The notes under the pieces were generated by a model. That model saw only the letters and a list, made by a program, of their open reading frames with translations. It did not search any database and was not told where the DNA came from. A stretch of 64,000 bases of DNA. Source: Xestospongia bergquistia (lineage: Eukaryota > Porifera > Demospongiae > Haplosclerida > Petrosiidae). This document shows positions 1 through 64,000 of this stretch, piece after piece. Location of the stretch: NCBI GenBank assembly GCA_963965975.1, contig OZ014414.1, forward strand, positions 6,919,501 through 6,983,500. Reading direction: 5' to 3'. The stretch's first letter is position 1. Every line of letters starts with the position of its first letter. The translations under genes and the position numbers were made by a program.

Positions 1-1497
1 CTAAAAAAATAGGTCATTATAACTAATGTTATCAACATAAATCAGATTATCAAGACACCAAAAGAGATATCAGTAACTTTGCAAAAAAATATGAAAAAAA
101 GATAAATGAGCAATAAAAGATGTTACTATATAGTATATTTACAAAGTAAGATAACATAAATGAACATGGTTAACAGGGACTGTAACTTCCTTGGAAATAG
201 GTGTAGAAGAATGAATCAAACCAGAAGTTATAGAATAATATAATAATTGCAAATATTTTAAATTAGTAGTAGTATTAATGTATGCTAATATTTCACTCAT
301 CACATGCAGCCACCCTGTAAAAACTGATTGGTTGATTTAACCATCATTTGGTTATACAGGTTGCAATTACAAACTTATTTTTGTCAAAAGTAATGACAAT
401 ATCATTTTCATTACTAATGTAATAATGTTTATGTAACTACAAAACCATCAATGCCATAGTTACATAAACATTATTACATTAGTAATGAAAATGATATTGT
501 CATTACAATATCATTTTCATTACTAATGTAATAATGACAATATCATTTTCATTACTAATGTAATAATGTTTATGTAACTATGACATTAATGGTTTTATAG
601 TTACATAAACATTATTACATTAGTAATGAAAATGATATTGTCATTACAATATCATTTTCATTACTAATGTAATAATGTTTATGTAACTACAAAACCATCA
701 ATGTCATAGTTACATAAACATTATTACATTAGTAATGAAAATGATATTGTCATTACAATATCATTTTCATTACTAATGTAATAATGTTTATGTAACTATA
801 AAACCATCAATGTCATAGTTACATAAACATTATTACATTAGTAATGAAAATGATATTTTCATTATTACAATTAGTAATGAAAATGATATTGTAAAGACAA
901 TATCATTTTCATTACTAATGTAATAATGTTTATGTAACTACAAAACCATCAATGTCATAGTTATTATTACATTAGTAATGAAAATGATATTGTAATGACA
1001 ATATCATTTTCATTACTAATGTAATAATGTTTATGTAACTATGACATTGATGGTTTTGTAGTTACATAAACATTATTACATTAGTAATGAAAATGATATT
1101 GTCATTACTTTTGACAAAAATAAGTTTGTAATTGCAACCTGTATAACCAAATGATGGTTAAATCAACCAATCAGTTTTTACAGGGTGGCTGCATGTGATG
1201 AGTGAAATATTAGCATACATTAATACTACTACTAATTTAAAATATTTGCAATTATTATATTATTCTATAACTTCTGGTTTGATTCATTCTTCTACACCTA
1301 TTTCCAAGGAAGTTACAGTCCCTGTTAGCCATGTTCATTTATGTTATCTTACTTTGTAAATATACTATATAGTAACATCTTTTATTGCTCATTTATCTTT
1401 TTTTCATATTTTTTTGCAAAGTTACTGATATCTCTTTTGGTGTCTTGATAATCTGATTTATGTTGATAACATTAGTTATAATGACCTATTTTTTTAG
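1..1497. mobile_element. Large foldback (palindromic) element, left edge cut by window
   Basis: The first ~420 bases reappear as their reverse complement at about 1080-1497, near-perfectly, with the outermost bases of both arms matching. The centre (about 370-1110) is built from many alternating direct and inverted copies of a short unit containing attactaatgtaataatg and tttatgtaacta, so it folds into nested hairpins. No coding sequence is seen. Because the left arm starts at base 1, the true left end and any target-site duplication lie outside the window. The class (foldback or MITE-like DNA element) is inferred from structure only. Confidence 0.8.
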
Positions 1498-1807
1498 TTA
1501 TGATAACTACAACATGTGTTATAATCAAACCTATTAAAGTGTTACAGTAACCACAGTACAAAGTTAAAGTAACAGCAATAGTTACTTATATCAGATGTTA
1601 CTTTAACTAAAAGTGTGAGTTATAATCACCAATACATTTGACAGTTGCTATAACTATTATTTTCCTTGGGTTATTTTAACCCAAGACATGGGTTACCTGA
1701 GTTGCAGGTGTTTTGACCCAAAACTTTGGGTTATTTCTACCCATCACTTTTTACTGTGATATAGTGTTGCCTCTAGTATCCCCACAATCAGTGATTATAT
1801 AGCAGAT
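1498..1807. other. Non-coding, short inverted motifs
   Basis: No coding signal. At 1660-1760 short direct and inverted copies of AACCCA/TGGGTT occur, and the stretch ends in CTTTTTACTGTG. This resembles the CACTGTAAAAA terminus of the element at 37947, so it may be one end of a further small DNA element. The partner end was not found. Confidence 0.3.
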
Positions 1808-2800
1808 GGGTGTTGTCACAAAAGCTGGAAGAAAGACTAAAGGTACAATGAAATCTGTGAGTTAACAAGACTCCTTTATAGACCTTTGCCCTTTCTCATA
1901 GGTTGCACAAATAGTGGGAGCTTTGGAGAGAAGGAGAGGTTAAAGTTAAGGAGTAAAATGAAGAATTTAGAAAAAATTGAGTTTTGCCGAGGTCTTTAAA
2001 CTGTAAAGTTAAATCATAGATCTTACATAAATGTTTCTATAATTTATGTAGCTACCTCTACCACCTTGTCTTCCACTATTAAAAGTCATTGGAAATACCA
2101 ATTCATTAATATACATCTGCATGTATAGGTATATGTGCATTTATTTTGTTAGAGCCTGGAAGATGTGAGATTCCTCGTCTGCTACCTTTAAAAGTGAGGA
2201 TGAGTTTATATAGCCTCTAGAGAAAGAAAGATGCCTGAAAAAGTTCATTAGAAGATGTCTGAAGCAGATAACATCTACAAACCAAGAAATTCTGTGTCCA
2301 TTTCCAATATTACTGACCAGACAACTAGAGTTACCATTCCCTACATACAAAAGGTAAATATGAGGCTATCAAAAGTATCCTATCCCCATTTAGCATGCAA
2401 ACATTTCTTATGCAGCTCACTGCCCTATGAAGATAATATCAAAGACTAGAAATACTACATACACTATAATGAAGTCAGGAGAGGTTTATGAAATATCGTC
2501 TAGGACTGTTATGCAACTTATATCAGAAAAAATTGTAAAAATTTCTTGCAATATATCAGAAAATATTAGAGAGCAGTAAAGAAATAGGACACCTTCACCA
2601 GTACATTGCCAGACTGACCACAGAATTTAGTGATACTACCTCAGACATCACACTTTTCTCAAATGAAGATTTATCCTGTACTCTAAAGATTTAACCAAAA
2701 TATTGTTATGCAGTTTGCATGTAGAGTTACTTTTATTCCTAATGTATACTATCAAATCGACTGAACATTTTTAAGATGCTACTGGAATGACTGTTAGTCA
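1808..2800 (+). mobile_element. Decayed Penelope-like retroelement, copy A
   Basis: This segment aligns by eye over about 1 kb with 30364-31990: shared blocks include the ggaagatgtgagattcctc stretch near 2158 and the tataatgaag...gtttatgaaat stretch near 2466. In the better-preserved copy B the latter block reads as a GIY-YIG endonuclease-like motif. Here the frame is broken. The Penelope-like assignment rests on copy B. Both copies lie in the same orientation. Confidence 0.5.
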
Positions 2801-4203
2801 TGCAATATAGTATATTATGAATGAATACAATATGATATTTGCTTTACATACAATCTGTATAACACACTATATTGTACACACTATATATGTCATTTCATTT
2901 TATGTCATCATCATATTGTTTAAGATCTATTTATGAGATCATAATCATTTATTATCATCTGACATAATTGCTACATAAATGTACTAATTGATAACAGTTC
3001 TGTTGTTTCATTCTATTTTGTTGCCTCATTATGTTTACTCATTATTATTGATCAGAACATTACCTTTAGCACCTATGTATCACAAGTTTTAATTCTTCAG
3101 AAAAAGATACCAGTTATAGAGTTTTGTGGTCGATCATTCACCAAAGAGAATCTAGAATTTTTCCATTTATTGTCAGTAGCAGGAATGGTATACCAATGTA
3201 ACTAAAGTTAAAATTAATGGAAATGATTGCAATGCTAGTTAAATTACTCTTCTTGTGTGTTCATTACGTCTCTTTCAGTAATGCATGGAAATGTATTGTA
3301 CCTGTACAAAATGCATTATTAACTTCAAATATATTGTTCTACTCATTCTGGTAAAATGTCTTATTGGAATGAGTTGTTAACTGCCTCTTCAATGATAGTT
3401 TTGTATATGATACATAATGTATTGCTATCAGTTACTTGAGCTGTTTCATATATACCTCTACAACAAATTACTAGTTTGATTGGCTGCTTTCAGATGACTT
3501 GGATAATCCACATTTCAACATTTAACGTTGCGATAATATTATAATTGATATATTTTATTTATGATCCTACTAGTAGTAGTTATTGTAGTTTAGGTTAATT
3601 TGTAAGCACTGGCATAACTGTATTTAATAATTAAATCAGTAACACCATGTATACTAACTAGTAAATACATGTCCTCAATATGAACTTCAGTTAAAGATAC
3701 ATGGGCATCCTCTTGTCGACCTAGCAAACATCTTTGAATAATGCCCATAGAATGTGTGTTTTACTAATGTTGTAATTTTCCAGTTATTTTCGAGATGATT
3801 GTGGATTTCTATTCTCTGTATCACTCTCCTCACTGTTGAGTTTCTTCAATCAGCATGCAAAACACCTTGTAGCTGAAATTATATTTATTATCTATTATGC
3901 TTGTATTGTTAATAACATTTCTTACTGGACTCTTCGTATTTATCACTATACTCTTGTAGGACAGGAATATAAAGTATTGCTTGTAGAGTTGCATTTACGT
4001 ACAAAGCAAGTGTTTCGCAGATTCTTCGATCTGGGAGGATGACTTAAATTAATCATAGTTCACAGTAATCCAAACTGACGCAAGAATTTAAGCATAGTGC
4101 TTTTATTGCTGTTTATTTTCATATGGTCTAAATTTATTCACAAATAAGCAACTAATTAAAGCTATGTACACGCCCAATTATGAATATTAATTTTGTTTTG
4201 TAG
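2801..4203 (+). other. Upstream of ankyrin-ROC gene; one possible early exon
   Basis: Mostly AT-rich with no firm gene. 3101-3187 is flanked by an AG acceptor and a GT donor and is open in phase 0 for 29 codons (contains EFCGRSFTKENLEFF). It would join in phase with the exon starting at 4204, so it could be an earlier exon of that gene. No start codon with a signal could be fixed upstream. A further open stretch at 3782-4042 has no support. Confidence 0.3.
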
Positions 4204-7200
4204 GAGTGCAATTACAACGTCATTGCCAAGCCTCTAGAACTTGCTTTGACAATACTGCAAGATATGGATCAGGAAAGTTTGGTGAGTTCTTGTAAAGTGT
4301 TTCCTCGTGTACTATAATAACAATTCATTCATTCCTTTATACGTAATAAGATTGGTCAGTATTGTCCAGTTAACTCAATAATGCTAATGGTCTCAAAATT
4401 TGCCTGTATATAACTAATTTCGACTGATGAATTAGTTTAAGTGATAACTATTGTTTGAGTTGTATGCATATGTTAGTCATGTCCATTTACTTAGTACTAC
4501 GTAATATATTTTTCTATAATAATGTCTACTGTATAACAAACTATGTTGTATATGATCTTGTTTATGTGTAATATTACTTTTGTTGACTTTTAATATTTGT
4601 TAGAATGATTGGTTTATTAGATCTGCTGAGAGAGGACATCTAGATGATGTGAAGGATACTTTAAGACATGGAGCTAATGTCAATGCTAGAGATTGGGTAA
4701 GTTAACATTTATGTATAGATAATATATAGTAGAAATGTAATTTATATTTATGTCTTAATAATTAAAAGTAGTTACTTTGTGCATATGTAGTTTACAAGTG
4801 TTCATTTTGCTTATACCTCAGTCAACATGTGTTTCATTAACAAGTGCCAATTAGTAATGAATAATAGTGTTAAAGTAACTCCCACACATATTTCTTTGAT
4901 TATGTTACTACTATGTAACAGGACCCTTTAGTCTCACTAAGGAGGACGGAGAGCGTAACTCTCAATTTCATATATAGGAGAACATCAATATTATTTTGAC
5001 AAAAATATATATAATAACATAACTATGAAGGAATGGCTTCAATATGTTACTATAATTATGTTTGTATCCTGCCCCATATTGTAATGACTTGGCTTCTACA
5101 ACTTTGCATATTCACATTATACCTACATAAAAAAAATTCCTTGAGCTCTATTGTATCAAGTGAGACATTTTCCCTACCACGATTTAAATATATTGATATT
5201 TTCACTAATCAAATTATTGTTATTTATTAATTGTTTCTCTATTAACTCTCCTTCCTTTTTAAATAGCTTTTTTTCTGCAAAAAGCAACAAGCCTTTGTTC
5301 CGATGTGTTTGAAAATATTTCCTTGTCTTCCTTTGGATTGTCAATTTCTGTATTTAAAAGTGAATTAGAGCATTAGATAGTCTTGACGCTTTCTAATAGA
5401 ACAATACTCCTACGTTCTTGCATGTTGAAGCTGTTCACTGTCTCTAGTGAACTATTTTTCAAGCTATGCAAATGGACTTGTACCAATTGAATTACCTTGA
5501 AAAACACTACATTATGTAAAGCTTGATATTAAAGTGCTATAAAAAAGCAATGAACTAGGAAACTCTATGCACTTTCAATAGCATAGTTTTTAACTTCATT
5601 ACATTCTTAATCTTCAAAAATTTTACAGTGACAATTTTCACTTGGTCTGGCAGCCATTTGTATTGTAAACAATTGGAAATTCAAGTCTAATTATGCAGAA
5701 AAATATATTATTATAATAACTTGAATATAAATAAAATAATGAATATGATTTAAAAGTATTGCAACGCAAACAACATTTTTAATGAGAAAGTCATTCAGGT
5801 GCAATGATATTTAAAAAATTAGAAAGGAAATATGTATGAAGCTCCTACTCAAGTAATTGAAGTGTTTACTTTTTCTCATTCTAGTCACATTATAAGCTCT
5901 AGATATATATAGGACTAACTGAGATATTAGTACTACAGATAGATATATAGAAAGCTAACTGAGATATCCATACTAAAGATATAGCCACAATTTCTTTTGG
6001 TTCTTCTAGAAGAGTCTCATATATAGTGGCTAATGAAGTCTATTTTAGGTACTTTACTTAGGCTTCTGTTCCCCATAGCCTATTTAAATACTGAAAAGAA
6101 ATATTCTAAAGATGATTTAAGGCATGCAACAAGCCTGCACAGTGATCTTTATTCAGACAATGTTCACTCCATAGTCAGTGTGTACTTAGCAGTACAGCAT
6201 GACTGCTATGGGAAAAATAGACATTTTAAATATTTCTCTGGCAATTTTATACTCTTCTTGCTCCCTTTATGTAATGATGGGCTTCTGAATGAAGTCATAA
6301 TAACATACTTTATACAAACTCAGGCAAAGTTTCGATTCATTATGTTAGACATCATTATTCACTTTTTAATTTGTCTACAAAAGATTTGCTATCTCTTAGG
6401 TAATACTAATTATCATAACATCACCCAACTTGACTGTTTTTGCATATAAATCAAACATACAATGTCAAATCATATTGTGTATCTTGATATTATGTTTAAC
6501 ACATGTATTAGTGTATTGATGGATTGATGAGTTGGAAGATTTTTACAGTGATTATTTCTTGTAGCACAAGTGTACAAGTATATGGTATGCTTCAAATAGA
6601 GGATACATAGACATTGTTCAATATCTATTGAGTGCTAATGCAAATCCTAATATACCTGAAAAAGTAAGTGTATTCTTATATTGGTATATAACTCTATTTA
6701 AGACACTTTCTAAACTTTGTGTCAATATTATAGAAGAGTTATAAGCATAATACAAATTATTATTCTATAATATCAACATTATTAATTGCCTTCTTTAATT
6801 CATAACGTTCTTTAGAAGTGACATTATTAAACGTGTCAATGCTTTTGCTGTGTTTAGGACTGTCCAAATAAAAATAGAAGAAAATAATTTGATCCTGTTG
6901 TTTAAAATGGACTACTATTACGTTAGTATTGTATTGAAAAGTACTGGAATGTTTGTATTATAACTGTACCATTGATGCAAGAACAACCAATGAATTCATT
7001 ACCTTTACTTTGAGTGCTTTGAATTGGGTATGATAGATCAAGTTCCTGGTACAAATAAGTATAAATCCATAGCTTCTGCCATCTCTCTTTATAGCAACAC
7101 TAATACCATCAAAATGCATTTAGGAATTTGGGGTAATTTTTATCTTGTTGCTATGACGACATGTGTTATTAATATTTTTTTCAATTTGAGCACAATGTGA

Positions 7201-9957
7201 GCAGGCAATGTTTGTGACAAGATATGTATATATACCTTTATTTATTACATGAGTATGGCCATTTTGTAATCTACTACATTTTCATTTGCATCTTTGAGAA
7301 AGACAAATGAAATGAAGTTGTATATAATAACCACCAACTCACAGCATTAAGATCAAATCATATTATGATATTGTTTTTGTTTTTCTCTGTTACTAATGTC
7401 CATTTTCACTAATGTACAATATTGGAATTGTGCTAGCTACATACATATTACTGTTAAGTATGATAATGTATTATTAACCATTGTGTGTCATTAATTAGAA
7501 AATGTTTTCTTAATTTTAGAGTGGAATGACTCCACTGATGACAGCTTCAAGAAATGGCCACTTAGATGTTGTAATTTTATTAATTAAAAATGGTGCCAAT
7601 GTCCACCAAACCCATAAGGTCAGTATAATTTTGTTTGTATATTGATATTGTTTGTACTTTACAATTTGTACTATTTAAAATATATACTACCAAACATAGC
7701 AATCCAGTAAAAATTATTTTAATTATCAGACTATCAATGACTTTAAAATACATATAGAATATCACTATCTCTGTCTGTCCCTCATAAGCTCTCTTCTCTA
7801 TTTATTCCAACTTTTATTTCCTTTGTGTGTCTCTGCTCTCTCTTCTTATATTTTGCAATTCTTTCCTCTTTTTCATCTTATTGCTTCTCTTTGTTTAATC
7901 ATTTCATTTATTTTTCCAATACCAGCACCAGCTAGTCACCATAATAACCATATAGGATTTAGACATAAGTATTAGCATATGATTCATCCACATTCATCCT
8001 TAAATCCTCCCAAAGTGACAGACAGAAAGACAGATTTTAAATACCAAAAATATCCAGCTCAAGTGGTCATTCTGAGAGAGAACACTATGCATCTTCATTC
8101 AATAACAGTGCAGAAACAGTTAAGCAAGCTTTTACTATAACAGATAATAATTAGTCATTTATTGTCAAGGGACTTTTCAATTACCTCAGTTTTTACAACG
8201 CTAAACAATTGCATTACTCATGCGATCCATTCCAACCTGTGCCTATTTGTTTTACCACTCAGTGTAAATTGAAGTTTTTTTTGGATAAGTTGTTGCACCA
8301 AGTTGTACATTTATACCAGTGAATATATCATAACTGTTTAACTATTTAAAAATATTCAAATGTTGTGGTTTTGAATCAAACATCTTACATTTGAACCAAT
8401 GTTTGGATACTTCAACATTCATTCAGTCACTAATCTGGATGACATCGCATATTGAATATATCATGAAATTATTGGAAAGATAACTGTATTGTGTATTAGC
8501 ATTATATACTCTTTTATTATTTCGTAGCTAGAGAATGGGCGGACTGCCTTACATTATGCAGCTTATATGAATCACCCAGAGATAATTGAAGTCTTAATTA
8601 AAAATGGTGCTGACACTACTGCTGTCGATAAGGTATGAAAGATGATCACATCATTTTATTTAGTAGACTCTGTTAAAATGTTGTAGATGCAGTCAAATTA
8701 ATTTTACCTTATTTGTCTATGTTTTATGGTATGCAGTCTGATGTATCTTTTTTTACACACAAAATGTGCAGTTTCGCAACTTGTCAGAAGATCATTTTGA
8801 ACATGTGTAAACTGCACCAGTACATAAATTTTGACCAGATTTGCAAAATAGAATACTTAAGAGTTGAGAGTGCTAAATCATTTATATTGATGCCTTGCAA
8901 CAATTGTATTGAAGAAAGATATCATTTCTTTTAGATTTGTTTAACTATCCAATAACTATTGTTACTCCACTTATATTATTCCTACTAATTTTATATTGCT
9001 ATAGTTGGGTCAAACTGCACTACACTGTTCATGTAAAAATGGTTATAAAGATGTAGTAGAAGTGCTTCTGAGACATCAGGCAAACATCAATGCTATAACT
9101 AATGTGAGTATGTTGGTTGCACTAAATGATGTAATTTTGTAAAAATGATGTCACAGTACAATAAAATTACACTATAATATAATAATAATATAAAACGTTA
9201 TATTGTTGAATGTAAGTCATGTTAAATTAGCAATAAATTCTTGGAATTGTTATAATAAGGTGCCACAATCATCACATCATAATCGATATATTATACACTG
9301 AGATGAGGTCCTCTTAAACATTTCTCTCCTTGTATTTGTAAAGTATTGATGTGAATACTTGTGTGTGTTTATAGTGTGTCCTTTACTTTCTATTGCATCA
9401 ACTCTTACATCAGATGCTTTAACACTAAACTAATGGTTTATTTCCATCCACCCTTCTATAACAGTGATACTAATTAATTTTTTCCCATGTACTATAGCTC
9501 TATCTTCTTTAATTAACTCATTCTATTACTTACTGAGATTATCTTGTTGAACCTCATGAATGAAAGATAGTAAAATGGTCTATATTCTTTCAAATATCAT
9601 ATGGTACCTCATAAAGGGTACATGTTGTATAAATGGCTTGTAGTGTTTCAATTTCAGACTAAGCACATGCAGTTATATTCTATTATCTTTGCATTTCTTG
9701 TATACATTTAAAATACAATAGGCTGGATCATTTTTTTCTTGAGTGCGAGATTGAGCAGAGTACATATAACAGTCTTCAGTTCTAGGTGTTGTCTGTATAC
9801 TAACCAAACCTCTTATGTTATACTTATTTAGGAATAGAACTATAAAGCTTTTGTGTTTTAATGAAGAATACTTTTTAGAGTGTATTTATCTCATTCATTA
9901 GTGGCATTAGAGCTTGCAATTCATATGAGATTGTTACATAACAAGTGCAGTAATATA

Positions 9958-9995
<38 letters not shown>

Positions 9996-12900
9996 ACCTA
10001 TCAATTGTAGTAATTGTGAAACAAAATATGGAAAACTTAATGTTTCACACAATTGCAAAAATCTGAAGTCATATAGTAAATACATTGACTAAACTTATTA
10101 AATTAATTAAAACCTCCAGTGATTGTGTAAATTACTTATTAGACTATTGTGGCATGCAGTCTTCTCCTAACCTTATTTTCTATGCAATTAAATGCATCTT
10201 GTGATTACAGTATGACTTTAGCCATTGACCTTGGAGTAAGGATCTTGTCCGTTGCCTCTTTGTTTGACCTTTCTCTATATTTGGATTTACATAGAGTGCT
10301 ATTTATCTAAATGGGAAGGAATTAATTTTTAAAAAATACAATTTAGCTACAGTTGCTCTTTTGTAAATTTCTACCACAGTTTATTCAGCTAACCTAAAGA
10401 TATATATTCATCATAAAATTAATGCATATATAGCAAAATTTTAAAGCAATGTAGTAAATACTTCTAGGTATAACAATGAGAATAAACAGTGAGACAAGAT
10501 TGTAGGCTTATTCACAACTAATAATGTCTTATAAATTGTTTGTACATTGTTGCTAACTATATTATGTGCGCTTATTTTTTTTCCATTTAAATGTGAAATT
10601 TTACATTGATCAGTTTTACGCAATTATAAATTCTTGCTGATTAGTTACTGTTTACATAATTGGTTACATTCAAAGGAAACTTATATATTATTATACTAGA
10701 ATGTTAAAGCACACACTGGCCTAATGGCTACAATGTTACTTTTGATGTAGAAAATGGAATAAATTAACAAATGTAGTAATTAAAGATATGACAACTGATA
10801 CATCTTCCCCTAGGATGGCGAATCCCCTTTGATGTTGGCATGTAGGGAGAAACAATTTATAATTTCAGTGCTTCTAATAGAGAATGGAGCAGACAGGTTT
10901 CTTATTAATAATGTAAGTTAGTATATTAAAGCATACCTTTTACAGACTTTTGTTTATAAAAATGAGTTTGAATTTAACAATAAAAAAATAGTGTTTTCAT
11001 TGTTTTGGATAGTCAAGCCACAAATGAATAGAAACATGCATATATATGAAGGTTTAGGGATCTTCTTACATTAAAATTGAAATTAAAACAATAAATATTT
11101 TTAGTTATTAACATGTGCAAATACATTACTTTCAACAAGATTTTCAATTGACATAAAATTTTAATGTCGATTATCACTTTGGAAATGTTAAAAATTAAAT
11201 TTATAAAATAAGTTTGTTCATTTACAAAAAATAATCTGAGCATATTTCCTGAACATAAGAAACTAAACGTATTTTATTGAGTATTTAATGTTAATAGACA
11301 CAACAATTGAGTTTTCATATTTTATAGACTAGGGACACTGCTTTGTCGTTAGCTAAGAAGACAGCCATCGATTTTCACAAAGACCTTACTAATCATATTG
11401 ACAAATATGGTAAGCAGTGTTTGACTTTTTTATTACTATTTAGTTAATTTTTTTAGACAAAACCATTTTGTTACAAGCACTCAATGAAGGCTATGTCATT
11501 TTATCAATTATAAAACTGCTGTTGATTGGTCCTCCTGCTGTTGGAAAGACCTCATTTAAACATCTTCTTTTCAATTGGAAGCCTCCTGATCATCATCACA
11601 GCACAGCTATTGCTGATCGACCAATTAGAGCTGTTGAACGAGTAGCAACTGTTGACGGTTCTAAGAATTGGGAAATGGTCACAACTGAAGATTTAATGCA
11701 AATGCTTGCCGAAGACATCCAAGCTCATACAATTATTACAGAGCCAGGTACAGAGTTATCAGATTCATCGCAAGAAGTTGAGATATCAAGTGAGGTATCA
11801 GAATCTAGATCTTTAAATATTAAAGAGCAAGCTATAGATAAAAGGGAGAGTATTACTTTTCCTCAAAAAGTTTTTGCTGAGCCTGTGTTACCATTTAGTT
11901 CAAGTACCAAATTGAAGAAAGGTGGAGAGCATCTTCATATGAGCAATGATGAACTTAGAAATTCTAAGCAGTTCCCTCTCAAACATGAACCTCAGAGTGC
12001 AGAAACATGTAATGTAGATTCTGCTCTTGAGCAGCCTTTGCAAGTCAGTGCCATTAGTAAAAAAATCAGTAAGCCTGAAAATATTATACAGCTTTCTCAG
12101 AGTATTCTTACCAAAATGGGTAAAGCAACTCAGCAACAGCTTTCCAAGTCAACCTGGATATATGTACTTGATAGTGGTGGTCAGCCACAATTTGCTGATG
12201 TTTCTAGAGCTTTTGTTCGTGGTAACACTGTCAATGTAATTGTACACAAATTAACAGATCGTTTGGCAAGTAAGCCTGTCTTTCAGTATTCTATTGAAGG
12301 AGAGGCACTCACTCAACCAATGGAGCTGAGGATGAGTAATCTTGAGCTTATTACAACATTTGTTCGTTCCATTTCGTCAGCTAAATTTGTTGATGGCAAT
12401 GAATGTGCTCCTACTTTTCTTATAATTGGTACTTACAAAGATAAGATGGGAGGCCATTTCAAGAGTCAATTGAAGAAAAAAATTCGCAACTCCTAAAAGC
12501 TTTAAAACCATATAAAGATCAGCTCATCTTTTATAATCAAGCTGACCAACAACTTATTATTCCAGTTGACAATAAGAAAATTTGGAACCGTGAGAAGCTG
12601 TCATCACTTATTAGAACATACGTAACTGGCCATGACAAAGCTGTCATAAAAAGAAAAATTCCAATCCGATGGTATGTTCTGGAGTCAAACATCAAGGATA
12701 AAAGTACTCAGCTGGGTCACGGTATAGTGTCTAGAGCTCACTGTGAAGAGATAGGAGTAAAACTAGGGATGAATAGTGGTCAAATTTTTAGAGCTCTTTC
12801 TTTCTTCAAATCCCTCTCTGTTTTTCTACACTTTGAGAGCTACTCTCATCTTGTGTTCACAAACCCACAGTACTTTCTAGATGCCCTCTCATCGATCATT

Positions 12901-14426
12901 CGCGTATCATTTGTTGACTTTCCAGAAAAGGTTTTACAAAAGGGAAAGGTCTTGCCACCAGGTGTTCACCAAAGACTACGAGAAGAAGGCCTATTTACTG
13001 AAGATTTCCTAGATCTTATATCTATTCAATTTGCTCCAGGTCTCTTTGAGCAGGCAGATCTATTGCATTTGTTATGTGATCTTTGTATCATTGCTAAAGT
13101 TCAACGTGATGATAATCTATATTACTTCATTCCCAGTGCTTTGTCTCCTAAGCATCTCACACTTGAAGAAAAGAAAAGAGTAGCTATATCATGTGAGCCA
13201 TTGGTTTTATCATATGACCAAGGAGTAGTACCTCAGGTATGTAAAAACAGTCACTTTAATTACAAATCATACATTTGTTTACAAATTTATACATTGTAGG
13301 GTTTGTTTCCTGCAACAGTAGTAGCTTTGCTGAACAGAAAGGTTCCACCATTTTTCACCCTGGATTGTCTCACAGCACAATTTCCTCGTCAGTTACGATA
13401 TGCTATTAAATTATATTCCAAAGAGCCTCGCGGGTCATTACTTCTTGTTGATACGATGCTATGGATGGAGATCTACTGGACAGGTGATCATTCAGAATGC
13501 TCAGCTTTGCGATCTGTTGTAACTACAGCCATTGCATCTTGTGCTGAACCTCTGGCTTATCACGAATCAGCTTTAAAGTGTAATTTTGCTTTTCTCTGTG
13601 ATCAAAAACATCAGATCCAGAAAGATATGCCTTCCATTCATCTAGCTGTTGTTACAATTAACAAGAAGAATATTGCTAAAGCATCTTGTACAATACAAGA
13701 TTTACCCCCAGTAGAGCTAAATAACAAATGTAAAGTCTGGATGGAAGGTGTAGGTTAGTCATTATTTGCCATTTAACATTAGTTAGTATAATATTTTTGT
13801 TAATAGTCTATGAGACAAGAAATAAAGGTAATTCAGATTCTGGTATTCAGAAAAAACAATCAAAAATAGGTGAGAATTTATTGTCTTTACACTTTATATT
13901 CAATAATGTACAAGTTGATGTTCCTAATGAATTAAGTATTTTACTACTTATTATTACTTAATAGATGCTTCTTGTGGTACTTTTCTACTTACTGAATATG
14001 AAAGTACAACAGACATTCCAATCACTATTGGTAATATTTTAATACTTCTCATGAATCTGTAGATCTAATTATTTTTTTTTCACTTAGACCTGTAATGAAA
14101 TGGAGTCATTATAATATTTTACATTTTCTTTATTTTCTTTTATAGAAAACAAGTTGGATATAATTCGTTTACTTTTTCCTATTGCTTATAAGTGGAAAGA
14201 AATAGGGGAAGCTCTCAGTATCAGAGATGGAGATTTAGAAAATTTACGTGATGAAAGAAGTCGGAATACAGACAGACTATCTGGTGTCATTCAAATATGG
14301 TTTGACAAACAAACTAGTCCAATTAAATGGAGTACTATAATAACTGCAGTTGAATTACCACCAGTTTATGAACCTAATGTAGCCGAAAGTATTCTAGATA
14401 AATGTTTGTCAATTAAACAAAATTAA
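4204..14426 (+). CDS. Ankyrin-ROC GTPase-COR-like-Death domain protein (DAPK/ROCO-like, no kinase)
   Basis: Intracellular signalling protein read as 13 exons: 4204-4281, 4604-4696, 6565-6663, 7520-7618, 8528-8632, 9005-9103, 10814-10912, 11328-11409, 11457-13236, 13300-13753, 13807-13869, 13965-14030, 14146-14426. All joins use GT-AG with matching phases. Exons 2-7 each hold one ankyrin repeat (for example NGRTALHYAA), four of them exactly 99 bases, all phase 0. The exon from 11457 starts a ROC-type GTPase: P-loop GPPAVGKTS, then a ~200-residue polar insertion, switch II DSGGQP near 12172, and GTYKDK near 12430. A COR-like region follows. The last exon is a Death-like domain. The order matches DAPK1 without its kinase; 5' exons may be missing. 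The frame is lost once between about 12450 and 12480: one base must be missing, since total coding length then becomes a multiple of three. This is a real mutation or an assembly error. Domain calls are motif-based. Confidence 0.75.
4697..6564 (+). other. Long intron of the ankyrin-ROC gene
   Basis: This 1.87-kb intron carries no conserved coding signal. An open frame at 6033-6449 has no ankyrin or other recognisable domain apart from a LLRLLFPIAY string that resembles the start of this gene's own Death domain. Confidence 0.5.
9957..9992. repeat. (TA)n microsatellite
   Basis: Uninterrupted TA dinucleotide run inside an intron of the ankyrin-ROC gene. Confidence 0.95.
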
Positions 14427-15109
14427 CCATATATATTTTTTCTTTTCTAGCTATGTAGTCATTTCTTGGATTGTATCTTGTCATAACTAGTGACATTGTT
14501 ATTGGATTTATTCATTATTATTCTGTTTTCTTTTTATTTTGAAGACATTGTAAAATGATTTGTAGATTAATTTGATAGCTTTTTTCTATGTTAACTGCAA
14601 GTCTATTTATGCACAAAAAAGTCCTTTTTGAGGTGATGTGTAACTCGTTTTGTTAGGTGACATTTAATGCATTTAATTTGTTACTGCATTAACTTTCATT
14701 GTGATTATATGCTAACATTCAGTTGGATTTGTTAAATTGTCCTTTGTAGCATTTCTTGTTTATTCCTTTTTATCCTAACTTTTCCTGACTTTTGATTTTT
14801 ATGCATTCAAAGTGCTAATAATTTCATTTAAGATATTAAAATAGTAATGAGGTGACTTTCATATTTGAGACCTACATATCAACAATAACTTCATTCATAT
14901 AATAGGCATAAACTAACCAAAGCAGCAAACTAATGAATACAATAAATTATAATGACTGCTGGGATAGCTTCACAATTAATATGAACACTAAAATGATTAT
15001 TAATGAAATAATGAGAGATTTATCCTCCAATACTTGATGGTCAATCAGTGATAAGATGATGGTCAATCTAGAATAAGATAATAAAAGAACAGTTGATGTT
15101 CATGCATGT
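14427..15109. other. 3' flank, non-coding
   Basis: AT-rich sequence after the ankyrin-ROC stop codon. The near part is presumably 3' UTR. No other gene or repeat family was recognised. Confidence 0.5.
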
Positions 15110-15880
15110 CTACAGATAGAAATAGTATATTTGAGTATATTAAATTTACAAGACTTCAAATGAAAGATACCTTTGGAAATATTATTGGACCAGTTGAACC
15201 TCTCATTGAAAAGGGTATCAGATTATTAAAGCTAAGAAATATATTCAAAGATGCTCTAAAACCTTGATTACCATCAACTGAATTATTTGATGATAGCATG
15301 AACTTGCAGAATATAAATGTGCCATGCAAATTAATATCTTGTTTTGGAGTCTATCGTTGATCACTACAATATAACAGAAGCTAAGAGACACATCACAGAG
15401 TTTATAAGACAGCTGTAGATATGTTTTGTGAGAAGGTGAAATTTGACATATTTATTAACAAGAATTCAAGGTCACAGCATCTTACTTGCGAAATTATTGA
15501 GTTTGTACTGGAGTGGGAAGTTGACAAAATATACTTGATATAAATATATAGGTGGTTAGATCAATTGTAGAAGAGGACACCAAGGAGTCAAGAAGTCAAC
15601 AGGAACTACAACAAACCATCAGTAAAAAGATAACTTTACAAATATCATCTATTGTCCAACAAAGTGAAAATATTTGTCCATGTAGTCAATAATCACTGTT
15701 TATTTAATAGCTTTCAATTATATAGTATATCTTATTTAAAATTCAATGGACAGATCCTGATGATTGAAGATAACAGGGAGAATAACAGTCCAACTGTTGA
15801 AGTGATCTGTAAAAGAGCAGTTACTGAGGTAAATATAATGCTTGTGTGTGCATTTATAGTGTTAGAGATAAGAGATGTTT
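15110..15880 (+). pseudogene. Decayed paralogue of the middle of the Death/LRR gene at 47-52 kb
   Basis: Several blocks match the gene at 47447-52256. FGNIIGPVEPLIEKG corresponds to its FGPIFGSIKREYAI; LESIVDHYNITEAKRHI corresponds to LESIVTRFKIKEAETHI. At 15555-15730 the bases closely follow its exon 49653-49770 and the intron after it, including the attgtagaagag start of the coiled-coil exon. Stops and frame shifts break the copy. The retained intron shows it arose by DNA duplication and not by retroposition. Nothing suggests it is still translated. Confidence 0.7.
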
Positions 15881-16429
15881 AGATAGTCCAGAGAGAGAAG
15901 ATAGCAGGTTGTGGGGTAAGCTAACAACAAGATATTAAACTTGCATTAATAACCAGCAAAAATTCAGCAAAAGTGATTGTTTGTGATACAACTACACTTA
16001 ATGATAATGATGTTAACATAACTGTCATAGAGCTCTAAATTTATTTTAATCTTTTATTAATTAGGTCTCCATTCGCTATTTGTTACGGTCTTCTGTAACT
16101 GCTAATAATGCACAAACATTGTTGAGGTTTATTTGTGACTTCATATTAATAATTATGAACACAATCTAACTATTTCATTATCTAGTTCCTACACTAATAA
16201 CTAGTTTCACAATGACTGATATGTCTCTACCACTATTATTAATCAAATCTATCTATCTATCAATATATATATATATATGGTATTGATATCAAGTGAAACA
16301 GATCCAACAGGTAAATAATACTTTTAATGTTTTTTTTAAAACATAATAGAACTTCTTAAGTTATTTGTATCATCAAAGTTGATACTAGTTTCATTTGTTA
16401 GTTTTACAATAAACAAAATTACATAGAAA
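15881..16429. other. Non-coding
   Basis: AT-rich, with a short TA microsatellite at about 16263-16278. No coding signal was seen. Confidence 0.4.
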
Positions 16430-17745
16430 GAAATAGATTGTCAACTATGTAATGCAGAATCATTGAGTTCATTGTGATCATTTGTAATAATAGTATCACA
16501 TGCATTCTCACTAGTATTGAATAATGTGTCATTGTGAGTGATGTAGTATTTTGTAATGCATATAACATAACTGTGGCTGGTGTTAACTCTATTGGAAGAA
16601 GTTTCTTTAGTGATCCCGTTAAGTAAATATTGAAACTAGTATGAATTATTATAATTCTATTACAAAACATTGCCTTTAATAGTTCAATTTGTCACGCTAT
16701 CCAGTTTGATGTACACTACATTGGTGTTTTTACATGGACTGTACCTATATAGTTATATTCCTGTAGATAACCCCAATATGAGATAGGGTACACTCCTCAT
16801 CAGTTATGTAGTTAGATGATTTATATTCATCATAAATATCATCACTTACTTTAGACAGATGTAGACGGTATGACTTATAGATATTCATTTCATTATCATC
16901 ATGTAATCTATAGATAAACAGTGCACCAGTTAACACAAGCTCATATAAGTATAAGTACTTGACATTGTTTGTGCCTTAATTTGGATTAGTTCTGATTACT
17001 TTATTACTTTATCCACTGACTTCTATAGTCATATGCTACCATCCACAACCATTGTGTCGACAATATCTTCTCAAACAACACTACATACTACTTTTAAAGA
17101 TATATAGATTATCATGATTGATCACTATATTTATGAGATCTTCATAGTTTTATTGTAGCATTTGTATTATTATTATACTGGTAGTACTAGTTGGTATACT
17201 GTTAATTGTAGTGATAGGTTGCTTCATCATAATTACATATACATTGCTATTATTACATGTCAGACAGGATGTGAAACATAATTTTAAATTTTTAGTTGAT
17301 CAACATTTGTTATTTGTGCAGACCCAAATCATTGGAAATTAATCCAAATTAAGGCACAAACAATGTTACGTACTGAGCTTGTGATAACTGGTGCACTGAT
17401 TATCTATAGATTACATGATGATAATGAAATGAATATCTGTAAGTCATACCACCTACATCTGTCTAAAGTAAGTGATGATATTTATGATGAATATAAATCA
17501 TCTAAATTTTTTTAAAAATTGGCGCTCATCTAACTACACAGTTTCATAATATCTTGTATAGTCATCTCAGGTCCATGATTCACTCTCTCTTCAACCAGTC
17601 TGGTTAACAAAACAGCTATCACTATTAATATCTGTTGGACACATGTTCCATCTGATGCTGATGAACATATTTGTATACATGTTGTGAATGTTACACATTC
17701 CAATGTCACACATTGCAATGACAATTATAACAAAATATGAACTAA
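16430..17745 (+). pseudogene. Scrambled remnant of an FN3/transmembrane receptor gene
   Basis: Pieces read on the + strand as parts of a cell-surface receptor. YNITVAGVNSIGRSFF at about 16560-16610 looks like the last strands of an FN3 domain. A Thr/Ser-rich linker lies at about 17035-17100. A long hydrophobic stretch (ILVVLVGILLIVVIGCF) at about 17165-17230 is a likely transmembrane helix. A charged tail containing HLSKVSDDIYDEYKSS lies at about 17395-17505. A further open piece with CWTHVPSDADEHICIHVV lies at 17620-17690. Stops and absent splice sites separate the pieces, and the tail exon is also present in inverted orientation at 16812-16989. The receptor class is not certain. Confidence 0.45.
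16812..17505. repeat. Inverted duplication of a receptor tail exon
   Basis: 16812-16989 and 17340-17505 are inverted copies of one another with few differences, separated by about 350 bases. The arm on the minus strand keeps an open frame that runs further (KSSNYITDEE) than the plus-strand arm, which ends at a stop after an AT-rich run. Confidence 0.75.
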
Positions 17746-17791
17746 ATTAATACAAGTTATATAGCATAGTACATGACAAGTTCATATTGAG

Positions 17792-20700
17792 TTAAGAGTG
17801 ACGAAACTTCATCTCAGAGAACTTTAAAGTAGACCCTTTCCACTGTTTCCAAATAATTCCTTTATGATTGTCACTATCTCTTCCAATGTAAAGTCCATTA
17901 AGATTTGAGTCATAACATGCATTATACCACCATCCTCCTCTGAATGTTATTGCACAATTACCAGATCCAGCTCTATCATTATCACTATCTTTTGTGGTGA
18001 ATTTGCATCCATTATGAATCATCAAACTATCACCAGCTGTCCCATTATATTTACCTAAAAAAAGAGTATATTTTGTAGTAATGTCTCCAATATTGAATGC
18101 AGAGTACAGAGCATAGGTTTTATTGTTTTCAAAGTCTTCTAGATTGACTTGTAAACTGTTTATTTTATTGTAAGTAAGTCGATATATTTTATTCAATCCT
18201 AGCCAAAATTCGCCTGAAAGGTTGCCAAAACCTTCATTATAATCTGTCCAGTTACGATAGAAGTTAATGGAGCCATCCATTCTTCTTTGAATAACAGTCC
18301 AACCACCACCATCAGTCTTCATGTCACAGTACACCTATAAGCAATGATGAAAAAATTAACTTTTTTATCTGTTTATTCATAGCATCTATCTGTATATAGC
18401 TAGTTATCCATTTATCTATCTAAGTAAAGAAGTACCTCAAATGGAGTCCCTCCATCAGGATTAATAATATATACACCACTGATAGTATAACCTGACTCAT
18501 ACCAGGTCTTACAAGTTTGATCTCTGTATTCTATTATAAAGGGTTTGTTTCAGAAAAGCAAAACTGAACACTTACTTTGACAAGCAACAGGAAGTACTGA
18601 TGGACAAATGACAATTTTCTTTCTTCCATTCTGTATTATTGAGAATATTTTTCCAAGATTATAAACATTACAGCAGTACTGTTCATATAGTGATGGTTGA
18701 TATGTTTGCAATATTGTGCTGTAATTTGTCATACTAGGAAACACTCCATGACTTAGAAAATCACATATTTTCCCAGTATATCCAGTGTTACTACAATCAC
18801 AAGTGAATTTATTGGGAACAGATCCTATAATGCATCTTCCTCCATTTCTACATGGATGGTCTTTTAAACAGATATTAGTTAAAATGCAACCATTGCAATC
18901 AATGTTTAGTTCTTCTCCAGGTCCACAATCACTACTAATGTAGTGACAGCCTATAGAGAGAGTAAGATCAGTTATAAACTAATGCAACCTTACTCTATCT
19001 ACCTATATCATACACAATGTTGCTCCAATTTGAAGTTGGTGAATTAAGGCAGTTAATATTTGCCTGAACCAGTCTTGATAATGGAAAGTTTGCAAAAACA
19101 GTGTTACTAGCACTAAATCCTATAATAGCATTAGTTCCATTCCAATCAAATAGACCACATTTGTATGTAAAAATAGCATATGTCTTGTTTCCTTGAGATG
19201 CCAATACAGTTTGAAAGGCACTGCTATTAGTCTGTTGTCATAAAGAAATTATTGAAATATAATGTATTAAGTACACATACTTTATTGCTTGTGTTTGTGT
19301 TCATCCATTGAGCCACTAGTATCCAGTCTGCATTAAAATTGATACTGAAGTTATAAGCTAAATAGTTGTTGACTAGGTCAATAATTTTAGTTAGTTCACT
19401 GATATCACTTTTGATGATAGTGTAGTTAAGTTGATTTGCAGTGTTTATGTTCCAATATGGAGCAATTACTTTAGCAGATATTGGGAATGTTTGTGGCATA
19501 TGATAGGTGTAGTTTTGTTCAAAGCTTATTAGCCCATTCTTATTAACCTAAAAAAGTATTATTAATATAATATGTAAAACTATATTAAATATTATTTATG
19601 TAATACTTACACATACTGCATTATAGGTCATATTTCCAAATTGTAGTGGTGATGGGAGTAAAAGAAACTGAGAGCTATCATCCACTTTATGAGTATTAGA
19701 TGAATTAAACTCCAAAAATGGTAAATACAGAGTTGGACCTATATTATAGTTTTATTACCATTTAAATATTACCACAAAACTTCTTACCTTCACAACTATA
19801 ATTTGCATTTTCATTGACACAGACAGTATCAGAATCACATTGAATATCTTCCATTACACATTCATTAATATCTATGAAAAACATTGTGTATTTTAATTGT
19901 TAATTAACAATAGTAAATAATGACTATATATAAGTGGAGTTAGACAATCATCCATTGTATTACCACTTACCATTACATGTTATTCCATTTCCTGCATATC
20001 CATTTTGACATTTACATGTAAAGCTACCGTTTGTGTTTGTACAGATGGCATTTTCATGACAGTTATTGTTTTCTTTACTGCTACATTCATTGATATCTAG
20101 TGAAAAGTATTCATTTATAATAGAATTATAAAGTCACTTACCATTACATGTTATTCCATTTCCTGCATATCCATTTTGACATTGACATGTAAAGCTACCG
20201 TTTGTGTTTGTACAGATGGCATTTTGATGACAGTTATTGTTTTCTCTACTGCTACATTCATTGATATCTAGTGAAAAGTATTCATTTATAATAGAATTAT
20301 AAAGTCACTTACCATTACATGTTATTCCATTTCCTGCATATCCATTTTGACATTTACATGTAAAGCTACCATTTGTGTTTGTACAGATGGCATTTTCATG
20401 ACAGTTATTGTTTTCTCTACTGCTACATTCATTGATATCTAGTGAAAAGTATTCATTTATAATAGAATTATAAAGTCACTTACCATTACATGTTATTCCA
20501 TTTCCTGCATATCCATTTTGACATTTACATGTAAAGCTACCGTTTGTGTTTGTACAGATGGCATTTTCATGACAGTTATTGTTTTCTTTACTGCTACATT
20601 CATTGATATCTAGTGAAAAGTATTCATTTATAATAGAATTATAAAGTCACTTACCATTACATGTTATTCCATTTCCTGCATATCCATTTTGACATTGACA

Positions 20701-23700
20701 TGTAAAGCTACCGTTTGTGTTTGTACAGATGGCATTTTCATGACAGTTATTGTTTTCTCTACTGCTACATTCATTGATATCTAGTGAAAAGTATTCATTT
20801 ATAATAGAATTATAAAGTCACTTACCATTACATGTTATTCCATTTCCTGCATATCCATTTTGACATTTACATGTAAAGCTACCATTTGTGTTTGTACAGA
20901 TGGCATTTTCATGACAGTTATTGTTTTCTCTACTGCTACATTCATTGATATCTAGTGAAAAGTATTCATTTATAATAGAATTATAAAGTCACTTACCATT
21001 ACATGTTATTCCATTTCCTGCATATCCATTTTGACAATGACATGTAAAGCTACCGTTTGTGTTTGTACAGATGGCATTTTCATGACAGTTATTGTTTTCT
21101 TTACTGCTACATTCATTGATATCTAGTGAAAAGTATTCATTTATAATAGAATTATAAAGTCACTTACCATTACATGTTATTCCATTTCCTGCATATCCAT
21201 TTTGACATTGACATGTAAAGCTACCGTTTGTGTTTGTACAGATGGCATTTTCATGACAGTTATTGTTTTCACTACTGCTACATTCATTGATATCTAGTGA
21301 AAAGTATTCATTTATAATAGAATTATAAAGTCACTTACCATTACATGTTATTCCATTTCCTCCATATCCATTTTGACATTTACATGTAAAGCTACCGTTT
21401 GTGTTTGTACAGATGGCATTTTCATGACAGTTATTGTTTTCTTTACTGCTACATTCATTGATATCTAGTGAAAAGTATTCATTTATAATAGAATTATAAA
21501 GTCACTTACCATTACATGTTATTCCATTTCCTGCATATCCATTTTGACATTTACATGTAAAGCTACCATTTGTGTTTGTACAGATGGCATTTTCATGACA
21601 GTTATTGTTTTCTCTACTGCTACATTCATTGATATCTAGTGAAAAGTATTCATTTATAATAGAATTATAAAGTCACTTACCATTACATGTTATTCCATTT
21701 CCTGCATATCCATTTTGACATTGACATGTAAAGCTACCATTTGTGTTTGTACAGATGGCATTTTGATGACAGTTATTGTTTTCTCTACTGCTACATTCAT
21801 TGATATCTAGTGAAAAGTATTCATTTATAATAGAATTATAAAGTCACTTACCATTACATGTTATTCCATTTCCTGCATATCCATTTTGACATTGACAAGT
21901 AAAGCTACCGTTTGTGTTTGTACAGATGGCATTTTCATGACAGTTATTGTTTTCTTTACTGCTACATTCATTGATATCTAGTGAAAAGTATTCATTTATA
22001 ATAGAATTATAAAGTCACTTACCATTACATGTTATTCCATTTCCTGCATATCCATTTTGACATTTACATGTAAAGCTACCATTTGTGTTTGTACAGATGG
22101 CCTTTTCATGACAGTTATTGTTTTCTCTACTGCTACATTCATTGATATCTAGTGAAAAGTATTCATTTATAATAGAATTATAAAGTCACTTACCATTACA
22201 TGTTATTCCATTTCCTGCATATCCATTTTGACATTTACATGTAAAGCTACCATTTGTGTTTGTACAGATGGCATTTTCATGACAGTTATTGTTTTCTCTA
22301 CTGCTACATTCATTGATATCTAGTGAAAAGTATTCATTTATAATAGAATTATAAAGTCACTTACCATTACATGTTATTCCATTTCCTGCATATCCATTTT
22401 GACATTTACATGTAAAGCTACCATTTGTGTTTGTACAGATGGCATTTTCATGACAGTTATTGTTTTCTTTACTGCTACATTCATTGATATCTAGTGAAAA
22501 GTATTCATTTATAATAGAATTATAAAGTCACTTACCATTACATGTTATTCCATTTCCTGCATATCCATTTTGACATTTACATGTAAAGCTACCATTTGTG
22601 TTTGTACAGATGGCATTTTCATGACAGTTATTGTTTTCTTTACTGCTACATTCATTGATATCTAGTGAAAAGTATTCATTTATAATAGAATTATAAAGTC
22701 ACTTACCATTACATGTTATTCCATTTCCTGCATATCCATTTTGACAATGACATGTAAAGCTACCATTTGTGTTTGTACAGATGGCATTTTCATGACAGTT
22801 ATTGTTTTCTTTACTGCTACATTCATTGATATCTAGTGAAAAGTATTCATTTATAATAGAATTATAAAGTCACTTACCATTACATGTTATTCCATTTCCT
22901 GCATATCCATTTTGACATTGACATGTAAAGCTACCATTTGTGTTTGTACAGATGGCATTTTCATGACAGTTATTGTTTTCTTTACTGCTACATTCATTGA
23001 TATCTAGTGAAAAGAATTTATTCATGACAGAGTTATTTTGTCACTTACCATTACATGTTATTCCATTTCCTGCATATCCATTTTGACATTGACATGTAAA
23101 GCTACCATTTGTGTTTGTACAGATGGCATTTTCATGACAGTTATTGTTTTCTCTACTGCTACATTCATTGATATCTAATGAAAAGTATTCATTTATAATC
23201 GAATTATAAAGTCACTTACCATTACATGTTATTCCATTTCCTGCATATCCATTTTGACATTTACATGTAAAGTTACCGTTTGTGTTTGTACAGATGGCAT
23301 TTTCATGACAGTTATTGTTTTCTCTACTGCTACATTCATTGATATCTTTTAATGGGACAGTATTATTTTAGAATTTTAATATAATTTGTAATCATTAAAA
23401 ATTTTGGAGAATTAGCTTTAAAATTGTAATAAATTCTGTCAACGGACCTCATTAAATTTGGGTTCCACTAAACTGGAATATTGTGTCAATATTGATAGAT
23501 GTTCACACATAAAATAAACTATTGTATCTAAGTTGCATAGCTATTAATTGGATTAGTTAATAGAGCCAATTTGTTATTTATCCGACTGCTTGTTATAACT
23601 ACAGAATCTAATGACACAATAATTTCTTTTACTTTTTAATAGCAATTTCAGTTTTACCAATAATTTTGACCAAATCTATTATGCAATATCAAGCTGTACC

Positions 23701-26700
23701 TCCAAATATTACAAATTGTTACTAATAGGCCACACAAACATGAGTCAAAACGGCAAACATTTAAAAAAGAATTTTATAAAATAGTTCGCTTACTTAGCTA
23801 TAAACGTTTTTACATTATAAGGTGACGATTCTGCACGCCAATTTTATAAGGTCTGGATTTCAAATAAATTATTTTTTTATTTTCTTAACCATATGTGAAA
23901 TTATTTTTTTCTTTGTTAGTGAAGAAATTTGCAAGGAGAGTATTAATTTTTTGAATTGAGAGCAAAAGTCCCCAGTGACAGTCCAATTATAACAGAAGCT
24001 ATCGAAGCTGTGGATCTATACACATTGATTAGTAATAAAACAAGGACAAAAGTATATTTCGGAATAAAAACCTTGACAAAGAAGGAAGACGTTGGATGAA
24101 TCTCCACCATAAACGTTTTCCACCAATATATTTGAAGTAACAAAAGAGCATCACACAGATAGAAGATGTAGAATTGTTAATAGCAATTGAAAATACGTAG
24201 CTAACCAGCCTAACCTCCATGACAAGAACAGCACTGGTACTATAACAGTCAACCAATTCTTTTCAAGACCACACCCATCGACAAATTACGTTTGTCATAG
24301 TAATTAAAGAATCTGGCTGTAGTACACATAAGTAATATTATTGAGGGTCATCTTCAAACATTCTCTTTTTTAAAGAATGTTTGCATTACTTCTTTTAGTA
24401 TCATTATTAAGATTTTTTAATTTCTATACAGTTATTCACTATTGAACCTGATATTCACATTCTTCACAGAGATTATTGTCTTTGTCTTTAATTCACAATT
24501 TGATAATTAAGTAGCACACTGCTGGGATAGTAATTATTTGTAGCTTGTAAAATGGGACAAAAGCCATCTTGTATGGAAGTAGTCTAAATACCAATACAAT
24601 TTATTAGCTATGTTTGTAAATCCAGCAAGTTGTAATGCCTCAAAATTGTATAAAGACATCCATGAGTTTAGACTGTATTGTCACTAAGAAACATGTGCAA
24701 ATGAGGATAGGTTAGATGAGTTCATCGTGTTAGTATTAATGTTTTTTTTAATGTAGATAACTTTCTCAGGATAATTGCTGTCAATCAAAGCCAAAACAAA
24801 CTCGAGTTTTACTCCCGATAAAGAAATAAAAATTCAGCAAATTTTAGGACAATAAATAAATGAATTGCTGTTAAGTGACTTGTAGTCTTCTTTAAAGTTT
24901 TCGGGTCAAGTGAGTTTCAGGTTATTATAGGACTTAAAAACAATTTTTTCCAGTTTACAGAGGATTTGCCTACTCTGTTTTTGCTTACTATGCCTGGACC
25001 ACTTAGCAGATCAAAGCACAGAATGCTTACTAATTATATACTCTTAAAACACCTACTTGATAACAATTAGTCCAAAACATAATTTTAGAACTTGAACTTA
25101 CTTGTCAAAGTAAAGTCCAAACTAACAAAGTTAATAATTATAATATCTATTTACTAAGTTACTTTTGCATAATTTTGATTTAGTAAATAGATAATAAAAT
25201 TATTAACTTTGTTAGTTTGGATTTTAATTTGACAGGTAAGTTCAAGGATCATTTTATAAAGCAGTTATTATGGAGTTTATTACTAAAAAGTGAAATAGTA
25301 AAACATTAGTATATCAAAGGTACACCCATTAAAGTATAATAAAATGTTTCCTAGTGTATTCAGATTTCTCCCAAATACGACAGCCAAGCTAGCAAGCTCT
25401 TGTGGATGTATTTAACATTTCTGCTTAAATTAAATGCAAAACTGAGTTTGCAAGTCCATTATTGTGAACAATATATAAAGGTGATTTCAAATCATAAGAA
25501 ATAAGAAAACAGCAGCCCTCTCATTTGTACCAGCAAATTTGTTCCTCACACTTTGGTAATGTATAAAAGTAGAAACTCCAGAGTATTAAAACTATAAAAT
25601 TAACAAACTGAATAAAAAGGTTTACCAATAGTAATATATTTTATATATGACTGAGTATACTATGTTATAGGTTTATCAAGAATGAGTCATCATAGTCAGC
25701 ATAGGTAATTCATAGTGAACCCACACAAAAAAATAAACAACTAGTAGGGGAAATTATATGTACATGAATTAAGTACACCTTAAAAAGGTTAATTTTTGGA
25801 GCTGTGGTGAGTTCATAAGGTAAAAGATTTTAAAGAGAAATGGGAAAAGGGACAAATTACTCAAGTATGAGTTTGTATAGTCAAATGATTGATTCAAAAT
25901 CATTGATTGAGATCAGTAGTTTGAATAGTACAAGATAAATAATTATGAAAGGTTACAAGATCTGGAAGGAAAAACACATTATTTACAAATGTTTCTTCTA
26001 GGAAAGGTAAATTAGTTAATAATTGGAACTCTCAAGTGTGCAAATCTCATTAGCAGTATAGGCAGACCAAATTGGCATTTGTACATATTCAACATGTGGT
26101 CATACAAGAGTTTTGTATAGCTGGAACATCACATCTCATTTACTAAACATGTGAACTTCCTTGAGTAGAACCTTCTATATAGAACACAGCGAATTTGTCT
26201 AAGGTTTAATTGGCGCATATTGTGCTAATGTATGTAGACAAAGATTGATCCCTGCTCAGTAACATACCTAAGTACATAATCTGTCCTACGTTGACCTGTA
26301 TATGTACTACATATACAGGTCAACGTAGGAGATGATAACCATTCAACGCAATAGGATCAGGAGAAGGTGATGGTGACTTACACCTTGATATAATCAAACC
26401 GTATTTATGATAAGAGTTGACACTATTCTGAGCATTAATTAGTATATAAAACATGTTATAAATGCTACAGACTTGTTGGAAGCTCACACATGACCATTGT
26501 AAACTATGACAATTCATATGTGTTAGAAACTACACTTCAAATTACATTACATGAAGCAAATATAAATCAACATTTTACTCACCATGTCTAGTCAACCGCT
26601 CTGTAAAGCACATATATATGTACAACTAGAAGTGACATCACAACATGTAGTTTAAAAAATGAAGCAAATTAGTTGCCTAAATAATTGTAAATTCAAAGCA

Positions 26701-29700
26701 GAAACACTAAGTCTTGAAATAGCCTCTGTTTTATTTTCAAGCAAATGTATTCCAGTGGTATTATATATATATGACATCACATGAAAGCAATAACTGCTTT
26801 GGTCATCCAAAATTCCTTCTGGCGAAGCATCAGGTACCACGAGTGTTCAAAGTGTGCTAGATGCCCCTCTGCGTATTTCTGATTCAGGAGGTAAAAAAGT
26901 ACGTAAAGCAATATACCCCTAAACAGCATATCATAATTCATAGCTTGCCTGATGTGTATTTGTAGGGTCAGCTTTCAGGTTTGGTGTGTGTTTTGGTCAA
27001 TTACTAGACCACAAATTTTATTATTGCATTCCTTTGTGTCCATAATAACAGTTGCACAGCTAGGCTTTGTCTGCCAATACAGTTCTTTCACTGCTTTGAT
27101 CTTCAAGGGAGAGAAGTGGTTGAGTGTGTAAATCAGTCTGTTTAGTACTCCTACAATTCTGGCCCTGATTGTACATTACTCTGAATAGTACTTATAAAAG
27201 CAGTCATCTTTTTTCCTATTGTGACAAAGGAAGACATTGCATTCTATACAATACCATATTTTCTCTTTTCTATAGTGTTACCATTGTGGTAACAGTAGTG
27301 ACACTGTCACCCTCTTTCAGCTCCTAAAATGGAAAGTGTTGTAAATGAGCTTTTTAATTGTATTAATTGAAGGACATGCACCCAGTACATTTATGAGAGC
27401 AATAACCATTTGTTAATGATGTTGCCAACACCTCTCAGAAGTCTTTTAATGATCCTAATTCACAGGTCAATGTAGTGCTGACATAATATGAATGTGTTAG
27501 TAATTGTCATGCCACCTACAAACCAAAAGAAGTACTTATGATTTTCTTCTTTTGGTGCTTATATGGCAGCAGTCATTGCTCAACAATTCCAACAAGGAGC
27601 TCTTTTGTGAATAATCAGAGAAAAAGATCAAGGAGTGTTGATGGTAGTTGCCTCTTAGATCCAACAGAATATGTGAATTCCTCTATGACAACTGACTTGT
27701 GCTCACTAGTCCATTCCAAATCAGCATGACTACGAAGCTAAGTAAGTTAGCAATTATTATTACTATATTCTGCCTCAGATTCATCATTATTAGCATCATG
27801 ATTAGTAAAATTATCATCAGCAACTAATCAAGGCAGGTAAAGAAAGAGCAACCTCACGAGGTAGAGCAAGAGTTTCCAGCCAAACAAAAGGTAATCACAC
27901 ATTAGTCGAACATATTAGCAACTTCAAATTCAACACTCCTGTCTTAGCAAAAGAAACCAGCGCTTTTTGCACCAGTCAATTCAATTCAATTATATGATGT
28001 TCAAATCATTATGTATTATATGACGATTTATGATGTCATGGTAGCTTCAAGGTGAAACACAACCATAAGTAGTCTTGAATTCCTTAAGATCTAGGAAACT
28101 TCACATAATTTCATTTATTAATCAACTATTCCTGTAGTTATTAAAAACAGCCTACCGGAAATTTTTCCGTGATTTTAATTTGCGCTTTGCGGTTGAGAAA
28201 AAATCGCACAATTAAATTACCATAATATTATAATTAAATTATTGCGTGGGCGAAATGTAGATAATTTCTGGGTGGAGTTTGAATAGTGACACGTGGTTAT
28301 TGCTGTGAAAGATGGCTCTTTTCAAATACTTTTCACGAGAAATGAGTACAACGAAGGCTTCCTCGTCGCTTACTATTAAAGAGAAGGAAATAGTGAGGGT
28401 TTTTGTGAAAAAAGCAGAGAAACAAGGACGTGGGAAGTACTACTACTGTATCCCAGAAGAAAGAGCAGCAATTGGGATGTATGCAGCGGAAAATGGGCCA
28501 GGAAGGGCTTGTAAACATTTCACTAAAGTACTTGAAAAGAATGTTCCTGAAAGTTCAGCTAGGAAGTTGAGAGCCGAATATCTCAGGCAGTTGAAAACTG
28601 AAGTTGAGACAGAAGATGCCAAGTCATCTAGTCCATGTACCAGTATCAAAGTTTTGCCAACAAAGAGGCAGGGAAGACCATTACTTGTTGGCCAAAAACT
28701 AGATGAAACCATCCAAGGCGTTATTAGAGAAACTAGAAAAGCTGGTGGAGTGATCAATACATCAGTTGTTGTAGCCATGGCCATGGGTATTATAACATCA
28801 AAGGATCCTTCATTGGTCCATGAAAATGGTGGCCATTCAGTGTAATACGCAGCCGGACCTTTTCATAGACAGGAAGGGGTCTTGTTTACACTCTAAGCAG
28901 AAACATGTTGCTTCGCTCCTATCTAAGAGACAGCTCACAGTGCTTCACTTCATTGAGCGATGGAAAGTAGAATTGGAATGTCCAACTTCGATTTCCGTAG
29001 GTTTAGCACTCATAGTGCAGTTTTCTCCTTCCTCAGCATTCCTAGGAAACCACTATTTGGTCAACAGGTACTTGAACAAACCATAATGTTAATACGTATA
29101 GCATAATAGCGTTAGCACATAATTATTACAAACTACAGTTATAAAAATATTACATAGTTAATGAAATTCCTTTTTGACAACTGTACTATGCGTGGTAGAC
29201 CAGACACTTTCTTTCTAAGGAAAGGGTCTGGCCTCGTGAGAATAATGGTAAATTTGATTCTATAGTACTATTATATACTAACCTGTATCACAACTATTTC
29301 CAATCCATCCACTATCACAGTTACAAGTATTTGGTGGTCCACAAGTTCCATGTACACATCCTTGAGAACATGTTGCTAAATTTAACGTAATAATATCAAC
29401 ATTTTATAGCATCAATGTCTTACCAATACAATTAGGATATGTTCCAGTATATAGTGGACAACATGTTGATTTCTGATAGTAGACAGCTACTTGTCTATAA
29501 GCCCAACCCTGTGAAGTTATTTGCCTATACAATGTATATGACATAGGTTAAGAACTAGCAGGAACAATAACAAACGTGTACCTATAACAACGACGACGTG
29601 ACCACCATCCACATCCATACCCTTGAGAAGAGTATATTGTGACAGTATATGAATTGCTTGTATAATATACTCCACTTTGGTAACAACTGTGTAAAAGCTC

Positions 29701-29794
29701 AGATAATATCATGCAGTTAATACTCACCTTACCTTTGACTTGCAGAGAGTGTGATCAGGATTGCTATAAGTACTGTGATACTAAGGACTGTCAT
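17792..29794 (-). CDS. Secreted EMI-EGF-(cbEGF)x20-NIDO-EGF-fibrinogen-like matrix protein
   Basis: A likely extracellular matrix or adhesion protein. Exons, 5' to 3': 29733-29794, 29582-29686, 29424-29524, 29283-29375; twenty 126-base exons from 23220-23345 down to 19971-20096; then 19788-19871, 19611-19738, 19281-19547, 19003-19231, 18576-18950, 18436-18530, 17792-18334. All phases match and the sum is 4,602 bases (1,533 residues). The ATG at 29794 opens a signal peptide (MTVLSITVLIAILITLSA). Exons 2-3 form an EMI-like domain ending in CCPLYTGTYPNC, followed by one EGF. Each array exon is a six-cysteine EGF with the DINEC calcium motif and a NTNGSF site. The 19788 exon is an EGF with only four cysteines. 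NIDO-like sequence follows (VNKNGLISFEQ, QTVLASQGNKTYAIF), then an EGF (CRNGGRCI). The last three exons encode a fibrinogen-related domain (YCDMKTDGGGWTVIQRR, GGWWYNACYDSNLNGLY). The 5.9-kb intron before the array is unusually long. Confidence 0.8.
19971..23345 (-). repeat. Exact 171-bp tandem array of 20 EGF exon-intron modules
   Basis: The marker tgatatct recurs at 20091, 20262, 20433 and so on to 23340, nineteen steps of exactly 171 bases. Each module is one 126-base cbEGF exon plus one 45-base GT-AG intron, and the introns are almost identical to one another. Differences are few: K, Q or H in the CKC position, HEN or HQN, KE or RE. Intron 23004-23048 is clearly diverged, and intron 23175-23219 and the last exon slightly. 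The array is therefore oldest at the 5' end of the gene. Confidence 0.97.
25088..25235. repeat. Imperfect inverted repeat (hairpin, MITE-like)
   Basis: An arm of about 65 bases starting acttgaacttacttgtcaaa is repeated in inverted orientation ending ttgacaggtaagttcaag, with a short AT-rich centre. No coding sequence. Probably a small non-autonomous DNA element. Confidence 0.7.
26285..26329. repeat. Perfect 21-bp inverted repeat
   Basis: cctacgttgacctgtatatg and one more base are followed, after three bases, by the exact reverse complement. It lies inside the long intron on its own. Confidence 0.9.
28312..28845 (+). CDS. Truncated transposase-like protein (pogo/Tigger-like N-terminus)
   Basis: The open frame of 177 residues begins with ATG and is rich in K, R and E, as in DNA-binding regions. 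Its end contains KRQGRPLLVGQKLDE and later GGVINTSVVVAMAMGI then HENGGHS. This pattern is typical of the region before the catalytic domain in pogo/Tigger-like transposon proteins of invertebrates. The frame then stops and no DDE catalytic region follows, so the element is incomplete. It lies antisense inside the long intron of the EGF/fibrinogen gene. The family call is from memory of the motif pattern and is not certain. Confidence 0.5.
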   Translation: MALFKYFSREMSTTKASSSLTIKEKEIVRVFVKKAEKQGRGKYYYCIPEERAAIGMYAAENGPGRACKHFTKVLEKNVPESSARKLRAEYLRQLKTEVETEDAKSSSPCTSIKVLPTKRQGRPLLVGQKLDETIQGVIRETRKAGGVINTSVVVAMAMGIITSKDPSLVHENGGHSV

Positions 29795-30363
29795 GTTGAA
29801 AGCAAATTACCAAATTATGATCACTGTAAGAAGAAGGCATGAATCATAACACCTATATTACTACTGACTGCGGGGATACTGGAAGCAACACTGTAAAACT
29901 TGGGAAGTTACTTTAACCAACTAAGTGGTGGGATACTATGGAATTCAAATTTACTCACAATATAATTTGTTTATATAATATAGTACTACAAACAACAGAT
30001 TGCAAGAGCTCTACTGATCATGAATTATGTATTCCATAGTAATGTATCATTTTAAACTACACATTTGTTGGTAAAGTAACATATCAAATTTTTCTGTATA
30101 TTATCAAGCAACGATGTCAACAGACCCTACTAAACTTAAGGTGTCATTAAACTGAAACGTTTTGACAATAATACTAGGATTCCGCACATACGATGAACTA
30201 TTGTTTGAGTTGTGTAGACATTAATAGTATGACCACAATTGCTCTCATAGTGTTACAGCACTCAGCTGAGAGTATGTGGTAGCTAAATAATTTGGTTATC
30301 TCTTGAAAGCAATTTCATTAATTACTATCAATAGTAAATAATTTTAAAATACCTGTGAGTAAT
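29795..30363. other. Upstream of the EMI-EGF gene
   Basis: AT-rich sequence 5' of the signal peptide exon. It presumably holds 5' UTR and promoter. No clear motif was identified. Confidence 0.4.
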
Positions 30364-31990
30364 TGGTGTTGTCACAATGACCGGAAGAAAGGCTAAAAGT
30401 ACAATTAATCTGTGAGTTAACAACACCCCTTAATTGTTAAAGCTTTGCCATTTCTAATATGCTGCGCACATAGCGAGAGGGTTAAAAAGCATGGAAGAAG
30501 AAGAGGTTAAAATTAAGGAGTACAGTGAAAGAAGGCAATCATCATTCTACGAAATCCTCAGACGGACATTCCAATTCCTATTTCCAATATCAATATAACG
30601 GGGTTATACGGAGTTTTAATGTCCGTTCTCAGCTTCCCTAAATAATAGAACTACATTATACAACCAAAGTCAGGGACCCAACCTAACTGGGAACATCTCC
30701 CTGACGCTCCATACTAAGAGATGGGTCGTGGTACTCGCGCTCCACGTTTTATTAAGTAACAAGAAAAGCCTAGAAATGGCGCACATGCCAAAATTATTTA
30801 AAAATTCCAATTAACGATCCAGTTGATGAGTTCAATTTCTCATTCCTAATTCCAATTTTGGCATGTGAGCCATTTCTAGGCTTTTCATGTTACTTAATAA
30901 AACGCGGAGCGCGAGTACCACGAGCCGTCTCTTAGAATCGAGCGTCAGCGAGATGTTTCCAGTTAGGTTGGGTCACTGACTTTGGTTGTATATTGTAGTT
31001 CGATTATTTAGAGAGGCCGAGAACGGACATCAAAACTCCGTATAACCCCGTTATATTGAAATTGGAAATAGGAATTGGAATGTCCGTCTGAGGCTTCCGT
31101 AGGACTCATCAACTGGATCGTTAATTGAAATTTTTAAATACGCCAAGGTTCGCGGAAGAAATAAGAAAAAGGAATTGGCATGTCCGTCTGCGGCTTACGT
31201 ATCATTCAGTGCTTTTTGCCAAGTTGTGTGAACTGCAAAATTAAATTCTAAAGTCTTACTTAAATATTTGTATAATTTATGTAGCTACCTCAACCAATTT
31301 GCCATACACTATTAAAAATTATTAAAACCATGGAAGATGTGAGATTCCTCTTCTGTTCACTGTACATGTGAGATGATTTTGTGAAGCCTTTGAAGAATGA
31401 ATTAATACCTGCATGAAGAGTTTCGTCAGGGAATGCCAAAACCAATTCATCTAAAAAAACATGATATCTCTGTCCATCTTCAATAGTAATAACCAGACTT
31501 CATACAATGTCAGTCCAAGGCTATCAGAAGAATCCTATTCTCCAATGACATAGAAACCGTTCCTATGCCACTTGCTATCAAAGACTACAAATACATACAT
31601 ACAGTATACATAATAATACATACAGTATAATGAAGACAGGTGAAGTTTATGAAATAACCTGCTAGGACTGTGATGCATTTTACATCAGACAAACTGGTAG
31701 AAATCTCTTCAGTGCAGCATATCAGAGAATGTCAAAGAGCAATAAAGAAACTGGACAACTTCACCAGTGCCTTACCAGATAACTGAGAGAATCTAGCAAT
31801 CTTGCCTCACCACACTTTTCTCAGGTGAAGAGATATCTTGTATTGTAAAAAAATGATTGGTCGATTTAACAAAATATGGTTTTGCAGGCTGCATGTAAAG
31901 TAAACATCATAATGTATTTATTCCAAATGTATTATCAAATTTACTGACCATTCTTAAGACACTATATGGCAGAGTATCTGTTTAGTCAAT
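30364..31990 (+). mobile_element. Decayed Penelope-like retroelement, copy B, with a nested foldback
   Basis: Matches copy A (1808-2800) on both sides of an insertion at about 30545-31210. Near 31645-31720 a broken frame reads DCDAFYIRQTGRNL after a cysteine and a stop. That is the signature of the GIY-YIG endonuclease that follows the reverse transcriptase in Penelope-like elements (usual form CKDC..YIGQTGR). No reverse transcriptase could be read. Several stops show the copy is dead. Confidence 0.6.
30545..31130. mobile_element. Foldback/MITE inserted in the Penelope-like copy
   Basis: Two arms of about 280-300 bases, 30545-30845 and 30850-31130, are inverted copies meeting almost head to head. 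Shared blocks include gacggacattccaattcct, ttatacggagtttt and acgatccagttgatgag. The arms are more GC-rich than the surroundings. The element interrupts the otherwise co-linear copies A and B, so it inserted later than the Penelope-like element. Confidence 0.85.
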
Positions 31991-32852
31991 CTGTTAGTAT
32001 GTTTGGAATAAAAACAGTATAACATAGCAGAGAAATTTTGTCCATTGAAAGACAGGTCACACAGGTGTACTTCCAAGCACTTACCTTACTGTCATATACT
32101 CCAAACCTCAGTGTTGTGTTGAATTGTCAATAACTCGATAACTCAATAATTGAACAAAAACCAACATGCATACACTTTATATAAGTACTAGTTATTAAGT
32201 TCATTTATTAAGTTCCACGTCACTTTGTTACACTTATCTAATTTCTGCATAGATATTTCTTTGCATGAGGCATCATTTTCGCTAGACTGGACTTAGATCT
32301 TAATGGAGGTAATAAATATAATAATTAGGATTTCTTGATTCATTATTGTTAACAAAATATAGATTGATATTCATAGTGACTTAGTTTGTATGCATTGTTT
32401 TAAGATACATAGAAAAAATTATCAAACACACTTTGAATTGCACATAAAATAAAGCTCAACAAACAGCTTTCAAAAGGGAAATATCTAAAGTTATCCTATT
32501 TTAAATTTCTTTATGACAACCCTCACAGTAAACTGTAGCATTACCTTAAAACCTAGTCGATCACAGATAAATTGAATCAACAAATTTCTTTTCAAGTGAT
32601 ATATATGTTATTTTAGACCTTTTGATGATGGTGACTAAAGGGATATTAATATTTTCAGAAGAAACAATGTAAGTTGTTGGTCTATGCCTTACAATACAAG
32701 AAATACTATTTTAAAAGAAAAATCTCAATGCAGACTTACGTGAAAATACTAGAATTCTGGCTTTAAGATTATTTATGACAGACTTTCAACAACATTTTTA
32801 TAAATTTGCTGTGGTGAAAGTTGTATACTTTGCAACCACAAATGTAAAATAA
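31991..32852. other. Non-coding
   Basis: AT-rich stretch between the Penelope-like copy and the 3' remnant of the next minus-strand gene. Nothing was recognised. Confidence 0.4.
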
Positions 32853-33156
32853 TTATTTAATGTAAAGCTCAATAAAATCCAATGGAGTATCTTCATCAGG
32901 ATAAACTTCATTTCACACACTCTTAGTTCAATATCTTCATTGGTAATCACATTAAAAGCTTAACTTTAGTACAACATGGTCCTTCATTTCCATCACATTG
33001 TCATCCATCCCACAATGTATCATTGACATATAAAACATGTTGCCATCTTCCTTTATTTCCACTTACATAAGGAGGAATGGCTGATTCACAATAATAATCG
33101 TTTCCAACAAAGTTTGGTTTCTTTCCAGGTGCTTCAGTATTATTTGTACTACATGG
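32853..33156 (-). pseudogene. Decayed 3' end of the fibrinogen-N stub gene
   Basis: The minus strand continues the homology of the neighbouring ORF with the protein at 57027-58277 beyond its stop. NFVGNDYYCES matches IFVGNDYYCES, VNDTLWDG matches PNDPLWDG, GPCCT is shared, and DTPLDFIELYIK matches the C-terminus IPLDIIELYIH. It is interrupted by TGA codons at two places (where the relative has Cys in YSCPC and Gln in DGQQC) and by two frame shifts before the old stop at 32853. The gene lost its last ~100 codons. Confidence 0.75.
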
Positions 33157-34542
33157 TCATTGATAATCTGGATAAGGTACATTATCAGAAGTTAAACCAT
33201 TAGCATATGTCCAAATATGTTTACGTGGACTACTACCGTATGTAATAGAAATACCATCAACATAACAAGAGTCAATTACAACTTTTTTACTATTAAATCC
33301 ATCAGGAGCTCGATACTGATACCCACTTAGTTGACCACACACTTTATTGTAATGAATTCCTTGAGTAGAAAAGAAAGTATGACTAAATGTACCAGAGTCA
33401 GGAAGACCGCACACATCATGATCAATGTTATTATACTGTTGTTGTGTCAAACCAGGAAGACAGTTGGCACCAGGTTCACTCATGTTGAGGTAGCCTACTC
33501 TCATCCAACCTCCTTTACAATCACAGTTACTACCCTCCATATCACAGTAGACTGATATGAGAGATCCATTTGGAGCCTGTAATGTGTAATAGCCTGATGG
33601 AGCTGAGCTGTATGCATGTAAAAGTAGAGAGCAATTATAGAAAGTAAATTTACAGTGGACAGATATTAAGGAACCATTTGCAGCTCTCATCAAGTAATAC
33701 CCAGATGGGGCTGGACCTTTTTCTTGTAAGACTTGAGAACAGTTGTCAAAGGCATTGTCATCACAATAGACAGATATTAAGGAACCATTGTGAACTCTCA
33801 TTGTATAGTACTCAGATAGAGCTGAACTGTTTTCTTTAAAGACTTGAGAACAGTTGTCAAAGGCATTGTCATCACAATAGACAGATATTAAGGAACCATT
33901 GTGAACTCGCATTGTATAGTACCCAGAAAGAGCTGAACTGTTTGCTTTAAAGACTTGAGAACAGTTGTCAAAGGCATTGTCATCACAATAGACAGATATT
34001 AAGGAACCATTGTGAACTCGCATTGTATAGTACCCAGAAAGAGCTGAACTGTTTTCTTTAAAGACTTGAGAACAGTTGTCAAAGGCATTGTCATCACAAT
34101 AGACAGATATTAAGGAACCATTAGGAGCTCGAATTGTGTAGTACCCAGATAAAGCTGAACTATTTTCGCTAAAGACCTGAGAACAATGGGAGAATGCGGA
34201 GTTAATTTTTTTTATAAAAAGTGAAATTTCTTCTAATTGCTCTAGTAGTTCATTGTTAATTTCAAAGTTATTATGACATTTGTGGGATATCTGAGAACAT
34301 AGTTGTGAAAGATGGAATTCACTACCATTGCTAATGTAATTGATTACAATACAAGTAACATTGCTATCATTAGAAGAATATAATGTCTTTAATGCTTTCT
34401 TTATGGAACTGGAAAAGAGATTACATCTGAGAACTGGATCATAAACTTTAATATCAATGATTTCATCATTACTCCTGGTCTTATTTGCAAAATCACCACA
34501 ATACAAGAATGACAGAACAGCAAATAAAAAAATTTTCCTCAT
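33157..34542 (-). CDS. Secreted protein with six tandem fibrinogen-N-like stubs, C-terminally truncated
   Basis: A single-exon frame of 461 residues starts at the ATG at 34542 with a signal peptide (MRKIFLFAVLSFLYCGDF). After an N-terminal region rich in Asn and Cys it has six 37-residue units of the form C-S-x-V-F...SGYYTMR..NGSLISVYCD. These resemble the opening strand of fibrinogen-related domains, ending in GGWMRVGYLNMSE and a C-terminal domain with YVDGISITYGSSPRKHIWT. The intact relative at 57027 has only two units and about 100 more residues at the end. Here the frame stops at a TGA where the relative has Cys, and sequence beyond is decayed. The shortened protein may still be made, or this may be a recent pseudogene. 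The function is unknown; surface recognition or adhesion is a guess. Confidence 0.6.
   Translation of the reverse strand: MRKIFLFAVLSFLYCGDFANKTRSNDEIIDIKVYDPVLRCNLFSSSIKKALKTLYSSNDSNVTCIVINYISNGSEFHLSQLCSQISHKCHNNFEINNELLEQLEEISLFIKKINSAFSHCSQVFSENSSALSGYYTIRAPNGSLISVYCDDNAFDNCSQVFKENSSALSGYYTMRVHNGSLISVYCDDNAFDNCSQVFKANSSALSGYYTMRVHNGSLISVYCDDNAFDNCSQVFKENSSALSEYYTMRVHNGSLISVYCDDNAFDNCSQVLQEKGPAPSGYYLMRAANGSLISVHCKFTFYNCSLLLHAYSSAPSGYYTLQAPNGSLISVYCDMEGSNCDCKGGWMRVGYLNMSEPGANCLPGLTQQQYNNIDHDVCGLPDSGTFSHTFFSTQGIHYNKVCGQLSGYQYRAPDGFNSKKVVIDSCYVDGISITYGSSPRKHIWTYANGLTSDNVPYPDYQ
33740..34183 (-). repeat. 111-bp coding tandem repeat
   Basis: The string cagttgtcaaaggcattgtc recurs at 33740, 33851, 33962 and 34073, exactly 111 bases (37 codons) apart. 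The middle copies are nearly identical, so this expansion is recent. The outer units (33600-33740 and 34120-34190) are more diverged. Confidence 0.9.
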
Positions 34543-34892
34543 TTTTGAAAATGTTTCACTTATTTTGGAATAGCTGTTAACTTACTAATAAAAATGAATC
34601 TCTGTCTGAAGAAATAAATAACACTAACATGTACACTGTAATTTAGTCTAAAATTATTTCTTGTATATCTAAGCAATTAAAACTAACAGAGCTATATTCT
34701 AAATTCAGTTAACATATGGCAATGTTGGTGTTGCTTACTGTTTAAATTTCAAGGTATACAATAATTGTTTGTTTTGTATGCTGAAAATATATTCAATTAT
34801 CAACACTAACAAATCAAGTTAAATCTAAAACATATATATGTTGTTTTAAATATCAAGATATATGATAAACACTGCATTGCAATTATATAGTA

Positions 34893-35755
34893 CTTGATCC
34901 ATGTATGTTACTATGTATATGCAGTACAGTCTTGAACTGGAATTGAAAGTTGTTCTCTTGGCTGCTAAATGTATACATAGTTAAAAGATTTCCTGAACTG
35001 ACATGCACAGTGTCATGAAGTAATTACAACCATTGGCTGCATAAACTGTAGTACATTATCAATGAAATGTATGTTTTTTCTTTAATACTTTGTACATGTA
35101 AATCCTAATACACGTATTTACTTCACAACAATATAGTGGCAATTAATAGTACTTGATCCATGTATGTGTGTATATGCAGTACAGTCATTATGTACATATA
35201 TCATCATATATTGATATAACATATACATATATATAACCATTGAGACCTTGTATTTCAAATAGATTGAAAGAGGTGAGTTTGTTATCATTTAAAGAAGGTA
35301 GGGAAAAGCACCTATTAATCAATATATTCAACTATGTGACAGTTGATACACTCATATACAGAACTATTATATGATTGCAAAAATGTCAGTTTCTTAAATA
35401 ATATTCATTCAATCATATCTTTGGCTATTACAATAGTGATTATCACCCATTATATCAACAAAAATTTCCAAAAGGAGATTATAAATAGAAACTTTTAATT
35501 TTAAAATTTGAAGTGAGATATGAGAACATATGTTACAAATGGCAAGTTGAACTGGAATTGAAATTTGTTCTCTCAGCTCCTGAATGTATACGTAGTTAAA
35601 AGATTTTCTGACCTCCAAGTGTCCAAGCAGTAATAATGAAGTAGTTACAACCATTGGCTGCATAAACAATCAATTCTATAGTACATTATAAATGAAAAGT
35701 ATGTTTTTTTCTTTAACCCTTTCTATCTGTTAATCCTAATTCACAACTATGTACT
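34893..35755. repeat. Direct duplication upstream of the stub-repeat gene
   Basis: A block of about 210 bases at 34930-35125 (cttgaactggaattgaaa ... attacaaccattggctgca) recurs diverged at 35543-35755. A second short block (tagtacttgatccatgtatg) is found at both 34893 and 35148. No coding sequence. Confidence 0.75.
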
Positions 35756-36218
35756 CGCCCTTGAAACAGTTTTACAGTTGCTATGAGTTCTATCTGTGTT
35801 GCCCAAGGATTGGGAAAACCTAACTTTAAAATGTATTCTCACATTTTCAAGTCAGTTATTAATCTTTGTTACACAGTGAAATAAATATAGGAAACCATTA
35901 TAGTAACACTAGTGTATTTAGAGTTATTAAAGTACTCTTATTATCGTATCACAGGGAAATTTATAACGGCACAAATTCAATGACTAAAATTTGAACTTTA
36001 ATACATGCTATAGGAAAGTTGTCTTTTTCGCAATTTTATCGTAATAATGAATATTATCAGGAAAATTGTATTATAAAATCATAATAATTATTAACAGTAA
36101 ATTGTAAGAACGTTTTGTCATTGTTTTAATGTAAAATGGGGAAGGGTGAGTTTTGCTTCTTTTTGTTAATGATAATTAATAACCAATCTCTATTGATCTT
36201 AGTATGTTACTATTGTAT

Positions 36219-36282
36219 GTGTGTGTGTGTGTGTGTGTGGTGTGTGTGTGTGTATGTGTGTGTGTGTGGGTGGTGTGTGTGT
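36219..36282. repeat. (GT)n microsatellite
   Basis: Interrupted GT dinucleotide run of about 64 bases. Confidence 0.95.
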
Positions 36283-36774
36283 TAGGAATATGTAGTTATA
36301 AATGATATGTTGTTACTCTAGATCTATTATCTTTTAATCAATATAAAGATTTTATTAATAACAAGGAGAGATCTTGGGTTACTCTTGATTTCACATCCAA
36401 TGTTACTGTAATAATATTTCTTTAATTCTCTTTAGATCAATTTATGGTATTAGCATCGAATGCATATATTATAAATTAATGTATCTTGACATCACTGGTC
36501 ATGAGGATGACAGGGAGTGTCTTCTCTTAAATTCTATAAGATGACATAACTTCATATATAATTTCAAGCTGTTTACTCTTTCAAAAAAGGTGCAGAATTT
36601 TATTTTTTTGCTAACGTTTCTGGTTTACTCGATCATGTTGCTGTTATCTCATAGTCAGATCAAGTGAATACTGTGAATCCTGTGAAGACATCATGACTCA
36701 AACTTAAGCCTAAAGACTAAACTCTGGGAATTTTTGAGATATCTGTATGACAGAGAGATGTACACACGCATACA

Positions 36775-36808
36775 GAGGGAGAGAGAAAGAAAGAGAGAGA
36801 GAGAGAAC
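36775..36808. repeat. (GA)n microsatellite
   Basis: Interrupted GA/GAAA run. Confidence 0.9.
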
Positions 36809-38149
36809 GAAAGCTGATAAATTAAGTGCTATAATCCTTGACGCCTACATGCAATAAGATTAATAGTATTCTGCCATCAATGTTCTATTTTTAATATAAA
36901 GTTTTAGATATTCATTCGTCAAATAAAGTTTTTAAAGATATTCATTCGTCAAACGTTACGTGTGTTTATCATCAAATCTTATTATGTTGCCATGGATCCT
37001 GGATCTCCTCCCAATGTATAACGGAAGTCATGTACTATAACCGTACTAGCTGACTAAGAAAGTGACAACTGAAAAGTATTAAAGCTCCAGTTTATATTCA
37101 TTGCAGTTGATTCGTTGTGCTAGTTATACTTGGAAGTAATATAAAAGGTATATATATAATATATCTATAAATAGTTTACCCTGTGCATATTGTCTATTAA
37201 GACTATCTATTGCAGCTACGGGTCACGCCCTTTTATTTGTGAGTGTACTACTTTTATTGAGGACAATTATAAGGATCATGCCATAGGAATTCCAAGGAGG
37301 ACGATTCTGGTTGCATTAATACGAATGTAGTTCACACAGGCATAGCAATTGCATGGCTTCAGCTTCACAAATTTTAAATCAGATAATTTGAATGTGTGTG
37401 ACACATTTAGATTGACCCGGCTAAAATTATACTACCCTTATGTATTTATAAATACCTAGTGTATACTACTTACAGTGCAATAAACTGGACTTTTATAGCC
37501 CAATCTACAATGACTGTAAATTTAAAAATGAAAAATATTATTCATTATGTTTTAATAATGTAATATGATACATTACTGTAACTACACTATTAGTATCATA
37601 GTTTATATTTCACAACAATTAATATAAGAAATAATGAACTAGTTGTCATATATAATTGATTATGACTACATAATATAAAGGTATCACTCCTTACTGTCTA
37701 GCTTTGCACCTGGACACTTCACAAAATAGAAGGCTTACTGACCACTAGACAACTAGATTGTGTATATCTTCATAGTAGTTATTAGCAGTGGAAGTTAAAA
37801 TTGATGTGTAAATAATGGTAAAAACCTAATTATAATTACTATTACTTTAAACAAAAAAAAGATTAAATTATAATAAGCATTCTAATATTATTGTTGATGA
37901 TGATTCTATAACTAACTACTCAGATAATGTTAAATATTAATAATTACACTGTAAAAAATTAGGTGTCACTATGACACCACTTTTTGGTGTCATTGACTTG
38001 TGCAAATTTGACACCAATTTAGTGTCACAGCTAACCTTTCATAATGTCATGATAGCACTTTATTCTCCTCCCCTAACACTTATTTAAGGAATGATAAATG
38101 AATGATAAATAATGTACATAAAACAAAAAGAAAAATAATGTGTCCAAAC

Positions 38150-38401
38150 TTAAAGCAATCCTTCAATGACTTGCTGAACCGAAAGTGGAAGTTTTTTCGC
38201 TTGATTCTCAAGACCACACATATATTCCAGTAGGTGACATAAGGACTTAGAAGGCACATGGTACTTGATGTTGAAGACATAATAGGAGGCTATACAACAA
38301 TGTACAGCAGTCAGAAATGATGGCATCTTCAGGACATTGGTCTTCTCTATGACAACCATAGGCTGTATTGCTTTTGTCAAGCCAAGTATGTTACTTGTCA
38401 T
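38150..38401 (-). pseudogene. C-terminal fragment of an orphan protein family, carried in a TIR element
   Basis: An 83-codon minus-strand frame. Its end (SFLTAVHCCIASYYVFNIKY then PLSVQQVIEGLL) has the pattern of the C-terminus of uncharacterised multi-copy animal proteins (hydrophobic YYVFNIEY motif, then helix) that I recall from fish and invertebrate genomes. No upstream part of such a gene is present inside the element, so it is a 3' piece only. The family similarity is from memory and not searched. Confidence 0.4.
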
Positions 38402-38430
38402 TATATAATCTTATTTTATGTACACAATAG

Positions 38431-38770
38431 AGTCAACTGGGTAGTTGATGGAGGAATAAAATTTGAAAGTGGAGCATGTGTAGTACTTAAAGTTGATAGA
38501 GAAGGAGAAATAACATTTGGTCAAATAATTAGTGTATACCTTGTTCATTATGTAGTATTACTGGAGGTGAAGGTCCTTCAAGTGCTTGACTTTGATCATC
38601 ATTTTCATGCTTTTTGTGTTACTCGAAACCCCAGTCAAAACCTCTTTATATGGGCTTCCAAGTTACAGGATTCAAATGTATATGGACTCTATTCACAACC
38701 ATTGACTCGTATTAGTTACAGTGTGACTACCAATAAGTATATTGTTCTTAAGTATTCAATACCTTATTAA
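38431..38770 (+). pseudogene. C-terminal exon fragment of a second orphan protein, head-to-head with the first
   Basis: Open for 113 codons after an AG acceptor (cacaatag) with no ATG until late. It reads through FESGACVVLKVDREGEITFG and LDFDHHFHAFCV to a stop after LKYSIPY. This resembles the C-terminal domain of a common uncharacterised multi-copy animal protein family (pattern G.VV....FG.I..I...V.F...V....F..H.HAF.V). It has an acceptor but no preceding exon inside the TIR element. Confidence 0.45.
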
Positions 38771-38927
38771 AAAAAATTAAGTTTCATTCATGTGAACTAA
38801 AGTCAGTGTCATGGCAATCAATACTGTCTCATGATAACCTCAAGTGGTCAAGGTAACATACTGGTGTCATGACAACACCAACCGTGACACTACATGGTGT
38901 CATGATGACACCTCCTTTTTAACAGTG

Positions 38928-40259
38928 TAGAGAGTTTGTGAAGGATATGGTGTTTCTATGAAACATTTCTATAATGCTAAAAAAGAAATTATTACAAATT
39001 ATACTAGACACCTCTAGCACTTGCAGAGTAAATACAATTTATATTTTAATTGATTACATATTATTAATTTTATAATTTAAATTCAGTAGTTAGTTGCTAA
39101 GTCATAGGTAGTCAGTATGTATAATATAATTTTATTTGCCCTCTTTAAATGTCATATGCAATAAATAAAAGGCAAACAAAGAGATAGCTAGACGTACACA
39201 GTTACGCACTTTAAACAATCTCCTTACCACATACAATGTAATCTCATGTGACCAGAGCACTTAATATATCCAATCTTTTCAACATTCAAATTCAGAGTAC
39301 ATTCATAAGATGATGGTCACATGACAGGTGTATTTTCATTGGGGCCACTCAAATTGACTGCAGCACAATTTCCAAGTGCAACTAATACCATGCCATATGA
39401 AGTACTATCTGTAAACAATGCATACTGCTAGTATCATACACTATAACATATGTACAATGAGGAATATAATAGAGTTTTATAATGTTTCTTATATTCCTAC
39501 CCTAAAGCCTAAATTCATGGGGGCAAGGATAATTCAACAGGACACTTTTCACTGCACCTGAGTTCATATCATTACAGAAATATAAAGAACTCGAGCTTTT
39601 ATCTGAGCATCCAGTACTAGTAATTTTTGACATGTTTATAGGTCAGTTTCTTGGAAGAAAAATGTCAGAATGTCAATCATAAAACCACTAGGGGTTAGTT
39701 GGCTTGCATGTTAGCTTACACGACTATTTAAAAGATCATGAGTCAATCATCAAGAATGGTTTAACGTTTCTGGAATAGTGAATTCTCTTTCAATAGTCTA
39801 TTAATTACTTGTTTTTAATTATAAAATATATTGTATGTTATATGAAATATCTTTTATGAAAATTTCCTTTATATGAACATTACAATTGTTTAAATGGTAG
39901 GGAATACAGAAAAATATTGATTTTTTGAATAATCAACAAAACGTGACCTCATTGAAGTTTGCTCAAATTACAGTGTTGCAGCATTATAAGAAATACATTG
40001 ATTCTATTTATAGGGCAAGCAAGGTGCTATATTAACGGTATTACTATAAATTATAAAATCACTACCTCCCTTGAGTATACATTTTAATGTGAAAGGTTTT
40101 TATCAGCATAAGTAGTGATAGTTTAATTTTATTAAATGTCTCTATGCTGTCTCTCAGCAATATTTGTACTTCCAAAAGTTAGTGTAACATTGTCTTAAAA
40201 TATTAACTGTTATTACTCTAATTCTCATTTTTAATAATATTTCTTATTCCTTTATAGTT
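38928..40259. other. Intergenic upstream of the beta-helix gene
   Basis: AT-rich. No gene or repeat family recognised. The final few hundred bases presumably hold the promoter and 5' UTR of the gene starting at 40260. Confidence 0.4.
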
Positions 40260-43200
40260 ATGAAGATACTTGTGGTCCAAGTTGTTATAGTTTTGTGTCT
40301 GCTTTGTTGTAGTATAAACTGCTCTACAGTTTGTGTGGTAAGTAATAGCACCGCACTTGCTAACAGCTCTAGAATAGCTTGTGATATTACTACTAATAAT
40401 ATTACCTTTGCCTTCATTCTTTTTAACAATCATTCTGATCAATATTCTACTATTTTTGTGGAAGGTCGTCATAACTTGATGTCATCATTGTCTAACACAT
40501 TTCATGATGTTACAAACTTGTTAATTATCGGAGAAAATTCTGCTGAAATTTCTTGTAATTTAGGGGCAGGATTCGCTTTTATAGACTCAGCCAACATTGT
40601 CATTAATAACATCCGGTTTATTGGCTGTGGAGCTGTGCAAAATGGTACTAGTAAAGTCAATGATGTGTTTCATTTATTATCAGCCTCTCTTTATTTTCTC
40701 AAATGTGTCAATATTACCTTGGACACAGTAAAAATATCAGATAGTTATGGATTTGGTGTTCAAATTTATGCAACTGTTGGCTTTAACATTATTAAAAGTA
40801 GTCATTTTACAAACAATGGAAATTCACAACATTATGGTGGTGGTGTTCATATTGAATTTCCCTACTGCTATCCCATTAGTAAATATACCTGTATGTCAAA
40901 CTATTCTGACTACTACAAAATGAATTCAACTTATAATATCATTGACTGCACATTTGAAGATAATAATGCCCTAACACCAAATGCTAGCATCACAACTTAC
41001 ATTAAACCTTACAACGAGTCTCATGTTTCCTTTGGCAGAGGAGGAGGGTTATCATTTGTCCTCAAGGGTGCAGCCAAAAATAACAAAATTGTCTTGGATA
41101 ATTGTACATTTTCTAATAATAGTGCTCTTTTTGGAGGAGGTCTGTATATTGAATTGTTAGATGAAACACAACATAATGTAGTTTCTGTGAACAATAGTTT
41201 ATTTGTTATGAACCAGGCAATGCGTGTTGGAGGTGGTGCAAAAGTTAATTTACTCTCCTTTTCCAATTTAAGTTATCAATTCAATGATGTTCATTTCAGT
41301 CACTGCTACTTTAGCAACAACTCTGCTAAAGAAATTGCTGGAGGACTATCATTGCTAGCTACTAAGGAACAACGCTTTATTTTTCCAACAAATGCCTTTT
41401 CAATTGATTCAACAAAATTTTTAGCTAACAAAGCACAGTATGGTGCAGCATTAGATCTTTCATCTTGGCCTTTATTGACTGGAATGACCATACATGCTGA
41501 ATTGTCTAACTGTGTCTTCACAAGCAATTTGATTACTACAAAATTAAATAGAGTTGTCGGATCTGGAACAGTTTATCTTAGTGATATCACTGTAAATGTA
41601 TTTGATTCCATTACTTTCAAGCATAACAATGGGTCTGCTGTTGTGGCAAGTGGAAGTATTGTTTCTTCCGAAGACAACTGTTCAGCTAATTTCACTGAAA
41701 ACACTGGTATATCTGGTGGTGCATTGTCATTGTTTGCTCAATCATACATTGTTGTTGGTGAACATACTACATTTTTGTTTCTAAACAATGAAGCTACTAC
41801 ATTTGGTGGAGCTATTTTTGCTTTTTTCGCTGGAGAACGTAGCTTTCTTTCATCCCGAGATTGCTTTTTGAGATACTTTGATGTGAACATTGGACCATAT
41901 GAATGGTTAACACACTTTTATTTTCGTAACAACACAGCAAACAATCAAAGCAACTCTATCTATGCTACATCTCTTCTTGCTTGCGCTTGGGGTATGGACA
42001 GTGGTGTTCCAGACATATTAGGTATAGAGAAAAATGTATTTTGTTGGGATTCTACAGATCGGTGGATATATGAAACTGATAACCTGACATTTGATGAATG
42101 TCACAATCAAATTGCAACTGCCCCAGCAAACTTTAGTAGTGAAGTTGTTAATGTGAGTGTGGTACCAGGTAGCCAACTAACTTCAATCTAACTGCATTTG
42201 ATGCTCAAAATGATACTATAAATAGTAACCTTTATTTTCTATCTTCTCAATCTGATGACATTATAATAGAAGGTAGCAATAACTACATTTCAACAACTAC
42301 CATAGAACTAAATAAAGCCAACAGAGAAGTTACTAATGGAACAGTTATACTCCAAACTCTCTCACCACATATTATTCAATCTATCTTGAATGTTACCTTT
42401 AAAGACTGCTCTCCTGGTTTGCAATTTCAGAACAAAACATGTAAATGTCCAGATAACTCCAATGCTTTTCATAGCTTTACCAAGTGCTATAGTGACTCTA
42501 AAGTTGAGCCACAACGAGGATATTGGATTGGTAATTATAAGACGGGAAGTGTCTCAGATGTCGTAGTTGTTGCTCAATGTTATTACTGCAATACTAGAGC
42601 TTCTACTACTGAGTTTAATGGTGGCTTTCTTCCAGTTAAGTACTTGTCATGTAAAGATAACAGAAAAGGATTTCTTTGCAGCGAATGCAAAAAAGGTACT
42701 GCCCCTGCTATTAATACATTTCTCTTTCAGTGTGTAGAATGTAAAGGTGTGAACGCTGGTGGAGTTTTATACATTATAAGTCAGTTTATTTTCACATTAA
42801 TAATATTTGGTTTCATAATGTACACTAATTTTGCATTGACATCTGGTAAACTTGCTGCAGTTACACTATTTGCTCAAATGTTTTTCGTTATTCTTGGTGA
42901 CATTGACCTATATACGGCTGATATTGTGCAATCTTATAAACTTGCTAATGTACTACATCAATTATTTAGGTTTATATATGGTCTGTTTAATCTTGATTAC
43001 TTTCTAGTTTTCCCACCAAAATGTTTAGGACCAAACTTGAACTCAGCTCAAATACTATCTATTCTTTACATTCCTGCTATATTTCCTCTGTCTCTAGTAT
43101 TGGCTACTTACATTGTATTCATATTAGAAAATAAATGCGCTTGTAGTATATTAATACCTGAACACACTTATCTACAAATTAAACCAATAAAAGATTGCGT

Positions 43201-44212
43201 TGGCAAAAGACAACGTCAAGAAAATATGGATCAAAAAGTTTCATGTGCACAGAAAATTTGGAATGCAACAGCCACTTTTACTCTACTGAGTTACACCAAA
43301 ATCACAATTGTGACATTTTATCTCTTGACACCAGTTCACATGTGGGACAAAGACAATAATGTTCAAGGTATTCGTATGTACTTCGATGCAAACATGAAGG
43401 CATTTACACCTGAATTTACAATTCCAGCTTTAATCATTGGTTTGTATGTGTTAAGTTTCCCATTTTTCTTACTGCTGTTTTTCTACGAGGAGGATCTTCC
43501 AAATCAAAAGACATCATATTCAGAAGACAGTATAGCCAGTCAATGTGAAGATGAGATACGAATAGAGCAGGCAAAACCAAGGTTTTTAAATCATCTCTTG
43601 TATGCATATCAAAGAGATTACAGACGTCTAAAATCACCAAACAGTTTAGCTAAACAAAATGAAGATGGTAACAAATGTTTTATGCGCTTTAAGAAATACT
43701 GGCAAATACGAATGGGAAGATTTTGGAAATGGCAATGTCTTCGTAATGACTTTCGTTGGGTTCCAGGGGGATACTTTTTTGTTCGTGTTTTTCTCTTGTC
43801 AGCTCAACTTGGTGCCTTTAGTTTTGCAATTCAGTACATAATCCAAATAATAATATGTTCTGTAACAGCTATATTGGTGCTATTTTTTCAACCATATCAA
43901 AAAAGTTGGATGAATAAACTTGATGCTTCCGTATTTCAAATTATGGTAATGATATTAAGTATCAGTTTATACCAACATTATCTTGTTGTAGCTGGATCTG
44001 GATTATCAGTGTGGGGATTTTGGTTTCAACATGTTTTAATTTCATTGCCTCTACTTTATCTTATTTTGTTGGTTGTTATTAGCATCTGGAAATCTCATTG
44101 TTTCTATAAAATGAGGGAAAGTCTAAAGTTGAAATTTTTTGGCCAGAAAACTGAGGAATCTGATGAAGACTTTTTTCTCGTGGAATATAAACTTGTAGCA
44201 AATGATTCTTAA
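40260..44212 (+). CDS. Beta-helix ectodomain plus multi-pass membrane protein, one apparent base lost
   Basis: A single-exon gene for a large surface protein. It starts with a signal peptide (MKILVVQVVIVLCLLCC). The next ~600 residues have Asn-rich repeats with GGG or GGA steps (NNSALFGGGLYIE, NTGISGGALSL, NNEATTFGGAIFAF), as in right-handed parallel beta-helices. A Cys-rich stalk follows (CKDNRKGFLCSECKKG), then about seven hydrophobic segments with long loops and a short acidic cytoplasmic tail. The frame changes near 42180: the first part stops at 42191, but sequence from 42182 (FNLTAFDAQNDT) is open in another frame into the rest, with no splice signals. Total length is two bases over a multiple of three, so one base appears to be missing. 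Similar proteins are, from memory, numerous in Amphimedon. Sensing or adhesion is inferred from the shape only. Confidence 0.75.
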
Positions 44213-45261
44213 AGTGTAAATTTTTAACTGCATAATTCTCTTTGCTGAACATAGTAGTTTCTGTTTTATAAAATAAGATAATCCTTTTTTAACATGTGAT
44301 TATTTTTTAAGCAAAATTAAAGGTGGTGTAATGAAACAACCAATCTTTGTGGGAGGTGTTTGTTATATATATTAAATTATATTGTTTGTGTTTACATTTA
44401 TGAAATTATTAGGGTGTGGTAATACACATCTTTTGATAGTAAAATAATTATGTTGTCTTAATGACATATTCTAGTTGTTCATTTTGCATATCAAAGAATT
44501 TATTATGTTGATAATGAAAGCTCACAAATTATTAATATCACAGAACAAAACAGTCAATGAAGGGATAGGTTGGTAATATTATAATTTGTAGTTATTTCAG
44601 CTAGTTCTCATCACACTATCAACTGTGCTTATGAGAAGATGCATAGTGTTTATATTCTACTACATATAAATTATATCTGGTATTAAGATTTTCAACCAAA
44701 CAACAAAACATGACCTTTTTGTATTCATTTTAGGCAGAATCAAAAAACACTAAATTTTTACACACACTAGAAAGCTTTGAAGAAAAAATGAAGTCCTTAA
44801 TATAATTTATGGACTATATATATATTGTGTGTGGTGATTTCAAATTTTATTAATATATAAACTGAGATCAGTTAAATAGTTAACAGAAATAAGTAATTAT
44901 TTTGATCATCTCTCCTCCAAAGGAGGGCACAGTTGGATAATTTGGAAGAGTCTTGTTCATGGGCAGAACTAAATTTTAACAGATACGAGAGGTTGAGTAG
45001 TCAATGACATTCACTAGATATGATAGACAGAGCAGGCAGAGTGTGATCTATTTTCAGAGTATTTTTCATTAGAAAAGATAATTGATGTTGTCATGTTTGG
45101 TTATTTGATGGTGTTTTATGCATAGATGTTCATACTCAAACTTGAGAGGATTTGGGCTGATGCCAGTTATGATGCTAACAGCATATCAATAGATGTGATT
45201 GTATAAAAATGAAATGGAAAGTAATAATATTTCAAAGTCCTTTAACTAAGACAATCTTTTT
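44213..45261. other. 3' flank, non-coding
   Basis: AT-rich region after the beta-helix gene. The expected next exon of the RABL3-like fragment (minus strand) was looked for here and not found. Confidence 0.4.
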
Positions 45262-45313
45262 CATATGCCTAATCCAAAGGAGGTTGATCAACCTCCTTTG
45301 GATTAGGCATATG
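45262..45313. repeat. Perfect 52-bp palindrome
   Basis: The sequence from catatgcctaatccaaagg through the centre ttgatcaa to its exact reverse complement is a perfect palindrome with no spacer. It lies in non-coding DNA just beyond the truncated RABL3-like exons. Confidence 0.95.
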
Positions 45314-45476
45314 TTTTGAACTTTTGATGCTACATTTGTGATTTATAGCAATGACTTCTATAATAGTATAACAACTTAATATTAATATAATATTATAATA
45401 CATATACTATATTTAATTATATTAAATATAAAGTATTTATTATTACATGAAGAATTTGATAAATTTAAGTTCATAC

Positions 45477-45836
45477 CATTTGTTTGTTGATAAAAAATGG
45501 CACGCCCCTTTTCATGTGACACAGTCCCTCCCATATCCCATAATTCAATAAAGAAACTCGTTGGAGTTGATGATAAAGATCTTGCATACTCATGTAACTA
45601 AAACAACAAAATAATGTGGGTGTGGTCAATAATGAATGGATGTGGTACCTTGACATCTACTGAACATCATACAGTTGACATGGAATTAGTGAGAACTTCC
45701 CCTTCAGATATTAGACTCACTAAAGAACTCTTACCTACTCCTAATGGCGGCAATATACAATATCAACGTGTATTTTTATAATACCTGTGTCTCCTAGAAC
45801 AATAACTTTAACTTTTCTGATATTGTCTGAAGACAT
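45477..45836 (-). pseudogene. Three 5' exons of a RABL3-like small GTPase with a nonsense codon
   Basis: Exons 45785-45836, 45649-45740 and 45477-45597 splice in phase on the minus strand. They give MSSDNIRKVKVIVLGDTG, then VGKSSLVSLI and CSVDVK, then FFIELWDMGGTVSHEKGRA. This follows human RABL3 closely (P-loop GDSGVGKSSLV, TVGCSVDVR, YYIELWDVGGSV). The invariant Gly before CSVDV is replaced by a TGA at 45667-45669. The remaining exons, including the G4 and G5 motifs, are not found downstream. It is most likely a partial, dead duplicate. Splice sites are intact, so decay is recent or the TGA is an error. Confidence 0.75.
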
Positions 45837-46519
45837 TGCAGATTGACATAAAGGGTTAAAAAAATTATTATATATTGTAGGTGTGGGGCTTTGTTACATG
45901 AGCCTCATACCTTTATTAATGCTTTTGATATATTACTTTAATCATAAGTGATACCAATGCACACAAATTAACTTAAACTACAATAACTACTTGAAGCTTT
46001 CAATACAAACTTAGTATAATGAATGGACAGTTACCTCTACACCTGATAACCACTACACCACCAAGAATCAACAAAGAATTTGTCAAAATTGTCATATACA
46101 ATGCAAGGAATGGAATGTTTATCCACACAAGTACACATGTACATGTCCTGACTCTCCTTTCAATGTAACAATGTGTAAACATATTCACCTTGTTATAAGT
46201 ATATCAACTCTCACTTGAATAATATTCCAGTAGAACTATGAATTGTCCCTATGAAGTCACTTAACATTTGAAATGAGGAAATATTCTGTGAAGTAAAAGT
46301 CTCAAGGGGACACACTACAATAGCTTCCATGAAAGAAGATATACAGAGAGATATGGATCATCTATATATGTCTTATTAGATCAATGTACAGATAAAGATA
46401 TCCTGCAACAAATAAGAAACAATATAAGAGCGACATTAAACCTTGTTGAAGACAATATAATATAAACATCATCTAGATTTAAACAGGCTATCAAATGAAC
46501 TAGCAAACAAAGCATTATC
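45837..46519. other. Non-coding
   Basis: No gene recognised. Around 46390-46465 a short open + strand stretch (KDILQQIRNNIRATLNLVED) looks like coding debris related to the exons that follow. Confidence 0.3.
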
Positions 46520-47003
46520 TCCCAAAATCATTCTTCTCAACTTGAAAACATTGTAAAACTCTGTCAACAAAAATCACTAAACGAATCAACAAACAAAAGC
46601 ATGAACTAAAACAGTCACTCCTATCAAAACTCCAATCACTCGATTTACCTAAGACTTCTATAGGTAAGTAGTATCTTACAATGTCTATTTTCAATAAACA
46701 TTCTATACACACATATGTTTTAGATGTGAAATTAAAACTATAAACAATAAAAAGCTGTTGAATGTGTACAAAACTTTGATGATAATAGTTAATACTGCAG
46801 TAGTGACATAAACAATGAATTTGTTATTACACTATACATAATTCTTGTGACAAAGAAATTCTAGTTATGACTGTCAATCAAAGAACTATAGAAACCTTGT
46901 TACAATATGGACAACTAATTACAACAAATATACCTTTTAACATAATTACCAGATGAAATCATCAACAACACCATTAACGATGTGAAGGATTATTTCATGT
47001 CTG
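46520..47003 (+). pseudogene. Coding debris of an unidentified gene
   Basis: Two segments look like former exons. One ends at 46664 with KHELKQSLLSKLQSLDLPKT followed by a GTAAGT donor in phase 1. 46953-47003 is flanked by AG and GT, is in matching phase and reads EIINNTINDVKDYFMS. The first has frame changes upstream. The helical, charged composition resembles coiled-coil linker exons of the gene that follows, but no identity could be fixed. Confidence 0.35.
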
Positions 47004-47446
47004 GTATGAATTATTACAGAGAGGTATATCCAAATACGTATTGTAAAGAATTATTTTACATGTTTTGATATAAGAAATGAAAAGAATGTGAATGGACCTG
47101 TAAACTATACAACAATGAATATGATACAACATGACTTATGTTAAGATTAGTATCACTAGTATGTTTATCAAGACAAAGATTGTATAAGTTAAACATGTTT
47201 TGTCTTTCAATATCCTTTGATCCAACATACAATTACAATAATTTCATCACTTATATTCAATAGGACCTGTATTAACATGAAACATTCTCCCACTAGTGAA
47301 TGGTATTGTAATAAATGTTTAACATCTAGAAGACAAAACACATCATAAGTACAACACAATTCATACTCAATACGACAATAGCTTCATTAACAGACTATCT
47401 AACCTTAGTCGATTATTGTTCACGTGATCGAACCACCAACGAAACA

Positions 47447-50400
47447 ATGGCTGCAAGGAATCTTTCTTTTCAGAAGTTATTAGAAGAGAAACCAACACTT
47501 GATGAATTATGCGAACATATTCGTATTGGTAGTAAATGGTATCAGTTAGGAATCCAGCTAAAACTGGGTCCTAAGAAGTTGCGCGATGATATTCAAAAGT
47601 TACCAGAGGATTGTACTTACAAAACATCAAGGATGTTTGAGTTGTGGTTAGATACCAACCCTAATGCTACCAGAAGACAAGTGGTAGATGCTTTGAGGAA
47701 GGAAGTCATCAAAGAAATCACTATTGCTCATGATTACGACCTGGTCCTATTAAGAAAATGTTGTATCTCTACTGGTGAGTACTAGTGAATTAATGTGGTT
47801 GATAAGATAGTATGTGTTATTATTTTCATGACAGGAATGGACTCCTTAGCTACTGAAGCTATTATTATTCTTTGGCACTATAATGATACACTATCACAGT
47901 CTATGATCAATCCTGTAAAAGTGTCTCAACTCTTATTTAGTGAGGGATGTATCAATGAAGTGACACTTGATAAGATGGAGACAACAGAATGTACTATGGA
48001 TGAGAAGAAGACAGCTCTGTTATCTGCTATACAAACAGCAATATCTTCACATCACAAGAATTTGAAAGTGTTAGCAAAAATACTGTCCAAGTTTGAGGAG
48101 ATGAAAGTTCTATCTGAAATAATTTTCAGTGAATATAGTGAGAGATCATTAATATAATTAATGATTTATCTTAACATTTTTTCATTTAAAGTTAAAAGAT
48201 TTCCAAAAGACCAGATAACAATAGCTAATGTTCAAGAGGTAGTAATGACAGGTTATAGTAGTCATGAAGATCATGCCAGTGACATTTTACGTTGTCATTA
48301 TGGCACTCTCACTCAATCTCTTCAATATCCTATTAGAGTAGCAGAGATGCTATGTGGAGAGAGGGTTATTTCAAGTGTAACGTTGTCTACGGTAAAAAGT
48401 ACTGCAGAATCTTGGTCTGAAGCAGAAGCATCATTTGTCTTGTTAAGAGCTATACGTCATGGTGTACATAGTAACTATAGTAACCTGGTAATATTTGCTA
48501 GTGTACTCTTAAAATTTACTAGCAATGTACCATGTGCTAAGGATTTGTTGAAGGATTATGGTAAGTACATTAATTTATAATCATAACACTAATATTGACA
48601 TAGAGAAGGCATTTCTTAATAATGAAATATTGGATATCCACTCAATTAATACTGTAGTTAGTGAAGGTATAATACGATACATTAAGATCATGATATCATT
48701 GAGTCAAATTAGATAATTCATCGACTACTACATCAGTAGCTTCAGTTGATAGCAGTTTAAGTCAAGGTAATAGATAAATTTATATTGATATATAAATTTT
48801 CATTGAAGACATCTTATTAGACCAAACATTATCTACAGTTTCAATTGACAACAGTTCAGCCTCAAGTCATGGTTAGTATAACAAGAATATAGGAGAACTA
48901 TTTATTGTTACTAATTACAGATAATATGTCAAAGGAAGTTCCAATTCCTCGAAAATTTGGGCCTATTTTTGGATCAATTAAAAGAGAATATGCAATAGCT
49001 TTGAGTAATATCCGAGAAGCTATCAGCACAACACCCCCACCTCTGGATAAATTGAAACAATTTCTTAGAGATGGTTACTCTCACCTCAAATCTCAAATAG
49101 CTCATTCTAACTCTATTGATGATGTCCTAGATGTTGTAAATGATCACTGTACACTGATCAATATCAGCTGTTTGGAGAGTATTGTAACACGATTCAAAAT
49201 CAAAGAAGCTGAGACACATATACAAGCATATAAAGATGTTGTTCAATCATTTTGTAAAAAAACGAAAGCTTCTCTTTGCCTAAATGAAACCTTCAAAGTT
49301 ACAAACACTCCTGCTCTTCTTCAATGTGAGACAGCTGTCTTTATCTTAAATTGGAATCCTAAAGATTGTACATTAGAAGACATCGAAGATATCCTTTCAG
49401 AATCATTTGAAAGAAATGTGGAGATTCGTTACTTAGCAAAAGGCAACTCCATCGTTGTCACCTGCTTTTTTCCACTCAATCTAACAACTCTACTTATTGC
49501 CAAAGCTCAGGAGACTCTTGAATCAGTGAAGAGGAGAGGATTACTCCAACTTATAATTGGTCATTGTGCCATTTATGATCATAGAAGAGACAAGGTAAGT
49601 TATGAGTAGCATTAGACCACAGTTACTGCATGTGTTGTGTATTGATAAATAGGAGATTAGAACTATTGTAGAAGAGAACACAAAGGAGTTGAGAAGTCAA
49701 CTGGAACTAGAACAAACCATCCGCAAAAAGATGACTATGCAAATATCATCTATTTTCAAACAAAATGAAGGTATATTGTGTACAACTATTGTTTTATTTA
49801 ATAGCTATCTATTATATGATATATCTGATTAATAACTTAATGTTCCTTTATATAGAAACAAGAGAAATGAAAGAAAAGACAATTAAAGGTTTGACGTCAC
49901 TTATGAAAACAAAGGAAGGTAAATTAATACAACATCAATCACAAGTCCAATGTTGTCAGTATTTTACATAATATATTAGTGATCAATTTTCTTCTCATTT
50001 TATATAAAGATATTGAGAAGAATATATTGTCAGTGTCTGCTGAGAGACAGAAAGAGCTAGAGACACTGCAAAATTTTATAACGTCATTGATTTTACAACT
50101 AAACGAGAGAGACCAACAGATTGAGGAGTTGAAGGGAAGGCTGAAAGGTAACTGGTATTAGTGACTTTTCATTGCACTGTTACTAGATCTAGTGTTTATG
50201 CCTAAACCTCATAAACCATTAACTGATCAAGGACTTGAGGAGGCTCAAACACAGTCCAGTCAGGAAGAGACATCACCTATCACTAAAACTACAGGTAGTA
50301 CTATTTTATATAAATAGTTTTATAATACTCTTATAGAATCTCTATCAATATCAGAGTTAAAAGATCCGTTAAAGGGTTCAGTTAATGATAAAGAAGACAG

Positions 50401-52256
50401 TTCATTACCTCATCTAAGTAGGTTGTATTGTAATTTGTATCATAACAAAGTAAACAAATGATTATTAATGTAATATACTAATCTAATCCATTAAATGTTA
50501 GTATCATTACAGTAATTTGTTTTGTCTACTAGTAGTGGTTGTAATAAATGATGTCATAATTGAGTCATAAAATTACTAACACAAAATCATAATATTGTCA
50601 GTAATAATATATTGATAATCCTTAAATTACAAATACTAAATTTATGTATGATCTTGGTTTATTATAATATAAAAATATCTTTATTAATAGAGTATCCAGA
50701 TGATATATTGAAGGATTCTGATGATAAAGAGTCAATCAAAGGTATGTATCTTTGAACATATGTCATTGTTATTGTTATGACAAATGCAAACAAGATCACA
50801 ATTATTATAAAAATGGCATCCTATAATTGTGATGTTAATAATTATTTCCTGATAGTAGTAGACTTCCTCATAAGACAATAACCTCTATATATAAGGTTTG
50901 TACAAAATACTATGAAAAATGGTTGCTTCTTGTAACTCTGTAGTTAGTTGTAGTCGAAAAATATAATAATAATTTCATAATTGTGATTCATTACGAACTA
51001 AAACTTATTTCATAACCTTGACTTAATTCATAGCTTTTTGAAATAGCTGATGATTATAATAGACAAGGTATTATTTTTTCATTTACTAATTCTCAAATTT
51101 CTTCTATCAATTCCTAAACTAATTAACTTCATCAGATCACTTACAGTCAGTAAACTCTATAGTTTACAAGTCTCAAGTTAATATATAAATACTTGATATC
51201 CAGTGATGTGTTCTGTTAATATGATAACAATGATAGAATTATATTTTATTGTTCCTCTATAGCCATATCAACACTCAGTCAATTAGCAAAATTTAATAAT
51301 AAGCCCCGCCTCATTTACTCGTTGCTATATTAACCATATTTATTAATCAGTAATGGCTTCCTTTCTTCTTCAGTGTGTTGTCTGTGTATTGTAGTGTGTT
51401 ATATTATATATTACTATATGTGTACTATACTATATACTAACTCTGTTTTATAACAGGAGATGATGGAAGTGTTCAGTGGAATGATGATTACAATTATGTT
51501 GAACTCATTAGACCAAGTGTAGTAGAAAGTGAAGATGTTATAAGTAAATTAATAAAAGAACAACAAACAGGAAAAGAATGGAGTATTAGTCTCTCCTCGT
51601 CATCTCCTGAAAGTACTGCAGTTATTATAAACAATCTTAATAAGTGTACAGTGTGGAGACTTGATATAAACAACACTTTATTGGACAGTAAGTGTGTATC
51701 GATATTATCAGAGATACTAAAAACTAATAAAACAATAAAGACACTACGGCTGTTGTCCTCTTCACTTACTGGTGGTATCAAACAAGTCAGTGATAGTCTC
51801 TTTAATAATAAAACACTTGAACAGTTAGTGTTGTCTAATGTTAATGTTATTGATGTCACACATGAAGATATAACTCACTTATCTACTATGTTATCAAGTA
51901 ATACAACTTTAAAAGAACTAGAACTCATCAACTGTAACATCACTGATAATGGAGTCCGATATATCTGTGAAGGACTTAGTAAAAACCAAACATTGACTAT
52001 GTTGAACATCGGACGTAATCCTCAGATCACTTCAATTAGTACCAGTACAATAGCAGATCTAATACAAACAAGTACATCACTGGCAATACTATTTATCTAC
52101 AATACTTCACTGAACAATGACGATATGAAGACAATATGTACATCACTTAGTAAAAATACTACAATAAGGAAACTATGGTTATCAAAACAACATAAAAACT
52201 ATTGTAAGAAGTTAGACAGTTATCAAGTTATTAAAGACAGACTACAGTTTTGGTAA
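47447..52256 (+). CDS. Death - helical repeat x2 - coiled coil - LRR protein, no NACHT
   Basis: A complete 15-exon gene of 1,073 residues. Exons: 47447-47774, 47835-48137, 48192-48560, 48604-48666, 48713-48766, 48821-48871, 48921-49594, 49653-49770, 49856-49918, 50010-50147, 50187-50294, 50337-50417, 50691-50741, 51047-51067, 51457-52256. All joins are in phase. Exon 1 is a Death-like domain (WYQLGIQLKLGPKKLRDD). Exons 2 and 3 carry two related helical modules (TLSQSMINPVKVSQLLF; TLTQSLQYPIRVAEML), possibly CARD-like. Three small Ser/Thr-rich exons follow. The 674-base exon holds a domain with FGPIFGSIKREY and LQCETAVFILNW that I recall only from sponge proteins. Coiled coils come next, then ribonuclease-inhibitor-type LRRs (NTTLKELELINCNITDNGV). 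There is no NACHT or P-loop, so it is NLR-like in its ends only. A CACGTG E-box lies at 47421, just before the ATG. An intracellular scaffold or sensor role is inferred. Confidence 0.8.
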
Positions 52257-53029
52257 TAGTAAGTAGTTTGCTGTTTATTCTTAATCTGTCTTCTCGCTCA
52301 CTTTTATTTTCTCTATAAATTTCTTTTGTCATTATTTGCTCTTCTTCTTTAACAATTTATTTCTCTAACAAAACTAATAGACAATAAAAATAGAGCAGTT
52401 TTGCTCAACACTTACTTTTCTAATGTCGCACTTTTTTGCTCTCTGACAGCTGGTCATTTAGCGTTTCTGAAACTAATTACTTGCACATGTGGCCCCATTT
52501 TAAACCTCTTTATGGAGATTTGTTCACCAACTTTTAACTTTCCTAAGAGAATATTTGAAGAAAAACATACTTTAATAATTTTCTTAACTACTTATAGAGA
52601 AGTCAACACTTTCTTTCTTATTTTCAGATGAGCTAGAAGACTACACATTAATAATACAACTAGACTATTGAGGTCAGTTCAATTAATCAAGTTATAATTG
52701 ATTTTATATGAATTGTCGCGGTTCAACAATAGATATTTCTGAGATAGAGAAGTTTGCACATTTACATAATGAATAATGGGATGACATTAAAATGGACCTC
52801 AACTTACTCTATATTCTATGAACAATGTACATATCACTATTGTAAAGGATATTATATTGAGGACAAGAGAGGAACAATTTGTATATAAACCTTTAACTGA
52901 ATACAGTATATTAAATGTGGAATATTATGTGAAATAAGTTAAAGTAATTGGAAGCAATTATTACCCCCCCCCCTCTCTCTCTCCATATATCAGCCATTAA
53001 GGTAGTGACATCATATCATTTGAGATGAC
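52257..53029. other. 3' flank, non-coding
   Basis: Probable 3' UTR then AT-rich DNA with a C/CT-rich run at 52966-52984. No gene recognised. Confidence 0.4.
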
Positions 53030-53220
53030 ATTCAATAAACACTCTAACTTGTTTTTGACATCAAACGTTCAACATGATATCGACTGGATGTCTGCTAACA
53101 GGTTGAAATTAAATTCATCAAAATCTGTGATTATGTTGGTTGGAACAACACAAAAATTAAAAGGCAAATCTTGGACAATATACAGCAATGGTATTTGTCT
53201 TCAATTGTGTTAAGTACCTT
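53030..53220 (+). mobile_element. LINE reverse transcriptase fragment (+)
   Basis: A short open frame reads NVQHDIDWMSANRLKLNSSK followed by SVIMLVG. This is the stretch just after the catalytic box in non-LTR reverse transcriptases (L..DI..V..W...N.L.LN..K). It has the opposite orientation to the adjacent LINE piece and is truncated at both sides. Confidence 0.6.
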
Positions 53221-53990
53221 GGAATCAGAGTGTGCAGAATGTAGTTACATGTCATAAGCGTAAAGATTATAATATCACTATGTTGGACAACTGATGGCAG
53301 ATCATTTATGTATAAACTAAACAGGAGGGGACCTAATATGAATCTTGTGGTCTCCGATGGTAACCAGCTTCCACCCTGAATATCAGAGTCAAGATATACT
53401 CTCTGTCTTCTTTCCATCAGGTAGCTAATCAACCATTGTAATGATGAACCATTTATACCAAAGTAAGGCTGCTTTGAAATCAGAATGTCGTGGCTTATAC
53501 AACCAAATGCCTTGACAGGATCCAGAAATACTGCACTAACGTAATTTCACTTATCTATTTCTTTCCGCCATGAATCAGTGATGTGAATAAGAACACCCTG
53601 ACTTGAATGTTGAGGTCTGAACCTGATTGCTTAGGTGTCAAAAGATTGTTATCTAAAAGACGAACCTGTATTTACTTATAAATGGTCCTTTCTAATATTT
53701 TAGATAAAATTGGTATTACTGAAATTGGTCTACAGTTATTAGGAGACAGATCACCTTTTGTCTTCATTATTCAAGGTATATTTGCAGATTTCCATGATTC
53801 CTATCTCTTCGCATAATTTGATAGTTACTGGGGCAAACTTCTTTATCATTTATTGAATCATCAAGCCAAGTTTCAGTGATAGCTAAAATGTCAATTTTCT
53901 CATTCAAAAGTAAGTGGGATACTTCATCAACAATAGATACAAGACATCTTGCATTTATGTGAGCAATTCGAATGCTGCGTTTGTTAGAAT
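53190..53990 (-). mobile_element. LINE remnant (-): endonuclease part joined to reverse transcriptase part
   Basis: Read on the minus strand, 53975-53800 gives IRIAHINARCLVSIVDEVSH and IDILAITETWLDDSIND, the start of an AP-type endonuclease of non-LTR retrotransposons. Within about 100 bases the sequence passes into reverse transcriptase signatures in several frames (ISHDILISK, LQWLISYLMERRQRVYLD, ILGPLLFSLYINDLPSVV). The rest of the endonuclease and the space before the polymerase are deleted. Many stops; dead. Confidence 0.75.
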
Positions 53991-54510
53991 TTAATAGGTG
54001 AGAGGTGTATAATGGTCATGTTGATGAATGAGATAAAGTTGATAAGTTTGATCTTGCAGATAGCAGAGAACAGTCATGAATGCAATAGCTGAGACTATAC
54101 ATCTTAATCACACCCATGAGAAAACATCCTTCTTCAAATAGTCATCATATTGCTTATTTAAAACACTACAGCACTTACTATACACCCATAACCCACATTC
54201 ATTGCACAAGAGAACTTTTTGATTTGATCTTACAGACTGGTTTCATATGCTACAGGGATGTTTGACTGGACCAGGGTTGAGTTGAATTTCGCCAGAAAGA
54301 ATTATCAGGAGCAACATCAAAGAACAGATCTGTTTGGACCTGAAATCCATTTTAGATGTGCGCCACCATTTTACTTTAAACAGTAAAATGGCGGCGGATT
54401 CTGAACGTTAAATAATTGTTATTTACGGAAGTACAAAACGGAAATACAACACTAATTAACAACACAACACAATCAATCATTTTAACAGGAAGTTATGAGC
54501 TAAAGTGAAA
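53991..54510 (+). other. Upstream region of the FEM1-like gene
   Basis: No gene. The last 150 bases before the ATG are less AT-rich than the surroundings and contain the inverted GCGGC/ATTTTAC motif at 54361-54396, so the promoter and 5' UTR probably lie here. Confidence 0.45.
54361..54396. promoter_or_regulatory. Inverted pair of YY1-like AAAATGGCGGC motifs
   Basis: cgccaccattttac and its near-exact inverse gtaaaatggcggcg are separated by eight bases, about 115 bases before the FEM1-like ATG. AAAATGGCGGC is the known core bound by YY1 in animal promoters. A role here is inferred from position and motif only. Confidence 0.4.
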
Positions 54511-56661
54511 ATGGAGTGGTTACTATCAACTGAAGAACTTAAACACTGGGTTAAGCGAGTGTCAGCACATAGTAAACCTTCAAGTACTACTTCACCAAAA
54601 CAAGTAGTGAGTGATCTACAGCAATTTCTAAGTGAACATAACTTGTATATTGGTCCTGCTACATTTACTAGTGGGTTTATATCAGTAGTACATGAAGCTT
54701 GTCGCTCTGACAATATCAAGTTAGTCAAGTTTGTACTTAAACATCACGCAGGAAAGTTTGATATCAACCAACTTATCGTCTATCCTTATCCTCACCTTCA
54801 GCGTCACAATGCTAGAATCATAATATCATCTGAAGAGACGCTAGTTCATGCTGTTGTTACAAGTTCCTCGACTAAAATTTTAAAATTACTGGTGTCTCAT
54901 GGAGCGTCAGTTAATATACCTGACAATTCTTCTCTTACCCCTTTATTAAGAGCTGTTAATGAGCAATCTCCAAACAAAGATTTTGTTAGCTATCTAATAA
55001 AAGTTGGAGCTGATCTTCACTATCGAGATAATAAGAGGCAATCTGTATTAATGTATGCTTTTAATGGAACAGGACGACATGTCAAAGATATCATTTTATT
55101 GCTTCTTAAAGCAGGTGCTGATGCTACTCTAACTGATGAATGTGGCTACAATGTACTACATCATGCTGTAAGTAGTGGTTGTGGTTGTGCAGATAATTTA
55201 AGGGTGCTTTTGTCGGCAAAAATACAATCTAATTGGTTTCAGCCAGCACGTAAAGCTAATGCTTTATTTTTTGCTGATGAAATAAATTTTTATGTAAACT
55301 CAAATGATTTCTTATATGAAAATGTACCAAACCCCCCCAATAATCATCCTAAAGAGATAACTAATGTTTTCACCAAGCATCCTCTTTGTCCTCCTCATCT
55401 CAAGGTTGATAGCATTTTAGTTAATGCTACATTCTCATTATATTGGAATATTTATATTAACTCACCTCCTATATATAGCATCAAAGCATGTTATGGTCTT
55501 ATTAAGGAAGGATTAACCCTCCAAGCCAAATTGATGCTACCACCACCTATTATGTCAGAGCCTATCGAAGATTATGGTGGTATATCAGAGGTGATCTCTG
55601 TTCAAGAATTAAATGAAAAGTACTCTGATTTAACTAACACTACTACACAAGTAAACCTAGCTTATCAGTGCCTTATTATCAGAGAACGATGTCTTGGTTA
55701 TGGTAACTTTACTGTTATTAGCTCTTTGTTCATGTATGGAGGATGGATGATAGTACTTGATCACTTTACTGAGGGTCTTTGTTTATGGCTTCGAGGTACT
55801 ATGATGCTTCTTTCACGTTTTGAAGAAGGGATTAGAAGTGAACGAAGTGATCTTTTTTTCCAAATTAAAAATGGATGTTACTCTATTGATAAATGTATGG
55901 ATAAACTTGTAAAAGGGCTTACAGAGGTACAAGATCTTAGCACTAAGTTTGAAGCAATTATGTATAATCTCATAGAGTGTCAAAGAATGAGTTTGGAAAT
56001 GCTTGTGAATTACAATGAGGTAAATTACTATACTGAAGTGGATGATCGTCTTGTTTCCTTCTATAATTGGAAAAATTGTTTAAAGTTGCTCGACAGTCTA
56101 TCTAAAAACCCACTCAACACTCTTGATGTGGCTAGTCTTTGTCAACAAGTCATAGCAAAATGTCCTGTGTTTCCAATCGGGTCAAAATTGAACATAAATG
56201 TTCTTGATATTGCTTTATCAGGATATGATATAAGAACACTGAGTGATTGTTTTCTGTCTATATTACTACAGTCAGGTGGTGACGCATTTGTGAACAAGGT
56301 TGGGTGGACTGGTTGTCGACCTCTCAAATTAGCTCAGACAAAAGAAGCTACATCGTTGTTTCTTGCTCATGGAGCTCATCTTGATGCTGTTGGTATACCT
56401 AACATATATATGCGTGTACCTATTAATCCTTATCTCGATGACTACTTTTTGACTCCTCTTCCTCTTGCTTGTCTCTCAGCAAAATGTATTGTGTCTGAAT
56501 CCATTCCTTATCGATTAATAGGCCTTCCCTGTCATGTCATTGAGTTTATTTCCTTACATGATTCAGATGGTATCAAAGTTAATGTTGAAAGTATAGACAA
56601 TATTCTTTTTTGTAAACTTAATGAGTTTTGGTATCAGTTGTATGCAATCAATAATAATTAA
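54511..56661 (+). CDS. FEM1-like ankyrin protein (CRL2 ubiquitin ligase substrate receptor family)
   Basis: An intronless gene of 716 residues; the ATG at 54511 is the first in frame after an upstream stop. N-terminal ankyrin repeats (VVTSSSTKILKLLVSHGA, IKVGADLHYRDNKRQSVLM, LLKAGADATLTDECGYN) are followed by a helical middle region and more ankyrin-like repeats near the end (LFLAHGAHLDAVG). The block RERCLGYGNFTVISSLFMYG ... LCLWLRGTMML corresponds to the TPR-like part of FEM1 (RERILGP... GNFxRCIxLWxYAL). The C-terminus CLSAKCIV...IPYR...HVIEFISLH matches the FEM1 ending (CLAARAV...IPxTLEEFVxxH). FEM1 proteins recruit substrates carrying C-terminal degrons to cullin-2 ligases. Divergence is high, and the lack of introns may mean an old retrocopy that stayed intact. 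Confidence 0.75.
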   Translation: MEWLLSTEELKHWVKRVSAHSKPSSTTSPKQVVSDLQQFLSEHNLYIGPATFTSGFISVVHEACRSDNIKLVKFVLKHHAGKFDINQLIVYPYPHLQRHNARIIISSEETLVHAVVTSSSTKILKLLVSHGASVNIPDNSSLTPLLRAVNEQSPNKDFVSYLIKVGADLHYRDNKRQSVLMYAFNGTGRHVKDIILLLLKAGADATLTDECGYNVLHHAVSSGCGCADNLRVLLSAKIQSNWFQPARKANALFFADEINFYVNSNDFLYENVPNPPNNHPKEITNVFTKHPLCPPHLKVDSILVNATFSLYWNIYINSPPIYSIKACYGLIKEGLTLQAKLMLPPPIMSEPIEDYGGISEVISVQELNEKYSDLTNTTTQVNLAYQCLIIRERCLGYGNFTVISSLFMYGGWMIVLDHFTEGLCLWLRGTMMLLSRFEEGIRSERSDLFFQIKNGCYSIDKCMDKLVKGLTEVQDLSTKFEAIMYNLIECQRMSLEMLVNYNEVNYYTEVDDRLVSFYNWKNCLKLLDSLSKNPLNTLDVASLCQQVIAKCPVFPIGSKLNINVLDIALSGYDIRTLSDCFLSILLQSGGDAFVNKVGWTGCRPLKLAQTKEATSLFLAHGAHLDAVGIPNIYMRVPINPYLDDYFLTPLPLACLSAKCIVSESIPYRLIGLPCHVIEFISLHDSDGIKVNVESIDNILFCKLNEFWYQLYAINNN

Positions 56662-57026
56662 TATAATGGTAATTTATATTATATTACTCTTAAAACAAAT
56701 GGATTGTTTTAACCTATTCATGGACATCATCATGATTCCATAGTAACAGCTCTGGTCCAGTTAGCATCTTATATTTTGTCTAAGATTGTAAATGATAATT
56801 AGTTCAAGCCATTAGCTACAAAACAATCAATCCCCATTAGTACATTAACAATCAAAACAGTGTTATGTTTTCTTTTTTGAATGAAATAATTTTGATACCT
56901 ACAAATTGTATAGCCATTTAACTATACATGGTTAAATAAACCAAACAGCTTTTAAAGTGATATAAGTATCTGTGATAAAATTTCCTTACACCATTTTCAG
57001 TTAACGTATAGTTTTTGTACCTGCAA
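56662..57026. other. Intergenic, includes a promoter-side block shared with the other stub gene
   Basis: Between two + strand genes. At about 56815-56875 the bases resemble those at 35655-35715, upstream of the paralogous minus-strand gene (aacaatcaat, tagtacatta). This may be remaining similarity of the duplicated upstream regions. Confidence 0.35.
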
Positions 57027-58277
57027 ATGATGTACTTTCTCATTGTAACTCTATTTCTCTCAGGATTTGATATTGTTCTGGCAGATAATACAAATTATAT
57101 ACAATTAGTTGATGTCCATCCTTCATCATTTAAATGTGGTCACGATCTTCACAGTTCACTGAGCGGAGTCCTAAAATTGTTACCTTTTAATGATGCTATT
57201 GGAAAGGCATATGTGAACAATGATATTAAGTTTTCTCCACCGCACAAGCATTCTGAGATTTCTGATAAGTGTCATGATAACTTTAATCCTAACAGTGAAC
57301 TACTAGACCAGTTAGTAGAGATCTCACAGTTCATAGGCATTTTTAACTCTGCATTTTCCAGCTGCTATCATATCTTTAAAGGAAACAGTTCAGCTCCTTC
57401 TGGGTACTACATGATGAGAACTGCAAATGGTTCTTTAATATCTGTGTACTGTGACCTTTCTTTTTTAAATTGCTCTCAGATTTTCCATGTGTACTGCTCA
57501 GCCCCATCAGGTTATTACACAATACAAGTTCCTAATGGTTCTCTTATATCAGTCTACTGTGATATGGAGGGTAATAACTGTGATGGTAAGGGAGGTTGGA
57601 TGAGAGTGGGTTACATCAATATGAGTGAACTTGGTGCTACCTGTCCTCATGGGCTAACATTACGTCAGTATAATAACATTGATCATGGTCTATGTAGTCG
57701 ACCAGTCTCATCATCTGGTAGTTCAGCTTCAGTATTCTTCTCTACATATGGAGTTATTTTAAACAAAGTATGTGGACGAGTGATTGGATATCAGTATGGG
57801 TCACCTGATGCTTTTCCACCAGACTTAGGGGGTCTAGTTCATGTTAATAATCCAAATATTGATAACATTTATGTTGATGGTGTTTCTATTACATATGGCA
57901 GTAACCCTCGTAAACATGTATGGACATTAGGAGCGGGTTTTCATGCTGACCGTACTAATAGCTATGTTTATTCTTGCCCATGTAATACTGGTAATACAAA
58001 AACAACTGTACCAATTTTTGTTGGCAATGATTATTACTGTGAATCAGGAGTAGCTAGTGGAACGTTGAGCAGTGTCCTGTATCCTAATGACCCATTATGG
58101 GATGGACAACAATGTGGAGGATTAGAAGGACCATGTTGTACTAACTCCAAGATACCATGGTTTATAAAGACACTCAATGAGACTACAAATAAAGATATTG
58201 AATTGAGGATAATGGCAGATGAAGGTACCAGTAATGAACGCATACCATTAGATATTATAGAACTGTACATTCACTAA
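57027..58277 (+). CDS. Secreted protein with two fibrinogen-N-like stubs and a conserved C-terminal domain
   Basis: A single-exon gene of 416 residues. The first ATG in frame after the flanking sequence is 57027, giving signal peptide MMYFLIVTLFLSGFDIVLA. After a Cys-containing N-terminal region (DKCHDNFNPNSELLDQLVEI) there are two stub units (SAPSGYYMMRTANGSLISVY; SAPSGYYTIQVPNGSLISVY). Then comes GGWMRVGYINMSE and a domain with YVDGVSITYGSNPRKHVWT, GNDYYCES, DPLWDGQQCGGLEGPCCT and ending PLDIIELYIH. This order mirrors fibrinogen-related proteins (stub, GGW, Cys-rich end), but the C-terminal part is not a standard fibrinogen domain. It is the intact relative of 33157-34542. Likely extracellular; partner unknown. 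Confidence 0.75.
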   Translation: MMYFLIVTLFLSGFDIVLADNTNYIQLVDVHPSSFKCGHDLHSSLSGVLKLLPFNDAIGKAYVNNDIKFSPPHKHSEISDKCHDNFNPNSELLDQLVEISQFIGIFNSAFSSCYHIFKGNSSAPSGYYMMRTANGSLISVYCDLSFLNCSQIFHVYCSAPSGYYTIQVPNGSLISVYCDMEGNNCDGKGGWMRVGYINMSELGATCPHGLTLRQYNNIDHGLCSRPVSSSGSSASVFFSTYGVILNKVCGRVIGYQYGSPDAFPPDLGGLVHVNNPNIDNIYVDGVSITYGSNPRKHVWTLGAGFHADRTNSYVYSCPCNTGNTKTTVPIFVGNDYYCESGVASGTLSSVLYPNDPLWDGQQCGGLEGPCCTNSKIPWFIKTLNETTNKDIELRIMADEGTSNERIPLDIIELYIH

Positions 58278-58429
58278 CATAAAATAATATACTGTTTTTT
58301 TAGTGATTGAATTTTATGTTGTCATGCAATGTCCCTTATACTAATTCATATCTATGGATAATTTTATCACAAAAACTAACCTGTAATACAATTTACCTTC
58401 AGCTACTATAATAATATAGGATATTTATC
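58278..58429. other. 3' flank
   Basis: Short AT-rich gap between the intact gene and its broken copy. Confidence 0.4.
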
Positions 58430-59250
58430 TATGGATGGTGGATGGACAGTGAAGGTGTGCTATATATTAAAGAATCAAATCCAACAGATCAAGTAAATTC
58501 AGGAAATAATGGATTTACTGGAATAACAATAAAACATTATAAGAACACTGGTTCATTGTCATCATTTGATAGTCAAGGTTCAGTATTCTTCACTACTTGT
58601 AACGTTAGTCACAATAAAGTAAGTGGACAAGTGAGAACTGCATGGGATATCAATTTGACTTACTTGACCATCTAACTTAGCCAGTAAACACTTAACATCA
58701 ATACTACATATGTTCATACTATATACTTTATATGTTGTAACAGTCCTTATAAAACATATATAGACATATTGTGTCACTAATGATTGTTGTCAATGTATCA
58801 TTGACTGGACAAGTTACATTAGAAACAACTACTATACTGTAAGTCAGGAATAGTTGGTGGAGGTTCAAGTAGTGTTGTGTATCTGGTTGATCCAATATGG
58901 GATAGGCAATAATGTGGAGGAATAGAAGGACCCCCAATGTTTATAAAGACACTCACTCAATGAGACCACAACTGATGATATAAAGGTGAAAAAACTCAAG
59001 TAGCAGACAATCACCTAGAGGAAGAGGACCCCAATTTTATGACAGATATTGTCAATGGAGGATACTAGTTTGCTCAGCTGATAATTTTTGTTCCTAATAA
59101 AATATATAGATATAAGTTGATTATTTGAACATGTTACAAGGTCCTTTAAAGCATGCTTCTGTACAATGTGCTTAATTAAGACATTGAGTTGAGAGCAATG
59201 GCCATCGATCAATGAGGCTATCCCTAATGAATACATGAATTATACATTGC
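58430..59250 (+). pseudogene. Broken copies of the C-terminal domain of the stub gene
   Basis: Pieces in the same order as 57580-58277 but full of stops and gaps. A GGW-like start lies at about 58436; SQGSVFFTTCNVSHNKVSGQV at 58573-58640 matches SSASVFFSTYGVILNKVCGRV. YYCKSGIVGG, VVYLVDPIWD and MFIKTLT lie at 58832-58955. A second remnant at 59185-59240 (KDIELRAMAIDQ) again matches the ending KDIELRIMADEG. They show that the locus was duplicated in tandem and decayed. Confidence 0.7.
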
Positions 59251-60167
59251 TAAATATGTAATGAGTATTTCATATTGTTACTGATAACAGTATCCTCTTA
59301 ATAATGTCACAATATCTGTCATAAAATAGTATACTGGAGCCCTTGTGCATGAATCAACATCTGTCTTCTTAATAAGCCTTGATTCTTTATTGAGAGGCAT
59401 TGAGTGAAGTGGAAGTTGCATATACAGATGTGAAAGCTTAACTCAGCTGCTTGGATGAGTACTACTTTAAATTCACACATCATTTATTCTAAATCAATGA
59501 CTTTTTTGTAGGAACTCATTGAAGATGGTAACATGCAACCTTATTCTAAGTTGAAAAAAGTCCACACAGAAGAGGGAATTACCTCCCTTAGAAAAAAGTC
59601 CTTAAAACCAGACAATTATTAGTTATTAGTTATTAGTTAGTTGTTATTAGTTTGGATTCCACTCAAATCACACATACCTGTTGATTACTGCTATATATTA
59701 CAAAAAATGTTGTGTCAGAGTTACAATATCGTAATGATGTTATCAAAATTGCAATTTATACTCCAGAGTATAGAGTTATAGCATATATATGTAACCTTTT
59801 GATTGAAAGATCCTGTTGTGTCAACTTAAAATCACATCATGAATACGTGTACATTCCTGTCTCTTGTCTGTGGGTATTAATTGTGAAAATATCACTGTTA
59901 AAGACATCTAAAAAAACAGTTTTATATACATACAATTTCTATATATGCATAACTATTCTATATGTATGGAAACTGTTTATTGATATGTTTTAACAGTGTT
60001 TTTTTCACAAATCAGGTCACAAATGTTTGGACAGAAGTGGTCCCTTTTTGCAAATCAGGTCATGTATTATATAACCAACAAAGACATTGTTGTTGTACTC
60101 AAAAAATAGCACAAATAAAAAAGTACTTAAGCAACATGTGTATAATAGTTATGATGTAATGTATGTT
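59251..60167. other. Non-coding; one possible terminal exon
   Basis: No firm gene. 59512-59622 follows an AG acceptor and is open for 36 codons to a TAG (contains MQPYSKLKKVHTEEGI), but no upstream exon was found. A tandem attagttattagtt motif follows. Confidence 0.3.
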
Positions 60168-62024
60168 TTAAGGTTTGAGTGTTTCGCTACAAACATACGA
60201 AACACATAAAATGACAGCAATAAAGAGACCTATAGCAATAACACTAATAATTATAGCAAATACTAGAAACGGGTAGAAATTTAATAAAATATACACAGGT
60301 ATGAGGATCCATAGCCACACCTTCACGACATGCCCTTCAATAGCAAAGCAAAGACAAAAAGTAACGAACGCAATAATATAAAAGACACAAAAAGCAACAA
60401 TTCCTGGATTAGTAAATGGACTCATGAAGTTCATACAACACTCATCACATTTGTCATTACTTTTAAGTATCTTGTGTGTATTATTTATAATGTCTTCATC
60501 GATTTTCTCATACTTCTTGACCGTGTCTTGACTAAGCTTCACCTCACTTTTCATATTGTCAAGAATATCTATTATCATATACTCTGAATGCTGGCGAATC
60601 CATTTGTAATGCACTATTATAAAGGCAACTACACTAAGCAGTGGGAATACCCAACCAATTCCAAACATATACCAAAGCTGAGGACTGATATCTTTATATC
60701 CAATGTGAACTTTAACCCTGGGTAATGTAATTTGAGTAACATTCTCTTGAGGATTTTGCTTATTAGAATAATCATAATAAAACCTCATTCCAATTGTAGT
60801 AAGCATGAATATGTGTAAGATAGTGAGGCCAACCACATGCAAACAGAAATAGATATAAACACTTGCTTTTTTAAGCATTCCTTTGCATGAAACTTTGATA
60901 TCTCTTGCTTTTGTGAAGTAGTAAATAATCACTAGTACACTAGTAATCCATTTTAAGTAGACTGCACAAGCATATGCTATATTTAAGCCAAAATCAGCAC
61001 ACACATACATTTTCTCAGTTTTGTCATATGTTTGAAAGAAATCAGACTGCATTGCAAGGAACTCCATCACACTTACCATAACACTGAGATAATAGGGTAG
61101 TTCACCAATTGTATTACCAGATATCCATGAGAAGCAACTGCACGCCCAAGAGAGGTTACTTAACTGGTTACATTTTGAAGAACGTGAACAGTAACAACAT
61201 GAATTGGTTGAAGATTTTCTAGTACAGCATTCCTTCGTGTCCTTATAAAGTCTTTTCAATCCGCCACATAAAAGAAAAAGAGTCAGATTAATAATATTCC
61301 AACCTAAAAGAATCCAGGAAACTATAAATTTTGTTTGTACAAACCAATCATCGTCTTCATCATCATTATCTGGTGTATCAGTTTTACTATAATAATATCG
61401 CTCAATAGTAAGTGCCACACTGAAAATTAACTTCATAATAATAAAAAGGAGCCCAAATATTACCCCCAAACGACTGCTATTGTAAATTTTGTGAGTGGAT
61501 TTTGCAAGTGTTAGTAAACTAGCATAACGTATATGTTGTACTTGTAATTCTTCTGGAGAATCAGATTTGTTATCATCAGATAAGCATGTATACCCAATGC
61601 ATCTGTCAATCTGGTAGCATGGATCTTTTTGAGATTTTATATTATCAAAAGCTATTTGATATACATCATCTAGTATACATGTAGACCCTTTCTCAGTTTC
61701 ATTGTCTTCCTCTGGCATTGGAATTATGGTATTGGGGGTACTTTTAGCTGCAGACTGTTGAGAATTGGGACTACAAACTTGAGTTGGCTTTGGCTTAGCT
61801 TGATCTGGCTTTGATTTTGCTTGATCTGGTTTTGAGCTTGCTTGATCTGGCTTTGACTCAACAATTAGAAGCATTTCTGTTTGATTAACCCGTTCAGTTA
61901 TAGTGTTTCCAGGCCCAACAGTAGATACATGTAAATCGAAGCTAACAAGTTGTGCAGATGTTCTTTCATCAATTTTCTTTGGAGGATGAACCACTAAAGT
62001 TTCTTTTTTAAGGATTGCTGCCAT
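60168..62024 (-). CDS. Multi-pass membrane protein of unknown family
   Basis: A single-exon frame of 618 residues starting at the ATG at 62024; not recognised. The first ~190 residues are polar and probably cytoplasmic. They contain about four copies of a (S/A)KPDQA motif (near residues 57-82) and an acidic stretch (PEEDNETEKG). About eight hydrophobic segments follow, from LGVIFGLLFIIMKLIFSVAL near residue 190 to LVFAIIISVIAIGLFIAVIL at the end. A Cys-rich loop (CCYCSRSSKCNQ) lies between the second and third. The segment between the fifth and sixth carries N-glycosylation-like NVT. The protein ends soon after the last segment (CSETLKP). Transport or receptor function cannot be decided from the sequence. 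Confidence 0.7.
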   Translation of the reverse strand: MAAILKKETLVVHPPKKIDERTSAQLVSFDLHVSTVGPGNTITERVNQTEMLLIVESKPDQASSKPDQAKSKPDQAKPKPTQVCSPNSQQSAAKSTPNTIIPMPEEDNETEKGSTCILDDVYQIAFDNIKSQKDPCYQIDRCIGYTCLSDDNKSDSPEELQVQHIRYASLLTLAKSTHKIYNSSRLGVIFGLLFIIMKLIFSVALTIERYYYSKTDTPDNDDEDDDWFVQTKFIVSWILLGWNIINLTLFLLCGGLKRLYKDTKECCTRKSSTNSCCYCSRSSKCNQLSNLSWACSCFSWISGNTIGELPYYLSVMVSVMEFLAMQSDFFQTYDKTEKMYVCADFGLNIAYACAVYLKWITSVLVIIYYFTKARDIKVSCKGMLKKASVYIYFCLHVVGLTILHIFMLTTIGMRFYYDYSNKQNPQENVTQITLPRVKVHIGYKDISPQLWYMFGIGWVFPLLSVVAFIIVHYKWIRQHSEYMIIDILDNMKSEVKLSQDTVKKYEKIDEDIINNTHKILKSNDKCDECCMNFMSPFTNPGIVAFCVFYIIAFVTFCLCFAIEGHVVKVWLWILIPVYILLNFYPFLVFAIIISVIAIGLFIAVILCVSYVCSETLKP

Positions 62025-64000
62025 TATGACAAACCTTGATTGACAAAAACGAAGCTCTTTATGAACTAGAAAAGTAAGGAGGAGATTTTATTAGTTTTCT
62101 GAGTGTAGGAGGTATTGTTATTGTAATATCATTATTCATAGATGTTGGTCACATGCAAAGGAGTGTTCATACTCTATGAATATCAATAGTCTATACTTGT
62201 TATTAGGAATTAAGGAAATAGAATTTTTGTGACATAACTATACATGTTATTTGTCATTTCAGTAACGAGCAGTACCAATAAAAATAGGATTACATACATT
62301 GCCTGCAGATAAAGACAGGATTTATTATGGATAACCTACTAGTTATTAGTTACTAGTTATTAGTTGTTTATTGCACTTTGAAAAGTCAATATTATTGCTT
62401 ATTTGGAATCATATGGTGTGATGGAAAAAGGAGCAAATTAATGGTTTAAGGATATTTTTATTTGATTATTTAATTACTGTCCCTGATGTTTAGAAACAAT
62501 ATATTACTGCATAAATTAGTTGTTGTATTCACATAGTTTTTGAGGAAAAGAGTGCCAAGTTTTGAGAGATGCTTTGAGTGAGATATTTTGTCAAAACAAC
62601 ATTTCATGATACCTTATATTGGCAGTGCTCCTCCCAGTTTAATATACTATAAAAACTAGGGAGTTCACCTTGAAAATTGTTATAGTTATCATTGTCCTAC
62701 ATTGTGGTCTTTGCTGTATATTTAGTATGTTTAATTATTAAGCCATATCTGATATTCTAACTAATGCTATTGGCTTCTGTATTAATATGTCCTTAGTCTT
62801 TATTGTTGAGGTAATTGAAGATATTTTGTGCCTGTTAATTGCATCTACTGTAATAGAATACATTTTGTAACTGCGTTAGATTCAATCCTTTGAATTTATA
62901 TGCATTGAAAACTAGTTTAAGCCGTACTTGCTATTTAATTTGCAATGAAAGATGGCATACACTTTTCTTTGTCTTAACTGAATGATCATTATTTAAAGCA
63001 TAAAAGTTTTATATTCTTAATACCACTGTATCTATAGTTTCTGCTAGCCATCCAGTATAAATGGAGCTAATGAAACTAGTGTGTTCTATAAAAAACATGA
63101 TACAACAATAATAAAGTAAAAGTCAGTAACAATAGCCTCTTCTATAATGATCGTAATATAAATATTATAATTATGTGGAATTGTAGTATATATTATTCTA
63201 TATGGGTACTGTTTGTAGTTAAGTTCATATGACTGTAAACTATAAACATATATGTTAGTGCACATGATGTTGGCAGAACATAGGAATTTTGTGGTTAAAA
63301 GCAACTACAGCTATAAAGTCTGTAGTAACTATCAAGTTATTGATATTAGTGTATATTGAAGGAATAATTTGATTGAGCTTTCTTTTGTCTACTTTAAATA
63401 AAACACAAATAATTGGTTGTTTAGCATAACTCAATAGATGGAATTCCTATTTTAAGTATTAACTAAACAATTTCATTAAATATTATAAATACGTTCCATA
63501 TGTGACTATATGTTGTTAATAAGTTATACGGTTAACTGGATTACTTCTAATTCTGATTTTGTATTTAAGATATTTTAATTTTTAATATTTTAATACATGT
63601 AGGTATGATGGATATTTGTGCTCAATTGTTAATTTATCTTATGTTAAATAGGTGCAGTGACTATTTCAAGATATAGTATATAATGATAGGTCTACTGAAT
63701 CCTACTATTAGCCTATAGCTGGTATATTTACCTTGTTTTACAAGTAAGTACAATATTAGTATTATTTTAATACTGATGTTATTTCATAGGTATTGTACCA
63801 GAGACAGAATATGTCTAGCTCAATCATAATATGACATTTGAGTGTCCTACCAACTTAACTGAATATACTCTCACATCAACTACTACATCTTTGTTGGTGG
63901 ATCTAGTGCTCCTACATTAAAGCAAACTAATATACCTAATCTCACTATCTTCACTATAACTAGTACTAACGATGGTACTAGTGTGAGATATCTAGCTAAT
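62025..64000. other. Intergenic; possible coding start at the right edge
   Basis: Mostly AT-rich DNA with no gene. From about 63861 to the window end one + strand frame is open (contains FVGGSSAPTLKQTNIPNLT and TNDGTSVRYLAN). The preceding ~30 bases read coding-like in another frame (TFECPTNLTEYT). This could be an exon of a gene continuing beyond the window, or debris. Confidence 0.3.

Follow-up and report, generated by a model that had tools for sequence, protein, structure and literature searches.

The window analysed here, a stretch of 64,000 nucleotides from the sponge Xestospongia bergquistia, contains a complete, in-frame gene of 31 exons (17792-29794) that encodes a protein of 1533 amino acids and in which all 30 introns are bounded by GT-AG (Table 1). 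The predicted product comprises, in order, a signal peptide, a Cys-rich domain, an EGF domain, 20 cbEGF domains, a short cbEGF domain, NIDO, a further EGF domain and fibrinogen C; the array of cbEGF units forms the middle of the gene. Exon 1, which carries the protein's most hydrophobic 19-mer, was aligned with the paralogous loci C4:6849, C4:6890 and C3. The product is probably secreted, no second strongly hydrophobic segment having been found in the protein, and this NIDO/fibrinogen-C architecture is consistent with the matrix or adhesion protein suggested in a preliminary description of this DNA. The Pfam scan covered two pieces, which represent the whole protein minus units 3-19, near-copies of those scanned; Fibrinogen_C reached 232.2 bits (curated cut-off 22), and the PDB entries nearest to this domain are FIBCD1 and ficolin-2. 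EMI was considered for the N-terminal Cys-rich domain, a label given by eye, and no EMI model was returned by Pfam up to E 10; the adjacent EGF domain matches a PEAR1-like EGF model at 5.1e-7, which lies below the cut-off of that model. The 11 introns outside the array measure 45-101 bp save one of 5937 bp, so that introns of 45 bases are ordinary in this gene. The part of the 5937-bp intron adjoining unit 1 can be aligned with that of several paralogues.

Table 1. Features of the cbEGF-array gene, in window coordinates.
Feature	Position	Strand	Remarks
Exon 1: start codon and signal peptide (MTVLSITVLIAILITLSASQ)	29733..29794	-	in frame; alignment with paralogues
Exon 2: Cys-rich domain, first half	29582..29686	-	resembles EMI by eye; no EMI call from Pfam
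Exon 3: Cys-rich domain, second half	29424..29524	-	six genome matches including itself
Exon 4: EGF domain	29283..29375	-	best models PEAR1-like and Delta/Jagged-like EGF
Intron of 5937 bp, from N-terminal exons to array	23346..29282	-	
Array: 20 cbEGF exons of 126 bp each and 19 introns of 45 bp	19971..23345	-	period 171
Shortened cbEGF exon, 21st cbEGF, outside the array	19788..19871	-	
NIDO domain, three exons (19611-19738, 19281-19547, 19003-19231)	19003..19738	-	Pfam NIDO 2.3e-18
EGF domain and linker exon	18576..18950	-	
Fibrinogen C domain, first exon	18436..18530	-	
Last exon: fibrinogen C domain and stop codon	17792..18334	-	Pfam Fibrinogen_C 8.3e-69

On the minus strand, the exons of the array start at 23345, 23174 and so on to 20096, with a step of exactly 171 bp in 19 of 19 cases. 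Tandem Repeats Finder, applied independently, delimited the repeat at 19964-23347, with a period of 171, 19.8 copies, 97% matches and a score of 6439, far above chance. Every exon is of phase 1-1 and contains six Cys and no stop (20/20); calcium-ligand and Asn/Asp-hydroxylation motifs, defined by patterns taken from general knowledge, are present in all 20 cbEGF domains, and the linker between domains, as read from the sequence, is a single residue. The introns, all of 45 bp, follow the form GTAAGT...AG (19/19), and 17 of them are identical to the last letter; intron 1 differs from these 17 at 2 of 45 sites and intron 2 at 9 of 45, while unit 20 is followed by an intron of 99 bp whose sequence is different. 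The array holds 15 distinct sequences among its 20 exons and three among its 19 introns. Its first and last exons differ at only 2 sites. These readings bear out the exact 171-bp period of 20 EGF exons, the near-identical introns and the symmetric phase of the units given in the preliminary description. The first-unit acceptors (of the ATTAAAAG type) were also considered as coding sequence, since TTA/TTG resemble silent changes. In an upstream alignment of 10 rows, about six of them apparently related across some hundred bases, no conserved frame was found at these acceptors and an in-frame stop was seen by eye in the window; unit 1 is therefore treated as a normal exon whose acceptor is poor.

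The genome also contains nine sister genes, with 1, 1, 1, 1, 1, 3, 12, 29 and 40 units, and the lability of unit number that had been anticipated is thus found between paralogues. Arrays of 20 and 1 units accompany bodies of 93.2% identity, both intact; 40 and 29 units accompany bodies of 93.9% identity, again both intact; and 40 and 3 units accompany bodies of 94.2% identity, of which the 3-unit body is broken. Among the 10 genes, four bodies are broken and one is cut short, including those of the 12-unit and 3-unit genes, so that part of the variation in array length may reflect drift in genes that are being lost. No unit was found in the 5 kb examined at C4:5687 kb, where a further paralogue lies. 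Each of the long arrays (12, 20, 29 and 40 units) has its own diagnostic sites, with introns of 45 or 49-50 bp. The units of the window differ from the single unit of C4:6846 at 11-14 of 126 sites and from that of C4:5962 at 10-13 of 126; by these comparisons, the histories of units and bodies differ, the body being far closer to C4:6846 and the units about equidistant from both. As only the first part of the C4:5962 body was aligned, the remainder lying ~9 kb off and inverted, its low identity does not measure real divergence. Fibrinogen-C and NIDO matches are greatly expanded in this genome (at least 151 Fibrinogen_C and at least 151 NIDO), and the family forms part of that expansion.

Unit statistics, trees and site combinations were based on 109 exons found by an exon pattern at ten places, and block-order and distinct-unit statistics on the four long arrays. 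Omitted from the unit statistics were the C3 unit, which the pattern had failed to detect, a diverged unit together with a fragment at C4:6206 kb, and a second family at C8:6038-6067 kb. Within the window array (190 unit pairs), silent sites differ by 2.8%, replacement sites by 1.8% and introns by 2.6%; relative to the 12-unit paralogue, silent sites differ by 20.2% and introns by 20.7%. The introns are homogenised like the silent sites, which points to DNA turnover, not protein selection, as what makes the units alike, and the duplicated unit is, as had been proposed, exon plus intron. The units mostly group by gene on separate exon and intron trees, each built from few columns: the exon tree of 109 units requires 13 changes (least possible 9, shuffled mean 57.6), and the intron tree of 99 introns requires 5 (least 4, shuffled 37.1). 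The 20 exons of the window form one group on the exon tree (support 91/82); the exceptions lie in the 40-unit and 29-unit exons, which need 7 and 5 changes, respectively, and one exon sequence is common to more than one gene. The 20 window units display every one of the 8 combinations of exon sites 22, 68 and 84, and site pairs showing all four combinations number 5 of 10 in the window array, 20 of 55 in the 12-unit array, 68 of 190 in the 40-unit array and 6 of 36 in the 29-unit array. Together with the grouping by gene, these combinations uphold the earlier proposal that the units are kept alike by exchange.

Exchange may be lower at the array edges, as introns 1 and 2, and these two only, would suggest. 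Intron 2 was also considered as a relic of an older state; four of its nine odd sites match the last intron of the 12-unit gene and five do not. A weak excess of intron invariance was noted in the window, where 10 of 126 exon columns and 0 of 45 columns in the 17 inner introns are variable; no such invariance was seen in the other arrays (22/126 vs 7/45; 29/126 vs 25/50; 15/126 vs 9/50).

Block order among the units was assessed at 9 to 12 lags per array, with p values left uncorrected. The 40-unit array shows structure at lag 5, where 0/2000 shuffles gave so low a value, and at lag 10 (p 0.0005), and the 29-unit array at lag 2 (p 0.001), corresponding to 5- and 2-unit blocks; the 12-unit array shows lag 1 (0/2000 shuffles as low) and a run of five identical exons. 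Intron types in the 29-unit array recur two units apart in excess (p 0.007), and changes between neighbours, as would mark alternation, are not in excess (p 0.72). No lag is significant in the window array (best lag 3, p 0.09), for which block duplication is accordingly inferred from the paralogues.

Selection on the units differs in visibility among arrays. The 40-unit array carries 17 replacement and 16 silent variants, with 82% replacement expected (p 7e-5, or 7e-4 with transitions weighted double), and by these counts its units are under purifying selection. None was seen in the window array (8 replacement vs 2 silent variants, p 0.57), and it is not clear in the 12-unit (18 vs 7, p 0.20) or 29-unit (11 vs 6, p 0.09) arrays. 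Between the window body and its nearest intact paralogue, pN (0.053) is close to pS (0.059; Fisher 0.68), with introns at 0.123; relaxed constraint on the window gene is possible, and its intact frame suggests that it is not a dead gene.

The reading favoured here, with a probability of roughly 0.8, is that exchange among units of the same array adds copies of the 171-bp exon-plus-intron unit, removes them and overwrites them. Unequal crossing over, by one to several units per step, would change unit number, and short conversion tracts ending inside the 126-bp exon would overwrite units; with every unit in phase 1-1, the reading frame is kept at each gain or loss. At the protein level, 20 cbEGF domains with one-residue linkers may form a stiff rod that would keep the fibrinogen recognition domain, at the C-terminus, at a distance from the N-terminal part. 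The reach would then depend on the number of units, and sister genes with 1, 20, 29 and 40 units would present similar heads on very different stalks. This picture of a cbEGF stalk that spaces the fibrinogen head, its length given by unit number, is about evenly balanced between right and wrong.

A single recent burst of duplication from one unit, in which likeness reflects youth and no continuing exchange, is a rather unlikely account of the array: divergence is low, 17 of 19 introns are identical and the two nearest paralogues hold one unit each, but the 8 combinations of three exon sites and the five four-combination pairs need either exchange or many repeat mutations and already strain it, and in the 40- and 29-unit arrays variation of greater age (15.8% and 7.0% of silent sites different, respectively) is still reshuffled. 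It is improbable that the protein acts in allorecognition or aggregation and that its unit number labels individuals. Calx-beta occurs in sponge aggregation factors, and Calx-beta and Ig domains are tied to allorecognition; unit number is labile among paralogues and the architecture looks adhesive, but Pfam names neither Calx-beta nor Ig in the two pieces scanned, and the nearest solved head domains are those of FIBCD1 and ficolins, leaving the allorecognition link raised in the preliminary description without support. Near-identical 171-bp units in tandem are notoriously risky to assemble, and the unit number could be wrong or the array a mosaic of two haplotypes; this is very unlikely, given that 15 of 20 exons are distinct, enough to anchor an assembly, and several loci share the design and have diagnostic sites and intron lengths of their own, which weakens but does not remove such an artefact. 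Usual long reads exceed 3.4 kb, the length of the array. That the likeness of the units is due to purifying selection on the EGF protein, with no need for DNA homogenisation, is most improbable: all 109 units keep six Cys and the calcium-binding pattern, though a similar pattern found them, but within the gene, introns and silent sites diverge little more than replacement sites, 8 of 10 window-array variants alter the protein, and the intron identity refutes this account for the window array.

Gain, loss and overwriting of units by exchange within the array place this gene among the few known in which a coding exon-plus-intron repeat homogenises itself, a kind already known from LPA KIV-2, tenascin-X and Argiope silk; what is new is a further gene of that kind with an unusually good paralogue series. 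In human apolipoprotein(a), the LPA kringle IV type-2 unit of 5.6 kb spans two exons and introns, its copies are highly homologous, and it is described as present in 1 to about 40 units, the number differing between people (PMC11462820, PMC4378929). Like KIV-2, the sponge array is a tandem of whole exon and intron in one symmetric phase homogenised by exchange; unlike it, the unit measures 171 bp and includes a single exon, and number differs 20-fold between close paralogues. Tenascins, which combine EGF, FN3 and fibrinogen C, share the C-terminal fibrinogen C domain and appear among the PDB matches, whereas the present protein has NIDO and a different N-terminus, its unit number varies widely among paralogues, and no FN3 domain was found by Pfam in the two pieces scanned. 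Argiope MaSp2 silk genes are reported to have exon/intron units homogenised within a gene and divergent between paralogues, with alternating intron types in some genes and a proposal by the authors that introns aid exchange (PMC9779670). The same within-gene homogenisation and divergence between paralogues are seen here, but silk exons code low-complexity repeats whereas each exon here encodes one folded cbEGF domain. Drosophila dumpy is reportedly the subject of a title on concerted evolution (Carmon 2007). It is described as a giant extracellular EGF protein (PMC2930355), and its likeness to the present gene is one of description, not of sequence comparison. As in invertebrate fibrinogen-related proteins, a fibrinogen C head resembling FIBCD1 and ficolins occurs in a large genome expansion; unlike snail FREPs, which consist of Ig domain(s) and fibrinogen C, the sponge protein has a long cbEGF stalk and NIDO, with no Ig domain at E 0.001 by Pfam in the two pieces scanned. 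Neither the same architecture nor such EGF arrays in sponges appeared by title or abstract among the matches listed from one open library, which is not proof of absence.

The array most likely serves as the length-adjustable stalk of a fibrinogen-type recognition protein, in a family that most likely recognises microbes or glycans. In the sponge Dysidea avara, microbial cues are reported to turn fibrinogen-domain genes up or down (PMC6208332). Stalk length evolves quickly through a copying process known from other genes, and the graded series of 1, 3, 12, 20, 29 and 40 units before one NIDO-EGF-fibrinogen body in a single genome makes the rates of unit gain, loss and overwriting measurable, allows exchange in exon and intron to be compared, and offers a test of whether the stalk length of a lectin-like protein matters. 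More tentatively, and doubtfully, the self-homogenising cbEGF arrays of this secreted fibrinogen lectin family may act as a heritable length dial varying between individuals. If so, the reach of the recognition head would follow unit number, recombination within arrays would supply new lengths, and immune or adhesive diversity would arise from the length of a ruler and not from binding-site sequence; unit number varying between individuals would provide a natural experiment on length as an innate-recognition trait.

The window array comprises exons 5-24 of a 31-exon fibrinogen C gene that encodes 1533 amino acids with a sole stop at its end and shows GT-AG borders in 30/30 introns. The 5' exons, 5.9 kb from the array and located through conservation in three paralogous loci, provide the start codon and signal peptide, a Cys-rich domain (two exons), and an EGF exon terminating in phase 1. 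The array is followed by a short calcium-binding EGF (cbEGF), NIDO (Pfam, 2.3e-18), EGF, and fibrinogen C (Pfam, 8.3e-69). A likeness of the Cys-rich domain to EMI is visible by eye alone, and the Pfam search lists no EMI there. Strong hydrophobicity is confined to one 19-mer of the protein, in the signal peptide (mean 2.24; next best past residue 30, 0.90), so the product is probably secreted.

The 20 array exons (126 bp each; starts at 23345, 23174 ... 20096) all preserve the reading frame, the six cysteines, and the calcium-binding EGF pattern, and exon-to-exon spacing is 171 bp in 19/19 steps. Each of the 19 introns between them is 45 bp long (GTAAGT...AG); 17 are identical, with two changes in intron 1 and nine in intron 2, and the intron following unit 20 is of unlike sequence. 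Tandem Repeats Finder reports 19964-23347 at period 171 with 97% matches. The exact period and near-identical introns claimed in the preliminary description are thus accurate to the base. Units of the same type, found by exon pattern and nucleotide profile search, are present at further loci of the genome.

Window features and genome loci of cbEGF units and other repeats
Feature	Location	Strand	Details
Window gene	17792-29794	minus	31 exons
Array, window gene	19971-23345	minus	20 units
Array	C4:6885-6887 kb		12 units
Array	C8:6543-6551 kb		40 units
Array	C8:6557 kb		3 units
Array	C8:6562-6567 kb		29 units
Single units	C4:6846, C4:5962, C1:12542, C1:12554, C3:6288, C8:6570 kb		1 unit each
Single unit, diverged	C4:6206 kb		1 unit
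Second family of cbEGF exon+intron arrays (L043-L046)	C8:6038-6067 kb		several loci; periods ~217-219 and 233 bp
Intronless counterpart of window array	C10:6548416-6562416		4819-aa single open frame; 119/150 EGF matches listed for the genome, spaced at multiples of 114 bp
Second intragenic array	33658-34185 (ORF 33157-34581)	minus	4.8 copies of a 111-bp (37-aa) unit, 92% matches, intronless
Relative of 111-bp array	57012-58277	plus	~two copies by eye
Nested palindromic tandem repeats	390-1107		
Inverted repeat	about 25080-25250		resembles a small mobile element (by eye)

Within the window array (190 pairs), silent sites differ by 2.8%, replacement sites by 1.8%, and introns by 2.6%, against 20.2% (silent) and 20.7% (intron) between window units and the 12-unit gene. 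Since introns are as alike as silent sites, they are homogenised together with the exons, which bears out the proposal that the duplicated unit is exon plus intron. Selection on the protein cannot be what keeps the units alike, as intron homogenisation lies beyond its reach. Variants in the window array (8/10 replacements) match the expectation without selection (p 0.57), and its body, the NIDO-to-fibrinogen part, has similar pN (0.053) and pS (0.059) when compared with the closest intact relative. Only in the 40-unit array do units show clear constraint (17 replacement to 16 silent, p 7e-5); it is not significant in the 12-unit (p 0.20) or 29-unit (p 0.09) arrays.

Grouping of units by gene mostly holds, requiring 13 changes for exons (least possible 9, shuffled 57.6) and 5 for introns (least possible 4, shuffled 37.1). 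Window exons form one group (support 91/82), and the 40- and 29-unit exons fail to form single groups (7 and 5 changes); one exon sequence is common to more than one gene. These exceptions fit either the small number of columns or a degree of exchange between the genes concerned, which are neighbours. All eight combinations of sites 22, 68, and 84 occur among the 20 window units, and all four combinations occur at 5/10 informative site pairs, so exchange breakpoints fall within a 62-bp stretch. Exon and intron types are uncoupled in the 40-unit (correlation -0.07) and 29-unit (0.12) arrays, whose unit order shows blocks of five and two units, respectively; in the 12-unit array one unit is repeated in a run and the types are coupled (0.65), and no block order is significant in the window array. 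Unequal crossing over in whole-unit steps, together with short gene conversion, is the simplest account of the arrays, and we put the probability of this DNA mechanism of turnover at about 0.8. Introns 1, 2, and the last are divergent, a pattern that lower exchange at the array ends would produce, but between the first and the last exon just two sites differ.

In the midpoint-rooted body tree of ten loci, the window gene groups with C4:6846 and C3 (support 100/99), each carrying one unit, and the 40-, 3-, and 29-unit genes form a second group (100/100). Exon borders projected from the window gene indicate a normal stop in five of ten bodies (window, C4:6846, C1:12542, 40-unit, and 29-unit), no early stop but a cut 3' end in C1:12554, and breakage in four (12-unit, 3-unit, C3, and C4:5962). 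The single-unit paralogues at C1:12542-12544 and C1:12554-12556 kb share 99.3% body likeness. Body identity is 93.2% between the 20-unit window gene and a 1-unit gene (both intact), 94.2% between the 40-unit gene and the 3-unit gene with its broken body, and 93.9% between the 40- and 29-unit genes (both intact); unit number has therefore changed many-fold while the bodies diverged by only a few percent. Unit and body histories conflict: the window body is much nearer to C4:6846, yet the window units show no such preference, with 11-14 differences from the C4:6846 unit and 10-13 from the C4:5962 unit. Match positions place NIDO and EGF exons 5' of the array or single unit in the 40-/3-/29-unit group and at C1:12542, where none of the six genome matches of the Cys-rich exon falls. 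A swap of N-terminal modules at the array border, Cys-rich in the window group and NIDO plus EGF in the other, is possible.

Comparable arrays are described for LPA KIV-2, whose units are exons plus introns in 1 to about 40 copies (PMC11462820, PMC4378929), for Argiope silk introns (PMC9779670), and, via a citing paper, for tenascin-X exons and introns. This kind gains a new member in the window array, whose units are small and whose paralogues form a series; no prior description of such a series was found among the matches listed in literature searches.

The allorecognition link suggested earlier finds no support in this analysis. Tandem cbEGF domains joined by one-residue linkers are expected to make a stiff rod that depends on calcium. 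At ~3 nm per domain, the stalk of the window gene would reach ~60 nm and that of the 40-unit gene ~120 nm. PDB relatives include NELL2, uromodulin, Notch, and fibrillin; the fibrinogen C head has its nearest PDB matches in FIBCD1 and ficolin-2, and the genome holds at least 151 Fibrinogen_C and at least 151 NIDO matches. In the sponge Dysidea avara, microbial cues raise or lower fibrinogen-domain gene levels (PMC6208332). Together, the rod, the head, the domain matches, and this response favour, at roughly even odds, a stalk of adjustable length in a lectin of innate recognition or of the matrix.
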